Below are positions 1-64,000 of a DNA stretch of 64,000 nt, one piece after another. The notes below the pieces were generated by a model. That model made no database searches. It saw only the letters and a list, made by a program, of their open reading frames with translations, and was not told where the DNA came from. The translations under genes were made by a program, and so were the position numbers. The DNA comes from an uncultured Alcanivorax sp. (GTDB lineage: Bacteria > Pseudomonadota > Gammaproteobacteria > Pseudomonadales > Alcanivoracaceae), in contig NZ_CAMYIV010000012.1 in NCBI RefSeq assembly GCF_947258575.1, positions 434,001-498,000 on the forward strand. The letters run 5' to 3'. Numbering within the stretch: position 1 is the stretch's first letter; each line of letters opens with the position of its first letter.

Positions 1-19
1 CCGCCAGCGACGCTCCTAC
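1..19. repeat. REP-like repeat fragment (CGCTCCTAC type)
   Basis: The first bases of the window read CCGCCAGCGACGCTCCTAC. The same string recurs at 32086-32113 and, with one change, at 56672-56700, each time preceded by ATCGCG. It is therefore one copy of a dispersed intergenic repeat whose left part lies outside the window. The remaining bases up to the stop codon at 102 show no gene. Confidence 0.6.
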
Positions 20-101
20 AGATCGGATTGTTGCGTTAAACGCGGGCAGGGCGTTATTCGACCATCACGGCCCAGTCCGCGTTTCAGCTTGGGGCTTGCC
101 G

Positions 102-1484
102 CTACACTTCCAGCGCCTTGGCCCGGTGACCCAAACCTTCCCGATGGAGTGCATCGCGCAGGGCCTGCAGGGCAGGCTTGCGAGTGTCGTGGTGATCCAG
201 ACTGATGGCCAGTGCTTCTGCCTGGGCAAATTCACCGGCCCGGGTCAGGGTGGTTACCAGATGCCAACCAACGGAAGAGGGTAATTCGGCGCCCTGCTGC
301 TGGCGGAACTGCTGCCAGCAACCGACAACTTGTTGGGCTTGTCCCTTTTCGCTGGCCGGGTGGGCAAACAGGCGATGGGCGATGTCGATCCAGCCGTTGC
401 TGTCCTGGTTCATGCGGCGGGCATTGAAGAGGCCGGTCAGGGCATCAAAGTGATCCGGCTGCCGGTCCAGTACTTGCTGAAAGGCGTCGCTGGCAGCGTC
501 CGCCTGCAGCTGGGCGAGGGCATCCCAGCCCCATTGCAGCCCCTGTTGATCCTGTGGATTCGCAGGCGTGGCTGTTTCGGTGTTCACGGACGGCTCCGCC
601 GGGCGCATGAGCTGGATCAGCAGGGTGCCACCGGCCAGGGCCAGTACGCCGGCGGCCAGATTGGCCATGGCTGGCTGGGCTTGCCAGGCCAGTAACCCCA
701 GTAGTGCCAGCGGCATTGCCGCCAGGGCCGGGGTGGGCAGGGTGATCGATATCCACGCCTTGCCGGGTAACCAGACCGGCAGGGAAGTGCGCCAGCCCTG
801 CAGGCCGAGGAAGGCTCCATACCAGACCATGAGCGGTGCGACGGCGCCATGAAACGGCAGCTGCCCGCTGCGAGCCACCAGCATGTAGCCGGCACCGGCC
901 AGCAGGCAGCCTAGCAGCCACAGAGTCAGTACCCGGCCATGGCCAAGCTGACGCTCCAGGGGGAATGCCAGTGGCACCAGCAGAAACACGGTGAGAACGG
1001 TTAGCCACAGGGAGCCACCTGCAAAGGGGGAGGTAAAGAAACGGGCCGGGCGGGGGCTGCTGTCTGGTAGCCCCCAGCGGTACAAGTTGCTGGCGGCGAG
1101 TTGATCCTGTGTTTGCTGGCGCAGGGCTTTCCACTTTTCTATCTGGGTTGCTGACCAGAAGTCCCGGGCGCGCAGGTCACTGTCTTTGACGAAGCTGGGC
1201 GACAGCAGCGCCGCGCTGTAAGCGTGGGTATCGCCGCTGGCGAGCTGTTGTTCCAGCTGGCCAGCCAGTTCGCCACGCCCGTTAAAGCGTAGCCAGGACA
1301 GGTAGTTGTCCCATTCCAGGGTTTTCAGGCCACCATCCACGTACCAGCCAAGTACTGGCTGGGGCGCGTTAGCCGGGTTGAGCAAGGCGCCGAGCAACAG
1401 GGCAACGGCAATCACGGCCGTCACCCACGGTGCTTTTAACAGGGCGGAGATGGTGTCAGCTTTCGACCTCTGTGGCAGTGGCAT
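102..1484 (-). CDS. Rhomboid-like membrane protein lacking catalytic residues, with TPR-like C-terminus
   Basis: The 460-residue protein has an N-terminal membrane segment (about 19-36), a soluble loop to about 155, and then a block of membrane helices (about 158-295) arranged like the rhomboid core. The stretch FPLERQLGHGR near 174-184 resembles the FGxxLExxxG region after rhomboid TM2. Where rhomboids carry the catalytic serine as GxSG, this protein has PFHGAV (210-215). Where the catalytic histidine is expected in TM6 it has ANLAAG (274-279). It is thus probably an inactive rhomboid-fold protein. Residues 320-455 are helical and TPR-like. Its start overlaps the end of corC by 29 bases, in the place where lnt follows corC in many gammaproteobacteria. 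The fold is inferred; the function is unknown. Confidence 0.6.
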   Translation of the reverse strand: MPLPQRSKADTISALLKAPWVTAVIAVALLLGALLNPANAPQPVLGWYVDGGLKTLEWDNYLSWLRFNGRGELAGQLEQQLASGDTHAYSAALLSPSFVKDSDLRARDFWSATQIEKWKALRQQTQDQLAASNLYRWGLPDSSPRPARFFTSPFAGGSLWLTVLTVFLLVPLAFPLERQLGHGRVLTLWLLGCLLAGAGYMLVARSGQLPFHGAVAPLMVWYGAFLGLQGWRTSLPVWLPGKAWISITLPTPALAAMPLALLGLLAWQAQPAMANLAAGVLALAGGTLLIQLMRPAEPSVNTETATPANPQDQQGLQWGWDALAQLQADAASDAFQQVLDRQPDHFDALTGLFNARRMNQDSNGWIDIAHRLFAHPASEKGQAQQVVGCWQQFRQQQGAELPSSVGWHLVTTLTRAGEFAQAEALAISLDHHDTRKPALQALRDALHREGLGHRAKALEV

Positions 1485-2337
1485 CCTGGTTTTCCCCCGG
1501 CGGTGTAACCCGCAGCAATCTTATTGTTCTGCCGTCGGCGCTGAGCACGGTGAAGAGATAGCCATCCAGTTCCACGCTTTCATCGCGGCCGGGTAAGCGG
1601 CCGAACTTCTGCATCACCAGCCCGCCGATGGTGTCGAATTCCTCATCGCTGAACTGGCAGTGGAAGTGCTCGTTGAAATCATCGATGGGTGTCAGCGCCT
1701 TGACGGTGTACTCCTGATCATCCAGATCCTTGATCAGGTAGTCCTCTTCTTCTACGTCGTGTTCGTCTTCAATTTCCCCGACGATCTGTTCCAGCACATC
1801 TTCAATGGTGACCAGCCCGGCCACGCCGCCATATTCGTTGACCACGATGGCCATGTGATTGCGGCTGATACGGAATTCGCGCAGCAGTGAGTCGAGCCGT
1901 TTGGACTCGGGTACCACCATAGCAGAGCGGATATGATCCTTGATGGCGAAACGGTCCATGCGGGCCGGATCGAGGATTAACGGTAGCAGGTCCTTGGCCA
2001 GCAGGATGCCGATCACTTCATCCGGGTCGTCGCCGAGTACCGGGAAACGGGAGTGAGCGCAATCAATGATGGTGGGCAGGAAATCCCGCGGGTCGGAGCT
2101 GGCCTTGATGCTGACCATCTGGGAGCGCGGAATCATGATCTCGCGTACCTGCATGTCGGCGACACAGACGGCGCCTTCGATAATTCCCAGGGTGTCCCCG
2201 TCGATAATGTGGGAATCGCGCATGGAGCGCATCAGGTCCAGCAGTTCACTCCGGTCGCCGGGCGTGGAGGAGAAAAACTGGCCGACACGCTCCAACCAAC
2301 TTCGGCTGGTACCGTTATCCGAATAGTCGTCCGACAT
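1456..2337 (-). CDS. corC: CorC/HlyC-family CBS-domain protein
   Basis: This 293-residue cytoplasmic protein has paired CBS domains at about 65-190, beginning with the typical VREIMIPRSQM segment and containing FPVLGDDPDEVIGIL and NEYGGVAGLVT. A CorC_HlyC domain follows at about 205-285 (VKALTPIDDFNEHF, GGLVMQKFG). Family members have been linked to magnesium and cobalt efflux and to membrane transporter regulation. The short soluble form next to ybeY is the YbeX/CorC type. Its ATG shares one base with the ybeY stop (TGATG), which indicates translational coupling in a ybeZ-ybeY-corC operon. Identity is clear; the exact transport role is from family knowledge. Confidence 0.93.
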   Translation of the reverse strand: MSDDYSDNGTSRSWLERVGQFFSSTPGDRSELLDLMRSMRDSHIIDGDTLGIIEGAVCVADMQVREIMIPRSQMVSIKASSDPRDFLPTIIDCAHSRFPVLGDDPDEVIGILLAKDLLPLILDPARMDRFAIKDHIRSAMVVPESKRLDSLLREFRISRNHMAIVVNEYGGVAGLVTIEDVLEQIVGEIEDEHDVEEEDYLIKDLDDQEYTVKALTPIDDFNEHFHCQFSDEEFDTIGGLVMQKFGRLPGRDESVELDGYLFTVLSADGRTIRLLRVTPPGENQDATATEVES

Positions 2338-2846
2338 CAGGGGTGAAGCTCCATATTGGTGTGTGGCTCAATGTTGTAAGGGTCGGCAAAACCCTGTTCG
2401 TTAAGGGCGCGGATTTCCATGGCTTCCATGATCTGCGCGTCCTCGTCATCAATGTGATCGTAGCCCAGCAGGTGCAGTACACCATGGGTGACCATGTGGG
2501 CCCAGTGGGCCTGCAGGGTCTTGTTCTGTTCAGCGGCCTCCCGGCGTACCACCGGGGCACAGAGAATGATGTCGCCGAGCAGCGGCTCCATGGCATCTTC
2601 GGGAAGGCCTTCTGGCATTTCAAACGGGAAGGACAGCACATTGGTGGGCTTGTCCTTGTCGCGGTAGTCCCGGTTGAGGGTGCGGATTTCGTCTTCATCG
2701 ACGATACGCAGGGTGATGTCGCCGACCACGCCGCCGGCTACCTGGGCGGCATGGCGCACCCAGTCGCATAACCGGGATTCGTCGGGGGCGTCCGGGGCGT
2801 CGCTGGCCCACTGGATATCAACGCTGGGTGTCGGTATCCCGTTCAT
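2337..2846 (-). CDS. ybeY: Endoribonuclease YbeY (rRNA maturation factor)
   Basis: The 169-residue protein carries the UPF0054 zinc motif [11 protein letters not shown] near residues 117-127, in which three histidines bind the metal. YbeY takes part in 16S rRNA 3'-end maturation and ribosome quality control in the cytoplasm. NVLSFPFE, another conserved family segment, lies at about 69-76. The N-terminus overlaps the end of ybeZ by 29 bases, and the stop overlaps the corC start. This is the standard order ybeZ-ybeY-corC. The ATG at 2846 is retained because the family starts close to the segment VDIQWASD. Confidence 0.95.
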
Positions 2847-3822
2847 GGCGGTCGTAGGCCTCTACAATACGTTGTACCAGCGGGTGGCGAACCACGTCGC
2901 GGCTGTCGAATCGGGTCACGCCAATCCCTTTTACGCCGTCCAGCACTTCCAGTGTATTCACCAGGCCGGAGCGTTGATGGCGGGGCAGATCCACCTGGGT
3001 TACGTCCCCGGTGATCACGGCGCGGGTCCCGAACCCGATACGGGTGAGGAACATCTTCATTTGTTCCGGGGTGGTGTTCTGGGCTTCATCCAGAATCACG
3101 AAACTGTTATTCAGGGTTCGCCCGCGCATGTAGGCCAGCGGTGCCACTTCAATCACCATACGATCCATCAGCTTGGCCACGGTTTCAAAGCCGAGCATTT
3201 CGTAAAGGGCATCGTAGAGAGGGCGTAAATAGGGGTCGATTTTTTCTGCCAGGTCGCCGGGCAGAAAACCCAGCTTTTCGCCGGCCTCAACCGCCGGTCG
3301 TACCAGCAGGATCCGTTGAATTTCCGCTTTTTCCAGCGCATCCACGGCGCAGGCTACGGCCAGCCAGGTTTTGCCGGTGCCGGCCGGGCCGACGCCGAAA
3401 TTGATGTCGTGTTTGCGGATCTGTTTCACATACTCGCGCTGGTGAGCGCCACGGGGCTTGATGCGAACCCGCTTGGTACGAACGACAACGTCATCGCTGG
3501 GGAACGCCACGGTGTTGTCAGTGCTTTTTGCTGCGCTATGGTCGGCCACGTTGGACTGTTGCAGCTGCAGATGCACCATTTCCGGCGTCAGGTCTGTGCC
3601 ATCGCGGGTCTGATCATAGAGCTCGTAGAGGATTGACCCGGCGGCGTCCACGGAGGCGGATGGCCCTGCCAGATGAAACTGGTTACCACGATTGTGGATA
3701 TCCACATGCAGGCGCTGGGCTATCTGCTTGATGTGCTCGTCCAGATGGCCGCAGAGACTGGCCAGGCGACGGGAATCGTTGGGTTCGAGGCTGATGTGCT
3801 GAGAAGCGAGTGGTGTGTCCAA
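2818..3822 (-). CDS. ybeZ: PhoH-family ATPase YbeZ
   Basis: A 334-residue PhoH-like P-loop ATPase: Walker A GPAGTGKT at 145-152 and Walker [10 protein letters not shown] at about 242-250. The N-terminal region ([22 protein letters not shown]) matches the usual start of YbeZ, so the start must lie near 3822. The codon there is TTG with no clear Shine-Dalgarno sequence, and no ATG or GTG is available nearby. YbeZ works with YbeY in ribosome and RNA metabolism. A second PhoH-type ATPase with an added PIN domain lies at 17333-18799. Confidence 0.92.
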
Positions 3823-4020
3823 GATGGAAAACGTGGCCCCTCGGGCTGTTGCGGAGAGTTTCAGAATACCCCGAAGCGTGTTTTCGGGGAAGAAAAATTA
3901 CCCGCGCAGCCTAGCCCCGGAGGGTGGCGGGCCGCAAGCGTTGATGGCGGGGTGTCGGACAACCGGTAGGGCGGCACGATTCCTGTGGCTGATACATTTC
4001 AAACGAGAATTATTACGCGC

Positions 4021-4054
4021 TGTTACATCCGTTTCTGTGCGGCGGCGGTATCAG
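4021..4054 (+). promoter_or_regulatory. Candidate ECF-type promoter of the lipoprotein gene
   Basis: TGTTACA at 4021-4027 is followed after exactly 20 bases by GTATCA at 4048-4053. Upstream of the ECF sigma gene the arrangement TGTTGACA, 20 bases, GAATCA occurs at 6182-6215. The shared spacing and sequence suggest a common promoter read by the sigma factor of this locus. This is inference from two sites only. The rest of 3823-4118 shows nothing else recognisable. Confidence 0.3.
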
Positions 4055-4118
4055 CAGTAGGACGCATTGTCCTGACTGACCGGCGGAAAGCCGGCATCGC
4101 TATCCAAGGAGAGATGAG

Positions 4119-6119
4119 ATGAATGTGAATGGCAAAGGTTTGCTGTGGCTGTCGCCACTGGCCGTTGCGGTAACGCTGGCAGCCTGTGGGGGTAATGGCA
4201 GCGACCGATCCCTGATCAATTCCCCTGGTGTGGCCCAGGGGCCGTCATTGCTGGTGATGCACAATGGTAGTGGTAATGCCGGCCAGATCGACCGCCTGAA
4301 TGCTGGCCTGGAAGTGCAAGGGACTTTCAATGCGGATGCCAATGAAGGCATTGCGCTGGACCTGCTGGGCAATCTCTACGCCGCCAACGACAGTGCCGGG
4401 GCTCCCAGCACGTTACAGGTTCTGCACCAGCTGGCTGAGCGAACCGACGGCTCTGCGGCGGTGCCCACTCTGGACCGTAGTGTTGCGGCACCGGGTTCCA
4501 TGACGCTGAAAGGGATTGCCATCGCCCATGAAGCCGGGCTGGTAATGGCAGCCAATATCGGCGGCAATAGTGTCGAAGTCTACGGCACTGCAGCGGGAGA
4601 AAGTGCCACGCCCCTGGCCAGTACCGCCCTGTCAGGCAATACCTGGGATCTGGCCTACGACGAAGCGGCGGACCGTTTGTTCCTGGCCATGACCAATGGC
4701 ACCGTGATGGTGGTGGATGACTATGTCGCGGGAGGTTTTATGTCGACCCCCGCCCGGGTGATTACCCCGGATACGGCAGGTACCGTCTCCAATATGCATG
4801 GAATCGCCTATCGGGCTGACTCTGACACCCTGGTGGTCAGTGATGTGGGTGATGCTGCGGTGGCGGATGATGGCCAGCTGTATGTGATCGAGAATGCGTC
4901 CACTGCCGATGGCACAGTGACGCCTGCACGGACCCTGGCCGGCCCGGCGACCAAACTGGGCAACCCGGTGGACCTGGTGCTGGATGGCAACACGGTTTAC
5001 ATCGCGGAAAAATCCAACGATGCCATTCTGGTGTACCGCAACGTGTTTTCCGGCGGTTCAGGGGACATCGCGCCGAACCGGGTCGTCGATAGTATCAAAC
5101 CGGAATCCCTGGCCATTATTAATGGGTCCGATTTGCAGCCGGGCCTTTCCGATATCGATATCGCCGGGACCACCTTCACCGGTGTTGCGGTAACCAGCAA
5201 TCCGCCGGCCGCTCCAGGCGACCCGGATGTGGTGGTACTGGACCTGGATCTGGGCGCCATGCAGCGCGGCTTTTCCACAAATCAGGATCGCGAAAGCCTG
5301 GCATTCAACCAGTTGGGCGATGCCTATATTACCTACGACTCTGGCCTGGCTGTGATCAACCGTCTGGCTACGGATCGCGATGGCGAGATGTTCTCTGTGA
5401 GTCGTGACCGGGTGATTGAAGGCGCGAGCACCGGCCTGATGGCACCGAAAGGCTTTGATGTGGCGGACTCGCTGGGCTGGGTGCTGGTCACCGATAACGG
5501 TAACCCGTCCGTGCGGGTGTTCGGCGCCCAGGCCGGTGGCGATGCCGCTCCCTTGTTCACCACCAGCCTGTCCGTGGCGCCCTGGGATCTGGATTACGAC
5601 CCGGATTCCGATCAGCTCTTCGTGGCCCTCACCGATGGCACGGTAGCGGTCTTTGACAGCTACAGCACGGCGCGTGGCAGCGCTGGCCCTGACCGGGTGA
5701 TTACGCCTGCCGAGGCGGGTGTGGCGTTTACCGCCCCGACCAACCTGCATGGCATTGTCTATGTGGCGGAAACCGACCAGCTGATCCTGTCGGATGTGGG
5801 TAGCGGCGCTAACCCTACCGACGGCAAGCTGTATGTGCTGGACAACGGCTCCACCGCTGACGGCATCACCGATGTCACCGTGAATATCGATAACGGCGAC
5901 AACAGTACGGTGGGCAACACCCAGCTCGGTAATCCGGTGGATATCGCCTTTGATGGTGAGCACCTGTATGTGGCGGAGAAATCCCAGGGCATGGTGCTGC
6001 GCTTTGACAATATCCTTGATTCTGCCGGTGGTGACGTAACGCCTTCGCAGACCTGGATGCAGTCGTCGCCGGAATCGGTGTCGCTGATTGCGGATTATCT
6101 TGGCCGCGCGCCGGAGTAA
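4119..6119 (+). CDS. Lipoprotein with duplicated beta-propeller-like repeats
   Basis: The 666-residue product starts with a lipoprotein signal (hydrophobic stretch, then LAAC at about 20-23). It is expected on the periplasmic side of the outer or inner membrane. The rest is made of repeats of the NHL/YncE beta-propeller kind. The protein is internally duplicated: segments such as WDLAYDEAADRLFLAMTNGT, MHGIAYRADSDTLVVSDVG and GNPVDLVLDGNTVYIAEKS in the first half recur as WDLDYDPDSDQLFVALTDGT, LHGIVYVAETDQLILSDVG and GNPVDIAFDGEHLYVAEKS in the second. The start is supported by AAGGAGAG 7 bases upstream of the ATG. It lies directly before an ECF sigma/anti-sigma pair on the same strand, so it may be a target or sensor of that pair. 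No enzymatic motif is visible; function unknown. Confidence 0.75.
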   Translation: MNVNGKGLLWLSPLAVAVTLAACGGNGSDRSLINSPGVAQGPSLLVMHNGSGNAGQIDRLNAGLEVQGTFNADANEGIALDLLGNLYAANDSAGAPSTLQVLHQLAERTDGSAAVPTLDRSVAAPGSMTLKGIAIAHEAGLVMAANIGGNSVEVYGTAAGESATPLASTALSGNTWDLAYDEAADRLFLAMTNGTVMVVDDYVAGGFMSTPARVITPDTAGTVSNMHGIAYRADSDTLVVSDVGDAAVADDGQLYVIENASTADGTVTPARTLAGPATKLGNPVDLVLDGNTVYIAEKSNDAILVYRNVFSGGSGDIAPNRVVDSIKPESLAIINGSDLQPGLSDIDIAGTTFTGVAVTSNPPAAPGDPDVVVLDLDLGAMQRGFSTNQDRESLAFNQLGDAYITYDSGLAVINRLATDRDGEMFSVSRDRVIEGASTGLMAPKGFDVADSLGWVLVTDNGNPSVRVFGAQAGGDAAPLFTTSLSVAPWDLDYDPDSDQLFVALTDGTVAVFDSYSTARGSAGPDRVITPAEAGVAFTAPTNLHGIVYVAETDQLILSDVGSGANPTDGKLYVLDNGSTADGITDVTVNIDNGDNSTVGNTQLGNPVDIAFDGEHLYVAEKSQGMVLRFDNILDSAGGDVTPSQTWMQSSPESVSLIADYLGRAPE

Positions 6120-6150
6120 GCACGGGGGAGCGCTTTTACGGCTCCCTGTA

Positions 6151-6176
6151 CCGGGCCGCTTCGGCGGCCCGGTTTT
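6151..6176 (+). terminator. Rho-independent terminator after the lipoprotein gene
   Basis: A perfect 9-bp stem (CCGGGCCGC with GCGGCCCGG) closed by a TTCG tetraloop is followed by TTTT. A second small hairpin (GGGAGC/GCTCCC) lies just before it at about 6125-6145. It separates the lipoprotein gene from the sigma factor gene. Confidence 0.8.
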
Positions 6177-6181
6177 CCTCT

Positions 6182-6215
6182 TGTTGACACATTCTTCTCG
6201 TACTCTGGTGAATCA
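6182..6215 (+). promoter_or_regulatory. Candidate promoter of the ECF sigma operon
   Basis: TGTTGACA (6182-6189), then 20 bases, then GAATCA (6210-6215), resembling the element before the lipoprotein gene in both words and spacing. TTGACA here could equally be a sigma-70 -35 box, but no good TATAAT lies 17 bases downstream. Autoregulation by the ECF factor is inference. Confidence 0.3.
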
Positions 6216-6249
6216 TCTTCATTCTGCTTCTTACTGGATACGCAGGTTC

Positions 6250-6804
6250 ATGGACGATTCACGCGCTGAGCTGGAAGAAGGCAATGCCCTGGTACGGGCA
6301 TGTGCCAGTGGCGACCGACAGGCATTTCATCAGCTTTATCTCAATGAAGCGCCACGCATGCTGGCGTTGGCGCGCCGATTTACCGGCGAGTCATCACTGG
6401 CTGAGGATGCGTTGCAGGATACCTTTATTCAGGTCTGGGAAAATGCCAGGCGCTTTCAAAGCCAGCGAGGTTGCGCGCGGGCCTGGCTGTTCGGATTATT
6501 GCGATACCGCTTGATCAACCAACACCACCGCTCCCGACGGGATGCGTTCGAGCCCCTGCCAGGGGATCAATGGCCTGATCCGGGCCCCTCCCCAGAGCAA
6601 TGCTCCGTGGAGCAGGATCAGCGACGCGCCATCGTCGACTGTCTGCAAGGTCTGCAAATGGATCGCCGCCGCCCCATTCTCATGGCGTTCTATCATGGGT
6701 TTACCTACGAACAGATTGCCGAAACCCTGGCCGTTCCTCTGGGGACGATCAAGAGCCGGGTTCGATCAGGCTTGAAAGGGCTGCAGGAGTGTCTGCGACT
6801 ATGA
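6250..6804 (+). CDS. ECF-family RNA polymerase sigma factor
   Basis: A 184-residue sigma-70-family factor of the extracytoplasmic-function type. Region 2 spans about 20-90 (FHQLYLNEAPRML, AEDALQDTFIQVWENA, ARAWLFGLLRYRLI). Region 4 spans about 120-180 (FYHGFTYEQIAETLAVPLGT followed by IKSRVRSGLKGL, a helix-turn-helix). The ATG at 6250 fits the family length; the reading frame is open further upstream, but that extension crosses the terminator. The stop overlaps the start of the anti-sigma gene (ATGA), the typical coupling that balances sigma and its inhibitor. The signal sensed is not evident. Confidence 0.9.
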   Translation: MDDSRAELEEGNALVRACASGDRQAFHQLYLNEAPRMLALARRFTGESSLAEDALQDTFIQVWENARRFQSQRGCARAWLFGLLRYRLINQHHRSRRDAFEPLPGDQWPDPGPSPEQCSVEQDQRRAIVDCLQGLQMDRRRPILMAFYHGFTYEQIAETLAVPLGTIKSRVRSGLKGLQECLRL

Positions 6805-7490
6805 TTCCGGAACAGCCTGAAGCACAGAGTCTGTTGATTGCCGAGTATGTCCTGGGTCTGCATTCCCGTGAGCAGTCGGCAGAGATTGAGCAGTGGCTGG
6901 AACAGGACGAGGACGCTGCGCAACTGGCCGGCCACTGGCGGGAGCATTGGCTGGGGGCGGCAGAGCTGCTGGAACCGGTACCGTTGCCGCCGCGAGTATG
7001 GCGCGAGATTTCCCGGCAAACCGCTTCGGCGGATGTCCGCGGCCGGTTTGACTGGCAGTGGTTGTGGCAGAGCCTGACGCTCTGGCGCACCGTCAGTGTT
7101 GCCTTGCTGGTGGCGGTGGTATTGCTGCTGGGGCCACTGCGGGTGCCGGCGCCGGTTTATACCGTGGTGCTGCAGGCACCGGGTGAGGCCGCCAGCCCGG
7201 GCTGGAGAGTGACCGTGTCTGCGCAGGGGGACTTGCAGCTGACGCCGCTGTCGGAGAGTCAGTACCCGGCAAATCGCAGTGTCCAGTTCTGGACCCTGGC
7301 AGACCCGGCACTGGGCCCTCGTTCCCTGGGCCTGGTGCAGCCCGGCGAGCCGTTGGTGTTACCGGCCAGCCGCGTGGGCGGGGTGGAGAGTGGCCAGCTG
7401 TTCGAGCTGACGCTGGAGCCGCCGGGTGGCTCTCCCGCTGATCGACCCACCGGGCCGGTTCTGTTCATTGGTCGGGCGGTGGCGCTATAG
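6801..7490 (+). CDS. Anti-sigma factor, RskA-like, single-pass membrane protein
   Basis: The 229-residue protein begins with a short helical domain containing AEYVLGLHS (about 14-22), the hallmark of RskA-type zinc-free anti-sigma domains. A single membrane helix lies at about 100-120 (VSVALLVAVVLLLG). The C-terminal periplasmic RskA-like domain (about 130-225) contains FWTLADP and SLGLVQPGEPLVLP, typical of this family. It should hold the ECF factor encoded just upstream at the inner membrane and release it when the periplasmic domain is cut or perturbed. The start overlaps the sigma stop by four bases. Confidence 0.85.
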   Translation: MIPEQPEAQSLLIAEYVLGLHSREQSAEIEQWLEQDEDAAQLAGHWREHWLGAAELLEPVPLPPRVWREISRQTASADVRGRFDWQWLWQSLTLWRTVSVALLVAVVLLLGPLRVPAPVYTVVLQAPGEAASPGWRVTVSAQGDLQLTPLSESQYPANRSVQFWTLADPALGPRSLGLVQPGEPLVLPASRVGGVESGQLFELTLEPPGGSPADRPTGPVLFIGRAVAL

Positions 7491-7501
7491 CAGGCAAAGT
7501 C

Positions 7502-7526
7502 GCAACCCGGGGTCAGCCCGGGTTGC
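7502..7526. terminator. Hairpin between convergent anti-sigma and miaB genes
   Basis: GCAACCCGGG (7502-7511) pairs perfectly with CCCGGGTTGC (7517-7526) around a 5-base loop. It lies at the meeting point of two convergent genes and overlaps the last codons of miaB. No long T run follows on either strand, so termination activity is presumed only. Confidence 0.5.
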
Positions 7527-8850
7527 GCGGGTCGCTGCCGAGCAGGGAGTTGCTGTAGGCCTGATCGATGGTGATGTCCACGAATTTGCCGATCAGGTCG
7601 GTATCATCACTGCGGAAGTTAACCACCCGATTGTTCTCCGTGCGGCCCTTGAGCTGGCCCGGGTCTTTCTTGGAGAAACCATCCACCAGAATTCGCTGGG
7701 TGCTGCCCACCATCTTGCGGGAAATGTCCTGCACATTCTGGGTGATGCGCTGTTGCAGAATCGCCAGGCGCTGTTTCTTCACCTCCATGGGCACATCATC
7801 GGGCAGGTCTGCCGCCGGGGTGCCGGGGCGGGCGCTGTAGATGAAGCTGAAGGACATGTCGAAGCCGATGTCGTGGATCAGATTCATGGTGTCTTCGAAG
7901 TCCCGGTCGGTTTCCCCGGGGAAGCCGATGATGAAATCGGAGCTGAACGAGATGTCCGGGCGGATGCGCTTGAGCTTGCGCAGCTTGCTTTTGTATTCCA
8001 GCACCATGTGGTTGCGCTTCATCATCGCCAGGATGCGGTCGGAGCCGGACTGCACCGGCAGGTGCAGGTGATTGACCAGTTCTGGCACGTCTTCATAGAC
8101 CTGGATCAGCGCATCGGAGAACTCCACCGGGTGGCTGGTGGTGTAACGGATGCGATCAATACCGTCGATGTCGCGGATCAGCCGGATCAGGTCGGCCAGG
8201 TCCAGGATGTCGCCGTCGGCGCCCACACCCCGGTAGGCATTCACGTTCTGACCCAGCAGGTTCACCTCGCGCACGCCCATTTCTGCCAAGTGCTCCACTT
8301 CTTTCAGCACGGGCTGCACCGGGCGACTGACTTCCTCACCGCGGGTGTAGGGCACCACACAGAAGGTGCAGTATTTGGAGCAGCCTTCCATGATCGACAC
8401 GAAGGCACTGGGGCCGTCCACGCTGGGTTCCGGCAGGTTGTCGAACTTTTCCACTTCCGGGAAGGTCACATCGATGGCCAGTTTCCGGGTAGTGGCGGCC
8501 TGGGTGATCAGGCCGGGCAGACGGTGCAGGGTCTGCGGGCCGAACACTACGTCCACATAGGGGGCCCGGTCACGAATGGCATCGCCTTCCTGACTGGCCA
8601 CGCAGCCGCCTACCGCGATCACCATGTCCGGTTTGGCGTCCTTGAGCTTTTTCCAGCGACCCAGCTGGTGGAATACTTTTTCCTGGGCCTTTTCGCGGAT
8701 CGAGCAGGTGTTGAGCAGCAATACGTCTGCTTCTGCCGGATTGTCGGTGGGCTCCAGGCCGTGGCTGGATTCGAGCAGGTCCACCATGCGAGTGGAATCG
8801 TACTCGTTCATCTGGCAGCCGTGGGTCTGAATGAAAAGCTTGCGTGCCAT
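7513..8850 (-). CDS. miaB: tRNA-2-methylthio-N6-dimethylallyladenosine synthase MiaB
   Basis: A 445-residue radical-SAM methylthiotransferase that adds the 2-methylthio group at A37 of tRNAs. The N-terminal cluster cysteines lie in [14 protein letters not shown] (Cys12), [10 protein letters not shown] (about 49) and GGCVASQEG (about 83). The radical-SAM triad is GCSKYCTFC (about 157, 161, 164). A TRAM domain ends the protein. The ATG at 8850 is chosen over an upstream in-frame codon because [15 protein letters not shown] is the standard family start and the extension has no motif. In many relatives miaB directly precedes ybeZ; here the lipoprotein/ECF group separates them. Confidence 0.97.
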
Positions 8851-8941
8851 GGGTTGCCTAACCGTTGAATAGAGTGAAAATGGGCGCGGCTGCAATTAGA
8901 GTCCGCTTAAATGGGCGCGGATTATACCAACCGGAGAGATC

Positions 8942-9508
8942 ATGCGAAAACTGCCGTACATCCTGCCAGTGCTTCTGGCCCTTCTGGTTGCCGGCTGTGG
9001 CAAGCAGGAAAGCGACTTGCCAGTCAATACAAGGCTGGGTGGTGAGTTTACACTAACTGACCACAACGGCGAGCCTTTCAGCCAGGCACAGCTCAAGGGC
9101 AAGGTTTCCATCCTGTTCTTCGGTTACACCCATTGTCCTGACATCTGCCCGGCAGTGTTGGCCCGAGTGGCCCAGGTGTATCGGCAGTTGCAAGAGGCCG
9201 GTGAAGCAGGCCAGGTACAGCCTGTGTTTATTACCTTCGACCCGGAGCGAGATACAGCGGAGCACCTGAAGGAGTATTTGCCCTGGTTCAAGGCGGACAT
9301 CATCGGCCTGACCGGCAGCCTGGCGGAAATCCGCGAGGTGGCAACGCAATACGGGGTGGTGTTTATCAAGGATCAGGCGGAACAGGACTACCTGTTCACT
9401 CACAGTGACTATATTTATCTACTGGACGACCAGGGTCGGGTGCGCAAACTGTACCCGGCGGATTTCACCATTGACGAGGTGGTAACTGATGCCAAAAGCC
9501 TGCTTTAA
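8942..9508 (+). CDS. SCO1/SenC-family copper chaperone lipoprotein
   Basis: The 188-residue lipoprotein (lipobox VAGC, Cys19) has a thioredoxin fold. The copper-binding CxxxC is in GYTHCPDICP (Cys65, Cys69), and the conserved histidine is in FTHSDYIYLL near residue 153. SCO proteins deliver copper to, or keep reduced, the CuA site of cytochrome c oxidase subunit II in the periplasm. GGAGA lies 4 bases before the ATG. The gene overlaps the next one, a PCuAC chaperone, by 20 bases, which forms a two-gene copper delivery unit. In relatives SCO often closes the ctaA-ctaB cluster; here it is about 28 kb away from it. Confidence 0.93.
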   Translation: MRKLPYILPVLLALLVAGCGKQESDLPVNTRLGGEFTLTDHNGEPFSQAQLKGKVSILFFGYTHCPDICPAVLARVAQVYRQLQEAGEAGQVQPVFITFDPERDTAEHLKEYLPWFKADIIGLTGSLAEIREVATQYGVVFIKDQAEQDYLFTHSDYIYLLDDQGRVRKLYPADFTIDEVVTDAKSLL

Positions 9509-9935
9509 CGCTCTGTTGGCAGGCGCCGTGCTGGCCCTTGCCGTGCCTGCTCACGCGGAGCTGACGTTTTCCGACCCCTGGTTACGTGCGGTGCCACCGG
9601 TGTCGCCGACCATGGCGGGTTATGCCACGTTGAACAATACCGGCGAGGATACCGTGATCATTACCGGTGTCAGCACCCCCGTTGCCGGCCACACCATGCT
9701 GCATGATGTGGAAACCGCCGCTGACGGCAGTCGCAGGATGGTGCACCTGCATCACCTGGCAATCCCGGCCGGAGAGAGCCTGGTACTGGCACCGGGGAAC
9801 AGGCATCTGATGCTGATGAAACTCACACAGGTCCCGGCTCCCGGGGACAGTGTGGAAGTTTGCTTTCATCTGAATGGCGGGCAGGATGCCTGCGCGGCGT
9901 TCCCGGTAAAACGAGCGTCCCAATCTGACGGTTGA
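9489..9935 (+). CDS. Periplasmic PCu(A)C-type copper chaperone
   Basis: A 148-residue protein with a cleavable signal peptide (ending AHA, about 24) and the DUF461/PCuAC fold. The copper ligands are visible as HTMLHDV (about 75-81), a methionine with following histidines in MVHLHHL (about 92-98) and GNRHLMLMKL (about 110-119), the His/Met pattern of this family. It passes Cu(I) to the CuA centre of cytochrome oxidase, usually together with SCO, encoded by the overlapping upstream gene. Confidence 0.9.
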   Translation: MPKACFNALLAGAVLALAVPAHAELTFSDPWLRAVPPVSPTMAGYATLNNTGEDTVIITGVSTPVAGHTMLHDVETAADGSRRMVHLHHLAIPAGESLVLAPGNRHLMLMKLTQVPAPGDSVEVCFHLNGGQDACAAFPVKRASQSDG

Positions 9936-10018
9936 ACCCGGTTCTTTTTTACGGATAATGCCATGCTTTATTCGTAGTCGTTATGTGATTAAAACGGCTA
10001 TAAAAGCGTGGGGGATCT

Positions 10019-11257
10019 ATGAAGAAGGTATTATCCGTGATGCTGGGTACTTTACTGAGTGCGGGCCCTGTCTGGGCCCAGACTCCGGAAGGTGATGTCC
10101 AGCAGAGGCTGCGTGATTATGAGCAGCGCCTGGAACAGCTCGAAAAGCAGCAGTTTGATAATACCCTCAGCGATGCTGCTGACCGGATCCGTATCAACGG
10201 TTTTCTCTCTGCTGGCATGTCCCGGGCCGAGGTGGACACCACCTCTGGTTCTGCCAGCTACATCGATGGCGCCAGTGATAAATGGAGCCATGATTCCCTG
10301 ACTCGCGCTGGCGTACAGTTCAATGCCGAGCTCAGCGACCGGGCGGAAGCTGTGGTGCAGCTGTTTGCGTCCGGCGATGACGAATTCAACGCGGAATTGC
10401 AGTGGGCTTATCTGGATTATCAGGTCAGCGATTCTGTGAGCATGAAAGCGGGGCGTATCGTGGCGCCGTTCTACATGCACTCCCAGTACATCGATGTGGG
10501 CTATGCCTACCCGTGGGCCAGCTTGCCGGCGGAGGTGTATCAACTGGCACCGGTGAAAACCATGGAGGCGGTGGAAGCCTCCTGGCGTTTCACTAGCGGG
10601 CCTGTGTCACACCGTCTTTCCGGGTTCTGGGGTTCCAGTACCGTGGATGGCGGTGAGCGTGTGGCCAATGCCCAGTTCCAGGCCGATGACCTGAGCGGTG
10701 TGAATTTTACCAGCTACTGGCGTAACTGGACGGCGAGAGCCGCCTACACCGCTGCGGACGTTTCCGTCAGCCAGCAGGATTTGCAAGGTGCCCTTGGTTT
10801 CCCGCCTGCCGTCCTGGGGCTCTCCTTTGATGATGTTTACACCTATTTTGCGGGTGTCGGGCTGCAATACGATGACGGTAGCTGGTTTTTCTCCGCGGAA
10901 AAGGCGCGGCTGGATTTTGGTAACTGGTACCCGAGCAGCGAGAGTGGCTACGTCACAGTGGGCAAATACCTGGGCAAGTGGATGCCCATGGTCACCTGGG
11001 CAGAAGTGACGCCTCGTGATCTGGATAGCAGCCTTCCGGCTGCCCTGAATAATGGCCTGGCGGAACAACAGAAGAGCTGGACCGGTGGGCTGCGCTATTC
11101 CCTCACCGACTCCATCGCCCTGAAAGGGGAGGTGAGTTATTACTACGATTTTTCCGATAGTGATGTTACCACGTCCGGGTTCTTCTTCACCGACGGAGGC
11201 CAGCTTGAAGACGATCATGCCACGGTGATTCGCCTCAGCGCGGATCTGGTTTTTTAA
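10019..11257 (+). CDS. Outer membrane porin-like protein
   Basis: The 412-residue protein has a signal peptide (cleavage after PVWAQ, about 21) and a short coiled-coil (LRDYEQRLEQLEKQQ, about 29-43). It then shows beta-barrel-like alternation with aromatic girdles and ends in a terminal phenylalanine (SADLVF), typical for BamA recognition. The motif AELQWAYLDYQVSDSVSMKAGR is common in trimeric-porin-like barrels. A small phosphate-binding-like protein follows 12 bases downstream, and the two probably form an operon. The substrate cannot be read from the sequence; phosphate or another anion is possible. Confidence 0.75.
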   Translation: MKKVLSVMLGTLLSAGPVWAQTPEGDVQQRLRDYEQRLEQLEKQQFDNTLSDAADRIRINGFLSAGMSRAEVDTTSGSASYIDGASDKWSHDSLTRAGVQFNAELSDRAEAVVQLFASGDDEFNAELQWAYLDYQVSDSVSMKAGRIVAPFYMHSQYIDVGYAYPWASLPAEVYQLAPVKTMEAVEASWRFTSGPVSHRLSGFWGSSTVDGGERVANAQFQADDLSGVNFTSYWRNWTARAAYTAADVSVSQQDLQGALGFPPAVLGLSFDDVYTYFAGVGLQYDDGSWFFSAEKARLDFGNWYPSSESGYVTVGKYLGKWMPMVTWAEVTPRDLDSSLPAALNNGLAEQQKSWTGGLRYSLTDSIALKGEVSYYYDFSDSDVTTSGFFFTDGGQLEDDHATVIRLSADLVF

Positions 11258-11269
11258 GGGGGAATGGCC

Positions 11270-11677
11270 ATGAAAAAAATACTATTTTCATTGCTCCTGA
11301 TGCTGGCGGCAGCGGCCCAGGCAGAACCGGTGGTGGTGGTGTCCGCCAACAGCGGTCTCGATGCACTGACTCAGGATGAAGTGCGACAGATCTTCAATGG
11401 CCAGACCCGCCGGGTATCCGGTGCCTCGGTGAAGCCGCTGGACTTGCCGTCACGGGGCCGTGCTCGAGATAATTTTTACCAGCAGGTGCTCGGCAAGAGT
11501 GCCGAGCAGATGAAAAGTTATTGGGCGAGGATGATCTTTACCGGCCGGGGGATGCCGCCCCGGGAAGTCTCCAGTGAACAGGAGATGGTTCTGCTGGTGG
11601 GTAGCAACCGGAACTTTGTCGGTTATCTGGATGCAGCACTGGTGACCCCGGATCTGAAAGTGGTCTATCGGCCCTGA
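11270..11677 (+). CDS. Small periplasmic phosphate-binding-like (PstS/PBP-like) protein
   Basis: A 135-residue exported protein (signal to about AQA, 18) resembling one lobe of PstS-type binding proteins: LTQDEVRQIFNGQTR and KSYWARMIFTGRGMPP are typical of this short family. It is about half the length of a complete PstS and has no permease or ATPase beside it. The start was set at 11270 rather than the in-frame ATG at 11264, because the ribosome site AAGGGGG ends at 11262, one base before the first ATG but seven before the second. Its partner is likely the porin upstream. Confidence 0.75.
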   Translation: MKKILFSLLLMLAAAAQAEPVVVVSANSGLDALTQDEVRQIFNGQTRRVSGASVKPLDLPSRGRARDNFYQQVLGKSAEQMKSYWARMIFTGRGMPPREVSSEQEMVLLVGSNRNFVGYLDAALVTPDLKVVYRP

Positions 11678-11706
11678 CGTTTTCTGTTGTTGTTCACATA
11701 CCCCTT

Positions 11707-11732
11707 GCCCGCCTCATTGGCGGGCTTTTTTT
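11707..11732 (+). terminator. Rho-independent terminator of the porin operon
   Basis: GCCCGCC and GGCGGGC form a 7-bp stem with loop TCATT, followed by seven T residues. It is a textbook intrinsic terminator 30 bases after the stop codon. Confidence 0.9.
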
Positions 11733-11815
11733 GTTCATCATTCTTATTGTTTTTCCTACATTAACCTCCGCGTTTTCCGGTGTTACGGATCGCTGTGCGG
11801 TCATAGACTGCCTGC

Positions 11816-12754
11816 ATGCGATTTCTGATTATCTTGTTGTGTCTGCTGGCCGCGACAGCGCTGTCGGCGGATTGTCGAGGTCTTGCCCCGGCCCGGAGTA
11901 TTCCCGCCCCGCAAGCGAATGAATGGACTCTGGCGACGCTGAACCTGTGGCGGCTTCGCGATACCCGCAAAGACAGCCGGCTGGATGAACCGCTTTCCGA
12001 GGCTGTGTTGAACAGGCGAATACAGGCGCTGGCTGGGTTTATTGCCGGCCCTTTGCAGGCGCCCCATATGCTGGCTGTTCAGGAAGTGGAAAATCGTGAG
12101 TTACTCGAGGCCCTGGCGGTACGCCTTGCCAGGCACGGCTGGCGTTACCGCGTCGCACTGAAAGAGGGCAATGACCCTTCCGGCATGGATGTGGGGCTGC
12201 TGTATCGGCAGCCGGTGCGGATTGCGTCGGTGGACCGTCTGTTTGCGGAGCAGGGCTTTCACGGCCATGCATTGTTTTCCCGTCCACCCCTGCGCGTGAC
12301 GGTGCAAGAACCCCGGCAGTTGCAGTTGGTCGTTGTGCACTTGCGTAGTGCGCGAGGTCTGCACAAGTCACGGGTTCGGCAAAAAAGGCAGCGTCAGGCC
12401 GCGTTGCTGGCCAGCTGGGCCATTGAGCAAAGTGGGCCGTTGATAATGGCCGGTGATTTCAACAGCACCTGGGGCGCCGGGCGTATCTCGGCAAGCTATA
12501 GGCGTTTTGCGCAATCCGGTCTGTTCAATCTGTGGCAACGGCTGCCAAAGCGGGAACGTTACAGTTTTCGTCACCGTTGCCGACCACAGGCCCTGGACCA
12601 TATCTGGGTGTCACCGGATTTGGAAACGTCTGTCATCACAATGGCGGTAAGCCGTGGCAATGCAGGTCGCTATCACAGCCTCTATGGCAGCCAGGGGGTG
12701 GCGCCGGTATCGGATCATGATGCGCTGGTAGTGTACTTTTCTGCAGAGAGGTAA
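11816..12754 (+). CDS. Secreted endonuclease/exonuclease/phosphatase-family protein
   Basis: The 312-residue protein has a signal peptide (about 1-18) followed by a full EEP domain. ATLNLWRL (about 40) holds the first metal-site Asn, AVQEVEN (about 84-90) the metal-binding Glu, VVHLRS the catalytic His, GDFNS (about 214-218) the Asp/Asn pair, LDHIWVS the late Asp, and SDHDALVV the final Asp-His. All catalytic positions are present, so it is probably an active metal-dependent nuclease or phosphodiesterase outside the cytoplasm. The substrate is unknown. It stands alone between a terminator and a convergent porin gene. Confidence 0.85.
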   Translation: MRFLIILLCLLAATALSADCRGLAPARSIPAPQANEWTLATLNLWRLRDTRKDSRLDEPLSEAVLNRRIQALAGFIAGPLQAPHMLAVQEVENRELLEALAVRLARHGWRYRVALKEGNDPSGMDVGLLYRQPVRIASVDRLFAEQGFHGHALFSRPPLRVTVQEPRQLQLVVVHLRSARGLHKSRVRQKRQRQAALLASWAIEQSGPLIMAGDFNSTWGAGRISASYRRFAQSGLFNLWQRLPKRERYSFRHRCRPQALDHIWVSPDLETSVITMAVSRGNAGRYHSLYGSQGVAPVSDHDALVVYFSAER

Positions 12755-12804
12755 CGACAGGTTTGGCGTGTTGCCTGAAGCGCGGGGGATGTTGCGTGGA
12801 AGGT

Positions 12805-12863
12805 AAAAAGACGCCGCGGGGTTGCTTGCGTGTTTGCGAGGACCAGGGAGAGCCCCGCGGCGT
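12805..12863 (-). terminator. Terminator of the TorF-type porin gene
   Basis: An 11-bp perfect stem (12811-12821 ACGCCGCGGGG with 12853-12863) lies 40 bases beyond the stop of the minus-strand gene. On the minus strand it is followed by CTTTTTACC. The loop is about 31 bases. It may also stop the convergent EEP-family gene. Confidence 0.7.
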
Positions 12864-12902
12864 TAAACAGTGGGCGGCGTGAGCCGCCCGTTTTCTTGGT
12901 GC

Positions 12903-13577
12903 TTAAAGCGCGAACTCGTAAGAAACGCTCATGACCAGGTCGTCGTCGTAAGTGTTGTCTTCTTCCTGATCAACGATCTTGGACAGAGTGAAGGTGAACT
13001 GATCGGTAACGGCGTAGCCCAGATCCACGTGAGTGTAATCGCTGTCGTCAGCTTCAAAGTCATAGAAGCCTACGGTGGCGGAGTACTTGTCGTAGCCGTA
13101 ACCCACAGCAAAGTAATCGCTTTCGTAATCTTCATCACCGCCCTTGCCGGAGTTGCCTACACCGATGAAGGCGTCAGCGCTCAGGCCGGCAAAACCTACA
13201 CCCAGGTGTACTTCCTGGAAGTCAGCGCCAGATGCAGGGTTGTCGCCTGCGGTGCCGCCAGCGGTGTAGTTATAGTCGATGTAGCTGATGTCGTAGCTCA
13301 GACCTTCAATCTCGCCACCGAAACCGGCGTACAGGTCGTACTCGGTGTCGTCGGTTTCAGAAGATGCCCAGGCACCAGCGTACAGACCGGAAGTGTGGGA
13401 GTAGTCAACGCTACCGTATACCGCAGCGCCGTCGGTCAGTTGCTGACCACGCCACAAGTACTGGCTGGAAGCGCCCAGGGTACCACTGACTTCAGCAGCA
13501 GCGATGGCCGGAGCCAGGCTGGCAGCCACGATGGAAGCGGCCAAAACGGTTTTCTTCAGACCAAATACGTTTTTCAT
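12903..13577 (-). CDS. TorF-family putative outer membrane porin
   Basis: A 224-residue protein with a signal peptide (MKNVFGLKKTVLAASIVA, cleavage after AIAAA at about 25) and a small beta-barrel of the TorF/Gcw_chp type. SSQYLWRGQQLTDG is the characteristic first segment, and the C-terminus is SYEFAL. The mature protein is strongly acidic (many Asp and Glu in the loops), as often seen in marine bacteria. The ATG at 13577, preceded by AAGAGGG, replaces a longer frame start that would put 31 non-signal residues in front of the signal peptide. Confidence 0.8.
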   Translation of the reverse strand: MKNVFGLKKTVLAASIVAASLAPAIAAAEVSGTLGASSQYLWRGQQLTDGAAVYGSVDYSHTSGLYAGAWASSETDDTEYDLYAGFGGEIEGLSYDISYIDYNYTAGGTAGDNPASGADFQEVHLGVGFAGLSADAFIGVGNSGKGGDEDYESDYFAVGYGYDKYSATVGFYDFEADDSDYTHVDLGYAVTDQFTFTLSKIVDQEEDNTYDDDLVMSVSYEFAL

Positions 13578-13747
13578 GTGCAACCCTCTTAACAAGTCTA
13601 ATTCGTTCAATGTGCGCTGGTGACGCACCGCCTTTTCGGCTCGAAAAAGATATTGCAGAGAGCGTGCCAACTATTTTTTGTTTATATAAAACAGCAGCTT
13701 GATGGTTTCGCAGGAAGAAAAAGGGGGTTTAACAAAGGGGAAACAGA

Positions 13748-13785
13748 CAATGCGGTGCGCGAAATTGGTGCTGCGCACCGCATTG
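13748..13785 (-). terminator. Hairpin 3' of a lipoprotein gene
   Basis: A perfect 13-bp stem (CAATGCGGTGCGC with GCGCACCGCATTG) around a 12-base loop lies ten bases after the stop of the minus-strand gene at 13795. The following minus-strand bases, TCTGTTTCCCC, are only moderately T-rich. Confidence 0.6.
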
Positions 13786-13794
13786 GTGCGCATA

Positions 13795-14265
13795 TTATGG
13801 GCACTGCCAGTCCGTGAGCACGGCATCCACACTGGCGCCGCTGGCGTCTTTCAGTGACAAACCACATTGACCGTTCTCATGGACAAAGTGCGCCTGGTAG
13901 TCGCCGCCGGCCTGAGGGGCAAACTGCAGGGCTACTTTGCAGCGGTCACGGCTATTGTCAGCCTGACGGCGGTTATACATGACGCCGATGCGGGTGGCCG
14001 GGGCAATATCGACCGTAGTGGTGACCTGGGGGCTTTTCTTCATGGTTTTCAGTAAATCGTCCAGGGCTCCTCCGCTAACCGGGTTTTGCGACAGCGCGTA
14101 TTCCGTTGATTTGAAGCCCTTGCCGGGCACACAGACCACCGGTTGAGCGGCTGTATTGTTGCTGGTGAAGGTGACCTGGGCGGTATCTCCACTGGTCGGT
14201 GGCTGGTAATTCAGGTGCTGACAGCCGGCCAGCAGGGCCAGGGGGGCAAGTATCAGGGCTTTCAT
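13795..14265 (-). CDS. Small lipoprotein of unknown function
   Basis: A 156-residue protein with lipobox LLAGC (Cys15), then a soluble domain with four further cysteines (Cys44, Cys108, Cys133 and Cys155) that could form two disulfides. The domain is beta-rich (TAQVTFTSNNTAAQPVVCV, RIGVMYNRR). The family was not recognised. AAGGA lies 8 bases upstream of the ATG. It is followed by a strong hairpin and has its own transcription unit. Confidence 0.6.
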   Translation of the reverse strand: MKALILAPLALLAGCQHLNYQPPTSGDTAQVTFTSNNTAAQPVVCVPGKGFKSTEYALSQNPVSGGALDDLLKTMKKSPQVTTTVDIAPATRIGVMYNRRQADNSRDRCKVALQFAPQAGGDYQAHFVHENGQCGLSLKDASGASVDAVLTDWQCP

Positions 14266-14411
14266 GGTGTGTCCTTATCGAGGCGTTTGGCAAAGTGTAA
14301 GTCAGCCGGGCGGCGGACCCAATGGGCTTTTCTGTTGCAAGGTCGGGGCCATGAATGACGTCTGGCGTATCCGGCGCGCGCAGAGGGGCCGCTTTTGCAC
14401 AGGACCAGCGG

Positions 14412-15458
14412 TTAGTCAGCATCCCCAAACCAGTGGGCAATGGCCTGCCGGGTCAGCGCCGATTTTTCCCGAGTAGTGGGTAGCCAGTTGCCGGCGTTGG
14501 CGGTCATGGCGGTGAGAAATTCGAACAGGGGCAGGTGCTGGCGCAGTACCCGGTGATGGCGGTGGCCGATTACCGGATTGAAATAGCCGAAGAAATCCAG
14601 CATCTGCCGCGGGTTCTTGCGCACCCATAGCCAGGAGCCCATTTCCAGGGTGAACGGCAGGAAGGTGTGATGCGGTGCCCGCTCCTGGGCGTCGTCGTAA
14701 AGGTAGTCCCACAGATCACCATGGGTGGTGTAGTTCACTGACTGTGGCTCGATCAAGTAGGGATGATGATGAGGGTAGGTGTCCTCAAAATGCTGTTTGA
14801 GCCGGAATACCTCGCCGATATGGGGAATGGGACGATGGCTGCGGGCGTAACAACACCAGATGCGGTCGCGCCGACCAAAGCCGCTGTGGCAGTCCAGGCT
14901 CATGGAGAACGGTGCTGGCATCAGTTTTTCCTGCACCACACGAATCACCGCCTGGGCCTCCGGTTCCATGGGCGCACCACTTTTTCCCCGGTACCAGGGC
15001 AGATGGCGACTGATGCGGTGGCCGCCTACCAGAAAGGGCACCCGGCCCATGGCATCAATAGGGGCGTTACGCATCAGATCCACGCCATTGGGGTTGCTGC
15101 GGGTGCGCTTCCAGATACCGCCCGGATTGATCATCGGCATGAACACCAGCCGCACCTGCTCCAGCCGCCGGTGGAGCTGATCGTCCCACTGCAAACGATG
15201 AATCAGACTGTGCAGCCAGGACATCAGCACCTGGCTACCGATCCGCTCTACACCATGAACGCCACCAAAAAAACCGATGACCGGCACACCGGGAGAGGTG
15301 CTGCCCATTTCGATCACCCGCACCGGCAATGACAACTCACCCATGGGCACCTCATGAACCGTGGACACGCGCAGGTGACGTTCACCATGACGAATCAGGG
15401 CATCCAGGTGCAGGAGCTCGGGCAGATGGCGTTGCAGCAGGTAGAGCTTGTCTTCCAT
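14412..15458 (-). CDS. M14-family zinc carboxypeptidase
   Basis: A 348-residue M14 metallopeptidase without a signal peptide. The zinc ligands are in GGVHGVERIG (HxxE, about 68-72) and in SLDCHSGFG (His near 192). The substrate-binding region holds NPGGIWKRTRSNPNGVDLMRN. The catalytic Glu is probably in TLEMGSW (about 270). The NP(x)G(x8-12)R(x2)N arrangement is typical of carboxypeptidases acting on peptides or murein tripeptides. The start at 15458 (MEDKLYLLQRH) is preferred to a longer frame with a proline-rich tail. The substrate is not known. Confidence 0.8.
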   Translation of the reverse strand: MEDKLYLLQRHLPELLHLDALIRHGERHLRVSTVHEVPMGELSLPVRVIEMGSTSPGVPVIGFFGGVHGVERIGSQVLMSWLHSLIHRLQWDDQLHRRLEQVRLVFMPMINPGGIWKRTRSNPNGVDLMRNAPIDAMGRVPFLVGGHRISRHLPWYRGKSGAPMEPEAQAVIRVVQEKLMPAPFSMSLDCHSGFGRRDRIWCCYARSHRPIPHIGEVFRLKQHFEDTYPHHHPYLIEPQSVNYTTHGDLWDYLYDDAQERAPHHTFLPFTLEMGSWLWVRKNPRQMLDFFGYFNPVIGHRHHRVLRQHLPLFEFLTAMTANAGNWLPTTREKSALTRQAIAHWFGDAD

Positions 15459-15558
15459 AGGCGGGGGACGGGGACAGGCAAAGAGGATCACACAGGGTAA
15501 CGACGGTAGATAACAGGAATGTGACGATGCCTGACCTGCATGTTATCACCTGGGTATC

Positions 15559-15812
15559 TACGGAGCCGCTGTAGGAGCGGATCTTGAGCCGCGAACCTCG
15601 CGAAGCGAGGAAATCGACCGAAGGGCGATCAGGGATTTCTGGGCTCGACAGGTTTCTCTAGAAGGAGCCGGTGGTTGCCTTGCACATTTCCTTCGCTGTC
15701 GCTCGGATTCGCACCTCAAGAGGTGTTATTCGCTGCGCTCACCCCTTCGGGGCCGCCCTGCGGGCGTTACTCCGCTACGCTCCGTTCCTACGGCGGCGCT
15801 GTAGAGAGATTG
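15559..15812. repeat. Composite REP-like repeat in a 450-bp gene-free stretch
   Basis: Two facing repeat units lie between the M14 gene and the next gene. Unit A (about 15559-15657) contains CCGCTGTAGGAGC and ends in GCTCGACAGGTTT; the same A unit lies at 31871-31983. Unit B (about 15700-15812) contains TTCGCACCTCAAGAGGTG, GTTACTCCGCTACGCTCCG and TTCCTAC; B units also lie at 35478-35590 and 47365-47437. Short frames open through the unit are repeat sequence, not genes. No other feature is seen in 15459-15910. Confidence 0.8.
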
Positions 15813-15910
15813 GCAGTTTTTCTTCACCAAACCGTGACGCCACTGTCAGCGAACCGTCACGTCATTTTCCTAGTGTGGCCCCAGGATAGTCCTGCAACGG
15901 ATAAGAGCCT

Positions 15911-16669
15911 GTGGCGATGCCCATGACAATGCCTCTTGAGTCTGCTTGCTCGCTGCGAACCGGGGATTTGTTATTGTTCTCGGGTCGTGGTTTTACCAGT
16001 GAGGTGATCCGGGTCTTTACCCGTAGCCCCTGGAGTCATATCGGTATGGTGGTGCACCTGCCTGGCAATCCCGACCCTCTGGTTCTTGAATCCACCACCC
16101 TCAGTGAATCGTCGGATGTGACCCTGGGGTGCCCGGTGGCCGGGGTGGCGTTGGTACCCTTGGTGGACAAGTTGCGCGATTACCCGGGTACCGTGGCGTT
16201 GCGTCGTCGGCATGGCCCCCCCTTGAGTGACCGCCAGCAGCAATTGCTGGCGCGGATGGTAAAACGCCTGCTTCATCGTCCCTACAAGAACTACGTGCTG
16301 TGCAATGCCCTGGATGTGCTGACAGGCTTTACCCGCAAGCCGGATCAGCGTGGCTGGTTTTGTTCGGAGCTGGTGGCGGAACTTTATCGACGACTGGGCT
16401 GGTTGCCCCGCCAGACCCGTGCCAGCACCCTGGTGCCGGGGCATTTCGGATCCCGCCATATGCGACTTCAACACGGCAAGCTGGGCGCGGTGGAGTTCCT
16501 CAAGGCCGGATCGCAGGCAATCGCTATCCGCGCCCGTGTCAGTGTTACAGCCAGCGCCGTACCCGTTGCCGATAGGCCTGCCATTGCTCCCCGAACTGCT
16601 GAGCATGAAAGGCTTCTTCCGCCGCAATCACATGCTGCTGGATCACCCAGACAATCGGTACCAGCATGA
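15911..16669 (+). CDS. YiiX/permuted papain-like (NlpC/P60 superfamily) protein
   Basis: A protein of about 250 residues whose first 210 match permuted NlpC/P60-type enzymes of the YiiX group. The catalytic His is in SPWSHIGMVV (about 40-47) and the catalytic Cys in GWFCSELVAELYRRLGW (about 152). An early turn, LRTGDLLLFSG, is also typical. Such proteins are thought to cleave amide or thioester bonds; the substrate is unknown. The start is unsure: GTG at 15911 or ATG at 15917, 15923 or 15929, with AAGAG upstream. The last 40 or so residues are antisense to the convergent methyltransferase gene and look low in structure. Confidence 0.7.
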   Translation: MAMPMTMPLESACSLRTGDLLLFSGRGFTSEVIRVFTRSPWSHIGMVVHLPGNPDPLVLESTTLSESSDVTLGCPVAGVALVPLVDKLRDYPGTVALRRRHGPPLSDRQQQLLARMVKRLLHRPYKNYVLCNALDVLTGFTRKPDQRGWFCSELVAELYRRLGWLPRQTRASTLVPGHFGSRHMRLQHGKLGAVEFLKAGSQAIAIRARVSVTASAVPVADRPAIAPRTAEHERLLPPQSHAAGSPRQSVPA

Positions 16670-17006
16670 TCAGCATCCCTGGGCTGTGCTGGTTCAGTGC
16701 CATGGCCAGGTACAGGGCAGTAAAGCCCAGGTAGATGGGATTGCGGCTCAGCCGGAACACGCCCCGGGTAAGCAGTTGGCTGGCCGGGCGATGGGGGACC
16801 AGGGTGGTGCGTGCCAGGCGCAGCTGGATGACGGCGGCCAACACCAGGGCCGTGCCGATCACCGCCAGGGCCAGGATCACCCAGCGGGCCCCGGGAAACG
16901 TCGGGGCGGGCAGGGTAAGGGCTTGATCAATGCCATAGCCCATCAGCAGGCCGCCCAGGTATAGGGCTGGCGGCGGCATCATGACGTGCGGGTGCTCAAG
17001 GGACAT
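16545..17006 (-). CDS. Isoprenylcysteine carboxyl methyltransferase-family membrane protein
   Basis: A 153-residue protein with four hydrophobic segments and the family signature LLTRGVFRLSRNPIYLGF (about 80-97). In the ICMT/phospholipid methyltransferase superfamily this segment forms part of the S-adenosylmethionine site. The bacterial role of these short members is not established. The ATG at 17006 is preferred to an upstream TTG because MSLEHPHVMMPP leads straight into the first helix and AGG lies upstream. The 3' end overlaps the convergent YiiX-like gene by 125 bases. Confidence 0.75.
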   Translation of the reverse strand: MSLEHPHVMMPPPALYLGGLLMGYGIDQALTLPAPTFPGARWVILALAVIGTALVLAAVIQLRLARTTLVPHRPASQLLTRGVFRLSRNPIYLGFTALYLAMALNQHSPGMLIMLVPIVWVIQQHVIAAEEAFHAQQFGEQWQAYRQRVRRWL

Positions 17007-17332
17007 GGCGATAACCTGTTGACAGAAAAAGGAGGTGAGGACAAACAACCAGTGAGAATTCTAAACGCTATGACAGCCGTCCGCCTGCCCGGTGGCAAAC
17101 TTTACGAGGTTTTCTATTGATCATTTCGAAAAAGCTGGGTTATGGTAATTCGAATCCCGCCATTGCGGGAGTGATCGCGATCAAAAGCTGTTACAGCTGC
17201 TGCAACTGAACCGCCAAAAGGCTTAAACCAATGGCGGCAGGCGCAGGCGTCACTCTCGCTTTATCAGGTAAGAGCCAGATCTGACGCCCCAGCCAAATGC
17301 CGCCCGAGACGCAACCGTCACAGGGGATACGC

Positions 17333-18799
17333 ATGGAAGAGCGCGCGGCCAGACTTCACACCCTCTCCATCAACCACGCAAGCGCCAACCAGAACGATTC
17401 AACCCTCGAGCAAGAACAGCAAAAAACCTACGTCATTGATACCAACGTGTTAATCCACGATCCGAACTCGTTGCTCAACTTTGAGGAACATCGGGTGGTG
17501 ATTCCCATGACGGTGCTGGAGGAACTGGACAAGCTGAAGAGCGGCAACAAATCCCATACGGCGGCGGATTGTCGCGCGGCCATTCGGCAGATCGACCGGG
17601 TGCTGGGTAGCGCCACACCGGCGCAGGTAGAAGCGGGCATCCCCATTCCCCGCGGGCCGGAGACGGTCACCCAGGGCACGCTGACGGTGTTGATGTCGAC
17701 GTCCGGGGAGCTGAATACCCCCCTGCCTAATGACCTGAACGACAATCGCATTATCAATGATGTGGTGGCCATGCAGTCCAGGCAGCCAGAGCGCCGTTTC
17801 ATTCTGGTCACCAAGGATATCAACATGCGCCTCAAGGCGCGGGCCTGCGGCATCGAATCGGAGGATTACCATAACGATCAGCTGGTCACGGACATCAAGC
17901 AGCTGACCCGTGGCTATTTCGAAGTGCCCGGTTCCTTCTGGGATCAGGTGACCCAGGTGGAAACCGAGCAGGTGGGGGCGGATACCCTGCACCATCTGTC
18001 CCACGGGTTACTGGTCAGCGAGATTCTCGGTGAAGAAGTCTATCCCAATCAGTACATCATCGATGAGCAAGGGTTCGTCGGGCGGGTGCTGGATGTGGAT
18101 AACGGGGTTGTGACCCTGCGGCACTACAAGGCTGACAGCTTGCTGGATCAGGAGGTCTGGGGGCTGCGGCCCAAGAATCTGCAGCAGGCCATGGCGCTGC
18201 AATTGTTGATGGACCCGGATGTGCACCTGGTGACCCTCACCGGCGCGGCCGGTTCCGGCAAGACCATTCTGGCGCTGGCGGCCGCCATCGAAATGACGGT
18301 GGAGCAGAAGCGCTACAACAAGATCATTGCGACCCGGTCAACGCCGCCGCTGGCGGAAGAGCACGGCTTCCTGCCCGGTACGGAAGAGGAAAAAATGGAT
18401 CCCTGGCTGGGAGCCATCAACGACAATATAGAGGCACTGCACCTGAACGATGAAAATCCCTCGGGCAGCATTCAATACGTGAAGGAAAAGGCCAATATCC
18501 AGTTCAAGGCCATGAACTATATCCGCGGGCGCAGTTTCCAGAAATCCCTGATCCTGATCGACGAAAGCCAGAACCTGACCCCCCATCAGATGAAGGCGAT
18601 CATCACCCGGGCCGGGGAAGGCTCCAAGGTGGTGTGCCTGGGCAACCTGGCCCAGATCGACACCCCCTACCTGTCACCCACCAGCTCTGGCCTCACCTAC
18701 ATGACCGAACGCTTCAAGCGTTTCGTCCATGGCGGTTCGGTGCAGTTGAACGGGGTGCCGAGGTCGTTGCTGGCGGAGTATGCGGAGCAGTTTCTCTGA
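17333..18799 (+). CDS. PIN domain-PhoH ATPase fusion protein
   Basis: A 488-residue two-domain protein. An N-terminal PIN ribonuclease domain begins YVIDTNVLIHDP (about 36-47), with the acidic residues EELDKLK and FILVTKDINMRLKA. A PhoH-type ATPase follows, with Walker A GAAGSGKT near 303-310 and Walker B LILIDESQN near 405. Family members unwind and cleave RNA in an ATP-dependent way, and some are linked to toxin-antitoxin-like or RNA quality-control roles. The start at 17333 has AGGGG at the right distance. It is a paralogue of ybeZ in this window, distinguished by the PIN domain. It ends just before an inverted-repeat element. Confidence 0.92.
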   Translation: MEERAARLHTLSINHASANQNDSTLEQEQQKTYVIDTNVLIHDPNSLLNFEEHRVVIPMTVLEELDKLKSGNKSHTAADCRAAIRQIDRVLGSATPAQVEAGIPIPRGPETVTQGTLTVLMSTSGELNTPLPNDLNDNRIINDVVAMQSRQPERRFILVTKDINMRLKARACGIESEDYHNDQLVTDIKQLTRGYFEVPGSFWDQVTQVETEQVGADTLHHLSHGLLVSEILGEEVYPNQYIIDEQGFVGRVLDVDNGVVTLRHYKADSLLDQEVWGLRPKNLQQAMALQLLMDPDVHLVTLTGAAGSGKTILALAAAIEMTVEQKRYNKIIATRSTPPLAEEHGFLPGTEEEKMDPWLGAINDNIEALHLNDENPSGSIQYVKEKANIQFKAMNYIRGRSFQKSLILIDESQNLTPHQMKAIITRAGEGSKVVCLGNLAQIDTPYLSPTSSGLTYMTERFKRFVHGGSVQLNGVPRSLLAEYAEQFL

Positions 18800-18801
18800 G
18801 C

Positions 18802-18959
18802 GAACAGTTAACAGTGAATAGTTAACAGTTCGCGGGAAATGTCACTGTCACTTCAACGCAAGAGGCCGCGCCCAGACTTTGGGCGCGGCCTCTCAGGTTT
18901 TAAACCCCACCAAAGCAGGGTCGCGTCGCTGTTAACTGTTCACTATTAACTGTTAACTG
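18802..18959. repeat. Inverted GTTAACAGT-type repeat element around a hairpin
   Basis: The left tract (18802-18830) repeats AACAGTTAACAGTGAATAGT, and the right tract (18930-18959) is its inverted copy, GTTAACTGTTCACTATTAAC and onwards. They enclose about 100 bases holding a terminator hairpin. The element lies between two convergent genes. The right tract runs into the end of the 336-residue gene and supplies its last codons and TAA stop. Related architecture is found at 24327-24478, 36113-36270 and 45684-45836. Confidence 0.8.
18862..18892. terminator. Bidirectional GC-rich hairpin inside the repeat element
   Basis: GAGGCCGCGCCC pairs with GGGCGCGGCCTC (12 bp, loop AGACTTT). A nearly identical hairpin, GAGGCCGCGC/GCGCGGCCTC with loop starting CCAGACATT, lies at 36180-36210 in another element. 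No long T run is present, though TTTT appears downstream at 18898. Confidence 0.65.
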
Positions 18960-19956
18960 CCTCAACGGCTTTCTTGCACGCTTCCGACTGATAAAAATCA
19001 TCCAGCACCCACTGAATGAACGGTGCCAGCACGCCCTGTTCAATGAGGACGGTAGCGCCGCGGGCCAGGGCGGGGGCGGTGATGTCACGAACGTTGTCTT
19101 CGCTGATCTTCATGCCATCCAGCAGGGTTTGCAGGGGCATATCGCTGAGGGATTCAATGGCGGCGTGGATGCCTACGCTGACCAGGCGGCGGGTGTAATC
19201 CAGACGGGCCGTTTCATCGCCAATGGCACAGCTCTGGCTGATCACTTCATCAATGGTGCCGGCGGGTACCAGCTTCAGGTAGTTGGCGGGCTTCAGGGGA
19301 GCCACACGCTGATAGCCATCGCGGGCCAGTTGTTCGATGCGCTCGTTGGTGAGCTGCTTGTTCAGCCACTGTTCACCGGTTTTCAGGGTGACACGGATAT
19401 TCTTTCTCAGGTAGTCGCGGATGGATTCTTCCATGCCGCCCATGGCCTTGCCCACCATGCTCTTGCGGCCCATTTTCATGACGCTGCTGACGCCGGGCAG
19501 TTTGGCCAGGGCGTTTTCTTCCAGCAGAAAATTCTTGATGCCGGTGTAGAGCATCTCGCTGACCATTTCGCTGACCAGCGGATGGCTCATGGCCGCGTGG
19601 ATGGCTTTCTCGCGCAGGGTTTGCAGCTTCAGTACCTGCTCCAGGATCGCTTCGAAATGCTCTTCGCTGAGCAGCTCGCCGACAGTGGCGGGATCCTTTT
19701 CGGCAGCTTCCCAGACCGCCTTGCTGACATCGCTGACCACACCCTGTAATCCCTGGGCACTGAGTGCCTGTTGCAGCCATTGATCCACCACGGCGGTCAG
19801 GGAATCACTGTCAACCAGCTTGCCCAGCGGTACAGCTCCCAGGTTGCCGCTGGCCTGGGCCATCAGGGCATGCCAGTGCTCTTCATTTTGCAGTTGTGCA
19901 CAAAGGTGTGCCTGGTGCGCATCACGCAGGGCGGAGATGAATTCGGCGGATGACAT
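18946..19956 (-). CDS. Conserved-looking cytoplasmic protein of unknown function
   Basis: A 336-residue, largely helical soluble protein without signal or membrane segments. The family was not recognised. Notable are a glycine- and methionine-rich patch, VMKMGRKSMVGKAMGGMEES (about 158-177), and long amphipathic helices on either side. AGAGG precedes the ATG by nine bases. The last three codons and TAA (GTT AAC AGT TAA) fall inside the right tract of the repeat element, so the original C-terminus may have been changed by insertion or expansion of that element. Confidence 0.6.
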   Translation of the reverse strand: MSSAEFISALRDAHQAHLCAQLQNEEHWHALMAQASGNLGAVPLGKLVDSDSLTAVVDQWLQQALSAQGLQGVVSDVSKAVWEAAEKDPATVGELLSEEHFEAILEQVLKLQTLREKAIHAAMSHPLVSEMVSEMLYTGIKNFLLEENALAKLPGVSSVMKMGRKSMVGKAMGGMEESIRDYLRKNIRVTLKTGEQWLNKQLTNERIEQLARDGYQRVAPLKPANYLKLVPAGTIDEVISQSCAIGDETARLDYTRRLVSVGIHAAIESLSDMPLQTLLDGMKISEDNVRDITAPALARGATVLIEQGVLAPFIQWVLDDFYQSEACKKAVEAVNS

Positions 19957-20097
19957 GTAGTAAAGCCTCTTTTTATTGATTTAGAACAATACCCCCGGTC
20001 GCCATCGGTCTTTCAATAGTGCCGGTGCGGTGGCCATTACAGCCCGTGTCGGGTATCGGGTCACTGCCTCTATCTTGCTGGAAGAAAGGGGAACTGT

Positions 20098-20782
20098 ATG
20101 CAACTGCGAGGACAAGGAAAAGCGGCGCTGCTGCTAACTGGGGTGTTGATGGCCGGGCCTGCCCTGGCTCACAAGGCGGGGGATGTGATTGTGCGTCTGG
20201 GGGGGATCAAGGTTGACCCGGATGCCAGCAGTGAGACCTTCAACCCGGCGTTGCCGGCAGTGGGGGGGCTGGGTGTGGATGTGGATGACGACACTCAGGT
20301 AGGCCTGACCCTGGCCTATATGGTCACCGACTCGATCGGTGTTGAACTGGTGGGAGCCACTCCCTTTTCCCACGACATCCTTCTGGAGACCGGGGGCGGT
20401 GATGTGGCCATTGGGGAAACCAGCCATCTGCCTCCGACGCTGCTGGCGCAATACTATGCGCCACAGATCGGGCCGATGCGGGCTTATGTTGGGGCTGGCC
20501 TGAACTACACCCTGTTTTTTGAGGATCGCATCGATGATGCTGTGGTGAGCCCGCTATTGGGGGGGGGGCGATGCCGATGTGAAGCTGAGTAACTCCATGG
20601 GTTTTGCCTGGGAGGTGGGGGCTGATTTTGCTCTCGACGACAACTGGCTGTTCAACGTCAGCGTCTGGAACATCGATATTGATACCGAGGCGCGGCTGTA
20701 CGTGAATAATGCCCGCGTGGACAAGATCGATGTGGAAATCGATCCCTGGGTCTACATGGTGGGGTTGGGCTACCGGTTCTAG
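20098..20782 (+). pseudogene. OmpW-family outer membrane protein, frame broken at a G10 tract
   Basis: Two frames together encode one OmpW-like barrel. The first (from 20098) gives a signal peptide ending ALA (about 24), AGDVIVRLGGIKVDP and GLTLAYMVTDSIGVEL, and stops at 20592. The second continues with LSNSMGFAWEVGADF and ends MVGLGYRF with the terminal Phe. The break is at a run of ten Gs (20559-20568). With nine Gs the frame is continuous (PLLGGGDADVKLSN) and gives about 227 residues, the normal length. OmpW forms a small eight-stranded barrel for hydrophobic compounds. The cause may be a sequencing error, a true mutation, or slipped-strand phase variation. Confidence 0.8.
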
Positions 20783-20935
20783 AAGGCGCTGCACGCTTCA
20801 TGCAGAGGCCGAACCTTGCAGAGGGAAAAGTGGCGGAGATGAATGGCTGCCTGAAGGCATGGGCGCCCGCAATCATCTCCGTCTGGCGTTTGCAAACCGT
20901 GTTGTATGGCGTGCCGCGTGTTACTTCTCGCGTGG

Positions 20936-21256
20936 TTACGCCATCTCTTCCAGCAGTTCCGGGAAGCGCTGGCGCAGGACTTCATAGCCTCCGTCCAGGC
21001 TGACCACGTCATTGAATCCCTGTTCGCTCAGCCAGTCGGCGGCGCCCTGGCTGCTGTTGCCGTGGTAGCAGTAGATCACCAGTGGCTTTTCCGCAGCGGT
21101 ATCGGCCAGAAACGGTTCCACGTTGGCCTGGGTCAGGTGGACGGCGCCGCGTAAATGGCCAGCAGCAAAACTGGCCGGGTCGCGGATGTCCACGAACAGG
21201 GCATCGCCCTGCTCGAAACGGGTTTTGCCCTCATCCGGGCTGATGCGTTTTGCCAT
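20936..21256 (-). CDS. glpE: Thiosulfate sulfurtransferase GlpE (single-domain rhodanese)
   Basis: A 106-residue single rhodanese domain with the active-site loop CYHGNSS (about 63-69), the exact GlpE-type loop, and the preceding segment [20 protein letters not shown]. It transfers sulfane sulfur from thiosulfate to cyanide or other acceptors in the cytoplasm. It lies upstream of rhlB on the minus strand? No: rhlB is read first and its end overlaps the glpE start by 26 bases, so glpE is probably translated from the same message. Stretch 20783-20935 holds no gene. Confidence 0.9.
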
Positions 21257-22535
21257 TCTCTGAGTCCTTCTCGGCGAGCAGATCCGACGGCGGGTACTCG
21301 CATTCCAGTTTCATGCCGATGGCATTTTCCAGTTCCGGCAGCAGGAAGGCATCGTCTTCACAGGCAAAGCTGATGGACATGCCGCTGGCGCCGGCCCGGC
21401 CGGTACGGCCGATACGGTGCACGTAGTCTTCCGGGTCTTCCGGCAGGTTGTAGTTGACCACGTGGGACACGCCGTCGATATGGATGCCGCGGCCGGCCAC
21501 GTCGGTGGCGATCAGCACCTGCAGGTCGCCGGCGCGGAAGCGTTCCAGGGTCTTCATGCGCTGGGTCTGGGGTACGTCGCCGGAGATCAGCGACACCTTC
21601 AGGCCTTTCTTGTGCAGGCGGTCACTGACCCGGCGGGTAATGTCCCGGCGGTTGGCGAATACGATCACCTTGTCCATGTTCATGCCGGTGATCAGGTTGT
21701 AGAGCAGGGTGAACTTGTCGTCGGCGTTGGTGATGTAGACCTTCTGCTCCACGGTGTCGGTGGTTACCTGGGTGGGCTCGATTTCCACCACTTCGGCAGC
21801 TTCGGTCCAGCGGCTGGCCAGGTTCATCACATCGTCACTGAAAGTGGCGGAGAAAAGTTGGGTCTGGCGGTATTGGGGCTTCGGGGTCATGCCGACGATG
21901 CGTTTCACATCGGGAATAAAGCCCATATCCAGCATGCGATCCGCTTCATCCAGTACCAGAAACTCCACCCGGTCCAGCCACAGGTCGCGGCGTTTGGCGA
22001 AATCCAGCAGGCGACCGGGGGTGGCTACCAGGATGTCGATCAATTCGTTTTGCAGGCGTTCCTGCTGGCGGTTGAAGTTCATTCCGCCGACCACGCTCAT
22101 GACCTGCAGATCGGTGTACTTGGCCAGCGCCCTGGCGTCCTTCTCGATCTGCATGGCCAGTTCCCGGGTGGGGGCCACAATCAGGGCGCGGGGCTCGCCG
22201 GCGTAGCGCTTCACCTGAATGGGGTGGCGCAGCAGGTCGTTGATCACGGTGATCAGGAAAGCAGCGGTCTTGCCGGTGCCGGTCTGGGCCCGGCCGATGG
22301 CGTCGGCGCCGGCCAGGGTGTGTTCCAGCACTTCCGCCTGGATGGGAGTGCAGTACTGGAAGCCCTGCTCGGCGATGCCGCGCATCAGGCTCAGGTCCAG
22401 ATCGAAATCGTGGAAGCGGGTTTCGCCGTCTTTTTCCGGCACCGGGAACTGATCCAGGGTCCAGGTGCTTGTGTTGTCTTTTTGCATGTATTCGCTCAGT
22501 CTGAATGCAAGTGTTGGTGCCACCGTTACGGGCAC
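21231..22535 (-). CDS. rhlB: DEAD-box ATP-dependent RNA helicase RhlB
   Basis: A protein of about 434 residues with all DEAD-box motifs: GFQYCTPIQ (Q motif), AQTGTGKT (motif I), [14 protein letters not shown] (motif II), SATF (motif III), ATDVAGRGI (motif V) and [10 protein letters not shown] (motif VI). RhlB unwinds RNA in the degradosome. The start could be GTG at 22535, with AGGA upstream, or ATG at 22487 (MQKDNTSTW), giving 418 residues. The sequence before motif Q does not decide between them. The 3' end overlaps glpE by 26 bases. Confidence 0.92.
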
Positions 22536-22598
22536 CCGTTCCTGCTGAAAACGGGGTATTGTAGAAAAATTAACCAGCGCTGTCAGAGGATGTTTCGT

Positions 22599-22859
22599 AT
22601 GGGCTTGCTTCGCGGCGTTATTGTAGTGTTTTGGGTGGCGGTAGGGTTAGCCATTTTCCTGGATCTGCCGTCCCCGTTTGATCGATTGCTGTTGGGCGCC
22701 GGACTGGTGGTAGCGGTGCTGCATCTCCTGGAGTGCATTGGCTTCATGGTGTGGATCCGTCGACGGGGCCTGTTCCACTGGCGCGATGCCCTGATGATCA
22801 TGATCTTCGGGGTGGCCTATCTCAAGCCCAGAATGCGCACCATTCGGCGTACGGTATAA
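22599..22859 (+). CDS. Small membrane protein, DUF1145-like
   Basis: An 86-residue protein with two or three hydrophobic helices ([47 protein letters not shown]). It resembles the YhhL/DUF1145 group of inner-membrane proteins of unknown function. AGAGGA lies eight bases before the ATG at 22599, which makes it a better start than the ATG at 22590. It is divergent from rhlB, with about 60 bases between the starts, and converges on the methyltransferase gene. Confidence 0.65.
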
Positions 22860-22867
22860 GCAACAGC

Positions 22868-23458
22868 CTAACCCCGGCCGAACACCAGTAACCGGTTATT
22901 GGCGGGCATCTCGTGGTCGGCCAGCAGGTGTCTCTGCTGGCGGGCAAACTGTTCCACCACCCATTCATGGTCGCGAATGCCGCGCTTGTCGTCCATTTCC
23001 TTCAACCATTGATCAAATTGACGGTTGGAGTCACTGGTGTACTGGCCATCGTAGTTGAACGGGCCATAGACCAGGAATTTGCCCTGATCGGTCAGTTGTC
23101 GGCAGCCCTCTTGGATACAGGTTTCCACAAGGGTTGCCGCCATGATGTGGAAGGTGTTGGCGGTAAACAGGTAATCGAAGGGGCCGGTGGGCCAGTGAGC
23201 GGCCACATCCAGTTCCACTGGCGGTAATGCCCGGCTCCCCGGGTCAATCAGCCACTGCCGTATATGGGGCAGGTTGGCGGCCACATCGGAGGGCTGCCAG
23301 TGCAGATGGGGAAGGCGCCCCGACAGCCAGGCCGCATGCTGGCCGGTGCCAGCACCGATCTCCAGCAAGGCGCCCGGGGCCTGACAATGCTGTTGCAGCA
23401 CGGAAAGGATCGGGGCCTTGTTGTTTTCGGCGGCTTGAGAGTAGGGGCGCTCTGTCAT
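22868..23458 (-). CDS. DUF938-type SAM-dependent methyltransferase
   Basis: A 196-residue class I methyltransferase-like protein. The SAM motif is LLEIGAGTGQHAAWL (about 31-45), and the family-typical start is RPYSQAAENNKAPIL. Acidic residue Asp58 in WQPSDV is the probable ribose ligand. DUF938 enzymes have no proven substrate. Its ATG overlaps by one base the stop of the short-chain dehydrogenase gene read before it, so the two are translationally coupled. Confidence 0.85.
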   Translation of the reverse strand: MTERPYSQAAENNKAPILSVLQQHCQAPGALLEIGAGTGQHAAWLSGRLPHLHWQPSDVAANLPHIRQWLIDPGSRALPPVELDVAAHWPTGPFDYLFTANTFHIMAATLVETCIQEGCRQLTDQGKFLVYGPFNYDGQYTSDSNRQFDQWLKEMDDKRGIRDHEWVVEQFARQQRHLLADHEMPANNRLLVFGRG

Positions 23459-24297
23459 TACTTCTTGTTCATGAACTTCTGGCCCATCACCATCAGACGC
23501 TGGTAGCTGGTGGGCATCAGGCGCTGCATGGTATCGATGGCCAGGGCGTCAGAGCCGATCAGTACCCGACGCTTGTTCTGGCGAACCCCCTTGAGGATGG
23601 TGCTGGCGGCTTCTTCCGGTGTAGTGCGGAACATCTTCTCGAAATCTGCCTTGGACTGTTCCGGATTGGAGCCGGTGATGGCGGCCACATCATCGCTGAT
23701 GCGGGCGGCCTTGGCGATGTTGGTCTTGATGCCGCCGGGGTGAATGGAGGTGGCGGATACACCGCATTGTTCCATTTCCAGTTCCAGGCGCAGGGATTCG
23801 GTAAAACCGCGCACGGCAAATTTGGCCGCGTTATAGGCGGACTGGGTGGGAATGCCGATCAGGCCAAACACGGAAGACACGTTGATGATGTGGCCTTCGC
23901 CGGCTTCCTTCAGGTAGGGCAGGAATGCCTTGGTGCCGTAAACCACGCCCCAGAAGTTGATGTTCATCAACCACTCGAAATCGTCGTAGTTCATTTTCTC
24001 TACGGTGGCGCCCAGTGCTACGCCAGCGTTGTTGAAGATCATGTTGGCGTAGCCGAAGTGGTTGACTACATCGTCGGCAAAATCATAAAACGCCTGGCGG
24101 TCGGCCACATCCAGTTTGCGGGTCATCAGCCGGTCTTCACCCAGCCCCAGCAGGTCGGCGGTTTCCTTCAGCCCGGTTTCATTGATGTCGGACAGGGCCA
24201 GTTTGGCGCCGGCGGACGCCAGTTCCTGAGCCAGAGCACGGCCAATGCCGGAACCAGCACCGGTGATAACGGCAACTTTGTCTTTAAAATTCTTCAT
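23458..24297 (-). CDS. Short-chain dehydrogenase/reductase (SDR)
   Basis: A 279-residue classical SDR. The cofactor motif TGAGSGIGRALA (about 11-22), NNAGVA (about 88-93), the catalytic serine in NVSSVFG and the YxxxK in YNAAKFA (about 157-161) are all present. Asp38 in LSDIN after beta-2 suggests NAD preference. The C-terminus (TMQRLMPTSYQRLMVMGQKFM) resembles SDRs acting on long-chain or lipid-like alcohols in hydrocarbon degraders; this is inference. The start at 24297 is supported by AGGAG six bases upstream. A repeat element lies directly upstream. Confidence 0.88.
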   Translation of the reverse strand: MKNFKDKVAVITGAGSGIGRALAQELASAGAKLALSDINETGLKETADLLGLGEDRLMTRKLDVADRQAFYDFADDVVNHFGYANMIFNNAGVALGATVEKMNYDDFEWLMNINFWGVVYGTKAFLPYLKEAGEGHIINVSSVFGLIGIPTQSAYNAAKFAVRGFTESLRLELEMEQCGVSATSIHPGGIKTNIAKAARISDDVAAITGSNPEQSKADFEKMFRTTPEEAASTILKGVRQNKRRVLIGSDALAIDTMQRLMPTSYQRLMVMGQKFMNKK

Positions 24298-24326
24298 GAT
24301 GACTCCTGTATCCGCTAATTCAGTGG

Positions 24327-24478
24327 CAAGTTGAAAGTTCAAAGTTTCAAGGCGCGGGCAGGCTTGTTTGAAACTGATATGCCCTGCCCGCGCAACAAAG
24401 TTGTAGCAGCGCGGGGGCAGAGGTTTTCAGTTGGCACTGCCGGCGCCTGCACTTTTCAACTTTGAACTTTCAACTTGC
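24327..24478. repeat. Inverted TTGAAAGTTCAAAG-type repeat element
   Basis: The left tract CAAGTTGAAAGTTCAAAGTT (from 24327) and the right tract ending TTTGAACTTTCAACTTG (24454-24478) are near-perfect inverted copies. Between them lies a GC-rich hairpin (GCGCGGGCAGG at 24352-24362, pairing with CCTGCCCGCGC). The element occupies the gap between plsC and the SDR gene; the remaining bases 24479-24598 hold nothing recognisable. The same words bound the element at 45684-45836. Confidence 0.8.
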
Positions 24479-24598
24479 AACTCGATTTGGCGACCGAGTG
24501 TAGACACTTTGTCACTTCAGAATGGGCCAATCTTGTCAGACAAGGAAAGGCCAGCGTGGCGATGGCGCCGCCCAGAGGTGGCGCTGAGGATAACCGGC

Positions 24599-25342
24599 TC
24601 AAAGACTGAGTTGCGGGCAGGCCTCGCCAAGTGGGGCGGCAATGGCTGCCTGGCTCTGGTGTATCAGCTGCACCAGTTCAGCCTCGCTGGTGCCCACCGG
24701 GACAATGGCTGGGTGCAGGGTGATCTGCGCATGCTGGCCGGGACGGAGCCGTGCGGTCCCCGGCGGCAATATCTCGAATGTCCCGGTTAGAGTGACGGGA
24801 AGCACCGGTAGTTGCAGATCCTGGGCCATCTTGAAGGCGCCTTTCTTGAACGGCTTGAGCTGCCCGGTACGGCTGCGGGTGCCCTCCGGGAAGAACAGCA
24901 CACTGGCGCCGTTGGCCAGACGGGCGCGAGCCTGTTGGAGGCTGGCAATGGCTGCCTGGGTGTCGGAGCGGTTGATGAAGATATGACCGAGCTTTTCGCA
25001 GCAGATACCGATTACCGGCATCTTTCGCAGTTCGTGTTTCATCACCCAGCGGAAATCCACCCCGAGATAACCATAGAGCACAAAAATATCGAACTGACTG
25101 AGGTGATTGGCGACGATCACATAGCTCTGACCCGGCTGCAGGTGTTCGCGGCCATCTACATCCACGCGCACACCGCTGTAAAGCAGGCACAGCCTGGCCC
25201 AGGGCACAGCGGTAAGGCGCGCTACCTGGTCGGCGGGCAGAAAGGGCACCAGCAACAGGCACAGTGCTCCGAATAGCAGAGTGGTGGCTGCCATCAGCGG
25301 AACAAAAACCAGCCAGCTATAAAGGAAGAAAAACAGCCGCAT
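24599..25342 (-). CDS. plsC: 1-acyl-sn-glycerol-3-phosphate acyltransferase
   Basis: A 247-residue membrane-associated acyltransferase. The catalytic motif is NHLSQFD (HX4D, about 78-84) and the phosphate-binding motif FPEGTRSR (about 151-158). FINRSD and a proline turn, LPVLPVTLTGT, complete the set of four acyltransferase blocks. Two N-terminal hydrophobic segments anchor it. It converts lysophosphatidate to phosphatidate in phospholipid synthesis. It may be one of several PlsC paralogues, as is common in lipid-storing marine bacteria. Confidence 0.88.
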   Translation of the reverse strand: MRLFFFLYSWLVFVPLMAATTLLFGALCLLLVPFLPADQVARLTAVPWARLCLLYSGVRVDVDGREHLQPGQSYVIVANHLSQFDIFVLYGYLGVDFRWVMKHELRKMPVIGICCEKLGHIFINRSDTQAAIASLQQARARLANGASVLFFPEGTRSRTGQLKPFKKGAFKMAQDLQLPVLPVTLTGTFEILPPGTARLRPGQHAQITLHPAIVPVGTSEAELVQLIHQSQAAIAAPLGEACPQLSL

Positions 25343-25438
25343 GGGGATAGAGCTCTCCGTACCTGTTCAGGTCTTTCTTTATGGTAAGGGAGAGCTGGCC
25401 GAAAATGACAGACTGATAATCACTTTGTTACGTTTTGG

Positions 25439-26146
25439 TTATTTGCTGCTGTCCAAAACGGCCGCCGGGCGACCCGGCCCGTGCAGGTCCAGGTAGTCGT
25501 AGTAATGATTCTGGTATTCCGGCTTGCTGACGATGCGGCGTAACCGCTCCAGGGTGAAGTAGGGGGCGTCACGCAGCAGGATGTTGGCGATCCAGGCGGG
25601 AATGTAGCCGCCGGGGTCGAGAATCAGCTCGTAGGTCATTTCCACTTTCTGGTCGCCCAGGCGGCGAAAGCCCAGTTTTCCGGTCATTTCCGGGAAACGG
25701 ATATATTCATTGTTGGGGGGCAGGGCATCAGGGCGGTTGATCAGGTCCACCATCACCGATTCTTCGTCTTCAGTCAGGGTCTGGGTGACCTTGGCCCGCA
25801 AAACGGCTTCACGATCTGCCAGTGGCCAGGGAAGCTGCGTGGTAAAGCGCAGGGAGCGATCCAGCGGGCTGATCCGGTTGAACTCTTCCGCACTGTCTAC
25901 AAAATGCAGCCATTTGGGATAGGACGGATAATCATTGAGCAGGGCGACCAGGGAGTATTCATCCGCCAGCGTAAAGCGGGTCACGCCGCGGAAGGTCTTC
26001 AGTCGGGACTCATCCCGGTGCTTCATATAGACCTGAATGTCGTTGCGGTCGCTGACCAGCTTCCAATCCTGGAGTTCGTCGCTGTCGGCAGCTCGGGCAA
26101 AGATGGCAACAAAGAGTGCCAGAAAGAGAACAATGAGTCTGTCCAT
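25439..26146 (-). CDS. Exported START-domain lipid-binding protein
   Basis: A 235-residue protein with a signal peptide (about 1-19, ending ARA) and a START-like domain. DWKLVSDRNDIQVYMKHRDES opens it, LPWPLADREAVLRAKV sits in the middle, and a long C-terminal helix, APYFTLERLRRIVSKPEY, closes the pocket, as in bacterial StAR-related proteins. It probably binds a lipid or other hydrophobic ligand in the periplasm. It is divergent from the sialidase-like gene. No Shine-Dalgarno match is obvious before its ATG. Confidence 0.82.
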   Translation of the reverse strand: MDRLIVLFLALFVAIFARAADSDELQDWKLVSDRNDIQVYMKHRDESRLKTFRGVTRFTLADEYSLVALLNDYPSYPKWLHFVDSAEEFNRISPLDRSLRFTTQLPWPLADREAVLRAKVTQTLTEDEESVMVDLINRPDALPPNNEYIRFPEMTGKLGFRRLGDQKVEMTYELILDPGGYIPAWIANILLRDAPYFTLERLRRIVSKPEYQNHYYDYLDLHGPGRPAAVLDSSK

Positions 26147-26390
26147 AGAAAAGGGGGTGTCCTTGCATGCCTGTTATTGGAATAAGGTGCGGCGGCATTA
26201 TGCCATTATTGAGATACCGCTGAACATATTTTGACCGTTGCCGTATATTTCTGCCGCACGCTTCGGACAATCGGTTGCCATTCGGCGCTTCGATGGCAGG
26301 CAATTTTATGCTGTTTTGCTAGACTTGCCTGCCGCAGGTCGGCGCACCCGATTCGCTGACGCAATAAAAATGGTTTTTGGCCAGCTATCT

Positions 26391-27686
26391 ATGCTTAAAC
26401 GTGCATTTCATCTATTTGTTGGGGCTGCGTTGGTGGCGGGGTATTTTGCCGCTTCGCCGTCCCATCTCTGGCAGCCCGGCCCAACCATGGTGGTGGAACC
26501 ACAGGGCAAGGTGCCGGACAACTCCCAATGGCGTAGCGCCTTCGTGTCCGACGGGGATACCCCGTTGGTTCATGCCGCTTCCATGGTGGAGTTGCCGGAT
26601 GGCACCCTTCGCGCCTTCTGGTTCGCTGGCAGCCGTGAAGGGGCGGCGGATGTGGCCATCCACTCCTCGGTGTTCGATCCGCAGTCGGGTTCCTGGTCCA
26701 ATGAAGAGCCGGTCATCACCCGGGAGCAGATTGCCCAGGGGTGGGGGCGGCATGTCCGCAAGCTGGGCAATGTGGTGCCGGTTCTTGATGAAGATGGCCG
26801 TATGCGCCTGTTTGTAGTGGCGGTCAGTTTTGGCGGCTGGGCAGCAAGTCGGCTTGTGGTGATGGAATCCTTTGATCAGGGAAAGAACTGGCGCTTCGAT
26901 CAAGCGCTGATCACCACTCCCTTCCTCAATATCAGCACCCTGGTGAAAACGGCTCCCATTCGTTATAGCGATGGCACCATCGGTCTGCCGGTTTATCATG
27001 AGATGATTGGCAAGTTCGGCGAAATCCTGCGGCTGAACAAGGACAGTCAGATTCTCGGCAAGGCCCGTATCGGCCATGGCCGCAAGGCCATCCAGCCTCT
27101 GGTGCTGGTAGACAGTCCTACCCATGCGGTTGCTTTCCTGCGTAATGAGCATGAACCCAACAACGGCTTTCTTTATCAGTCAGAAAGCCACGACGGTGGC
27201 TGGCAATGGGAGGCACTGGAATATTCTTCCCTGGAAAACCCCAGCGCAGCGTTGAGCGGTCTGGCGATGGAAGAAGGGCACTGGCTGGTAGCCGCTAACT
27301 GCAATCGTCTTGAGCGGGACGATCTGTGCATACGGGAAACCCGTGATGGTGGCCGAAGCTGGCAGGAACGCTGGACTTTCCATGACCGGGAGCGCTGGCG
27401 TGGTGAGGAAATGACCGAGCAGCAATTCAGTGCGTTGATTGAGCCGGAGCTGGACAGTGATGTCTTGCCGGAAGAAGAGGAGCAGCTGCTGGATCGGGCT
27501 CGTCACAACAAGTGTGACGGTCGACTCGGCTGTGAATTCCAGTACGACTACCCCTACATGATTCGTTCCCGTAATGGTGATCTGCACATGGTGTACACCT
27601 GGAACAAAACCGCGATTCGCCACGTCTGGCTGAAAGCGGATTCTCCCAGCAAGAACATCGGCAAGGAGCAGAATAATGACGCTTGA
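26391..27686 (+). CDS. Sialidase-like (BNR repeat) exported protein
   Basis: A 431-residue protein with an N-terminal membrane or signal segment (FHLFVGAALVAGYF) and a six-bladed sialidase-like propeller. Asp-box-like words SFDQGKNW, SHDGGWQW and TRDGGRSW are spaced along the chain. The segment HAASMVELPDGTLRAFWFAG corresponds to the first blade, but the FRIP arginine of true sialidases is not seen there. The family is often annotated exo-alpha-sialidase without proof. The start at 26391 is tentative; no good ribosome site is visible. It overlaps the next gene by 11 bases. Confidence 0.7.
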   Translation: MLKRAFHLFVGAALVAGYFAASPSHLWQPGPTMVVEPQGKVPDNSQWRSAFVSDGDTPLVHAASMVELPDGTLRAFWFAGSREGAADVAIHSSVFDPQSGSWSNEEPVITREQIAQGWGRHVRKLGNVVPVLDEDGRMRLFVVAVSFGGWAASRLVVMESFDQGKNWRFDQALITTPFLNISTLVKTAPIRYSDGTIGLPVYHEMIGKFGEILRLNKDSQILGKARIGHGRKAIQPLVLVDSPTHAVAFLRNEHEPNNGFLYQSESHDGGWQWEALEYSSLENPSAALSGLAMEEGHWLVAANCNRLERDDLCIRETRDGGRSWQERWTFHDRERWRGEEMTEQQFSALIEPELDSDVLPEEEEQLLDRARHNKCDGRLGCEFQYDYPYMIRSRNGDLHMVYTWNKTAIRHVWLKADSPSKNIGKEQNNDA

Positions 27687-28326
27687 TATTCTGGTCTGCG
27701 CCCTGGTGCTGGTGGCGGTACAGTTGCGTATCAGTGCATCGCTGTTATCCGTGCGCGGGCGGATCATTCTGTCCGTGGTGGTGTTCGTCTGGGCTGTACT
27801 GCCATTTCCCTGGGGGCTGGCCCCGTGGGTGATCAGCTACCTGGCAGGCTTCAGTATCACATCGGGCCTGCTGGCAATCCTGGCGATCCAGCATCGCATT
27901 GCCGGTCATTACTGGCTCCCCCTGAAACAGCTGAGGGGCGCCTGCCTGATGCTGGTATTGATGGCGTTGTGGTTCTACCCGATGAGCATGGGGTCCAGTT
28001 ATGCCGACCCCTATGCCCTGGGCTTTGGCAATTTCGGCTTCAGTACCGCGCTGTTGCTGCTGGGATTGCTGGCCTGGGTGCTGCGCGCTTATGCCACCTG
28101 TTTGATCCTGGTGGCGGCGCAACTGGCCTTTGGTGCCGATCTGCTGGTCAGTGACAACCTGTGGGACTATCTGATTGATCCCTGGTTGGTACTCTGGGCG
28201 GCGGGCTGGCTGATCCGGGATCGGCTGTTGCAGGCGCGGGCCATGCCTGCCCCGAAACAGTCATCCTCTGAGGTTAATCAGCCCCGTGAATCGGCCGACA
28301 AATCTGATGCTCTGGCCGGCCAGTAG
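27676..28326 (+). CDS. Multi-pass membrane protein of unknown function
   Basis: A 216-residue protein with about six hydrophobic helices up to residue 185 and a polar C-terminal tail. No family was recognised. AAGGAG lies eight bases before the ATG, inside the end of the sialidase-like gene, so the two are co-translated and may work together at the inner membrane. Its 3' end overlaps the convergent symporter gene by 49 bases. Confidence 0.65.
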   Translation: MTLDILVCALVLVAVQLRISASLLSVRGRIILSVVVFVWAVLPFPWGLAPWVISYLAGFSITSGLLAILAIQHRIAGHYWLPLKQLRGACLMLVLMALWFYPMSMGSSYADPYALGFGNFGFSTALLLLGLLAWVLRAYATCLILVAAQLAFGADLLVSDNLWDYLIDPWLVLWAAGWLIRDRLLQARAMPAPKQSSSEVNQPRESADKSDALAGQ

Positions 28327-29822
28327 CTGGCCGCCAGATACCCCACCACAAACATCAGCAGATTGCCGATCAGACCGGTGTAGTAGAGATCGAAGGGGGC
28401 GCTTAGCGCCTCCGGCAACACCCCCTTGTTGGTCAGCACAGTCCAGCCGGTGAACACCAGTGTGCAGGCAATCCCGCACCAGGCTGCCCTGGCATCTCCC
28501 CGGTTGCTGAAAAAGCCCAGCAGATACAACCCCAGCATGCCGCCGCCCAGCAATGACACCAGAATGGTGGAGGTGTCCTGCAGGGTTTTGGTGTCCGCCT
28601 TGTTCAGCCACAGTGCCCCGGCAATCATCAGGCCGGTGACGGCCACGGCGATGCCCCAGGCGACTTTCAGGTAATGGCGGTCATCCTGGCCGGGGTTGAA
28701 GTGGCGCCGGTACAGATCTACCACGCTCACCGTGGTCACCGAGTTGATGCTGGAATCCAGTGAGCTCATGGCAGCCGCCAACGCCGCCGCAATTACCAGA
28801 CCGGCAACGCCTGCGGGCAGGTAATTGGTGATGAAGTAGGGCATCAGGGTTTCGGCGCGGGCCTCGCCGCTGAGAATGGCGCCGGCCTGCACATCCGGGT
28901 AGACCTGAAAGAAGACCCACAGGGCGGTGCCCAGAAACATGTAAAAGGCCCAGATCGGCAGGGCAGTGAACAGGTACACCCACAGCCCCTTGCGGGCTTC
29001 GGCGGTGGATTGGGAGGCACAGTAACGCTGCACGGTATTCTGGTTGCTGGAATATTCAGTGAGCCAGTTGGTCAGGCCGATCAGCAACATCATGGTGGCG
29101 GTCTTTTCGCTCAGCGACAGCGACCAGGAGGTTTCGCCGGGGGCGCCATCCTCCCAGGGAGCCAGGGCAAATTTACCGGCCTTGCCGGCCTGATCAACAA
29201 TTTGCCCCAGTCCGCCGGGGAGCGCATCGAGTATCACCCACAGGCACAGCAGGCCACCGAGTAACAGCACCACAGTCTGCAGCACGTCGGTCCAGATCAC
29301 CGCATCGATCCCGCCAATCACCGTGTACAGCCCCACAAAGAGGCCGCCCAGCACAATGGCGGTGGGGGGAGACAAGTCGGTGACCTGCTGAATCAGCAGG
29401 GACAACAGCCACAGGATCATTGCCAGGCGCACCACCTGTGCCACCAGAAAGGCGACCGCGCCATACACCCGGATCGAGGGTCCGTAGCGTTGTTCCAGAA
29501 ATTCGTAGGCGCTGGTCATGTTGCCGCGCCGGAAATAGGGCAGGAAGACAAAGGCCGCTACCAGCATGGCCGGCAACAGGGCCAGGTTGGGCAGATAGCG
29601 TAGCCAGTCGGTCTTGAAGGCGTCGGCGGGGTAGGCCAGAAAGGTAATGGAGCTGATGGAGGTACCCACCAGTGACAGCCCAATGACCCAGCCGCGAAAG
29701 CGACGGCCGCCAACGAAATATTCCTCGGTACTGGTATTGCGTCGGGAAAAGTAGATACCGATGCCCAGTACGATACACAGGTAGCCTGCCAGGACCACCC
29801 AGTCAGCCGTTGCCAATGTCAT
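28278..29822 (-). CDS. Sodium:solute symporter (SSS/SLC5 family)
   Basis: A 514-residue symporter with about 13 membrane helices. TM1 carries GIYFSRRNTSTEEYFVGGR, the normal SSS opening. SLVGTSISSITFLAYPADAF near 55 corresponds to the sodium and substrate region of TM2. GGIDAVIWTDVLQ (about 168-180) is the SSS signature, and SSLDSSINSVTTV in TM8 holds the Na2-site serines. The TS(I)SSITFLxxPA pattern is seen in transporters for sugars and sialic acid. The substrate is not determined; the convergent sialidase-like gene makes a sugar acid one possibility. Confidence 0.88.
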   Translation of the reverse strand: MTLATADWVVLAGYLCIVLGIGIYFSRRNTSTEEYFVGGRRFRGWVIGLSLVGTSISSITFLAYPADAFKTDWLRYLPNLALLPAMLVAAFVFLPYFRRGNMTSAYEFLEQRYGPSIRVYGAVAFLVAQVVRLAMILWLLSLLIQQVTDLSPPTAIVLGGLFVGLYTVIGGIDAVIWTDVLQTVVLLLGGLLCLWVILDALPGGLGQIVDQAGKAGKFALAPWEDGAPGETSWSLSLSEKTATMMLLIGLTNWLTEYSSNQNTVQRYCASQSTAEARKGLWVYLFTALPIWAFYMFLGTALWVFFQVYPDVQAGAILSGEARAETLMPYFITNYLPAGVAGLVIAAALAAAMSSLDSSINSVTTVSVVDLYRRHFNPGQDDRHYLKVAWGIAVAVTGLMIAGALWLNKADTKTLQDTSTILVSLLGGGMLGLYLLGFFSNRGDARAAWCGIACTLVFTGWTVLTNKGVLPEALSAPFDLYYTGLIGNLLMFVVGYLAASYWPARASDLSADSRG

Positions 29823-29840
29823 TATTATTTTCCACTACAG

Positions 29841-29898
29841 GCAGCATGCTGCACGCAACACACCACCGCGTGCGGCATGTTGCGTGTGGCGTGATGCG
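29841..29898. repeat. Short inverted TGCGTGT-type repeat
   Basis: GCACGCAACACAC on the left and GTTGCGTGTGGCGTGATGCG on the right form an imperfect inverted pair of heptamer-like words between two minus-strand genes. Similar words occur at about 45618-45645 (GCACGCAACACGCTGC). It may be a third sequence variant of the inverted-tract elements, but it is much shorter. Confidence 0.4.
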
Positions 29899-30495
29899 TT
29901 ACTGTTCGATGTAGACGTTATCGGCCTGTTCGCCGCGGTCGGACATGCGGGTATCAAAGCTGACCCGGGTACCGGTGCGCAGGCTGCGACGGCCGCCGTT
30001 CTGGACTGCCTTAAAGTGCACGAACAGTTCCTCGCCACTGTCGGTGAGGATAAAGCCGAAGCCCTTGTTGGGGTTGAACCACTTCACTTCGCCGCGTTGC
30101 TGGCCGTTACCGCCCAGAGGCAGTTTGGCCGGTATCAGTTTACCCAGTGGCAATAGCGGCAGCAGGTAGGCCAGTACCGGCAGCCACAGCCACCACTGCT
30201 CTGCAAACACCACGCTGCCATGGCTGGCTACCAGGCCGGCCAGGTAGAAAAACACCGCCACATGCAGGGGCAGGCGCTGGCCACCGCCAAGCAGGCAGAC
30301 CAGATTTACCACCGCGGCCAACAGCAGGCCCAGGCCGGTTTGCTGACTGTGAATGTTGGAAATTTTCACCACGGCGAGATTCTCGTGGAGGGTGACCAGT
30401 GCCATTTCCGGAGCGAACAGCAGCCAGGCGCCAGGAATGGCCAGTAACAGGGCTGCAACGACATAAAAAACGGTCAGGGGTTTGGAGACATTCAT
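29899..30495 (-). CDS. Membrane protein with C-terminal cold-shock domain
   Basis: A 198-residue fusion. Four hydrophobic helices cover about 8-125 (VFYVVAALLLAIPGAWLLF, GLGLLLAAVVNLVCLL, VAVFFYLAGLVASHG, WWLWLPVLAYLLPLLP). A cold-shock domain follows at about 133-198, with RNP1 KGFGFI and RNP2 LFVHF. The nucleic-acid-binding aromatic residues are intact, so the domain should bind single-stranded RNA or DNA at the inner membrane. The start at 30495 gives a sensible N-terminus; the longer frame adds a polar stretch without merit. Confidence 0.82.
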   Translation of the reverse strand: MNVSKPLTVFYVVAALLLAIPGAWLLFAPEMALVTLHENLAVVKISNIHSQQTGLGLLLAAVVNLVCLLGGGQRLPLHVAVFFYLAGLVASHGSVVFAEQWWLWLPVLAYLLPLLPLGKLIPAKLPLGGNGQQRGEVKWFNPNKGFGFILTDSGEELFVHFKAVQNGGRRSLRTGTRVSFDTRMSDRGEQADNVYIEQ

Positions 30496-30763
30496 GAAAT
30501 TGACGTTACCTTGTTGAGCAATGAGTGATAAAAGTAGCCGCTTCTGGCCATTACGCCGCTGCTTCGCGAAGAATATGCGGTCACAATGGGTGGCGCTGGC
30601 CTGAAACAGTCTCAGTAAACCGCCGGAAAACGAGGCGGTATTGCACGGCGCCACTGTTTGCGACGAGATCCCAGCCGTCGGCACAGGTTATCGAGCCGTA
30701 CAATTCGCGCATTGTACCCAAGCCGGCGGCGAAACTCATGCGGCATGCTCATTTGGAGTGACA

Positions 30764-31810
30764 GTGTCTGTTTATCCGTTCCTCAGCGACGCCTTTTTCG
30801 ATGCCCTGCAAGGCTGTGGCGCCGTTACCCCTAAAACCGGCTGGCAGCCTTGCCACCTGGAAACCGCTGCCGGCTGGATGCCTCTCTATGCGCGCAGCCA
30901 TTCCCGGGGCGAGTATGTGTTCGATTACAGCTGGGCGGACGCCTATCAGCGCCATGGCCTGGATTACTACCCGAAACTGGTGACCTCAATACCCTTTACG
31001 CCGGTCACGGGTCCTCGCTGGCAGGGTGACATTTCTACGGATTCGCTCTGGGGTGGGGTGCAGGAGGCGCTGAGAGAGCAGCAGGCCAGTGGCTGGCACC
31101 TGTTGTTTCCGGATACGGCCTGCCGGGAACAGTTACAGGAACTGCCGCTGGTATCGCGCCAGGCCTGTCATTTTCGCTGGGTTAACCGGGATTATCGGGA
31201 TTTCGATGATTTTCTGGGCCAGTTTCAGTCCCGCAAGCGCAAGAACCTGCGCAAGGAACGGCGTCGCGTTCAGGAACAGGGGCTGACCATTACCCGTCAT
31301 CAGGGAGGGCAGATCAGTGCCAGCGACTGGGCATTCTTCTACCAATGCTACGCCAGCACCTACCTGAAACGGGGTCAGCTGCCCTATCTGAACGAGGCAT
31401 TCTTCTCCACCGTGGGCGAGCGGCTGGCGGGTCAGCTGATGCTGGTGCTGGCTCGGGATGGAGACCGGCCGGTGGCCGCGGCGCTATATTTTTTCGACGC
31501 AGATTGTCTTTACGGGCGCTACTGGGGATGCCTGGAGGAGCGTGACGGCCTGCATTTCGAGCTGTGCTATTACCAGGGCATCGAATTTGCCATCGAGCGG
31601 CAGCTGGCGGCGTTTGATCCGGGGGTGCAGGGGGAGCACAAGATCCTGCGCGGCTTCGAGCCGGTGATAACCTGGTCCATGCACTATCTGCGTGAACCGG
31701 CTTTTCATGACGCCATTGCGAATTTCTGCCGGGAAGAAGCGGCGCACGTGCAGCGTTACCGGGAAGAGGCCATGACCCTGCTGCCGTTCAGAAAAGGGGG
31801 CGGAGACTAG
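30764..31810 (+). CDS. FemAB-like/GNAT-fold acyltransferase (PF04339-type)
   Basis: A 348-residue protein matching the COG3146 group of peptidoglycan-biosynthesis-like proteins with tandem GNAT folds. Landmarks are SRGEYVFDYSWADAYQRHGLDYYPKL (about 48-73), FLGQFQSRKRKNLRKERR in the middle, and DCLYGRYWGC with HFELCYYQGIEFAI near 250-275. The second half holds the likely acyl-transfer site. Substrate unproven. GTG at 30764 is taken as the start because GGAG lies five bases before it; GTG at 30758 overlaps that site. Confidence 0.82.
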   Translation: MSVYPFLSDAFFDALQGCGAVTPKTGWQPCHLETAAGWMPLYARSHSRGEYVFDYSWADAYQRHGLDYYPKLVTSIPFTPVTGPRWQGDISTDSLWGGVQEALREQQASGWHLLFPDTACREQLQELPLVSRQACHFRWVNRDYRDFDDFLGQFQSRKRKNLRKERRRVQEQGLTITRHQGGQISASDWAFFYQCYASTYLKRGQLPYLNEAFFSTVGERLAGQLMLVLARDGDRPVAAALYFFDADCLYGRYWGCLEERDGLHFELCYYQGIEFAIERQLAAFDPGVQGEHKILRGFEPVITWSMHYLREPAFHDAIANFCREEAAHVQRYREEAMTLLPFRKGGGD

Positions 31811-31870
31811 CTACGAGCTACGCTGGTTGGGTAGGGAAATGGTGGAAAGTTCCTCAGACCTCGGCATTTC

Positions 31871-32113
31871 TACGAAGCCGCTGTAGGAGCTATGCTTGCC
31901 CCCAGGGGATCTGCGACATGCGAACCGCGCCTGCGCGGAAATCGCCCGCAGGGCGATCAGGCATTTCAGAGCTCGACAGGTTTCCGAAAGCAGGGGACAG
32001 ACTTTGAACTTTACCCCCTCGCTACGCTCGGTTCGCACCTCAAGCGGTGCTCCTACATTGAATCTTCAAATCCTCGCAAAGGCTGGAATCGCGCCGCCAG
32101 CGACGCTCCTACG
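31871..32113. repeat. Cluster of REP-like repeat units
   Basis: This 340-bp gene-free gap holds an A unit (31871-31983, CCGCTGTAGGAGCTATGC through GCTCGACAGGTTT), a short B-type piece (32023-32056, TTCGCACCTCAAGCGGTG then CTCCTAC) and a third unit (32086-32113, GAATCGCGCCGCCAGCG then ACGCTCCTAC) shared with positions 1-19 and 56672-56700. Nothing else is seen from 31811 to 32150. Confidence 0.75.
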
Positions 32114-32150
32114 GAAAGCGGGATTCTGCCCGACGGTTTCTTCCTTGGCG

Positions 32151-32516
32151 TCAGGCCGCCACTTGCTGCTCGCGCTGGTAGTAAAGTGCCATGGTGACCA
32201 GGTCGCAGAGATCGGCGTTGGGGTGGTCCGGGGATTTGGGGCCCAGGCTGGCGGTGACATCTTCCAGGTCTGAACCTGCCGGGTCATTCAGGTCTGCCAG
32301 AAACTCCCAGGCATGGCCGTGGTGATCCACCAGGGTGCCGGTATAAATCCCGTCGTCAAAACGGCAGACGCTGGAAAAAACCGTGCTATTGATGTTGAAC
32401 CCTTGGGTTTTCACCCAGGCGGTCAGGGCAGGGTCCAGGCTGCCGTCTCTGAGTTGCGTGGTAGTGCTGGCGACGGCATCCCAGGCATTGCGGGTGCTGG
32501 CTTTGTTCGGTTCCAT
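32151..32516 (-). CDS. Small cytoplasmic protein of unknown function
   Basis: A 121-residue acidic soluble protein (KASTRNAWDAVASTTT, VDHHGHAWEFLADLND, ADLCDLVTMALYYQRE). It has no signal, membrane segment or known motif. The ATG at 32516 has GAGGAAG six bases upstream; an alternative ATG at 32561 has no ribosome site. It stands alone between a repeat cluster and the M48 protease gene. The family was not recognised. Confidence 0.55.
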   Translation of the reverse strand: MEPNKASTRNAWDAVASTTTQLRDGSLDPALTAWVKTQGFNINSTVFSSVCRFDDGIYTGTLVDHHGHAWEFLADLNDPAGSDLEDVTASLGPKSPDHPNADLCDLVTMALYYQREQQVAA

Positions 32517-32710
32517 GGCGTCTTCCTCGGCCTTGCTCTTGGATCGTCCCTGAATCATCACTGCTTATCACACCCCCTGCGACCGGTGGCAGGATTCTGG
32601 CGATGACTGCATTTTGCCTGCAATCTCAGGCAAACACAGAGGTGATTTGCTGCAAAGAGTGTAGGAAATATCGCACAAATGAACATTATTCATTTTTTTG
32701 ATGTGCGCAT

Positions 32711-34618
32711 TTATCGGTGTTGATTGCCAGCAAAAAGCGGCGGTAGCGGGCACTCCATCAAGGCTGCCATGGCGCGCAGCATCTCGGCTTCACTCACCTG
32801 CACCTTGCCGTCAGTTAGCACCAGGTCCGCCAGCCCGTCGATCACCGGGCCCTTGAGCAGGGGAGACAGGTCGGCAAGCCGATCCAGCGCCTGCCCCAGG
32901 CGCTGACTGCTGCACTGGGACAGTGGCAGCAAGGTACGGGCCTCGGGCAGCAGCCCATGGCTGGCTTGCCGGAACAATGCCCGGGCCTGCTCGTCGCGAG
33001 CGCCGCTGGCCCAGGTCATCACCGAAAACGCCAGTTGCAGTTCGCCGGCTACCGCGCGGTAGCGGTGGAAACGGGTATGGCGATTGCGCCGTGCATGGTC
33101 GTCGAGTTGCTGGCGGGCCAGGGCCACCAGTGCCCACTCGAACAGGGTGGTGCGCTGGTCTGCCCGGGTCAGAGTGGCCAGTCGCTCCAGAATCTCCCTG
33201 CGCTGGGCCGAGGGTTGTCCTTTAAGTGTGGGGAGTGCCAGATCGATGATGGGCAGACGCAGGCGGCTGCCCAGATCGGACAACTGCTGGCTCAACGATT
33301 GTAATGCAGGCAGGTGCTCACTCATGCCGGCGCTCTTGAGCAGGCTTTGCGGATCGCTGTCCGAGCTGCTCATGATCAGGGCATACAAGGCCAGTTCTGC
33401 CTGACCGGGGTTGTGAAGCTTCTTGTGCAGATCTGCGGGAATGGCTTCCAGCAGCGAGCGGGCATAGCCCACATCGGCCTCACTGACGGTGCCCACCCGG
33501 CGGGAAGGTGCCGGGCCGGCCCCGGCCGAGTCACTGCTGTTGGCTTCACTGCCGCCACTGAACGCAGCCACACCTTCCGGCACAGACGCCGAGGGGGCAA
33601 CATCCGACTGACCGCCACTGCGCGCCCGTGTGCGTGCCCGGGCCACCCAGTCGTTGCCCAGGGCGCCGAGGCGTTCGTCCAGCGGTGGATGAGTGGCCAG
33701 CAGATTGCGAAAGCGAAAGCCCAGGGTTTCTCCGAAGCACATATGGCTCATGTCTTCGGCGTGTACGGAATCCAGATGGGAGCCATTGCCGTTACGGATC
33801 TTGATCAGCGCACCGGCCAGCCCGGCCGGGTTACGGGTGAACTGCACCGCCGAGGCGTCAGCCAGCAATTCCCGCTGTCGGGAAATGGCGGCCTTGATCA
33901 GCCGCCCGAAGAACAACCCCAGATAGCCCACCACCACCAGCGCCAGGCCAACCAGCACCAGGCTGTTACCCTTGCGATTGGATGTGCTTCGCCGGGAGGA
34001 GCCGCGCAGCATGAATTCGCCGATCTTGCCCAGCGCCAGAATGCCTGCCAGCACGGCAATCAGGCGCAGGTTGAGGCGCATGTCGGCATTGAAAATATGG
34101 CTGAATTCGTGGGCGATGACGCCCTGCAGTTCGTCCCGGTCGAGTTTCTTCAAGGTGCCGTGGGTAACCACCAGCACGGTTTCGGAAGGGCGAAAGCCGG
34201 CCACAAAGGCGTTAATGGCCTCTTCTTTGTCCAGTACATACAGCTGCGGGGCGGGGATGCCGGAGGCAATGCTCATTTCCTCCACCACATTGATCAGTTT
34301 CTTTTCGTCGCTGTGGCGGGTGTCCGGGTCAATCGGGCGAGCGCCCAGCATGGCGGCCAGGCCCTTGCCGCCCCTGCGTAATTTCCAGCTCTTGAACAGG
34401 CAGCCGCACAGCATCACCAGTAGGGTGAACACGCTGATCCCCACTGTCATGGGGTGCGTGAGCCACTGGCCGAGAGGGAGTTGCACGTCCATCCAGGCAA
34501 ATGCCAGCAGTAGTGCCAGATTCACACAGACCAGAATGGCAACAACGGCCAGGAAAAAATACAGGACCAGCAGCCCGGTCTTGCGGCGAGCCCGCTCCTG
34601 ATGCTGAAAGAAATCCAT
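32711..34618 (-). CDS. M48-family membrane metalloprotease with TerB-like C-terminal region
   Basis: A 635-residue protein. Two membrane helices (about 15-42 and 58-77) precede an M48 peptidase domain with the zinc motif HEFSH at 170-174 and the preceding KLDRDELQGVIA. A further pair of hydrophobic segments follows near 205 and 225, as in HtpX. The third zinc ligand is expected in RQRELLADASAV (about 250). After a low-complexity linker (about 335-365) the C-terminal 250 residues are helical and resemble TerB-like modules (VSEAEMLRAMAALM). The protein faces the cytoplasm or membrane and probably degrades membrane proteins. lemA lies ten bases upstream in the same operon, the common LemA-M48 pairing. 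Confidence 0.88.
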   Translation of the reverse strand: MDFFQHQERARRKTGLLVLYFFLAVVAILVCVNLALLLAFAWMDVQLPLGQWLTHPMTVGISVFTLLVMLCGCLFKSWKLRRGGKGLAAMLGARPIDPDTRHSDEKKLINVVEEMSIASGIPAPQLYVLDKEEAINAFVAGFRPSETVLVVTHGTLKKLDRDELQGVIAHEFSHIFNADMRLNLRLIAVLAGILALGKIGEFMLRGSSRRSTSNRKGNSLVLVGLALVVVGYLGLFFGRLIKAAISRQRELLADASAVQFTRNPAGLAGALIKIRNGNGSHLDSVHAEDMSHMCFGETLGFRFRNLLATHPPLDERLGALGNDWVARARTRARSGGQSDVAPSASVPEGVAAFSGGSEANSSDSAGAGPAPSRRVGTVSEADVGYARSLLEAIPADLHKKLHNPGQAELALYALIMSSSDSDPQSLLKSAGMSEHLPALQSLSQQLSDLGSRLRLPIIDLALPTLKGQPSAQRREILERLATLTRADQRTTLFEWALVALARQQLDDHARRNRHTRFHRYRAVAGELQLAFSVMTWASGARDEQARALFRQASHGLLPEARTLLPLSQCSSQRLGQALDRLADLSPLLKGPVIDGLADLVLTDGKVQVSEAEMLRAMAALMECPLPPLFAGNQHR

Positions 34619-34628
34619 GGTCGCCGAC

Positions 34629-35216
34629 TCAGAAGCTGACTTTCACTGCTTTGCGGGCTTCCTCGGTCTCGATTTTCAGCAGCTGGGCTTCCTTGAAGCT
34701 GCCGAACAGGCCGCCAATAAAGTTCTGAGGGAACTGTTCGCGATAGGTGTTGTAGTTCATCACCGCATCATTGAATGCCTGACGGGCAAAGCCGATGCGG
34801 TTTTCCGTACTGCTCAGCTCTTCCATCAACTGGGCCATGGTGTCGTTGGCTTTCAGATCCGGGTAGTTTTCGCTGAGCGCGAAGAAGTTGGCGAGGGAGC
34901 CGGATAGCAGGGATTCAGCCTTGCCCAGATTGCTTACCGCGCCACCATCGTCAGGGTGTTCCGCCGCCGCTTTCTTGGCACTCACTGCCTGATTACGGGC
35001 CTCGATCACCTGGGTCAGGGTGTCCTTCTCGTGGCTCATGTAAGCCTTGGCGGTTTCCACCAGGTTGGGGATCAGATCGTGGCGGCGCTGCAGCTGCACA
35101 TCAATCTGCGCAAAGCCGTTCTTGAAACGGTTCTTCAGGGCAATCAGGCGGTTGTAGACGGCAATGATGTAGATGATAACGGCGACGATAACGCCGATAA
35201 AAATAAGAGTCCCCAT
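34629..35216 (-). CDS. lemA: LemA-family membrane-anchored protein
   Basis: A 195-residue protein with one N-terminal helix (about 4-22) and a long alpha-helical LemA domain. The signature FKNGFAQIDVQLQRRHDLIPNLVETAKAY is at about 33-61, and AENYPDLKAN-like words (LSENYPDLKANDTM) are near 112-125. LemA proteins are of unknown biochemical role but recur beside M48/HtpX peptidases, as here. A second, lipoprotein-type lemA starts at 63728. Confidence 0.92.
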   Translation of the reverse strand: MGTLIFIGVIVAVIIYIIAVYNRLIALKNRFKNGFAQIDVQLQRRHDLIPNLVETAKAYMSHEKDTLTQVIEARNQAVSAKKAAAEHPDDGGAVSNLGKAESLLSGSLANFFALSENYPDLKANDTMAQLMEELSSTENRIGFARQAFNDAVMNYNTYREQFPQNFIGGLFGSFKEAQLLKIETEEARKAVKVSF

Positions 35217-35283
35217 GACGATAGCCTTCCCCGTGCAGTTTTATTGTGGCTATAAACTACTGCAAAACTCGTAGAGGGGAAAG

Positions 35284-35590
35284 AAGGGACTACGAAGCCG
35301 CTGTAGGAACGGAGCGTAGCGGAGTAACGCACGTAGTTCCGTGCGGCCCGAAGGGTGAGCGAAGCGAATACACCTCTTGAGGTGCGAATCTGAGCCCTGG
35401 CGAGGTGATCCTTGCTTCAATGCTTTATCAATAAAATGCTTTTGGTGGCGCTAACCTCTAACGCATCCCTCGCTATCGCTCGGTTCGCACCTCGAGAGGT
35501 ATTATTCGCTTCGCTCACCCTTCGGGCCGCACGGAACTACGTGCGTTACTCCGCTACGCTCCGTTCCTACAGTGGTTTCGTAGAGAGGCT
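35284..35590. repeat. Very long palindromic pair of REP-like units
   Basis: The unit at about 35289-35398 and the unit at about 35478-35588 are inverted copies over roughly 100 bases, sharing GGAACGGAGCGTAGCGGAGT and its complement, CCGTGCGGCCCGAAGGGTGAG and others. They are separated by about 75 bases of AT-richer sequence. The arms could fold into one large cruciform or hairpin. Frames open across it are not genes. It fills the gap between lemA and the Mpo1-like gene. Confidence 0.85.
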
Positions 35591-35591
35591 G

Positions 35592-36047
35592 TCAGTATTT
35601 GATACCCCACTTGCGATACAGGAACCCCATGATCCAGGCCGGGCCGATCATCAGGTACTGGATGTCCTCGAAGAAGGAGGGTTTCTTGCCTTCCACCTTG
35701 TGTCCCCAGAACTGGCCGATCCAGGCGACCACGAACAGTACCAGGGATACCCAGAAGACGCTGGCACCGCTAGCGGCTATCAGGGACAGGACGAACAGGC
35801 AGGCCAGACTGAAAATCAGCATGCCCAGGGCAATGGGGCGGGAAAGGCGAGCATAGTAGAGGGTAACGCCAACCAGGGTGAGAAAAGCCCAGAAGCCGGC
35901 AAAGAAGGGGGCCGGGATGGCCCACAGGAAACCCACGATGCTGAAGAAAATGACTGGTACACAGACAAAGTGGACTTTCTTGTTGGTGGGGTTCTGGTGG
36001 CTTTCGCCGTAGGCGTCCAGCCACTCATCCATGGTGCGCGTTGTCAT
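35592..36047 (-). CDS. Mpo1-like (DUF962) membrane protein
   Basis: A 151-residue protein with four hydrophobic helices. The family start is MDEWLDAYGESHQNPTNKKVHFVCVP, where two histidines (His17 and His26) are part of the metal site described for yeast Mpo1. The C-terminal half has WIGQFWGHKVEGKKPSFFEDIQYL with another conserved His. Mpo1 is an iron-dependent dioxygenase in alpha-oxidation of 2-hydroxy fatty acids. The bacterial role is inferred to be fatty-acid related. GAGG sits five bases before the ATG at 36047. Confidence 0.85.
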   Translation of the reverse strand: MTTRTMDEWLDAYGESHQNPTNKKVHFVCVPVIFFSIVGFLWAIPAPFFAGFWAFLTLVGVTLYYARLSRPIALGMLIFSLACLFVLSLIAASGASVFWVSLVLFVVAWIGQFWGHKVEGKKPSFFEDIQYLMIGPAWIMGFLYRKWGIKY

Positions 36048-36112
36048 GAGGTCCTCCCGGTTTGTCGTTATACAGCCAGTATAACGCCAACAGGTGGGCG
36101 GGATGCGAGGGG

Positions 36113-36270
36113 CAATTGATAGTGGATAGTTGAGAATCGATAACGGCGCGGATGGGCTGCTCCGTAGCCTGAAAGCAAAGAGGCCGCGCCCAGACATTGA
36201 GCGCGGCCTCCTGGGTTGGAGAATCTCAAAATCTGGCTCGCGCCAGTTATCAATTCTCCATTCTCAATTG
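36113..36270. repeat. Inverted CAATTGATA-type repeat element around a hairpin
   Basis: The left tract CAATTGATAGTGGATAGTTG (from 36113) and the right tract GTTATCAATTCTCCATTCTC (from 36246) are imperfect inverted copies. They flank the hairpin at 36180-36210. The hairpin is nearly identical to the one in the element at 18802-18959, although the flanking tracts differ, so the core and the tracts seem to vary independently. Confidence 0.75.
36180..36210 (-). terminator. GC-rich hairpin upstream of the Mpo1-like gene and 3' of ctaB
   Basis: GAGGCCGCGC (36180-36189) pairs with GCGCGGCCTC (36201-36210). It probably acts as terminator for the ctaA-ctaB operon, whose last stop is at 36277. No strong T run follows. 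Confidence 0.55.
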
Positions 36271-36276
36271 GTCTTT

Positions 36277-37188
<912 letters not shown>

Positions 37189-37190
37189 GG

Positions 37191-38261
37191 TCACGCTCCT
37201 TGCGCTTTGGACGATGTGGACGGAGACGGTTGGCTCTGGCCGCATTTCACATTAATTGCGCGGATGAAGAGTACCAGACTGGCGAGCAGCAGTACGGCCA
37301 CAAAATTGTGGGCTACAGCCACATCCAGAGGCACGGCAAACATCACATTACTCAGCCCCAGGGCGATTTGCACCACCAGCAGGGCGAAGATCCCCAGTGC
37401 GAAATTGCGGAAGAATACACTGCGTGCGCGGATCAGAATCTTGGCTACCAGTGCCAGCACCAGCAAGGTCACCAGCAAAGCGCCAAAGCGATGCATCACG
37501 TGGATGGTGGTGCGGGCATCGTTATCCAGCACGCCGAACTCGTAGTCCGGCTTGTCATGTTCGTGGCCCCAGAAAATAAAGGCCTCGTCGAAATCCAGGC
37601 GATCCTGCCATCCTTCTTCGCACACCGGCAGGTCGGTACAGGCCACCGCCGCGTAGTTGCTGGCGGTCCAGCCGCCCAGGGCGATCTGCAGGATCACCGC
37701 GACCAGGGTGATGGAGGCAATCGGCTTGAGCATGCGCACGTCGCAATCATTGAGAAAGCGGGGCCAGCGGTAGAGGCGGGCAGTGAGTAACACCAGCAGG
37801 GTAAAGGTGGTGAAGCCGCCCAGCAGATGCAGCATGACGATGGTGGGCTGCAGACCCATGGTCACCGTCCATTTGCCGAGAATGCCCTGGAAGATCACCA
37901 GCACTACCAGAAACAGGGGTAACTTGAGCGGCTGCTTTTCCTGCTTGCGGTTAATGAAGGAGAGAGCCGCGATGATCAGTATCACCAGGCCCAGGGTAGA
38001 GGCGAAATAGCGGTGCACCATTTCCGGCACGGTCTTGTGGGCTTCGCGCAGGCTGCCGGGCAGGGTTTCGTTGGTGGTATTCACATGGTCGATGGCCTTG
38101 CGGACATCCAGGTGACCATAGCAGCCGGGCCAGTCCGGACAGCCCAGACCGGCATCGGAAAGGCGGGTCCAGGCGCCGAGGATAATCACTACGGCAACCA
38201 TGAAAACGGCCAGCAATGACAGCCGGCGCAGCCAGATTTGTGAAGGAGTAAGCGCTTGCAT
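37191..38261 (-). CDS. ctaA: Haem A synthase (COX15/CtaA)
   Basis: A 356-residue membrane protein with eight helices. The family opening is GAWTRLSDAGLGCPDWPGCYG (about 29-49). Haem-ligand histidines are in EMVHRYFAS, in MLHLLGGFTT, in HVMHRFGALL and in VAHNFVAVL. The cysteine pair in DLPVCEEGW and ACTDLPVC matches the disulfide region of CtaA. It oxidises the haem O methyl group to haem A. It is followed by ctaB two bases downstream. Confidence 0.96.
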   Translation of the reverse strand: MQALTPSQIWLRRLSLLAVFMVAVVIILGAWTRLSDAGLGCPDWPGCYGHLDVRKAIDHVNTTNETLPGSLREAHKTVPEMVHRYFASTLGLVILIIAALSFINRKQEKQPLKLPLFLVVLVIFQGILGKWTVTMGLQPTIVMLHLLGGFTTFTLLVLLTARLYRWPRFLNDCDVRMLKPIASITLVAVILQIALGGWTASNYAAVACTDLPVCEEGWQDRLDFDEAFIFWGHEHDKPDYEFGVLDNDARTTIHVMHRFGALLVTLLVLALVAKILIRARSVFFRNFALGIFALLVVQIALGLSNVMFAVPLDVAVAHNFVAVLLLASLVLFIRAINVKCGQSQPSPSTSSKAQGA

Positions 38262-38274
38262 AGATAGCGTTCCG

Positions 38275-38889
38275 TTAACCGATCAGAGACCCTTTCAGGG
38301 TGCGTTTGAGATCGACGCGGATGTTTTCCGCCTCTTCCAGGGTGGCATCCATGTTCTCGTGCGTGGGGTAACGCATGAAGATCTGGCCGTCCGGGCTGAC
38401 CAGGAAAATATCGCCAATCGGTTCACCGGCGGTGGTTTCATACACCGGCGCCAGGGCGTTATTCACGGTTTGTGGTTCGGCATAGATCGATACCATGCCT
38501 TTCACGTTGTTGTTGAGGAATTCGTTGAGGGAGTCCCCTGCCGGAGCGGTATGCAGGATGACCCGTCGCACCCGGTCTACGTCTGCGCCGAGCGTCTGGC
38601 GCACCTGGCGCATCTGGTAATACAGGCCGTTCTTGCAGCGGGTGTCGCACTCGCTGCCAGCCACATAAAGGATAGTCCAAAGGCCGGTCATGTCGTCGCC
38701 GGTGTAGGCGTCGCCATCGTCATTGGCCGCTTTCAGGGTGGCCATGTCGATATGGGGAATCAGTAGCTGCCCCTTGTTTTCCCGCGGCAGTTCCCACGGA
38801 TCGATCAGAAAGCGGCCCGCCAGAAAGAACAGGACAAAAGGAGCAACGATCGCCGACAGGGTGGCAATGTTCTTGGTGCGTGGAGACAT
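38275..38889 (-). CDS. Membrane-anchored thioredoxin-fold protein with CxxxC, oxidase-cluster associated
   Basis: A 204-residue protein: one N-terminal helix (about 10-27), then a thioredoxin-like domain with ILYVAGSECDTRCKNGLYY near 80-98. Its CDTRC has the CxxxC spacing of SCO copper chaperones, and DIFLVSPDGQIFMRYP resembles the SCO/thioredoxin beta sheet. It lacks an obvious histidine equivalent to that of SCO. It sits between SURF1 and ctaA with overlapping or near-touching ends, as an assembly factor would. A redox or copper role for the oxidase is inferred. Confidence 0.75.
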   Translation of the reverse strand: MSPRTKNIATLSAIVAPFVLFFLAGRFLIDPWELPRENKGQLLIPHIDMATLKAANDDGDAYTGDDMTGLWTILYVAGSECDTRCKNGLYYQMRQVRQTLGADVDRVRRVILHTAPAGDSLNEFLNNNVKGMVSIYAEPQTVNNALAPVYETTAGEPIGDIFLVSPDGQIFMRYPTHENMDATLEEAENIRVDLKRTLKGSLIG

Positions 38890-39644
38890 TAGGCGTGTTC
38901 CTCTCGCGTCTTTCGCCGGTTGCGCACGGCGGCGGCAACATATATCAGCAGGGCTGCCATTGCCAGCGCAAACCACTGCAGCGCATAAGCCTTGTGCTTG
39001 TCCGGGCCCATGGGGGCGATGTCCTGCCAGGGGCGTGGCAAGGGAGGGTGACCGCCCAGAGCCAGATCCGGGCGCACCCGGATTTCGAAGGGCGCCAATT
39101 CTACCCCAAGTTTTTCGCCAATGGCGTCAAAATCCACTTTCTGTACCCGTAAAGGCCACTGATTGTCTGGCAATGGAGCGTTCTGGAGCACAAATGTCTC
39201 CCGGGAAGGGCGATATACCGTCCCTGCCACGGTTATCCGGCCGTTGATGGCGGGGATCTCGGGTAATTGTTCCCGCCGGGCTCCGCGAGGCAGCCAGCCC
39301 CGATTGATCAGTACCCAGTGGTTGTCCCGGGTCTGCAAGGGCGTTAACAGGTGATAGCCGGCTATGCCGTTGCGGATGCGGTTGTCCAGCAGCACGTTAT
39401 GGGTGTTGTCCAGCTTGCCGGAGACGGCGGCTTGCCGGTGCAGGGGCGCCGGGTCGGCCAGCAAGGCAGACAAATCTGCCGCAGGCTGACGGGCTTTCTC
39501 TTCCTGAGCGGCCAGCCACAGCCGCTTTTCCTCTGCCCGCTCCAGTTGCCACCAGCTCAGCCGCAGGCAAAGGGCGACAACCGCAAGGGTGGCCAGAAAG
39601 GCGATCCAGGATAGAACCGGGTTGCGGCTCATGGTGTTTGACAT
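38889..39644 (-). CDS. SURF1-family cytochrome oxidase assembly protein
   Basis: A 251-residue protein with an N-terminal and a C-terminal membrane helix (about 10-28 and 218-236) enclosing a periplasmic domain. Family words are RLSWWQLERAEEK, VLINRGWLPRG and HKAYALQWFALA. SURF1 assists haem A insertion into subunit I. Its stop overlaps the next start by one base (TAATG). ATG at 39644 is chosen; ATG at 39632 is an alternative. Confidence 0.9.
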   Translation of the reverse strand: MSNTMSRNPVLSWIAFLATLAVVALCLRLSWWQLERAEEKRLWLAAQEEKARQPAADLSALLADPAPLHRQAAVSGKLDNTHNVLLDNRIRNGIAGYHLLTPLQTRDNHWVLINRGWLPRGARREQLPEIPAINGRITVAGTVYRPSRETFVLQNAPLPDNQWPLRVQKVDFDAIGEKLGVELAPFEIRVRPDLALGGHPPLPRPWQDIAPMGPDKHKAYALQWFALAMAALLIYVAAAVRNRRKTREEHA

Positions 39645-39805
39645 GATCTTTGCTCTCGCGGCTGCAGCATCCGTTCTGAACGGGGTGCAGCGCAATAGTG
39701 CGTGCACTGGCAGGTGCGGCCATTACAATGGCGGCACATTGTACATAGTAAAACCCGATTTGCCGCCAAGTGAGGGTGAAGGGGCCATCGAGACGGAGTG
39801 ATTTT

Positions 39806-40063
39806 ATGTGGTGGGTGAAACTGATTGTCATCGTGCTGTTGATTGCGGCAGTGGTTTCGCTGGGGCGGGCCCTGTTCTCCCTGGTCAAGGACGACGGCAA
39901 GTCCGGCAAGACCATGCGTGCCCTGGCCTGGCGGGTAGGCTTTTCGGCGGTGATCTTCCTGTTCATTCTGCTGAGCATGGTGATGGGCTGGATTCAGCCC
40001 CATGATGTGAACCCCACCAAGCGTTATGGCCAGCCCATCGAGCAGACTGACCAAGCGCAATAG
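39806..40063 (+). CDS. DUF2909-type twin-helix membrane protein
   Basis: An 85-residue protein with two helices (about 3-24 and 43-62), MWWVKLIVIVLLIAAVVSL at the start, and LAWRVGFSAVIFL. The family is a regular companion of cox clusters in gammaproteobacteria. It is divergent from SURF1. GGAG lies seven bases before the ATG at 39806. Confidence 0.8.
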   Translation: MWWVKLIVIVLLIAAVVSLGRALFSLVKDDGKSGKTMRALAWRVGFSAVIFLFILLSMVMGWIQPHDVNPTKRYGQPIEQTDQAQ

Positions 40064-40254
40064 CCGCTTCTATTAATAGAAGGCGGTTGTAAAAGTCAGG
40101 TAAAAGCGCGTTACCACCTCGAACTTATCCCCTCGGCAGGCCTCTGACCTGCTGAGCCCGCCGGGTGCGGGCAAATGTGGTGAAGGGTCAGTTAAGGATG
40201 ACCAGGGAGCAGGATGCGCTTCACCCCACCCCCTAATTGTCTGGAGGCTGCGTT

Positions 40255-40371
40255 ATGGAATGGATGACCCGAGTCATGGTGGTTCTGTTCGTGCGGCTGC
40301 TGGCCCGCGCCGAGCAGGTGGCGCTGAATACCGGCGAGCCGTTGCGGGATTCGTTCAAATCCCGGGTTTGA
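40255..40371 (+). CDS. Possible 38-residue small protein
   Basis: A short frame with a good ribosome site (CTGGAGG, eight bases before ATG at 40255) encodes MEWMTRVMVVLFVRLLARAE and 18 more residues, ending KSRV. The first half is an amphipathic or membrane-seeking helix. It lies in a 470-bp gap upstream of the oxidase region. Conservation would be needed to accept it; stretch 40064-40254 shows only a short GGTGAAG/CTTCACC inverted pair. Confidence 0.4.
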   Translation: MEWMTRVMVVLFVRLLARAEQVALNTGEPLRDSFKSRV

Positions 40372-40477
40372 GGCCGATAGTGATTTTTTTATCCGCTGAC
40401 GGAACCTTTATCGTTCTCGCCGGACAAATCATGTAAGCAAGACACGTTTTCTCCTCTTGTAACATCAGGCAACCCTC

Positions 40478-40511
40478 GGGGCGTTCAGCGAGACTGGCGC
40501 CCTTCTTTTTT
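40478..40511 (+). terminator. Likely terminator before the convergent DUF1820 gene
   Basis: GGGGCG and CGCCC can pair around the loop TTCAGCGAGACTGG, followed by TTCTTTTTT. It could end the DUF2909 or small-ORF transcript. Confidence 0.5.
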
Positions 40512-40536
40512 GCCTGTTGCCCATAGAGGAGGGGTC

Positions 40537-40866
40537 TTACTTCTTCGGTGCCGGCCCGGGGGGCATGGGGAAGGCCGTGATGTTGCCGCCACTGGATTCG
40601 ATGATCTTGCCTACACCTTCCTTTTCTACCTCATCGATACGGATGACCGCGTGCAGGGGAATAAAGGAACGCATCACGTCGTTGAATTCCCGCTTCAGCT
40701 TTTCCTCTCCCGGGTCCACCACCAGGCTGGCCCTTTCCCCGAAGAGAAACTCCTCAACCTCGACAAACCCGTACAGGTCGCTTTGGTATATCTGCGAGGC
40801 ATAGATCTCGTACACATGACCCTGATTCTGGAATATCACCCGGTAGATTTGACGTCGTTTTGACAT
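40537..40866 (-). CDS. DUF1820-family protein
   Basis: A 109-residue soluble protein with the family start MSKRRQIYRVIFQNQGHVYE and the conserved LYGFVEVEEFLFGE and EEKLKREFNDV. It ends in a proline-rich tail (FPMPPGPAPKK). The fold resembles small cytosolic adaptors; the function is unknown. ATG at 40866 is the family start, the upstream extension being without motifs. It is divergent from the oxidase operon. Confidence 0.85.
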   Translation of the reverse strand: MSKRRQIYRVIFQNQGHVYEIYASQIYQSDLYGFVEVEEFLFGERASLVVDPGEEKLKREFNDVMRSFIPLHAVIRIDEVEKEGVGKIIESSGGNITAFPMPPGPAPKK

Positions 40867-41266
40867 GGATGTGGTACAAGCTGTGTGTGGTAAAGGGGAG
40901 CGGAGTCTAGCACGATGAGGAGGGCTCGTATCTGCCTGAAAGGCTTGATAAACCCTACCTTTCGGCTGGACTTTGGCCAAGCGAATGACTAGAGTTGGCG
41001 CCCATATATGCAGTGGGGCAATTTGCCGCACCTGTGGCGATCTGGTGAAATCGACCGTGCTGATTTCTAGCTATTTGATTTTATTGGGTTTTGCCGTCCG
41101 CACGATCCCTGTTAGTGGCCGCCCCCTTGGTCACTGAGGTCTGCGTGACAAGGCGTTGGCTGCGGCTCCACGGCATCATCCTGAAACTTCGCTTTCCAGG
41201 TGCCGGTGACGGCAAAGAACAAGCGTGCCCTACGAGGCCATGCTGGGGAAAACAGGGAGCAAACGC
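40867..41266. other. Gene-free upstream region of the cytochrome oxidase operon
   Basis: Four hundred bases between the divergent DUF1820 and ctaC starts. The promoter of the oxidase operon should lie here, probably with a long untranslated leader. No convincing promoter boxes, hairpins or repeats were identified beyond an AT-rich patch near 41062-41092. Confidence 0.4.
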
Positions 41267-42475
41267 ATGCAGTCAACTCTGTTCCACCGCGCGGCGGTTG
41301 GTCTGACGTCACTGATGATCAGTGGTATGACCTTCGCCAGCGACTGGACCGAACGTTCCGAACTCGACCTGCGACCAGGGGTGACCCAGGTCAGTCAGGA
41401 TATTCAAGATCTTCACACCACCGTTCTCTGGATTGTGACCGTCATTGGTCTGCTGGTGTTTGGCCTGATCGTGTACTCCATGATCCGCCACCGCCGCGCC
41501 AAGAACCCCAATCCGTCCTCCTTCCATGAAAACGTATTCCTGGAAGTGCTCTGGACCGTGATCCCCTTCGTGATTCTGATTGCCATGGCGGTGCCTGCTA
41601 CCCGCGTTCTGGTGCAGATTGACGACAGCGCCGAGTCCGAGCTGACGGTGAAGGTAACCGGCTACCGCTGGAAGTGGAGCTACGAGTACCTGACCTACGA
41701 AGACGATAACGATATTGGTGTGTCGTTCTTCTCCAACCTGGCCACGCCGCCGGAGCAGTACAACAACCCGGTTCTGGCCGGCGGTTTGTTCCCCTATGGC
41801 ACCGCGAAAGAGCTGGTTGGTAAGGAAGCTCCCGAGAAAGATCACAACTACCAGCTGGAAGTGGATAACAAACTGATCATCCCGTCAGGCCAGAAAGTTC
41901 GCTTCCTGGTGACCTCTGACGACGTGATCCACTCTTTCTGGATCCCTGATTTCGGCGGCAAGAAAGACGCTATCCCCGGTTTCGTCAATGAAATGTGGGC
42001 GCTGGTGCCGGAAGGTAAAGAAGGCACTTACTACGGTCAGTGTGCGGAATTGTGTGGCAAGAACCACGCCTTCATGCCCATTGCTGTAGAGGTAGTCACT
42101 CAAGACGAGTTCAAGACCTGGGTTGCTGAAGAGAAAGAGAAAGCCGCTTCCGGGCCGGATCTGACACCCTTCACCGGTCTTGATCAGGCCATGGAAGAAG
42201 GTAAGCAGACTTACGCCAGCGCCTGTGCCCTGTGCCACGGTGCCAATGGTGAAGGCGGTATCGGTCTGCCGTTTGCGGGCACTGACTTCGCGACCAAGCC
42301 GGAATACCTGAACGAACACATCGATGTGCTGGTCAATGGCCGTGCTGCCATGCCCGCATTCAAGGCTCAGTTGACCCCGCGCCAGATTGCGGCAGTGGTC
42401 ACCTACGAGCGTAACGCTTTCGGCAACGATACCGGCGATCTGATCCAGCCCGCCGACGTTAACGACCACGAATAA
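41267..42475 (+). CDS. ctaC: Cytochrome c oxidase subunit II with fused cytochrome c domain (caa3 type)
   Basis: A 402-residue precursor: signal peptide (about 1-24), two membrane helices (about 48-70 and 90-110), and a cupredoxin CuA domain. The CuA ligands are in DVIHSFWIP and in the CAELCGKNHAFMP cluster (about 260-272). A C-terminal cytochrome c domain carries CALCHGANGEGG (about 323-334). The haem-binding CxxCH makes it a caa3-type subunit that can accept electrons directly through the c domain. GGGAG precedes the ATG. First gene of the operon. Confidence 0.96.
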   Translation: MQSTLFHRAAVGLTSLMISGMTFASDWTERSELDLRPGVTQVSQDIQDLHTTVLWIVTVIGLLVFGLIVYSMIRHRRAKNPNPSSFHENVFLEVLWTVIPFVILIAMAVPATRVLVQIDDSAESELTVKVTGYRWKWSYEYLTYEDDNDIGVSFFSNLATPPEQYNNPVLAGGLFPYGTAKELVGKEAPEKDHNYQLEVDNKLIIPSGQKVRFLVTSDDVIHSFWIPDFGGKKDAIPGFVNEMWALVPEGKEGTYYGQCAELCGKNHAFMPIAVEVVTQDEFKTWVAEEKEKAASGPDLTPFTGLDQAMEEGKQTYASACALCHGANGEGGIGLPFAGTDFATKPEYLNEHIDVLVNGRAAMPAFKAQLTPRQIAAVVTYERNAFGNDTGDLIQPADVNDHE

Positions 42476-42489
42476 GGGAGGGGATAGCA

Positions 42490-44097
42490 ATGTCTACTGC
42501 AGCTGCAACCCATGATGATCACCACGATCATCACCACGCCCCGACCGGCCTGAAACGTTGGCTGTTCAGCACTAACCACAAAGATATCGGTACTCTGTAC
42601 CTGTGGTTCAGCTTTGCCATGTTCCTCGCTGGCGGCTTCATGGCCATGGTAATCCGTGCCGAGCTGCTCGAGCCCGGCATGCAGTTTGTCGATCCGGAAT
42701 TCTTCAACCAGATGACCACCGTGCATGGTCTGATCATGGTGTTTGGTGCGGTAATGCCCGCCACGGTTGGCCTGGCCAACTGGATGATTCCATTGATGAT
42801 CGGCGCGCCGGATATGGCGCTGCCGCGGATGAACAACTGGTCCTTCTGGATTCTGCCGTTCGCCTTCACGATTCTTATTGGCTCTGTGCTGATGAGTGCC
42901 TTTGGTGACGGTAACCCCAGTGCGCCGAACTTCGGCTGGACCTTCTACGCACCGCTGTCCACCAAATATGGCCCGGATTCCACGGACCTGTTTATCCTGT
43001 CCGTTCACATGATGGGTATTTCTTCCATCATGGGCGCCATCAACGTGGTCGTTACCGTCTTCAACATGCGTGCCCCGGGCATGACTCTGATGAAGATGCC
43101 GCTGTTCGTCTGGACCTGGCTGATCACCGCCTTCCTGCTGATCGCGGTAATCCCGGTACTGGCCGGTGCAGTGACCATGATGCTGACTGACCGTCACTTC
43201 GGCACCAGCTTCTTCGATGCCGCCGGCGGCGGTGACCCGGTACTGTTCCAGCACGTGTTCTGGTTCTTCGGGCACCCCGAGGTGTACATCATGATCCTGC
43301 CGAGCTTCGGTATCGTGTCAGCGATCATTCCGGCCTTTGCCCGCAAGCCGCTGTTTGGTTACGCCTCCATGGTGTACGCCACCGCGTCCATTGCGCTGCT
43401 GTCCTTCGTGGTATGGGCTCACCACATGTTCACCGTAGGCATGCCGCTGGCCGGTACCCTGTTCTTCATGTACATGACCATGCTGATCTCCGTACCCACG
43501 GGTGTGAAGGTGTTCAACTGGGTGGCTACCATGTGGCGCGGCTCCATGAGCTTTGAGCTGCCAATGAAGTGGGCGATTGCCTTTGTGGTGCTGTTTACCT
43601 GTGGTGGTCTGTCCGGCCTGATGCTGGCGATTACCCCGGTGGACTTCCAGTACCACGACACCTACTTCGTAGTGGCTCACTTCCACTATGTACTGGTGAC
43701 CGGCGCCATCTTCTCCATCTTCGCTGCTGCCTACTACTGGCTGCCGAAGTGGTCCGGCGTGATGCCCAACAAGACCCTGGGTGAACTGCACTTCTGGAAC
43801 TCCCTGATTTCCGCCAACCTGCTGTTCTTCCCCATGCACTTCGTGGGTCTGGCCGGCATGCCGCGTCGTTACGCTGATTACGCGCTGCAGTTTGCGGACT
43901 ACAACTTCTGGATTTCCATTGGTGGCTTCTGGTTCGGTCTGTCCCAGCTGCTGTTCCTGGCGGTCGCCGTGCTGTGCGCTATGAAGAAAGGCGAAAAAGC
44001 AGCGGCCAAGCCGTGGGATGGGGCCGAAGGTCTGGAATGGGAAGTGCCGTCTCCGGCGCCGTTCCACACCTACGACACCCCGCCGGTGGTCAAATAA
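42490..44097 (+). CDS. ctaD: Cytochrome c oxidase subunit I
   Basis: A 535-residue haem-copper oxidase subunit I with twelve helices. The low-spin haem ligand is in TTVHGLIMVFG. FFGHPEVYIMILP holds the CuB His and the cross-linked Tyr of A-type oxidases, and VWAHHMFTVGM the other two CuB histidines. HDTYFVVAHFHYVL carries the haem a3 and haem a histidines. The N-terminus is His-rich (HDDHHDHHHA), possibly binding metal. GGGAGGGGA precedes the ATG. Confidence 0.98.
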   Translation: MSTAAATHDDHHDHHHAPTGLKRWLFSTNHKDIGTLYLWFSFAMFLAGGFMAMVIRAELLEPGMQFVDPEFFNQMTTVHGLIMVFGAVMPATVGLANWMIPLMIGAPDMALPRMNNWSFWILPFAFTILIGSVLMSAFGDGNPSAPNFGWTFYAPLSTKYGPDSTDLFILSVHMMGISSIMGAINVVVTVFNMRAPGMTLMKMPLFVWTWLITAFLLIAVIPVLAGAVTMMLTDRHFGTSFFDAAGGGDPVLFQHVFWFFGHPEVYIMILPSFGIVSAIIPAFARKPLFGYASMVYATASIALLSFVVWAHHMFTVGMPLAGTLFFMYMTMLISVPTGVKVFNWVATMWRGSMSFELPMKWAIAFVVLFTCGGLSGLMLAITPVDFQYHDTYFVVAHFHYVLVTGAIFSIFAAAYYWLPKWSGVMPNKTLGELHFWNSLISANLLFFPMHFVGLAGMPRRYADYALQFADYNFWISIGGFWFGLSQLLFLAVAVLCAMKKGEKAAAKPWDGAEGLEWEVPSPAPFHTYDTPPVVK

Positions 44098-44124
44098 GTC
44101 CGGTAACGGGCAGGAGCGGGCACC

Positions 44125-44700
44125 ATGAGTGAAAAACAGCTCAGCGTGGAAGAACGCAACAAGCGTACGCTGAAAAAGCTGTTGATCTGGGCGGTAGCCA
44201 TGTTTGGCTTCGCCTTCCTCATGGTGCCGTTCTATAACGTTATCTGTGACATCACCGGCCTGAACGGCAAGACATCCAGTACGGCCGCCACCGACGTTCC
44301 CGAACAGGTGGTGGCGGATCGTACCGTGACGGTGGAATTCATTACCCAGAAAGGCGACGGCATCAGCGGTGAATTCACCTCTGAGACCAAGCGGGTCAAG
44401 GTGCACCCGGGGGAAATTACCCTGGTACATTTCTATGCCAGCAACCCGACCTCAAAGGACATGATTACCCAGAGCATTCCTTCCGTAACACCGGGGGAAG
44501 CTGCGCGCTACCTGCACAAGACCCAGTGTTTCTGCTTCGACCAGCAGACCCTGGCCGCAGGGGAGCGTAAGGACATGCCGATGATTTTCTATCTGGACCC
44601 GGAAATTCCACGTCATATAAACCAATTCACTCTGTCCTATACGATCTTCGATGTGACAGAGCGGGTCGCCGGTAAAAATAACAGCGTGGCTGTGAACTGA
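44125..44700 (+). CDS. ctaG: Cytochrome oxidase copper assembly protein Cox11/CtaG
   Basis: A 191-residue protein with one membrane helix (about 14-34) and a periplasmic immunoglobulin-like domain. The copper motif is KTQCFCFDQQTL (CFCF, about 132-143), together with MVPFYNVICDITG near the helix end. It delivers copper to the CuB site of subunit I. It sits between subunits I and III, its normal place in this cluster. Confidence 0.96.
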   Translation: MSEKQLSVEERNKRTLKKLLIWAVAMFGFAFLMVPFYNVICDITGLNGKTSSTAATDVPEQVVADRTVTVEFITQKGDGISGEFTSETKRVKVHPGEITLVHFYASNPTSKDMITQSIPSVTPGEAARYLHKTQCFCFDQQTLAAGERKDMPMIFYLDPEIPRHINQFTLSYTIFDVTERVAGKNNSVAVN

Positions 44701-44729
44701 TAACAGCCGGTTGTAGAGGAGATTTTCGA

Positions 44730-45608
44730 ATGGCTACTGACAAGTATTACGTTCCCGAGAGCAGCCCCTGGCCGTTGACCGCGTCCATCGGCTTGTTCCT
44801 GACCGCCATTGGCGGTGCCAAGTTCATCCAGCAGAGCACCATGGATACCATGGAGCCGAACTTCTTCGGCAAGCCGCTGTTCTTCATCGGTCTGGCCTGG
44901 TTGCTGCTGGTGATTGCCGCCTGGTGGCGCGATACCATCAAGGAATCCGTGGGCGGTCTGCACAGCAATCAGCTGGGCGGCTCCTATCGCCAGGGCATGT
45001 TGTGGTTCATCTTTTCCGAGGTGATGTTCTTTGCCGCCTTCTTTGGCGCCATGTTCTACACCCGCTGGTTGATCATTCCGTGGCTGTCCGGGGAAGGCTC
45101 CAACGCCATGACCCACGAAGTGCTGTGGCCGGGTTTCCAGGCCATGTGGCCGCTGACCGTTACCCCGGACGGTACCACCACCACCCCCATGGGTGCCTGG
45201 GGTCTGCCGGCGATCAACACTGCCATCCTGCTGGTCAGCTCCATTACCCTGACCATTGCCCACCATGCCCTGCTGGAAAACCAGCGCGGCAAGCTGATCA
45301 TTTTCCAGGCCATTACCGTGGTACTGGGTGTTATCTTCCTGGGCCTGCAGGGTCTGGAATATGTGCACGCCTATGACATGGGCCTGACCCTGGATGCGGG
45401 TATCTACGGGAGCCTGTTCTTCCTGCTCACCGGTTTCCACGGTGCCCACGTGACCATCGGCACCATCTTCCTGTTCATCACCCTGATCCGTGTTATCAAG
45501 GGACACTTCAGCCCGGATAACTGTTTTGCCTGGGAAGCAGGTGCCTGGTACTGGCACTTCGTTGACGTGGTCTGGCTGTTCCTGTTCGTGACCGTTTACT
45601 GGTTGTAA
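44730..45608 (+). CDS. ctaE: Cytochrome c oxidase subunit III
   Basis: A 292-residue membrane protein with seven helices. It has FSEVMFFAAFFGAMFYTR (about 92-109), with the lipid-contact glutamate, and FHGAHVTIGTIFL and WYWHFVDVVWLFLFVTVYWL at the end. It stabilises proton pumping by subunit I. It is the last gene of the operon, followed by a strong bidirectional terminator. Confidence 0.96.
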   Translation: MATDKYYVPESSPWPLTASIGLFLTAIGGAKFIQQSTMDTMEPNFFGKPLFFIGLAWLLLVIAAWWRDTIKESVGGLHSNQLGGSYRQGMLWFIFSEVMFFAAFFGAMFYTRWLIIPWLSGEGSNAMTHEVLWPGFQAMWPLTVTPDGTTTTPMGAWGLPAINTAILLVSSITLTIAHHALLENQRGKLIIFQAITVVLGVIFLGLQGLEYVHAYDMGLTLDAGIYGSLFFLLTGFHGAHVTIGTIFLFITLIRVIKGHFSPDNCFAWEAGAWYWHFVDVVWLFLFVTVYWL

Positions 45609-45647
45609 GCAGGTCGCAGCAGCACGCAACACGCTGCAGGTAACACG

Positions 45648-45683
45648 AAAAAAGCCGCGCTCAGAAAGGGGCGCGGCTTTTTT
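45648..45683. terminator. Bidirectional terminator after ctaE
   Basis: AAAAAAGCCGCGC pairs with GCGCGGCTTTTTT (13 bp) around a ten-base loop, so both strands end in a T run. It serves ctaE on the plus strand and possibly the convergent CigR-like gene. Confidence 0.9.
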
Positions 45684-45836
45684 AGTTGAAAGTTCAAAGT
45701 TGAAACGCGGGCCAGAGACTCAGGCGCTACCAAGTTGTCGCCGCGATTAACGGTAATTCGCGGGCACGGAACTTCAGAACAAAACCCGCCGCCCCGCGCT
45801 TTTCAACTTTCAACTTTCAACTTTGAACTTTAAACT
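45684..45836. repeat. Inverted TTGAAAGTTCAAAG-type repeat element
   Basis: The left tract AGTTGAAAGTTCAAAGTTGA (45684 onward) and the right tract TTTCAACTTTCAACTTTCAA continuing to CTTTGAACTTTAAACT (45800-45836) are inverted, with extra heptamers on the right. About 95 bases without a gene lie between. It belongs to the same sequence class as 24327-24478 and sits between convergent genes. Confidence 0.8.
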
Positions 45837-45846
45837 GATCACGGCG

Positions 45847-46326
45847 TTAACGAATCCCGAACACATCAATGATGGTCTGGGTGGCGTCCATGATTCTCAC
45901 TGCCTCATTGTCGATGATCACATCAGTCACCCCGTCAATACGGCGCATGCCGTCGTACACCGGCAGACGCTGCCCGTGGTAGTAGAGATCATCGGGCAGG
46001 GTGCGGCCAACCTGGAGTTTCTTCTGCCAACCCGGCGGCAGCTGGCCGCCGCGGGCCACTTTCTTTTGTAGGCCCGGCGGCAAGGACTGGTAATCCCTGT
46101 TGCTCAGATGGCGTCGCAGAGCGTCGCGTTCACGGTCGCTGTAGCGGTAATCGCGGTAATCCCGGTGGCGGTCATCACGGCGGTATTCCCGCTCGTGGCT
46201 TTCCTGTTGCTGTCCCGCCGGGCCTTTTCCCTTGCCGGCCCAGGCCGGTGGCTGCGCCAGGCTGGCCACTGGCAAACTCAGTGCGCTGCCCAGCAGTAAC
46301 AGCTTGGGTAATGTGGTTACGTTCAT
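45847..46326 (-). CDS. CigR-like exported protein
   Basis: A 159-residue protein with a signal peptide (about 1-24), then a charged, Arg/Asp/Tyr-rich stretch (REYRRDDRHRDYRDYRYSDR, about 46-65). A domain follows with LPPGLQKKVARGGQLPPGWQ, the repeated LPPG words of RcnB/CigR-type proteins. CigR was described as an anti-virulence regulator in Salmonella; here a periplasmic role of unknown kind is more likely. AGGAA precedes the ATG. Confidence 0.75.
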   Translation of the reverse strand: MNVTTLPKLLLLGSALSLPVASLAQPPAWAGKGKGPAGQQQESHEREYRRDDRHRDYRDYRYSDRERDALRRHLSNRDYQSLPPGLQKKVARGGQLPPGWQKKLQVGRTLPDDLYYHGQRLPVYDGMRRIDGVTDVIIDNEAVRIMDATQTIIDVFGIR

Positions 46327-46523
46327 CGCTATTCCTCACTTATACGACAGGCTTGTGTCTATCTGACAACAACACGCGGCGTTTTGCTGTGACAAGCGTT
46401 GTTTGAAGCGTAAAACGTCGTAACGCCTGGCGTCTGTGGGGCATGGCGGTCGTGAAAGGAGGGAATGCAATAAAATGCATTTTTGAGGAGGCGTTTGCAC
46501 GGGCTACTGCAGGCTATAGCGAT

Positions 46524-46559
46524 CCCCGCAGTCGCCATGCGGGCAAAGCGACTGCGGGG
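46524..46559. terminator. Long hairpin 3' of the carboxylesterase gene
   Basis: CCCCGCAGTCGC pairs perfectly with GCGACTGCGGGG (12 bp, 12-base loop) 23 bases after the esterase stop. No T run. The rest of 46327-46523 shows no gene. Confidence 0.5.
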
Positions 46560-46581
46560 AGGGGATATGCAGTGGTGATGG

Positions 46582-47241
46582 TCAGGCCGCGAGGACCTTA
46601 CTCAGCCATTGCCCGATATCACGAATCTGCTCCAGGCAGACCATATGCTCCATGGGGTAGGTGAGGTACTCCGGTGCATAACCCAGGCTGGTCAGGGTGT
46701 CTGCTGCCCGGCGGCCGAGCACTTCCGGCACCATGGGGTCCTGGCTGCCGTGGCAGATCATCACCGGCAGGGACGCATTGGCGGTAGAGGGGGTGACCGG
46801 CATGGCCATATAGGTGGACAGGGTCAGCAGGCCGGCCAGCTGTTGTGGGTAGCGCAGCGCGGCCTGATAGGCCACCGCACCGCCCTGGGAGAAGCCGGCG
46901 ATGACGATCCGGTGGGCGGGAATGCCACGCTGTATCTCCCGTTCGATCAGGGCATCCACGGCATCCGCGGACGCCAACACCCCGGCCTCGTCCACCTTGC
47001 GGTCGATATCCATGGCGAGAATGTCGTACCAGGCGGGCATCACCATGCCGCCGTTGACGGTGACGGGAATCTCCGGCGCATGGGGAAACACAAAACGCAC
47101 ATCCAGCCCGGCGGGCAGCTGCAACTCCGGCACGATGGGCTCGAAATCATGACCACTGGCCCCCAGGCCATGCAGCCAGATCACGGTAGCCGTGGCGTCG
47201 CCTGCCGGCTCGATTTCCACACACTTCAACAGTTCGCTCAT
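46582..47241 (-). CDS. Alpha/beta-hydrolase carboxylesterase (phospholipase/carboxylesterase family)
   Basis: A 219-residue cytoplasmic esterase. HGLGASGHDFEP forms the oxyanion loop (about 23-34), the nucleophile serine is in GFSQGGAVAY (about 114-123), the acid in CHGSQDPMVP (about 166-175), and the histidine in YPMEHMVC (about 200-207). It is homologous to small bacterial carboxylesterases that cleave short acyl esters and to acyl-protein thioesterases. AAGGA supports the ATG at 47241. Confidence 0.9.
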   Translation of the reverse strand: MSELLKCVEIEPAGDATATVIWLHGLGASGHDFEPIVPELQLPAGLDVRFVFPHAPEIPVTVNGGMVMPAWYDILAMDIDRKVDEAGVLASADAVDALIEREIQRGIPAHRIVIAGFSQGGAVAYQAALRYPQQLAGLLTLSTYMAMPVTPSTANASLPVMICHGSQDPMVPEVLGRRAADTLTSLGYAPEYLTYPMEHMVCLEQIRDIGQWLSKVLAA

Positions 47242-47294
47242 GCTTTGTCCTTGTCTGGTCGGAGGGGAATTTCCCGCCCGGCGAATGAGTGACA

Positions 47295-47437
47295 TTGTAG
47301 GAGCTATGCTTGCATGGCGAACCGGCTAGCGGGCCGACCTGCGGTCGGGTTCGCCATGCAAGCATGGTTATTCGCTTCGCTCACCCTTCGGGCCGCACGG
47401 AACTACATGCGTTACTCCGCTACGCTCCGTTCCTACG
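47295..47437. repeat. REP-like repeat with nested palindrome
   Basis: Begins TTGTAGGAGCTATGCTTGCA and continues with a palindrome TGCTTGCATGGCGAACC ... GGTTCGCCATGCAAGCA-like arms (about 47309-47365). A B unit follows, TTCGCTTCGCTCACCCTTCG ... GCTCCGTTCCTAC. It fills the gap between the esterase and rapA genes. Confidence 0.8.
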
Positions 47438-47491
47438 ATAGAGGCATTGGGTAGCGCGGTGGTGTCGTTGGGGCAGCGCAACAGCCTGTGC

Positions 47492-50395
47492 TTAAACCCC
47501 GCCGGCCACAATCACGCGCACGGCTTCCAGCTGACAGCGGGCTTCGCCGAGCACTTTCTCCAAGGCTTCAGTCTGGGCTTCCAGGGCCTGGATTTCCTCG
47601 TCTCGCACCGCCGGGTTCTTGGCCTGCAGCGCCTTCAGGCGAGCCAGTTCATGGCCCTGTTCCAGGCGCATTTTTTCCAGAGCCCCGTCGATGGTGCCGC
47701 GGGCTTCTTCGGCGGCGCGGGCTTCATCGGCCTTGAGCAGTTTATCCAGTAGCGGTTTCTGGCTGCCGACGATCTTGCGGCTCAGCGGCTTGTCCATCTT
47801 GTGGCACTGCTGGCTGAGCCCGTCGTGGCTGATTGCCTGGCTGATGTTCTTGCCGTTGGCATCGAGCAGGTGGCGAATCACCGAGGTAGGCAGGAAGCGG
47901 TCCGCCTGCAGGTATTTAGGCGCCACGGCATCAATGGTGTAGATGGCCTCGATCAACAGGGTGCCGGGGTTGATCTTGGGGTTCTTCAGCAGGCTCACGG
48001 CGGCCTTGCCACGGTGTTCGGTGAGCAGCATTTCCAGGCTGCCGGTGACCATGGGGTGTTCCCAGGTGAGGAACTGCATGTCATCCCGAGCCAGGGCCGT
48101 GGCCCGGCTGTCGGTCATGGTGATCCCTTCTTCCGGAAGCCCCGGGAAGGCATCACGCATGTGCTGGCCGGGCTTGAGGATCACGGCGGTGTCGGAATGG
48201 TCTTCCTGATCCACACCATAGCGGTCGAATACGCGTTGCATGAAGGGCAGGGGGCTGTCGTCGTCACAGTCCGCCAGGGCCTGTTTCAGTTGTTCGGCCC
48301 GCTCGCTGTCAAAGGAGCTCAGTTCCAGCAGCCGGTCGCGGCCGGTTTCCATCAGGGTGTGCAGCTCATCGGCAACGGTGCGGGTTTCCGCCACCAGGGC
48401 ATCAATGGCGGTGTATTCCGGGTCGCCACACAGTAGTGGCTCCAGAGCATCGCGGCTGCGCAGGTAGATATCGTGGCCAGCCGGGTTGGTGTGTTCGAAG
48501 GCGTCCATGCCTTCGTGATACCAGCGGAACAGCACTTCCTGGGCGTGGGCCTCGAAGTAGGGCACATGGATCTGGATGTCTTCGGTCTGGCCGATACGGT
48601 CCAGCCGGCCGATACGTTGTTCCAGCAGGTCCGGGTTCAGCGGCAGGTCCAGCAGTACCAGATGGTGGGCAAACTGGAAGTTACGGCCTTCGGAGCCGAT
48701 TTCAGAACAGATCAGCGCCTGGGCACCATCCACATCATCGGCGAAGAAGGCGGCGGCGCGGTCGCGCTCGATCAGGTCCATGTCTTCGTGGAACATGGCC
48801 ACGTTCATGCCCAGCTTGTAGTTGCAGTGAGCATGCAGATCGGTGGCGGTGTGCCGATTGGCGCAGATCACCAGCACCTTCTCTTTGCGGTGCTGTTTGA
48901 AGAACTGCTCCAGCCAGTTCACCCGCGGGTCCAGGGTGCACCAGCGATCGTCATGGAACAGGGTTTCCGGGTGCAGGTGACCTTCCCGCTCCTCGTCGCT
49001 TTCGTAGTGGTACTCCTCCGGCAGGGGAAGCGGAATGCCGTGGACGTGGCGCGCCGGGAAGCCGGCAATATTGTGGCGGGTGTTGCGGAACATCACCCGG
49101 CCCGGGCCGGAGCGGTCCAGCAGTTCGGCCAGGATCGCCTCACGCTGGTCTTCGCTGATGGTCATGTCCGGCAGCAGGCGGGCCGCTTCGGCTTTCAGGT
49201 CTGCGGACCAGCTGGCCTCGTCATGGAGCTTGCCGGCCAGGCTGGCGATTTCCTGGTAGTGAGACTGCTCCTCGCGGAAGGCGTCCAGGCTCGGGTAGCG
49301 ATCCGGGTCCAGCAGGCGCAGGCGGGCATAGTGGCTTTCCAGGCCGAGCTGTTCCGGGGTGGCGGTGAGCAGCAGCAGGCCGCGGGCCTGGCGGGCGATG
49401 GTTTCCACCCGCTGGTAGTCGTCGCTGGGGGCATCCGGTGCCCATTCCAGGTGGTGGGCTTCATCCACTACCAGCAGATCCCAGTCCGCTGCCGCCAGCT
49501 GGTCGATGTCGCACTCGGCAAGAAAATCGGTGCTGCACAGGATCAGCTGTTCACTGAGGAAAGGGTTGTCCCAGGTCTGCTGCGCGTCTTCTTCGTTATC
49601 CTCGTCCTCGCTTTCCGCCGCCGCTTTTTCCTCTTCGATAATCTGCGCCAGCATGTCCTTGATGCTGGTTTGCGGCTGCAGAGCGTTGAGCCGTTCCGCA
49701 TCGAAAATGGAAAAGTGCAGATTGAAACGACGCACCATTTCCACAAACCACTGGTGCACCAGCGGCGAAGGCACCACCACCAGCACCCGTTTGGCGCGGC
49801 CGCTGAGCAATTGCTGATGGAGAATCAGACCGGCTTCGATGGTCTTACCCAGGCCGACTTCGTCGGCGAGTAGTACACGGGGAGCGAAGCGATTGGCCAC
49901 CTGGTCGGCAATGTAGAGCTGGTGGCCGATCAGGTCGATGCGCGGGCCACGCAGCCCCTTGATGGTGGACTGCTGTTGCTGGCAGTGCGCGTTCAGCGCA
50001 TCCACACGCAGTTCAAACCAGCGATTGGAGGACAGCTGGTTGGACAATAGGCGGTCCAGCGCGGTGGTCAGGCGCAGTTTGTGGCCCAGATGGGTTTCCG
50101 GCACCGGCTGTATATCTTCCGGCTGGCCCAGCGGGTGAGCCATGTAGACCTTGAGGCCGTTGAGTTCGTTGACCTCGGTAACCACCAGCTCCAGTTCGTC
50201 GGCGGTGCGGATGGTGTCGCCGGTGCTGAAGATGACCCGCGACAGGGGCGCATTGTTGATGGCGTAGGTGCGCTCCTCTTCTACCGCCGGGTAGCCCACG
50301 GTGACCAGTCGGTAATCCAATTCCTTGATGATGCCGAGGCCCAGTTCGGTTTCGGATTCGCTCAGCCAGCGCTGGCCGGGGGTAAAATCAGTCAT
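47492..50395 (-). CDS. rapA: RNA polymerase-associated Swi2/Snf2 ATPase RapA
   Basis: A 967-residue protein, the same size as E. coli RapA (968). Tandem N-terminal Tudor-like folds (about 1-110) include GQRWLSESETELGLG. Walker A is DEVGLGKT (178-185), the DEAH box is VVDEAHHLEW near 290, and the helicase C-terminal block has FQFAHHLVLLDLPLNPDLLEQR and RIGRLDRIGQ. RapA recycles RNA polymerase in transcription. The start at 50395 (MTDFTPGQRW) matches the family; the longer frame only adds untranslated leader. Confidence 0.97.
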   Translation of the reverse strand: MTDFTPGQRWLSESETELGLGIIKELDYRLVTVGYPAVEEERTYAINNAPLSRVIFSTGDTIRTADELELVVTEVNELNGLKVYMAHPLGQPEDIQPVPETHLGHKLRLTTALDRLLSNQLSSNRWFELRVDALNAHCQQQQSTIKGLRGPRIDLIGHQLYIADQVANRFAPRVLLADEVGLGKTIEAGLILHQQLLSGRAKRVLVVVPSPLVHQWFVEMVRRFNLHFSIFDAERLNALQPQTSIKDMLAQIIEEEKAAAESEDEDNEEDAQQTWDNPFLSEQLILCSTDFLAECDIDQLAAADWDLLVVDEAHHLEWAPDAPSDDYQRVETIARQARGLLLLTATPEQLGLESHYARLRLLDPDRYPSLDAFREEQSHYQEIASLAGKLHDEASWSADLKAEAARLLPDMTISEDQREAILAELLDRSGPGRVMFRNTRHNIAGFPARHVHGIPLPLPEEYHYESDEEREGHLHPETLFHDDRWCTLDPRVNWLEQFFKQHRKEKVLVICANRHTATDLHAHCNYKLGMNVAMFHEDMDLIERDRAAAFFADDVDGAQALICSEIGSEGRNFQFAHHLVLLDLPLNPDLLEQRIGRLDRIGQTEDIQIHVPYFEAHAQEVLFRWYHEGMDAFEHTNPAGHDIYLRSRDALEPLLCGDPEYTAIDALVAETRTVADELHTLMETGRDRLLELSSFDSERAEQLKQALADCDDDSPLPFMQRVFDRYGVDQEDHSDTAVILKPGQHMRDAFPGLPEEGITMTDSRATALARDDMQFLTWEHPMVTGSLEMLLTEHRGKAAVSLLKNPKINPGTLLIEAIYTIDAVAPKYLQADRFLPTSVIRHLLDANGKNISQAISHDGLSQQCHKMDKPLSRKIVGSQKPLLDKLLKADEARAAEEARGTIDGALEKMRLEQGHELARLKALQAKNPAVRDEEIQALEAQTEALEKVLGEARCQLEAVRVIVAGGV

Positions 50396-50459
50396 TATCA
50401 CTGCCGGTTGATTCTCGGGGGGCGAATTATACGGGTTTGCGCCTGCCCCTTCGATGGGC

Positions 50460-51245
50460 TTATTGAATCTGCTTGCGAAACCAGCGGCGGGTGGCGTCAT
50501 CGGCGGGGAAATAATGCTCGATACGCAGCTCTTCCATCACCACATCCAGAGCGGTGCCGAAACTGGCCAGGGTGGAGAAACTGCGCAGGCGCTGCCCGGC
50601 CAGGTCAATCTCCAGGGCCAGCATGGGCTCACTGCGGTCACCGGGCGGCTCCTGGTGGAGCAGAGCCTCCACATCTGCCAGTTCACCCAGGCGTTTGAGT
50701 AGGCTAGCCAGCCGCGGATCCGGTCTCGCCTGGTGGTCCCGGTGCAGGCGCCGTAACAGAAAGCTCGCCACGTCCTCCCAATTGACCAGAAAGGGCCGGT
50801 AGCCCTGGGGGTGAAACACCAGCTCCACCACATTGGCGGTCTGTGGGAAGGGGCCGCGCTCCTGCATCATCAGGCTCATCAGTTGTTGCTGGGCCTGATT
50901 GGCCATCAGTACATTCCAGTGGGCATCGAGCACCACGGCAGGGAAGGGGTTGTGATTGACCAGCATGATCTCCAGCGCCTGGCGCACTGGTGCCATGGCG
51001 TCGCTGTCCAGATCGGTGTTGCTGAAGGCCGGAGCATAGCCGGCGGACAGCAGCAGCCGGTTGGTGTCCCGGCAGCTCAGCTCCAGCTCCATGGCCAGCC
51101 GCTTGAGCATAGGGGCGCTTGCCTGGCTGCGGCCGGTTTCGATAAAGCTCAGGTGACGGCTGGACACCTCCGCACGCAGGGCCAGATTCAGTTGGCTCAG
51201 TCGCCGTGTCTTGCGCAGTTCAGCGAGTATCTGTCCGGTTTGCAT
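50460..51245 (-). CDS. XRE-family regulator with MmyB-like ligand-binding domain
   Basis: A 261-residue regulator: helix-turn-helix at about 5-60 (LRKTRRLSQLNLALRAEVS, SRHLSFIETGRSQASAPML), then an MmyB/MLTR-type domain (about 95-255) with PAVVLDAHWNVLMANQA, typical for this fold, which can bind fatty-acid-like ligands. AGGAG precedes ATG 51245. It is divergent from the small membrane protein at 51441; a near-perfect palindrome lies between them and is its likely operator. Confidence 0.88.
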   Translation of the reverse strand: MQTGQILAELRKTRRLSQLNLALRAEVSSRHLSFIETGRSQASAPMLKRLAMELELSCRDTNRLLLSAGYAPAFSNTDLDSDAMAPVRQALEIMLVNHNPFPAVVLDAHWNVLMANQAQQQLMSLMMQERGPFPQTANVVELVFHPQGYRPFLVNWEDVASFLLRRLHRDHQARPDPRLASLLKRLGELADVEALLHQEPPGDRSEPMLALEIDLAGQRLRSFSTLASFGTALDVVMEELRIEHYFPADDATRRWFRKQIQ

Positions 51246-51310
51246 GGGCTCTCCTGGAGCGGGGTTGTCTGAGTTCCGGTTAAGCATGAAAGAGGGCGGC
51301 AGGCTTCACC

Positions 51311-51327
51311 ATTACCTCTGAGGTAAT
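51311..51327. promoter_or_regulatory. Palindromic operator candidate
   Basis: ATTACCTC-T-GAGGTAAT is a perfect 8-bp inverted repeat around one central base, 66 bases upstream of the XRE regulator start and 114 bases upstream of the divergent gene. Its size and symmetry fit a dimeric helix-turn-helix protein. Confidence 0.65.
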
Positions 51328-51440
51328 TGTTTCTCTTCCCTGATCAGCGGACTCTGATCTGAATCTATCCTAACCATACCGGCGGCGCACTCTGTCTGGA
51401 CGTGCTTCCGGCTACCGCTATCTGAATAGGGGAATTACCG

Positions 51441-51788
51441 ATGATCCTGATTACTGCAATCGCCTTTCTCGCCATGGGCCTGCTGGCGCTGATCGCTCCG
51501 CAAAGAATAACCGGAATGGTGGATCTGCCCACATTACCCATGGCCGCGCGCAACGAGGCCAGAGCCGTGTATGGAGGGTTTGGTGTCGCCATGGGCGCCC
51601 TGCTGTTATTGAGTGGCCATTGGCCGCACTGGCAGCCGGGGGTGGTGTTGACGGTCGGTGTGGCCCTGTTGGGCATGGCGGTGGGTCGTCTGGTTGCCTG
51701 GGGGGTTGATGGTCGGCTGGAGCGGTTTCCGGCCCTGTTTCTTGTCGGCGAGGTGGTGCTGGGGATTGGGTTATTGCTGGCGCTTTGA
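51441..51788 (+). CDS. Small membrane protein (DUF4345-like)
   Basis: A 115-residue protein with four helices. MILITAIAFLAMGLLALIAP and ARNEARAVYGGFGVAMGALLL are typical of the DUF4345 group, four-helix inner-membrane proteins of unknown role. AGGGGA precedes the ATG by seven bases. It is divergent from, and probably controlled by, the XRE/MmyB regulator; MmyB-type regulators often control the gene next door. Confidence 0.7.
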   Translation: MILITAIAFLAMGLLALIAPQRITGMVDLPTLPMAARNEARAVYGGFGVAMGALLLLSGHWPHWQPGVVLTVGVALLGMAVGRLVAWGVDGRLERFPALFLVGEVVLGIGLLLAL

Positions 51789-51839
51789 ACGGGAAATTAC
51801 GCTATCCTCGGTGGATCGTTATCAAGATGTAATGTGGTC

Positions 51840-52019
51840 ATGGGCGATATTCTGCCGTTCAAAAAACCGGAAAAGAAAACCCCGCGCAAAGGCATGTGCC
51901 AGCATGGCTTTCATAAGTGGGTGGTGTGCAAGGACAAGCAATTCGATGTGAAGCAGGGAAAGCTGGTGACGGTGTATCGTTGCGAACGCTGCAACAAACA
52001 GAAAGTGAAGGCGCATTAG
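51840..52019 (+). CDS. Tiny Cys-rich (zinc-ribbon-like) protein
   Basis: A 59-residue basic protein with cysteines in KGMCQHGFHKWVVCK and YRCERCNKQKVK. Two Cys/His pairs could bind one zinc. It starts MGDILPFKKPEKKTPRK and lacks a strong ribosome site; GTG at 51834 is an alternative start. The unknown product is followed 20 bases later by another small Cys-rich gene. Confidence 0.6.
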   Translation: MGDILPFKKPEKKTPRKGMCQHGFHKWVVCKDKQFDVKQGKLVTVYRCERCNKQKVKAH

Positions 52020-52039
52020 CAGCCTGCAAGGACGTTCCC

Positions 52040-52231
52040 ATGCTGAAAATGAAAACACAGTGCGAGACCTGCCAGCGTTCCCTGCCGGCCCTGGCAGAAG
52101 CTTACATCTGTTCCTACGAATGCACGTACTGTGTGGATTGTTGCACCGTTCATGCCAGCCGTTGCCCCAATTGCCGGGGGGAACTGGTGCGCCGCCCCCG
52201 TCGTCAGGAGGCCAGTAATGAAGGCGGTTGA
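52040..52231 (+). CDS. DUF1272-family small zinc-binding protein
   Basis: A 63-residue protein with seven cysteines in the DUF1272 pattern: MKTQCETCQRSLP, AYICSYECTYCVDCC and CPNCRGELVRRP. It probably binds two zinc ions. AAGGA precedes the ATG by eight bases. The family function is unknown. It forms a pair with the upstream Cys-rich protein. Confidence 0.85.
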   Translation: MLKMKTQCETCQRSLPALAEAYICSYECTYCVDCCTVHASRCPNCRGELVRRPRRQEASNEGG

Positions 52232-52340
52232 ACCGGTCTGGCTTGGTGCGAATGCTGCGATGGTAATGGCCGGGCACCGAGCCTGATCTTCAATCCTTCC
52301 CTCTCCGCCCTTGAGAGGAGACGGGGGATGTCTGATCGCT

Positions 52341-55300
52341 TCAGTCCAGCACCATGATCGCCTGGCCGGCATTGATCTGCTGGCCTTCCTGCCGGGTGAT
52401 GGCCACCACCTTGCCGCTCTGCGGGGCACTGATCTCGATTTCCATCTTCATGGATTCAAGCACCGCCACCACATCGCCTTCCTGCACGGTATCGCCTTCG
52501 GCCACGTTCAGCTTCCAGATGTTGCCGGCCACTGGGGATTCCACCGGGGTGCCTTCCACCGGCTCGGCGCTGTTGTCCGCATCCAGATCCTGCTCGGACT
52601 GGAAGTTGATCTGGCCGCTGGCCACCCAGCGTTGCAGTTCTTCATCGAAGGCCCGATTGCGGGCGTCGGTGAAGGTGGTGATGTCCTGCTGGTTGTCATC
52701 AAGAAACTGCTGGTAGTCCTTCTGGCTGAAGGTGGTCTCTTCGATGCGGATCGGGTACTGGCCCTTGGGAAAATCCCGACGAATCTGATTGAGTTCCTCG
52801 TGGCTCACCTCGTAGAAACGAATCTGATCGAAGAAGCGTAGTAGCCAGGGCTGATCAAACGCTTCGGTCTGCCGGTAACGGTTCCACATCTGCAGGGTGC
52901 GGCCGACAAACTGGTAACCGCCGGGACCTTCCATGCCATACACGCACAGGTAGGCGCCGCCGATGCCCACGGAGTTTTCCGCGGTCCAGGTGCGGGCCGG
53001 GTTGTACTTGGTGGTCACCAGCCGGTGGCGGGGGTCGTAAGGGGTTGCCACCGGCGCGCCCAGATACACATCGCCCAGTCCCATCACCACATAGCGGGCA
53101 CTGAACAGGATCTCCTTGACGTCATCGATACTGTCGAGGCCGTTGATGCGGCGAATAAATTCCAGATTGGACGGACACCAGGGCGCATCCTTGCGCACCG
53201 ACTGCATGTATTTTTCGATAGCCTGATGGCAGGCCTGGTCATCCCAGCTCAACGGGATATGCACGATGCGCGAGGGCACCTCCAGATCGTCCTGCTGTTG
53301 CAGGGCATGTTCTGCCTGGGCCAGCTTTTCCAGCAGATCAGTGCGGGGCAGTTGTCGCGGATCGAAATGAATCTGCAGGGAGCGAATGCCCGGGGTCAGT
53401 TCGATGACGCCATCGAGTTGCTGTTCCTGCAGCCATAGCATCAGCGCATGGGCACGGAATCGCAGGCGCAGGTCCAGCACCAGGGGGCCGTATTCCACCA
53501 GCAGGTAACGGTCACCGGCGGCCCGGTAGACCACCTCCACGCCGGCGTCGCTTTCGCTCAGACGATTAAGAATCGGGGTGGTGATCGGGGCCGGGCTGAC
53601 CTGTTGTTGCGGTGCGCTCAGGGCGGCCACACAGGCGTCCTGTTCTGCGGCCAGCGCATCCGCATCGGCCAGACTGATAGCCTCAAAGCGCAGGGTGTCG
53701 CCGGCCTTCAACTGACCCAGTTTCCAGCGGTCCGCCAGGATCACCGTGGCCGGGCAGACAAAGCCGCCCAGGGAGGGGCCGTCCGGGCCCAGGATCACCG
53801 GCATGTCACCGGTGAAATCCACCGTACCCACGGCGTAGGCATTGTCATGGATGTTGGACGGGTGCATGCCGGCTTCGCCGCCGTCACTGCGGGCCCAGCC
53901 AGGCTTGGGGCCCACTAGGCGCACGCCGGTGCGGCTGGAGTTGTAGTGCACCTGCCAGTCGGTGCTGAAGAACATGGCCATGTCGTCGTCGGTAAAGAAG
54001 TCCGGCGCACCGTGGGGGCCGTAGATCACGCGAAGGGTCCACTGGTTGTTCAGCGCTGGCTTCAGATTTTCCGGCACCACAAGATCGCTGCCGGCGCCGT
54101 TGTCCGGGGAGAAGTGCAGCACATCTCCGGTGCGCAGGGCGCGACCCCCATGGCCACCGAACTGACCCAGGGTAAAGGTGCTGCGCGAGCCCAGATAAGG
54201 GGAGCACTGGATGCCACCGGCAATGGCCAGGTAGGCACGGGCGCCTTCGCCGACCACCTTGCCCAGCTTCAGGGTCTGGCCCGGCTGTATGGCAATGGCG
54301 GTATAACCGGGAACCGGGTTGCCATCCAGGGTTGCCTGCATGTCTGCCCCGGTGAGGGCGATGCGGGTGACCTGATTAAATTTCAGGGTCGGGCCGTTGA
54401 GAGTGAACTCCAGCCCCGCCGCCTTTTCCTCGTTGCCCAGCAGGCGATTGCCCAAACGAAAACTCAGGGCATCGAAAGGGCCAGACGGCGGTACGCCCAC
54501 CGGCCAGTAACCACTGCGCCCGGGGTAATCCTGCACCGTGGTCAGGGTGCCGCCGGCCAGCACGTCCAGAGTGAACGGCTGGTAGGTGAAGTCGTTCAGG
54601 TAGCGGGTGGTCATCTGGCCGTCGGCAAACACCGGGTCGGCAAGAATGCTGCGCAGATAATCACGATTGGTTTCGATGCCTTCGATACAGGTTTCTTCCA
54701 GGCTCTTGTCCAGGGCGGCCAGCGCCGCGTCGCGGCTGGCTTCATGAACAATCACCTTGGCCAGCATGGGGTCGAACAGAGGCGAGACGGTGAGCCCGGC
54801 TTCGATCCAGTGATCAATACGCAGTGCCTGGCCGTCGGCCTGGGGAAAGGTGACGGCGGTGAGCAGCCCGGCGCTGGGCTGGAAATCCTTGTTGGGATCT
54901 TCCGCATACAGCCGCGCCTGGATGGCATGGCCGCACACGGTCAGGTTGGCGGCCAGGGTATCCAGCGATGGCAACTCACCGGCGGCCAGTTTCAGCATCC
55001 ATTCCACCAGGTCTACGCCGTAAACCTGTTCGGTGACGCCGTGCTCCACCTGCAGGCGGGTATTCACTTCCAGAAAATAAAAGGCGTTGCTGTCCTGGTC
55101 GAGAATGAATTCCACGGTGCCGGCATTACGGTAGCTGACTGCTTCCATCAGTGCCTTGGCGGTGGCCTGCAGTTCGCTGCGAACCGCATCGGGTAGGTTG
55201 GCGGCGGGGGTTTCTTCCAGCACTTTCTGGTGGCGGCGCTGGGCGGAGCAATCGCGCTCGCCGAGGGTGACCGCATGGCCCTGACCATCACCGAAAACCT

Positions 55301-55931
55301 GCACCTCGATATGACGGGCACGGGCGATATATTTTTCGATAAAAACGCCATCGTTGGAAAAGTTGTTGGCGCTCAATCGGCGCACCGTGTCCCAGGCCTT
55401 GTCCAGGCTGGCGGCGCTTTCACAGATCTGCATGCCGATGCCGCCACCACCGGCGGTACTTTTCAGCATCACCGGATAGCCGACATTGTCTGCGGCTGCC
55501 AGGGCCGCCTCTTTGTCGGTGAGCAGATCGGTACCGGGCAGCAGGGGGACGCCGGTGTTTTGCGCCAGCGCACGGGCAGTGTGTTTCAGGCCGAAGGTGT
55601 CCATCTGTTGTGGCGTCGGGCCGATAAAGGCAATGCCACGGGCTTCGCAGCCCTGCACAAAATCCGGGTTTTCACTGAGAAATCCGTAGCCGGGATGCAC
55701 CGCCTCGATGCCGTGCTGTTCCATCAGGGCAAACAGGGCATCCTGATTCAGATAGGTGTCGCGGGCACTGCCTTCACCCAGACAGTAGGCCTCGTCGGCC
55801 TGGGTCACATGCAGGGAATCCCGGTCTGCTTCCGCATAGACGGCCACGGCGGTAACGCCGATTTTTTTCAGGGTGGCAATAACACGGGTGGCAATGGCGC
55901 CTCGATTGGCAATCAACACTTTGTTGAACAT
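52341..55931 (-). CDS. Urea-carboxylase-family biotin enzyme, probably guanidine carboxylase
   Basis: A 1196-residue biotin-dependent carboxylase. The biotin carboxylase domain (about 1-450) has FNKVLIANRGAIATRV, the ATP-grasp loop STAGGGGIGMQ and FLEVNTRLQVEHGVTE. A KipA/KipI-like carboxyltransferase region (about 470-1040) follows, and then a biotinyl domain with VLESMKMEIEI (modified Lys near 1162). The order matches urea amidolyase component UC. Control by a guanidine-I riboswitch and the neighbouring DUF1989 genes indicate guanidine rather than urea as substrate. It carboxylates the substrate with ATP and bicarbonate. Last gene of the operon; no allophanate hydrolase follows. Confidence 0.93.
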   Translation of the reverse strand: MFNKVLIANRGAIATRVIATLKKIGVTAVAVYAEADRDSLHVTQADEAYCLGEGSARDTYLNQDALFALMEQHGIEAVHPGYGFLSENPDFVQGCEARGIAFIGPTPQQMDTFGLKHTARALAQNTGVPLLPGTDLLTDKEAALAAADNVGYPVMLKSTAGGGGIGMQICESAASLDKAWDTVRRLSANNFSNDGVFIEKYIARARHIEVQVFGDGQGHAVTLGERDCSAQRRHQKVLEETPAANLPDAVRSELQATAKALMEAVSYRNAGTVEFILDQDSNAFYFLEVNTRLQVEHGVTEQVYGVDLVEWMLKLAAGELPSLDTLAANLTVCGHAIQARLYAEDPNKDFQPSAGLLTAVTFPQADGQALRIDHWIEAGLTVSPLFDPMLAKVIVHEASRDAALAALDKSLEETCIEGIETNRDYLRSILADPVFADGQMTTRYLNDFTYQPFTLDVLAGGTLTTVQDYPGRSGYWPVGVPPSGPFDALSFRLGNRLLGNEEKAAGLEFTLNGPTLKFNQVTRIALTGADMQATLDGNPVPGYTAIAIQPGQTLKLGKVVGEGARAYLAIAGGIQCSPYLGSRSTFTLGQFGGHGGRALRTGDVLHFSPDNGAGSDLVVPENLKPALNNQWTLRVIYGPHGAPDFFTDDDMAMFFSTDWQVHYNSSRTGVRLVGPKPGWARSDGGEAGMHPSNIHDNAYAVGTVDFTGDMPVILGPDGPSLGGFVCPATVILADRWKLGQLKAGDTLRFEAISLADADALAAEQDACVAALSAPQQQVSPAPITTPILNRLSESDAGVEVVYRAAGDRYLLVEYGPLVLDLRLRFRAHALMLWLQEQQLDGVIELTPGIRSLQIHFDPRQLPRTDLLEKLAQAEHALQQQDDLEVPSRIVHIPLSWDDQACHQAIEKYMQSVRKDAPWCPSNLEFIRRINGLDSIDDVKEILFSARYVVMGLGDVYLGAPVATPYDPRHRLVTTKYNPARTWTAENSVGIGGAYLCVYGMEGPGGYQFVGRTLQMWNRYRQTEAFDQPWLLRFFDQIRFYEVSHEELNQIRRDFPKGQYPIRIEETTFSQKDYQQFLDDNQQDITTFTDARNRAFDEELQRWVASGQINFQSEQDLDADNSAEPVEGTPVESPVAGNIWKLNVAEGDTVQEGDVVAVLESMKMEIEISAPQSGKVVAITRQEGQQINAGQAIMVLD

Positions 55932-56016
55932 GGCGATGTCTCTTTGACGGCTGACGGGTCGTCCCGTCATGGCATTCTCTGGCCGCCGGGGTCGTCCCCG
56001 GGGAAATGCGGATAAA

Positions 56017-56658
56017 TCAGTGATTCCAGATCAGCACTTCAATGGGTGTGGGGTTGTAGCCGTTGCAGGGATTGTTGAGCTGCGGGCAGTTGGAAATCAG
56101 CATCACCACATCCATGCAGGCGGTCAGTTCCACATATTTTCCCGGGGCGGAAATGCCGTCCTCGAAGGTGAGGCCGCCGTCGGCGGTGACCGGCACATTC
56201 ATGAAGAAGTTGATGTTATGGGTGATGTCCCGTTTGCCCAGATCAAACTCCGGGTGCTGGTTGACGGCCAGCATCCAGCTGTCCCGGCAGGCATGCATGC
56301 AGCGCTTTTCCAGGTCATAGCGCACGGTGTTGCTTTCCGTGGCGCAGGCGCCGCCGAGGGTGTCGTGGCGACCACAGGTATCGGCGACGATTTCCAGCAG
56401 CGGGTTGATGCGGTTGGACATCAGCACGCTACCGGCGGTGAGGTAGACGTTGCCCTGCTCGCGAATGGTATCCATGGCGCTGTAGCGTTCCGCCGGATCG
56501 GCGGCGCTGTAGAAAAGGGTGTCGGCGGCCTGGTTGCCTTGCAGATCGAGCAGGCGAACGGTCTGGCCTTTTTTTACCGTGTGAATGAAGTAATCCCCGG
56601 CGGCGACCACTTCACGGAAGCTGGCCTGTTCCGGTTGCCTTGGGCTTTCTTTGATCAT
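56017..56658 (-). CDS. DUF1989 protein, urea-carboxylase-associated protein 1 / carboxyguanidine deiminase subunit
   Basis: A 213-residue DUF1989 protein with [20 protein letters not shown] (about 31-50), [25 protein letters not shown] (metal-site Cys/His), INFFMNVPV and the closing [16 protein letters not shown]. Related heterodimers were shown to deiminate carboxyguanidine to allophanate. GAGGAGAG lies before the ATG. Its partner is encoded just upstream in the operon, 46 bases away, and a repeat copy is inserted in that gap. Confidence 0.85.
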
Positions 56659-56671
56659 GTTTCTCTCCTCT

Positions 56672-56700
56672 GGATCGCGCCGCCAGGGACGCTCCTACGG
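56672..56700. repeat. REP-like repeat inside the guanidine operon
   Basis: GGATCGCGCCGCCAGGGACG continuing CTCCTACGG matches the units at 1-19 and 32086-32113. It sits between two co-transcribed DUF1989 genes. Confidence 0.7.
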
Positions 56701-56704
56701 CGGG

Positions 56705-57421
56705 TTACAAACCGAGGTGGTACAGGCGATTGTTTTCAAAGGCCCGGCCGTTTTCCGGGCGAAAGTGTTTGCAGTAATCGTCGTCGGCCAGCGGGGCGGC
56801 TTTGAGCATTTCTACCTGTACCGGTTTCATCGGATAGTCTGCCGCCGGGTTCAGCGGGTGCGGGCAGGTATGCAGGATCACCAGGGTGTCCATCTCGAAG
56901 CGCAGGGTGACGCTGGCACCGGCGCGGGCGGCGCTGGCATCGAAGATCAGGTTGCCGTCATCGTCGGTGATGACTTTGGAAAAAAGATTCAGGTTGGCGG
57001 CCAGGTCCCGTTCGCCCAGGCCGTACTTGGCCAGTTCGGTAAGGAAACTGTGTTCGCCACTCAGGGTCCACTGGTTGTGACAATCCTGGTAGGAGCGCAC
57101 CTGATATTTTTCCTTCAGACTTTTTTCGCTGAGCGTGCCGCAGACGGTGTCGTGCCAGCCGAAATCATCGTCGACCATGGAGGCAAACACCCGGCCCATG
57201 TCCGAGTAGAGGCAGTTGCCCCGGGTCAGCTTGAAGGTGTGCTGGCCTTTCAAGGTGTCCGGGGCGTTGTAGCGTTCCAGCAGGTCTTCCGGGTTGTACA
57301 TCAGCAGGGACAGGTTGGCGCCACCTTCCACGTCGGTAAATCGCAGTTGCATGCCACGGCGTACCCGCATCGACCAGTGGGCGCTGCCGGGCAGGATGGT
57401 GGTGTAAAGACTGTCGCTCAT
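56705..57421 (-). CDS. DUF1989 protein, urea-carboxylase-associated protein 2 / carboxyguanidine deiminase subunit
   Basis: A 238-residue DUF1989 paralogue of the next gene. It has RVRRGMQLRFTDVEGGANLSLLMY, ASMVDDDFGWHDTVCGTL and the closing HPLNPAADYPMKPVQVEML. Cys138 (in YQDCHNQWTL) and His residues could bind the metal. The two subunits together are expected to form the deiminase. AGGAG lies before the ATG. Confidence 0.85.
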   Translation of the reverse strand: MSDSLYTTILPGSAHWSMRVRRGMQLRFTDVEGGANLSLLMYNPEDLLERYNAPDTLKGQHTFKLTRGNCLYSDMGRVFASMVDDDFGWHDTVCGTLSEKSLKEKYQVRSYQDCHNQWTLSGEHSFLTELAKYGLGERDLAANLNLFSKVITDDDGNLIFDASAARAGASVTLRFEMDTLVILHTCPHPLNPAADYPMKPVQVEMLKAAPLADDDYCKHFRPENGRAFENNRLYHLGL

Positions 57422-57431
57422 CAGGCGCTCC

Positions 57432-58223
57432 TTAGAGGATGTCGTGGAGAACGCGGCTGGTATTGCCCACGCTTCGATTTATGTTTGTCAGGGTGCCGCT
57501 TTCGCAATCACCCACCGGCAGGTCGTAGGTCACCCGGGCGCCATAGGCACCGGGGGCCTGCGGGTCCAGGCGGGGCTTGTCGAACACCCACAGCCGGGTA
57601 CCCAGGTAAAAGCCTTCGTTGATGTCATGGGTGATCATGAACACGGTGAGTCGCTGTTCTTTCCACAGCGACAGCACCAGCTTGTGCATGTCGGCACGAA
57701 TGCCCGGGTCCAGGGCGCCGAAGGGTTCGTCCAGCAGCAGGATGCGGGGTTTCTTGATCAGCGCCTGAGCCAGGGCCAGGCGTTGTTGCATGCCGCCGGA
57801 GAGTTCATGGGGGTATTTGTCCACGGCGTGGCTGAGGCCCACGCTTTCCAGCATGGCCAGGGCGTCTTTTTGTAGTTGCTTGCGACGCTTGCCAAAACTG
57901 AAACCCAGCCAGGGGCTGTGCTGCAGTTCGCCGCCGAGCATGACGTTTTCCAGGGCGGTCAGATGGTTGAGTACCGAGTAGCGCTGGAACACGATGCCAC
58001 GACTGTCGTCTGGTTCGCCGGGCAGGGGCTGGCCATCCAGCAGCAGTTCACCACGGCTGGCCTGTTCGGTGCCCAGCAGCAGTTTCAGGAAGGAGGTTTT
58101 GCCACAGCCGGAGGCGCCGACGATGGTGACGAACTCACCTTCCTGGACGGTGGCGTTGAGGCGTTCCAGCACTACCTGGTCGCCGTATTCCTTCCACAGG
58201 TTTTTCATTTCGATGATAGCCAT
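57432..58223 (-). CDS. ABC transporter ATP-binding protein
   Basis: A 263-residue ATPase: Walker A GASGCGKT (about 36-43), signature LSGGMQQRLALAQAL (about 143-157), Walker B ILLLDEPFGALDP, and the switch His in MITHDINEG. It resembles nitrate/taurine-type (NitT/TauT) ATPases. ATG 58223 is taken as the start, with GGGAG ten bases upstream; GTG 58229 is possible. Energises the permease encoded next to it. Confidence 0.9.
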   Translation of the reverse strand: MAIIEMKNLWKEYGDQVVLERLNATVQEGEFVTIVGASGCGKTSFLKLLLGTEQASRGELLLDGQPLPGEPDDSRGIVFQRYSVLNHLTALENVMLGGELQHSPWLGFSFGKRRKQLQKDALAMLESVGLSHAVDKYPHELSGGMQQRLALAQALIKKPRILLLDEPFGALDPGIRADMHKLVLSLWKEQRLTVFMITHDINEGFYLGTRLWVFDKPRLDPQAPGAYGARVTYDLPVGDCESGTLTNINRSVGNTSRVLHDIL

Positions 58224-58238
58224 TACCACGGATCTCCC

Positions 58239-59057
58239 TTAATGAGCCTGTTGATGGAACCAGGGGTAGCGCCATTGCGAGTAACGACGCAGAAGAAAGT
58301 CGATGGCAAAGGCCAGCAGGGTGATCCACACCACATAGGGCAGAATCACATCCATGGCCAGATAGCGCCGTACCAGGAAGATGCGATAGCCCAGCCCTTC
58401 GGTGGCGGCGATGGCCTCGGCGGCGATCAGGAACAGCCAGGCCGGGCCCAGGGACAACCGCACGGCGCCGATCAATCGCGGCATCAGTTGCGGCCATACC
58501 AGGCGGGTAATGATCTGCCAGGTATTGGCGCCCAGGGTTTGTAGCTTGATGATCTGCTCTTCCGGAATTTCCAACGCCCGTTGCTGCAGATCACGAATCA
58601 GAAAGGGGGTAATGCCGATGATGATCAGCATTACCTTGGCCAGTTCACCCAGGCCGAAAATAATGAACAGCACCGGCAGGATCGCCATGGGCGGTACCAG
58701 TGACAGGCCGGTCACCAGCGGTGACAGGGTCGAGCGGATATAGGGAATGGTGCCGTTGCCGATCCCCACCACCAGGGCAACCAGCGCACTGATGGCCACG
58801 CCGATGCCAAGCCGTTGCAGGCTGGCCAGGGTGTCGTTCAGCAACAGATAGTCGCCGCTGCGCTTGCTGGGTTCGAATGCCATACGCTGGATGGCGTCCA
58901 CAAAACTGCCCAGCGCCGGCAGCAATTTGTCGTTGGGGTTTTCCGTCAGGCGTGCATCGGAGGCCACCATATAGACAATCAGCAGCAGCACGAAGGGCAG
59001 CAGGCCCAGTGCCCAGGCACCGACACGTCCCGGTTGACGGTTGATCAGTTTTTTCAT
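58239..59057 (-). CDS. ABC transporter permease (NitT/TauT-like)
   Basis: A 272-residue permease with six helices. The EAA loop is in LGANTWQIITRLVWPQLMPRLIGAV (about 180-204), and RLGIGVAISALVALVVGIG lies before it. The ATG at 59057 has GGGAA upstream and gives the usual positive N-terminus (MKKLINRQPGR). A homodimer would form the membrane channel. Confidence 0.9.
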   Translation of the reverse strand: MKKLINRQPGRVGAWALGLLPFVLLLIVYMVASDARLTENPNDKLLPALGSFVDAIQRMAFEPSKRSGDYLLLNDTLASLQRLGIGVAISALVALVVGIGNGTIPYIRSTLSPLVTGLSLVPPMAILPVLFIIFGLGELAKVMLIIIGITPFLIRDLQQRALEIPEEQIIKLQTLGANTWQIITRLVWPQLMPRLIGAVRLSLGPAWLFLIAAEAIAATEGLGYRIFLVRRYLAMDVILPYVVWITLLAFAIDFLLRRYSQWRYPWFHQQAH

Positions 59058-59098
59058 GGCAATTCCCGGTGATTGAATTCGCAACAGGCCGGACCCCG

Positions 59099-59125
59099 CA
59101 CGCTGGCGTGGTGCGTGCCAGCGTG
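59099..59125 (-). terminator. Intercistronic hairpin in the guanidine operon
   Basis: CACGCTGGC pairs with GCCAGCGTG (9 bp, nine-base loop) between the binding-protein gene and the permease gene. Such a hairpin after the first gene of an ABC operon often raises the level of the binding protein by protecting its 3' end; inferred. Confidence 0.5.
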
Positions 59126-59141
59126 CGACGTGTTTGCGGTG

Positions 59142-60206
59142 TTACAGCTTTCCTTCTGCTGCCATGGCCATGTAATCCGGGATAAAGCGCAGCGTTACAT
59201 TGCTGTCGCTGCCATAGATGCCCGCCGGGGTTTCGATACCCACAAAGCCGGCATCCGGAGCGCCTTCACCCAACAAACCGTGCTGGAAGGAAAATTCCGC
59301 CACCTTCTGCATGGTGTCTTTCAGTGCCGGGCTGTTGACGAAGGCCACGGCCTCGGCGGGCTGGTAGAACATGCGGGTGGAATCCAGCTGGGCTTCATAG
59401 CCGGCCAGGTCGGTACCGGAGGCATTGGCCATGAAGGTACGGGCGGCCTTGCCGGCCTCATCATCGGCGGACATGGTGGCCATGATCTCGTACCAGGCAC
59501 CGGTGAGCGCCTTGCCGAAATCCGGGTTGGCTTCCAGAGTGTCGGTGTTGACCACCATCAGGTCGATGATTTCACCGGGGATCTGCGCGGAGTCGAACAC
59601 CTTGTGGCTGTCCGGCATGGCGGTGATTTCGCTGAGCAGCGGGTTCCAGGTAGCCACGGCGGTGACGCCTTTGGTGGTGAAGGCGGACACCAGATCTGCG
59701 TCCGAGGTATTCACCACGGTCAGGTCGCGCTCAGTCAGCCCCACGGTTTCCAGGGCACGGGCCAGCAGGTAGTGGGAAACGGACAGTTCTACCAGGTTGA
59801 CCTGCTGGCCCTTGATGTCGGCCAGCTTGTCAGTGCCCTTGAGCACCACGCCGTCGTTACCGTTGGAGAAGTCACCCACGATCAGGGCGGTGGAATCCAC
59901 GCCGCCGGCAGCGGGAATGGTCAACGCATCCATGTTGGTCATGGCGCAGCCGTCATAGGCACCGGCGGTGTACTGGTTGATGGATTCCACGTAGTCGTTG
60001 ATCTGTACCACATCAATCTCGATGTCGTACTTGTTGGCCCACTTGTCGACGATCTTCTGTTGGGCGCCGTAATCCCACGGCATCCAGCCCACATAGATGG
60101 ACCAGCAGACGCTGAAGGAATCTTTGGCCAGTGCGGTGACCGGCATCAGGGATGTGGACAGGGCAAGTGCTGCAACGGCAGCGGTCTTACGTACGGAAAG
60201 GGTCAT
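59142..60206 (-). CDS. ABC transporter substrate-binding protein, probably for guanidine or a related compound
   Basis: A 354-residue periplasmic binding protein: signal peptide about 1-28 (ending ALA), then SVCWSIYVGWMPWDYGAQQ and a type II fold of the NitT/TauT kind. DGCAMTNMDALTIPAAGGVD and ATWNPLLSEI are conserved in the urea-carboxylase-linked subfamily. AAGGAGG is an excellent ribosome site seven bases before the ATG. First gene after the riboswitch. The ligand is inferred from the riboswitch. Confidence 0.88.
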   Translation of the reverse strand: MTLSVRKTAAVAALALSTSLMPVTALAKDSFSVCWSIYVGWMPWDYGAQQKIVDKWANKYDIEIDVVQINDYVESINQYTAGAYDGCAMTNMDALTIPAAGGVDSTALIVGDFSNGNDGVVLKGTDKLADIKGQQVNLVELSVSHYLLARALETVGLTERDLTVVNTSDADLVSAFTTKGVTAVATWNPLLSEITAMPDSHKVFDSAQIPGEIIDLMVVNTDTLEANPDFGKALTGAWYEIMATMSADDEAGKAARTFMANASGTDLAGYEAQLDSTRMFYQPAEAVAFVNSPALKDTMQKVAEFSFQHGLLGEGAPDAGFVGIETPAGIYGSDSNVTLRFIPDYMAMAAEGKL

Positions 60207-60261
60207 CTCGGACCTCCTTGGCTACGGACGATGAGGAATCCAATGACAACGCGGTCATCGT

Positions 60262-60402
60262 GTCCTCCCGGGCTTTTGTCCCGCCGTGTAACCTTCAGCC
60301 GCATGTGCTGCGAAACGACTGCAAGAAGGTCGACTGCTCTCGGACCAGGCATCGGCTGCGCGCGGTTTGTTGGCGCAGGCGACCGGAACCCTAGCGGTCT
60401 AT
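60262..60402 (-). ncRNA. Guanidine-I (ykkC) riboswitch
   Basis: Read on the minus strand the leader carries, in order, the conserved words of the ykkC class: CTAGGGTTCCGG (near 60393-60382), CTGGTCCGAGAGCAG (near 60354-60340), ACACGGCGGGAC (near 60290-60279) and AAAGCCCGGGAG (near 60277-60266). Variable helices lie between them, in the order expected for this aptamer. It lies about 60 bases before the start of the binding-protein gene. Ligand-bound RNA should raise expression of the operon. No T-run terminator follows, so the output may be translational, or use the ATGAC/GTCAT hairpin just downstream. Confidence 0.93.
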
Positions 60403-60423
60403 TGGTGCAACTTGTGTTGAGTT

Positions 60424-60482
60424 GGGAGCCTCTGAATGACCCCTTAAAGACTGAGCATCCAAGGAGTCACTTAGAGGCTCCC
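60424..60482 (-). other. Long imperfect hairpin between promoter and riboswitch
   Basis: GGGAGCCTCT (60424-60433) pairs perfectly with AGAGGCTCCC (60473-60482), and the stem extends inward with few mismatches to about 22 pairs. If transcription starts at the sigma-54-type site, this hairpin is in the RNA leader upstream of the aptamer. Confidence 0.6.
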
Positions 60483-60522
60483 TAATGGCAACGTGGCCAT
60501 TCGATTCCTCTTCTTTTGGTAA

Positions 60523-60539
60523 AGCAAAGGGGATGCCAA
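60523..60539 (-). promoter_or_regulatory. Sigma-54-type promoter of the guanidine operon
   Basis: On the minus strand TTGGCATCCCCTTTGCT contains GG and GC separated by exactly ten bases, the invariant pattern of -24/-12 promoters (TGGCAC-N5-TTGCW). Transcription would start near 60512. This fits NtrC-type nitrogen control. No clear NtrC site was found upstream in 60540-60648. Confidence 0.65.
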
Positions 60540-60611
60540 GTGGTGAGGCTGAGGAAAATCAGGGGGTTGGCGCAGAAGGAAAACGAATCGGGCAGAAAGG
60601 TGGGCAGTGAC

Positions 60612-60636
60612 GGGGCATTGCCAACGGCAATGCCCC
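60612..60636. terminator. Hairpin 3' of the dienelactone hydrolase gene
   Basis: GGGGCATTGCC pairs with GGCAATGCCCC (11 bp, loop AAC), twelve bases beyond the stop at 60649. No T run follows. Confidence 0.6.
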
Positions 60637-60648
60637 TAACTGGTGCGG

Positions 60649-61434
60649 TTATTCCGCGTGGGATTTATGTTCGATGAAATCCACCAGCGCTTTCCAGCTT
60701 ACCTGGTCCGCATGGGCATCGTAGCCCACCGGCATGTCGAAGCGTTCCGCTACCGCATCCGCCTTCGGGTTGGTGAAGCTGTGCTTGACGCCGGGGAAGC
60801 TGAGCAGCTGGAAGTCGGCGCCGGCCTCGGTCATTTCCTTGACGAAACCGGTGACCTGTTCGGCAGGAATCATCGGGTCGGCCTGGCCGGTGGCGGCAAG
60901 AATGCGCGCCTTGATGTCACCCGGCTGGGCGGGAGTGTCGGTGCCCAGGGTGCCATGGAAGCTGGCCACGCCGGCCAGGTCGGTACCCATGCGGGCCTGG
61001 TTCAGTACCACGCCACCGCCGAAGCAGTAGCCGATGGCGAACAGACGGCCTGCTTCTACCTGCTGCTGTTTCAGCATCATCTTGCGGGCGGCTTCGAAGC
61101 GGGCGTTCATCTTTTCCGGCTCGGCCATGGCGGATTTCATGAAGGCTTCCGCATCCTTGGGGTGAGTGGCTACCTTGCCGGTGCCGTACATGTCCACCGC
61201 CAGGGCGGTGTAACCGGCCCGGGCCAGCATGCGTGCGCGATCGCGGGCGTAATCGTTCAGGCCCCACCATTCGTGGATCACGATCACCCCGGGCCCGGGT
61301 TTTTTCTGTTTGTCATTCAGGTACATGACGCCGGTGCCCAGATCGTCGGGCAGGGTGACCGGGGTTTCAATGATGTCGCTGAACGCGGTCTGACTCATCA
61401 TAAACAGGGATACCAGCAGCAAAAGCCGTTTCAT
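60649..61434 (-). CDS. Exported dienelactone hydrolase-family protein
   Basis: A 261-residue alpha/beta hydrolase with a signal peptide (about 1-19, ending AFS). The nucleophile cysteine is in GYCFGGGVV (about 134-142), the acid in ATGQADPMIP and the histidine in GVKHSFTNP. HEWWGLND near the N-terminus is the family oxyanion region. Export suggests action on an extracytoplasmic ester rather than classical dienelactone. AAGGA precedes the ATG. Confidence 0.88.
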   Translation of the reverse strand: MKRLLLLVSLFMMSQTAFSDIIETPVTLPDDLGTGVMYLNDKQKKPGPGVIVIHEWWGLNDYARDRARMLARAGYTALAVDMYGTGKVATHPKDAEAFMKSAMAEPEKMNARFEAARKMMLKQQQVEAGRLFAIGYCFGGGVVLNQARMGTDLAGVASFHGTLGTDTPAQPGDIKARILAATGQADPMIPAEQVTGFVKEMTEAGADFQLLSFPGVKHSFTNPKADAVAERFDMPVGYDAHADQVSWKALVDFIEHKSHAE

Positions 61435-61457
61435 TGCAGATCCTTCTCAAGGTGTTA

Positions 61458-61781
61458 TCAGTCGTGCCACACCCAGCGTAGCGGTTCGCCGAAATCATCA
61501 TAAATCAGCTTGCGGGTGGGGCGGTTGGTGAGTCGTTGGCGGCGGGGTTTGTGCTTGCGCGCGTCGATGGTGGCGGCCACCTGGCTCAGATCGGTGCGCG
61601 GGGGCTGGCGGGGGCCGTTGAACAGCACAGTCTGGTGCCCTTTGCCGTGCACAGGATCGGTACCACTGACGCCACGGGGGATCTCCTTGATCTCTCCGCC
61701 CTTGGACAGATAGCGCTCCATATCGCGCTCAAGCTGATGGCGTTGCTGTTCTTTACTGCTGCGAACCTTCACAGGACTCAC
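61458..61781 (-). CDS. Conserved-looking basic protein of unknown function
   Basis: A 107-residue very basic soluble protein: KEQQRHQLERDMERYLSKGG at the start, GEIKEIPRGVSGTDP in the middle and a long Lys/Arg-rich tail ending FGEPLRWVWHD. It could bind nucleic acid. The start is GTG at 61781 without a strong ribosome site. The family was not recognised with certainty. Confidence 0.6.
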   Translation of the reverse strand: MSPVKVRSSKEQQRHQLERDMERYLSKGGEIKEIPRGVSGTDPVHGKGHQTVLFNGPRQPPRTDLSQVAATIDARKHKPRRQRLTNRPTRKLIYDDFGEPLRWVWHD

Positions 61782-61850
61782 CGCCGGGTAATAATGGGTG
61801 ACCGTTCACAATATCAGCCTCCGCCGGAGGCATCTACCTCCTGGCTGAGG

Positions 61851-62393
61851 TCACCGGTTCAATGCATCGCGGATGGCCGCTTCCAGCTCACCACCGCGCG
61901 GCTCCGCCGCTGCCGGGAAATGCCGAATAAGGGAGCCGTCTGCCGCTATCAGGTACTTGTTGAAATTCCAGCCCGGCGCCTGGGTGGCGGTGCCAAGGGC
62001 CTGGAATACCGGGTTGGCATTGTCGCCCTTTACCGAACTGGTGGCGGCCATGGGGAAGGTCACGCCGTAGTTCACATAGCAGACTTCCGCGGTATCGGAC
62101 TCGCTGTTCAGCTCCTGGCGGAAATCATCCGAGGGGAAGCCCACCACAATCAGCCCCTGTTCCCGATAGCTCTGGTACAGCGCCTCCAGATCCTTGAACT
62201 GCGGGGTGTAGCCACACTGACTGGCGGTGTTCACCACCAGCGTCAGCTTGTTGCGGGTCAGGGCACACAGATCCAGCGTCTGCTGGGAATGCAGCTTTCT
62301 GACGGTGGTATCCAGAGCGTCGGCACAGCCGTCCGCCGCGTGAGCCACGGGGGTCAGTAACAACGCAAACAGCAGGCCCAGATAGCGCGCCAT
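61851..62393 (-). CDS. Periplasmic glutathione peroxidase-like protein
   Basis: A 180-residue Gpx-family protein with a signal peptide (about 1-19). The peroxidatic Cys is in VNTASQCGYTPQF (about 54-66). FPSDDF stands in place of the usual FPCNQF, and WNFNKYLI (about 142-149) holds the catalytic Trp/Asn. Export is unusual for Gpx but known in some marine bacteria. GGAGAG precedes the ATG. Confidence 0.88.
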   Translation of the reverse strand: MARYLGLLFALLLTPVAHAADGCADALDTTVRKLHSQQTLDLCALTRNKLTLVVNTASQCGYTPQFKDLEALYQSYREQGLIVVGFPSDDFRQELNSESDTAEVCYVNYGVTFPMAATSSVKGDNANPVFQALGTATQAPGWNFNKYLIAADGSLIRHFPAAAEPRGGELEAAIRDALNR

Positions 62394-62464
62394 GATGATC
62401 TCTCCATGAAATTGTCTGCACAGGATTCACGAAAGCTGATCAAGATGGCGCGAAGGGGGTCACA

Positions 62465-62827
62465 TTATCGAGGAACGAGGGCGTCGCCATCGAATTGCAC
62501 CTGGCTCAGGCCGTGGCGCATGAAGGTGCGGATATTGGCGTGATCGGTGCCGTCCGGGTTGCCCTGAACGTCATGCCGATAGAAATGCCCGAAGCAGGCC
62601 AGGGTCTGGGCGTCTGACAGCTTGTTGAGTTTGGCGAAGGCAAAAATCTTGCAGGATCCCTCGTTGCTGCCGGCCTCATTCACCACCTGGTCACCGCCAC
62701 TGCCGTTGGTAAAGCGGGTAGGGGTGTAGGTGTAGTGCTCGGCAATCACCTCTTGCACCTGCTCGAAGGCGACGGCATCGGGTACCAGGTTCAAGGCAAA
62801 CATCAGGGTTTGAAGGGAATTGCTCAT
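62465..62827 (-). CDS. HopJ-family protein
   Basis: A 120-residue protein with the HopJ signature HYTYTPTRFTNG (about 31-42) and SCKIFAFAKL and CFGHFYRHDV. The family was named from a plant-pathogen effector but is common in harmless marine and soil bacteria, where it is chromosomal and its function unknown. No secretion signal or type III system is present here. AGGA supports ATG 62827. Confidence 0.88.
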   Translation of the reverse strand: MSNSLQTLMFALNLVPDAVAFEQVQEVIAEHYTYTPTRFTNGSGGDQVVNEAGSNEGSCKIFAFAKLNKLSDAQTLACFGHFYRHDVQGNPDGTDHANIRTFMRHGLSQVQFDGDALVPR

Positions 62828-62958
62828 GGGGCGTCCTGTTCCGGTCAGTGAAAGGCGGAAGGGTAGCCGCATCATCGGAACAGGGGAAGGGGGCGGAACC
62901 GAAGCGGCTATCTGTGGAGCTGCATTCGCTGGTGGTCCCGCCCTCTACTGAGAGGCGG

Positions 62959-63354
62959 TTACTTAAGCGCCGGGTCTTTCGGCAGCACCATGCCGGTGCC
63001 CTGCAGCGGGTCACAGTTCTTTAGCACGACCTTGCCTTCGAGCATGTTGCCCCGGGAATATTCCTGGAAGATGCACTCGTTGGTTTGCGGATCGTAATTC
63101 TGGATCCACAGGTTGTCGCCCTTCCAGGTGGCACCGATGTGGTACTGCTCTTCAGGCACCTTGATGTTCATGGTGCCGCCAAAGCGTTTCACAAAAATCT
63201 GTTCCAGCCAGAAGTAGTAGGCCAGCGTGGCTACCAACCAGATCACGGCGGCAATAATCAGCGCCGGCTTCCATTTGCCCAGCCGCACGCCGATGCCAAA
63301 CAGGGCACCGATGACGAGTACTGCAACGAGAAACCAGTAAAGGTAGGTAATCAT
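62959..63354 (-). CDS. Small membrane protein with soluble C-terminal domain, unknown function
   Basis: A 131-residue protein with two helices (about 3-22 and 28-50), then a beta-rich domain with two cysteines (NECIFQEYSRG, VVLKNCDPLQG). Family not recognised. ATG 63354 is supported by AAGGATG; the long upstream frame is antisense to the GIY-YIG gene. Confidence 0.6.
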   Translation of the reverse strand: MITYLYWFLVAVLVIGALFGIGVRLGKWKPALIIAAVIWLVATLAYYFWLEQIFVKRFGGTMNIKVPEEQYHIGATWKGDNLWIQNYDPQTNECIFQEYSRGNMLEGKVVLKNCDPLQGTGMVLPKDPALK

Positions 63355-63423
63355 TTTTTCATCCTTGTTGTCTTGAACGTCTCTGGCATCATAGCAGCCA
63401 GTAAAAAGTGGGATGTAAAAACC

Positions 63424-63744
63424 ATGCAAGAGTGGTGGGTGTATATGCTGCGCTGTGCGGACCGGACGCTCTATACCGGTATCAGCACCGAGCCGGCTCG
63501 ACGCCTTTACGAGCACAACCACAGCCCGAAAGGTGCACGTTACACCCGTGCCCGCCGGCCGGTACAGCCGGTGCTGCTGGTGCCCGCCGGTGATCGGGCC
63601 TCGGCCTCGCGGCTGGAAGCCCGCCTCAAGCGGTTGACCCGTGGCGAAAAACAGCAGTTACTGGCGAGCCTGCGCGACGACAAGCGCAAGGAACCGCTGT
63701 CATTCTGGATTGAAGGAGCAGAGAACCATGACACTTTGGCGTAG
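63424..63744 (+). CDS. GIY-YIG nuclease superfamily protein (YhbQ-like)
   Basis: A 106-residue single GIY-YIG domain: WVYMLRCADRTLYTGIS (about 5-21), the arginine in RRLYEHN and the Glu/Lys helix (SRLEARLKRLTRGEK). It is the small UPF0213/YhbQ type, thought to act on DNA in repair, without a recognition domain. The stop overlaps the start of lemA by 17 bases. ATG at 63424 has no strong ribosome site. Confidence 0.88.
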   Translation: MQEWWVYMLRCADRTLYTGISTEPARRLYEHNHSPKGARYTRARRPVQPVLLVPAGDRASASRLEARLKRLTRGEKQQLLASLRDDKRKEPLSFWIEGAENHDTLA

Positions 63745-64000
63745 CCTTTTTCTGGTCATGCTGGCCGGCTGGCTCAGCGGCTGTGGCATCAACAACATTC
63801 CCACCTACGACGAACAGGTAAAAGCCGCCTGGTCACAGGTGGAAAACCAGTATCAGCGCCGGGCAGACCTGATCCCCAACCTGGTCAACACCGTGAAGGG
63901 CTATGCCAGTCACGAGAGGGAAGTGCTGGTGGACGTGACCGAGGCCCGGGCCAAGGTGGGCTCCATCCAGGTGGACGGCAGCATGCTCGAGAATCCGGAA
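63728..64000 (+). CDS. lemA: LemA-family lipoprotein (cut by the window end)
   Basis: The first 91 residues are visible: lipoprotein signal with lipobox LSGC (Cys19), then AAWSQVENQYQRRADLIPNL and NTVKGYASHE, the LemA signature. AAGGAG lies before the ATG. The lipidated form differs from the membrane-helix form at 34629. TPM-domain genes usually follow such a lemA, but that lies outside the window. Confidence 0.9.
   Translation, partial: MTLWRSLFLVMLAGWLSGCGINNIPTYDEQVKAAWSQVENQYQRRADLIPNLVNTVKGYASHEREVLVDVTEARAKVGSIQVDGSMLENPE

Follow-up and report, generated by a model that had tools for sequence, protein, structure and literature searches.

The window, by which we mean the whole 64,000-nucleotide stretch of DNA that was analyzed, carries an operon on its minus strand. 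Family-profile matches gave the gene order as substrate-binding protein, permease, ATPase, UAAP1, UAAP2, and carboxylase, as follows.

60213..60219, minus strand: AAGGAGG, probably the ribosome-binding site of the first gene (from the sequence)
59142..60206, minus strand: Uca-type ABC transporter substrate-binding protein (TIGR03427, over cut-off)
58239..59084, minus strand: ABC permease (general family matches, below curated cut-offs)
57432..58229, minus strand: ABC ATPase (general family matches, below curated cut-offs)
56705..57421, minus strand: UAAP1, by literature a carboxyguanidine hydrolase subunit (TIGR03425, over cut-off)
56017..56658, minus strand: UAAP2, by literature a carboxyguanidine hydrolase subunit (TIGR03424, over cut-off)
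52341..55931, minus strand: urea/guanidine carboxylase, with a probable start (TIGR02712, over cut-off)

The initial annotation had called this a urea-carboxylase-family operon, which the over-cut-off matches to TIGR02712, TIGR03425, TIGR03424, and TIGR03427 show to be correct. The family match of the carboxylase begins at residue 15 of the open reading frame from 55970. Therefore, the probable start is the ATG at 55931, past the Guanidine-II aptamer listed below. It follows from the gene context and the literature that the predicted substrate of the operon is guanidine. Judged by the binding protein, the genome belongs to the genus Alcanivorax, and among named relatives A. jadensis T9 is nearest (99% identity). 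A gene with weak matches to XRE-like helix-turn-helix regulators (window 50460-51287) separates the operon from rapA.

The leader of the operon contains several candidate control elements, and one more lies inside the operon.

60632..60646, minus strand: NtrC-like dyad GCACC-AGTTA-GGGGC (9 of 10 consensus positions), with the -24 element 108 nt downstream
60538-60523, minus strand: sigma-54-type -24/-12 promoter TGGCATCCCCTTTGCT (GG-N10-GC; 11 of 11 scored consensus positions)
60512, minus strand: predicted transcription start (+1), placed by counting 12 nt on from the C of the -12 element and in agreement with the helix position
60510-60503 and 60501-60498, minus strand: putative enclosing helix, 5' strand (leader comparison, fold, and covariation)
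60423-60482, minus strand: REP/MITE-like hairpin insert between promoter and riboswitch (strong hairpin; net about 57 nt)
60405-60263, minus strand: Guanidine-I riboswitch aptamer (RF00442, 76.8 bits, gathering threshold 63, E 6.6e-12)
60263-60267, minus strand: GAGGA at the 3' end of the aptamer, which could pair with 60233-60237 in an alternative (OFF) state (sequence, constrained fold, and overlap statistics)
60242..60259, minus strand: predicted local hairpin GAUGAC/GUCAUU that competes with the enclosing helix (sequence and OFF-forced fold)
60240-60233 and 60245-60242, minus strand: putative enclosing helix, 3' strand (leader comparison, fold, and covariation)
55954-56003, minus strand: Guanidine-II riboswitch aptamer inside the operon, before the carboxylase gene (RF01068, 44.1 bits, cut-off 32)

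A ykkC/guanidine-I aptamer had been proposed for this minus-strand leader, and a covariance-model search of the window bore this out with a significant RF00442 match that spans the full model (positions 1 to 107). The aptamer precedes guanidine-related genes, namely those for the Uca-type importer, UAAP1 and UAAP2, and the carboxylase. RF00442 and RF01068 were the only Rfam families found at gathering level in the 64,000-nt window; the PRPP riboswitch model did not reach that level. Guanidine-I was present in 34 of the 57 genomes of our relatives search (our own genome counted) and in 29 of 369 genomes drawn from the class. At three loci (L054, L057, and L062), two Guanidine-I aptamers lie back to back on opposite strands. 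At L054 and L057, one of the two precedes a ureohydrolase-like gene, which we take to resemble the guanidine hydrolase GdmH.

The sigma-54 consensus is TGGCAY-N5-TTGCW, with GG-N10-GC, and sigma-54 transcription begins about 12 nt past the -12 element. When the window was scanned for this consensus, there was one exact match, TGGCATCCCCTTTGCT. Allowing one mismatch gave 8 matches, against a shuffle mean of 7.2. Therefore, within the window, only its exactness distinguishes TGGCATCCCCTTTGCT. Across the genome (3.5 Mb), the exact consensus was found 16 times and the reversed pattern once. Two of the 16 exact sites belong to the guanidine pathway, one in the operon leader and the other at C5:292597-292612 (allophanate hydrolase). 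The initial annotation had placed a GG-N10-GC element about 120 bases upstream of the aptamer, and the site found by the scan is there, with its start 133 nt and its last base 118 nt before the point where the aptamer match begins. The genome also encodes RpoN (TIGR02395, 498 bits). A separate exact consensus match (G000:C9:125796-125811) precedes the rpoN match, located at C9:125896, by about 85 bases, and autoregulation is possible there.

We scored the promoter in relatives by taking the best 80 named binding-protein loci of 408 found. The aptamer was found by pattern in 79 of these best 80, and 78 loci could be scored (L082 is masked, and in L146 the pattern search found no aptamer; the window itself is entered as L031 and L068). 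A promoter matching at least 10 of 11 positions was present within 170 nt upstream of the aptamer in 60 of the 78 named loci, and in 39 of the 78 the match was exact. At the 10/11 level, the controls gave matches in 2.0% of shuffles, in 0/78 cases on the opposite strand, and in 38 of 5350 other 170-nt stretches of the same loci. The promoter starts 63 to 126 nt upstream of the aptamer in the 60 named relatives with at least 10/11 (median, 81). By eye, the 18 misses have an element near the same place: GG-N10-GT in 13 (including Zhongshania, Spongiibacter, and Marinobacterium), a weaker GG-N10-GC in 4, and GG-N10-GA in 1. That promoter and aptamer are stacked, as had been suggested, is therefore supported by the covariance model, by the genome-wide rarity of the promoter, and by its conservation in 60 of 78 relatives.

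A promoter match was also found in 31 of 36 entries of the class draw once repeats and the window had been removed (37/42 before removal). The repeats were L072, L075, and L076, which duplicate L054, L057, and L062, and two entries (L051 and L055) are apparently the same contigs as the named loci L147 and L148. For six of the 31 (L044, L054, L057, L058, L059, and L062), the match for one entry is 21 to 32 nt before the aptamer, which leaves little space for the helix described below. We also looked at twelve plasmid loci hand-picked from 235 records; 4 of the twelve have no aptamer. No sigma-54 promoter was found in any of the five alphaproteobacterial plasmid Guanidine-I leaders (best, 6 to 8 of 11 positions). 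The plasmid loci with a promoter were two from Pantoea, at 11/11 each, and one from Caballeronia, which combines Guanidine-I with a promoter at 10/11 and an NtrC dyad at 10/10 and has a helix p of 0.21.

Exporter genes served as a control. Of 21 Guanidine-II matches, 7 precede a gene judged from its translation to be SMR-exporter-like. A 10/11 promoter match within 300 nt upstream was found at none of these 7 loci, of which L171 had only 67 nt that could be searched and L179 was below the Rfam cut-off. Two Guanidine-II loci that are not of the exporter type, L169 and L181, have a 10/11 match starting 53 and 36 nt upstream, respectively, and L181 precedes a carboxylase gene.

The NtrC dyad consensus is GCACC-N5-GGTGC. 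A dyad with at least 9 of 10 positions was present upstream in 21 of 63 relatives, compared with 0.9% of shuffles. The genome has an ntrC gene (TIGR01818, 746.4 bits; cut-off, 558.6), and further NtrC-family genes are present as well. As a sequence element, the NtrC-like dyad fits nitrogen limitation as the first input.

Allophanate hydrolase, the enzyme that completes the pathway, is absent from the operon cluster, and its sole over-cut-off match is on another contig (C5:290793-292445, 820 bits). The exact sigma-54 site at C5:292597-292612 precedes this gene, and a scan of the locus in our own genome found no Rfam guanidine riboswitch. An over-cut-off allophanate hydrolase is encoded in 16 of 17 Alcanivorax genomes. 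An 11/11 sigma-54 match lies before it at 15 of these 16 loci, and the sixteenth ends at a contig end. Having the sigma-54 site without a riboswitch would make nitrogen status the common signal, with guanidine control for the operon alone. At this locus in our own genome (L035, G000:C5:289293-293945), a conserved CTTGTRTACAA palindrome precedes the allophanate hydrolase gene and a GntR-type-like regulator gene follows it.

In the leader, GAGGAATCGAATG, directly after the predicted start, is complementary in all but one position to CATTGGATTCCTC, which closely follows the aptamer. When the window leader was folded, the minimum-energy structure included the resulting helix; its outer eight pairs had a pair probability of about 0.69, and its inner four about 0.58. 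We scored such helices without gaps (GC 3, AU 2, GU 0.5, and mismatch -4); this scoring was set after the helix had been seen, and the score of the window helix was reached by 0 of 100 shuffles. When each locus was compared with 100 shuffles of its own, p was ≤0.01 in 73 and ≤0.05 in 82 of 120 loci. After de-duplication into clusters, the corresponding counts were 33/87 and 44/87, and the helix was not significant at the 0.05 level in 43/87. Cognate pairing was better than at least 95% of non-cognate pairings in 42 of the 87 clusters. An earlier and looser duplex test, which allowed bulges and kept same-genus non-cognates, was not discriminating: 8 of 120 cognates were in the best 5%, and the means were -33.9 kcal/mol for cognate versus -29.0 kcal/mol for non-cognate pairs. 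It was superseded by the gapless score with shuffles and then by the de-duplicated clusters.

The pairing was also analyzed for covariation in an alignment of 25 leaders, hand-chosen as apparently alignable (L134, L119, and L115 look shifted but were retained). In this alignment, 90.4% of the cells pair and 8 of the 15 pairs have changes on both sides; 0 of 500 shuffles reached either value, and slid controls had changes on both sides at 1 to 6 pairs. There was no excess of further pair types in these 25 leaders (483 of 500 shuffles were at least as high). The helix in the window contains one G-G mismatch. The same pair is unpaired in 16 of the 25 aligned leaders, as is the outermost pair in 10. 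Elsewhere, the helix is made of other sequences, such as GCACTCTTGG in Zhongshania, ATGCACAG in L014, and GTTCAATGGCATATGCATG in L055.

The 5' strand of the helix starts -1 to +12 bases from the predicted +1 in 58 of 78 clusters, compared with 20.7% of non-cognate pairings. This count covers only the 78 clusters with a promoter score of at least 9, and its leader windows were measured from the aptamer rather than the promoter. Because the 5' strand sits at the predicted +1, the promoter prediction and the helix support each other. However, the two are not strictly coupled, since three Guanidine-I leaders (L048, L061, and L211) have a helix (p ≤0.03) and no recognizable sigma-54 element. L211 is an alphaproteobacterial leader with a helix p of 0.03. 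Thus, comparison of the leaders shows a conserved, covarying pairing at the predicted sigma-54 start, and it appears to be new. Neither an enclosing helix nor sigma-54 control of guanidine-I loci was found in the open-licence part of the PMC full-text literature that was available.

The larger distance between promoter and aptamer in the window is due to the hairpin insert. Direct comparison showed that A. jadensis and two other members of the genus lack it; another two members have related versions in the same place. Elsewhere in the genome, three sites match roughly the first 40 bases of the insert at 85 to 88% before diverging. The insert sits between the 5' strand of the helix and the aptamer, and both strands of the helix are intact. 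It is a natural example of additional sequence being tolerated within such a leader. In the cluster analyses above and the T-run analysis below, five insert carriers were given a leader of 160 nt and the others 100 nt.

Two reading frames were considered and rejected. A leader peptide between the promoter and the aptamer would require a frame that is not maintained across relatives, and an upstream open reading frame from 60258 overlapping the first gene has no ATG there in L001 and L009.

The helix might take part in switching by competing for the 3' end of the aptamer. Constrained folds of the window leader gave -132.8 kcal/mol with the helix forced and -132.0 kcal/mol with the OFF pairing forced, a difference of 0.8. 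In 57 of 87 clusters, versus 25.5 expected, the sequence most complementary to the 3' end of the aptamer overlaps the 3' strand of the helix. Taken by itself, the OFF helix shows a weak enrichment (10/87 clusters at p ≤0.05, with about 4 expected). According to these folds and overlaps, an exchange of pairing partners between the aptamer 3' end and the enclosing helix is plausible. In 11 of 147 leaders, which do not include the window, at least 4 of the 10 nt that follow the presumed OFF strand are T. Since no U-run follows, the platform in the window is not a canonical intrinsic terminator. The predicted accessibility of the ribosome site was nearly unchanged by the leader (0.23 with it and 0.13 without it). 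An anti-aptamer strand, CCGUGUAACC, was present in 21 of 88 leaders at p ≤0.01, but it was not supported in the window (p, 0.65).

These results can be joined in a model with four steps. In the first, which is strongly supported, NtrC-activated sigma-54 RNA polymerase would initiate near 60512 under nitrogen limitation. The first 15 or so bases of the transcript would then be the 5' strand that closes around the guanidine-I aptamer and holds 60233-60245, through the conserved and covarying pairing. In the third step, without guanidine, the downstream strand would pair with the aptamer 3' end (60263-60267) around the local hairpin, which would be the OFF state; bound guanidine would retain the 3' end in the aptamer, so that the enclosing helix is favored and the switch is ON. 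Finally, the Guanidine-II switch before the carboxylase gene would act as a second guanidine check, an arrangement that is known. We think it probable that these four steps together describe a two-input control region for the use of guanidine as a nitrogen source. Nitrogen limitation and guanidine would then likely both be required (AND logic).

A stronger proposal treats promoter and riboswitch as a single device. Initiation at the sigma-54 site would set the first bases of the RNA, which would be the anti-OFF strand of the P0-like helix, so that only transcripts from this start could be switched and the AND logic would be written into the 5' end of the RNA. We see roughly even chances that this holds in much of the Gammaproteobacteria sensu lato, Burkholderiales included. 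If it does, the leader would clearly exemplify a switch for which selecting the transcription start provides one of the functional strands.

Another explanation is that the two controls are merely stacked, with a standard guanidine-I riboswitch whose platform is wholly downstream and with flanking complementarity that has no role. This would agree with the 43 of 87 clusters in which the helix was not significant and with the existence of alternative downstream platforms, such as the anti-aptamer strand mentioned above. However, the covariation, the unrelated sequences that still pair, and the position of the helix at the predicted +1 make it unlikely. We put slightly less weight on the opposite sense, with the enclosing helix as the OFF state that hides the ribosome site or the message start and is opened by guanidine. 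The near-equal fold energies permit either sense, and a flanking P0 has been proposed as the OFF state in the related Guanidine-II of P. aeruginosa (PMC9561414, as far as the available text goes), so the sense could be opposite to the one in our model. Against this, the 3' strand of the helix lies before the ribosome-binding sequence without overlapping it, and the helix is in competition with the pairing that the 3' end of the aptamer can make. In the inferred sense, guanidine favors the enclosing helix as the ON state. This follows the description of the guanidine riboswitch as one that turns expression ON, and also the related PRPP aptamer, in which the ligand stabilizes P0 in an ON switch according to the available part of PMC6031431.

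The nitrogen input could be different from the one proposed. Nitrogen limitation would not be required if the promoter worked with some activator besides NtrC, or if much of the expression came from a sigma-70 promoter within the leader. The dyad in the window is imperfect, 9/10 is reached by only 21 of the 63 relatives, and the further NtrC-family genes could supply another activator. Even so, the dyad is far more frequent than the shuffle rate of 0.9%, and a urea carboxylase gene loses its expression in a Burkholderia cenocepacia ntrC mutant (PMC5491218, available text), and we regard this possibility as improbable too. Finally, the flanking complementarity might reflect an inverted repeat of protein-binding sites in the DNA instead of RNA pairing. 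In the window the complementary sequences are about 270 nt apart, and they are conserved within Alcanivorax. But among clades they vary freely and stay complementary, a behavior that a single protein site would not show; we consider this explanation very improbable. Our preferred reading is still the two-input control region. If its enclosing helix is real, many guanidine-I riboswitches would contain a previously unreported component.

The combination of Guanidine-I and Guanidine-II in guanidine carboxylase operons is a known arrangement, judging by the available text of two reports (PMC12186494 and PMC12508155). In Raoultella terrigena, Klebsiella michiganensis, and Erwinia rhapontici, Guanidine-I is on the importer genes and Guanidine-II is on the carboxylase genes (PMC12186494, in the part available). 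The same part gives an active-site aspartate instead of asparagine as the criterion for a guanidine carboxylase. The words "NtrC" and "sigma" are absent from the main text of that review. According to the available text of PMC12508155, the Vreelandella boliviensis operon shares with ours a Guanidine-I element at its head, a Guanidine-II element in front of the carboxylase gene, the ABC importer, and the carboxyguanidine hydrolase subunits. It differs in that allophanate hydrolase is inside the operon, whereas in the window genome it is unlinked. That text names no sigma-54 promoter or enclosing helix, and two V. utahensis loci of the same genus (L150 and L157) have an 11/11 promoter in our analysis. 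The V. boliviensis operon was strongly induced on guanidine compared with ammonium (PMC12508155, available text). The available parts of the cited literature attribute the induction of guanidine operons to riboswitches, and one key comparison, that of guanidine with ammonium, may shift nitrogen status too. Comparing the two as sole nitrogen sources does not by itself separate riboswitch control from nitrogen control. A conserved sigma-54/NtrC input, if true, alters how such induction data are read.

Links to nitrogen control have been reported from the other side. In B. cenocepacia H111 under nitrogen limitation, urea carboxylase was strongly down in an ntrC mutant (log2, -6.0), and two related neighboring genes are listed in the same NtrC regulon without a number; in its available text, this account does not link the urea carboxylase to guanidine or a riboswitch (PMC5491218). 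A survey of sigma-54 regulons predicts sigma-54 control of COG3665 genes in the text available to us (PMC12316311); the string "guanid" is absent from it, and "riboswitch" occurs only in its references.

Helices that flank an aptamer also have precedents. In the Guanidine-II riboswitch of Pseudomonas aeruginosa, the 5' and 3' flanks of the aptamer are proposed to pair as P0. That case differs from ours in the class of the aptamer and in that P0 is proposed to hide the Shine-Dalgarno sequence (PMC9561414, available text). The PRPP riboswitch has a related ykkC fold, and its 5' and 3' ends pair as a P0 that is part of the expression platform; the same source, in the part available, states that P0 is absent from guanidine-I (PMC6031431). 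The helix of the type found in the window is longer than the PRPP P0 and, in most leaders, is 10 to 90 nt from the aptamer on the 5' side. Because it is longer and further out, the enclosing helix need not be equivalent to the short PRPP P0 beside the binding pocket.
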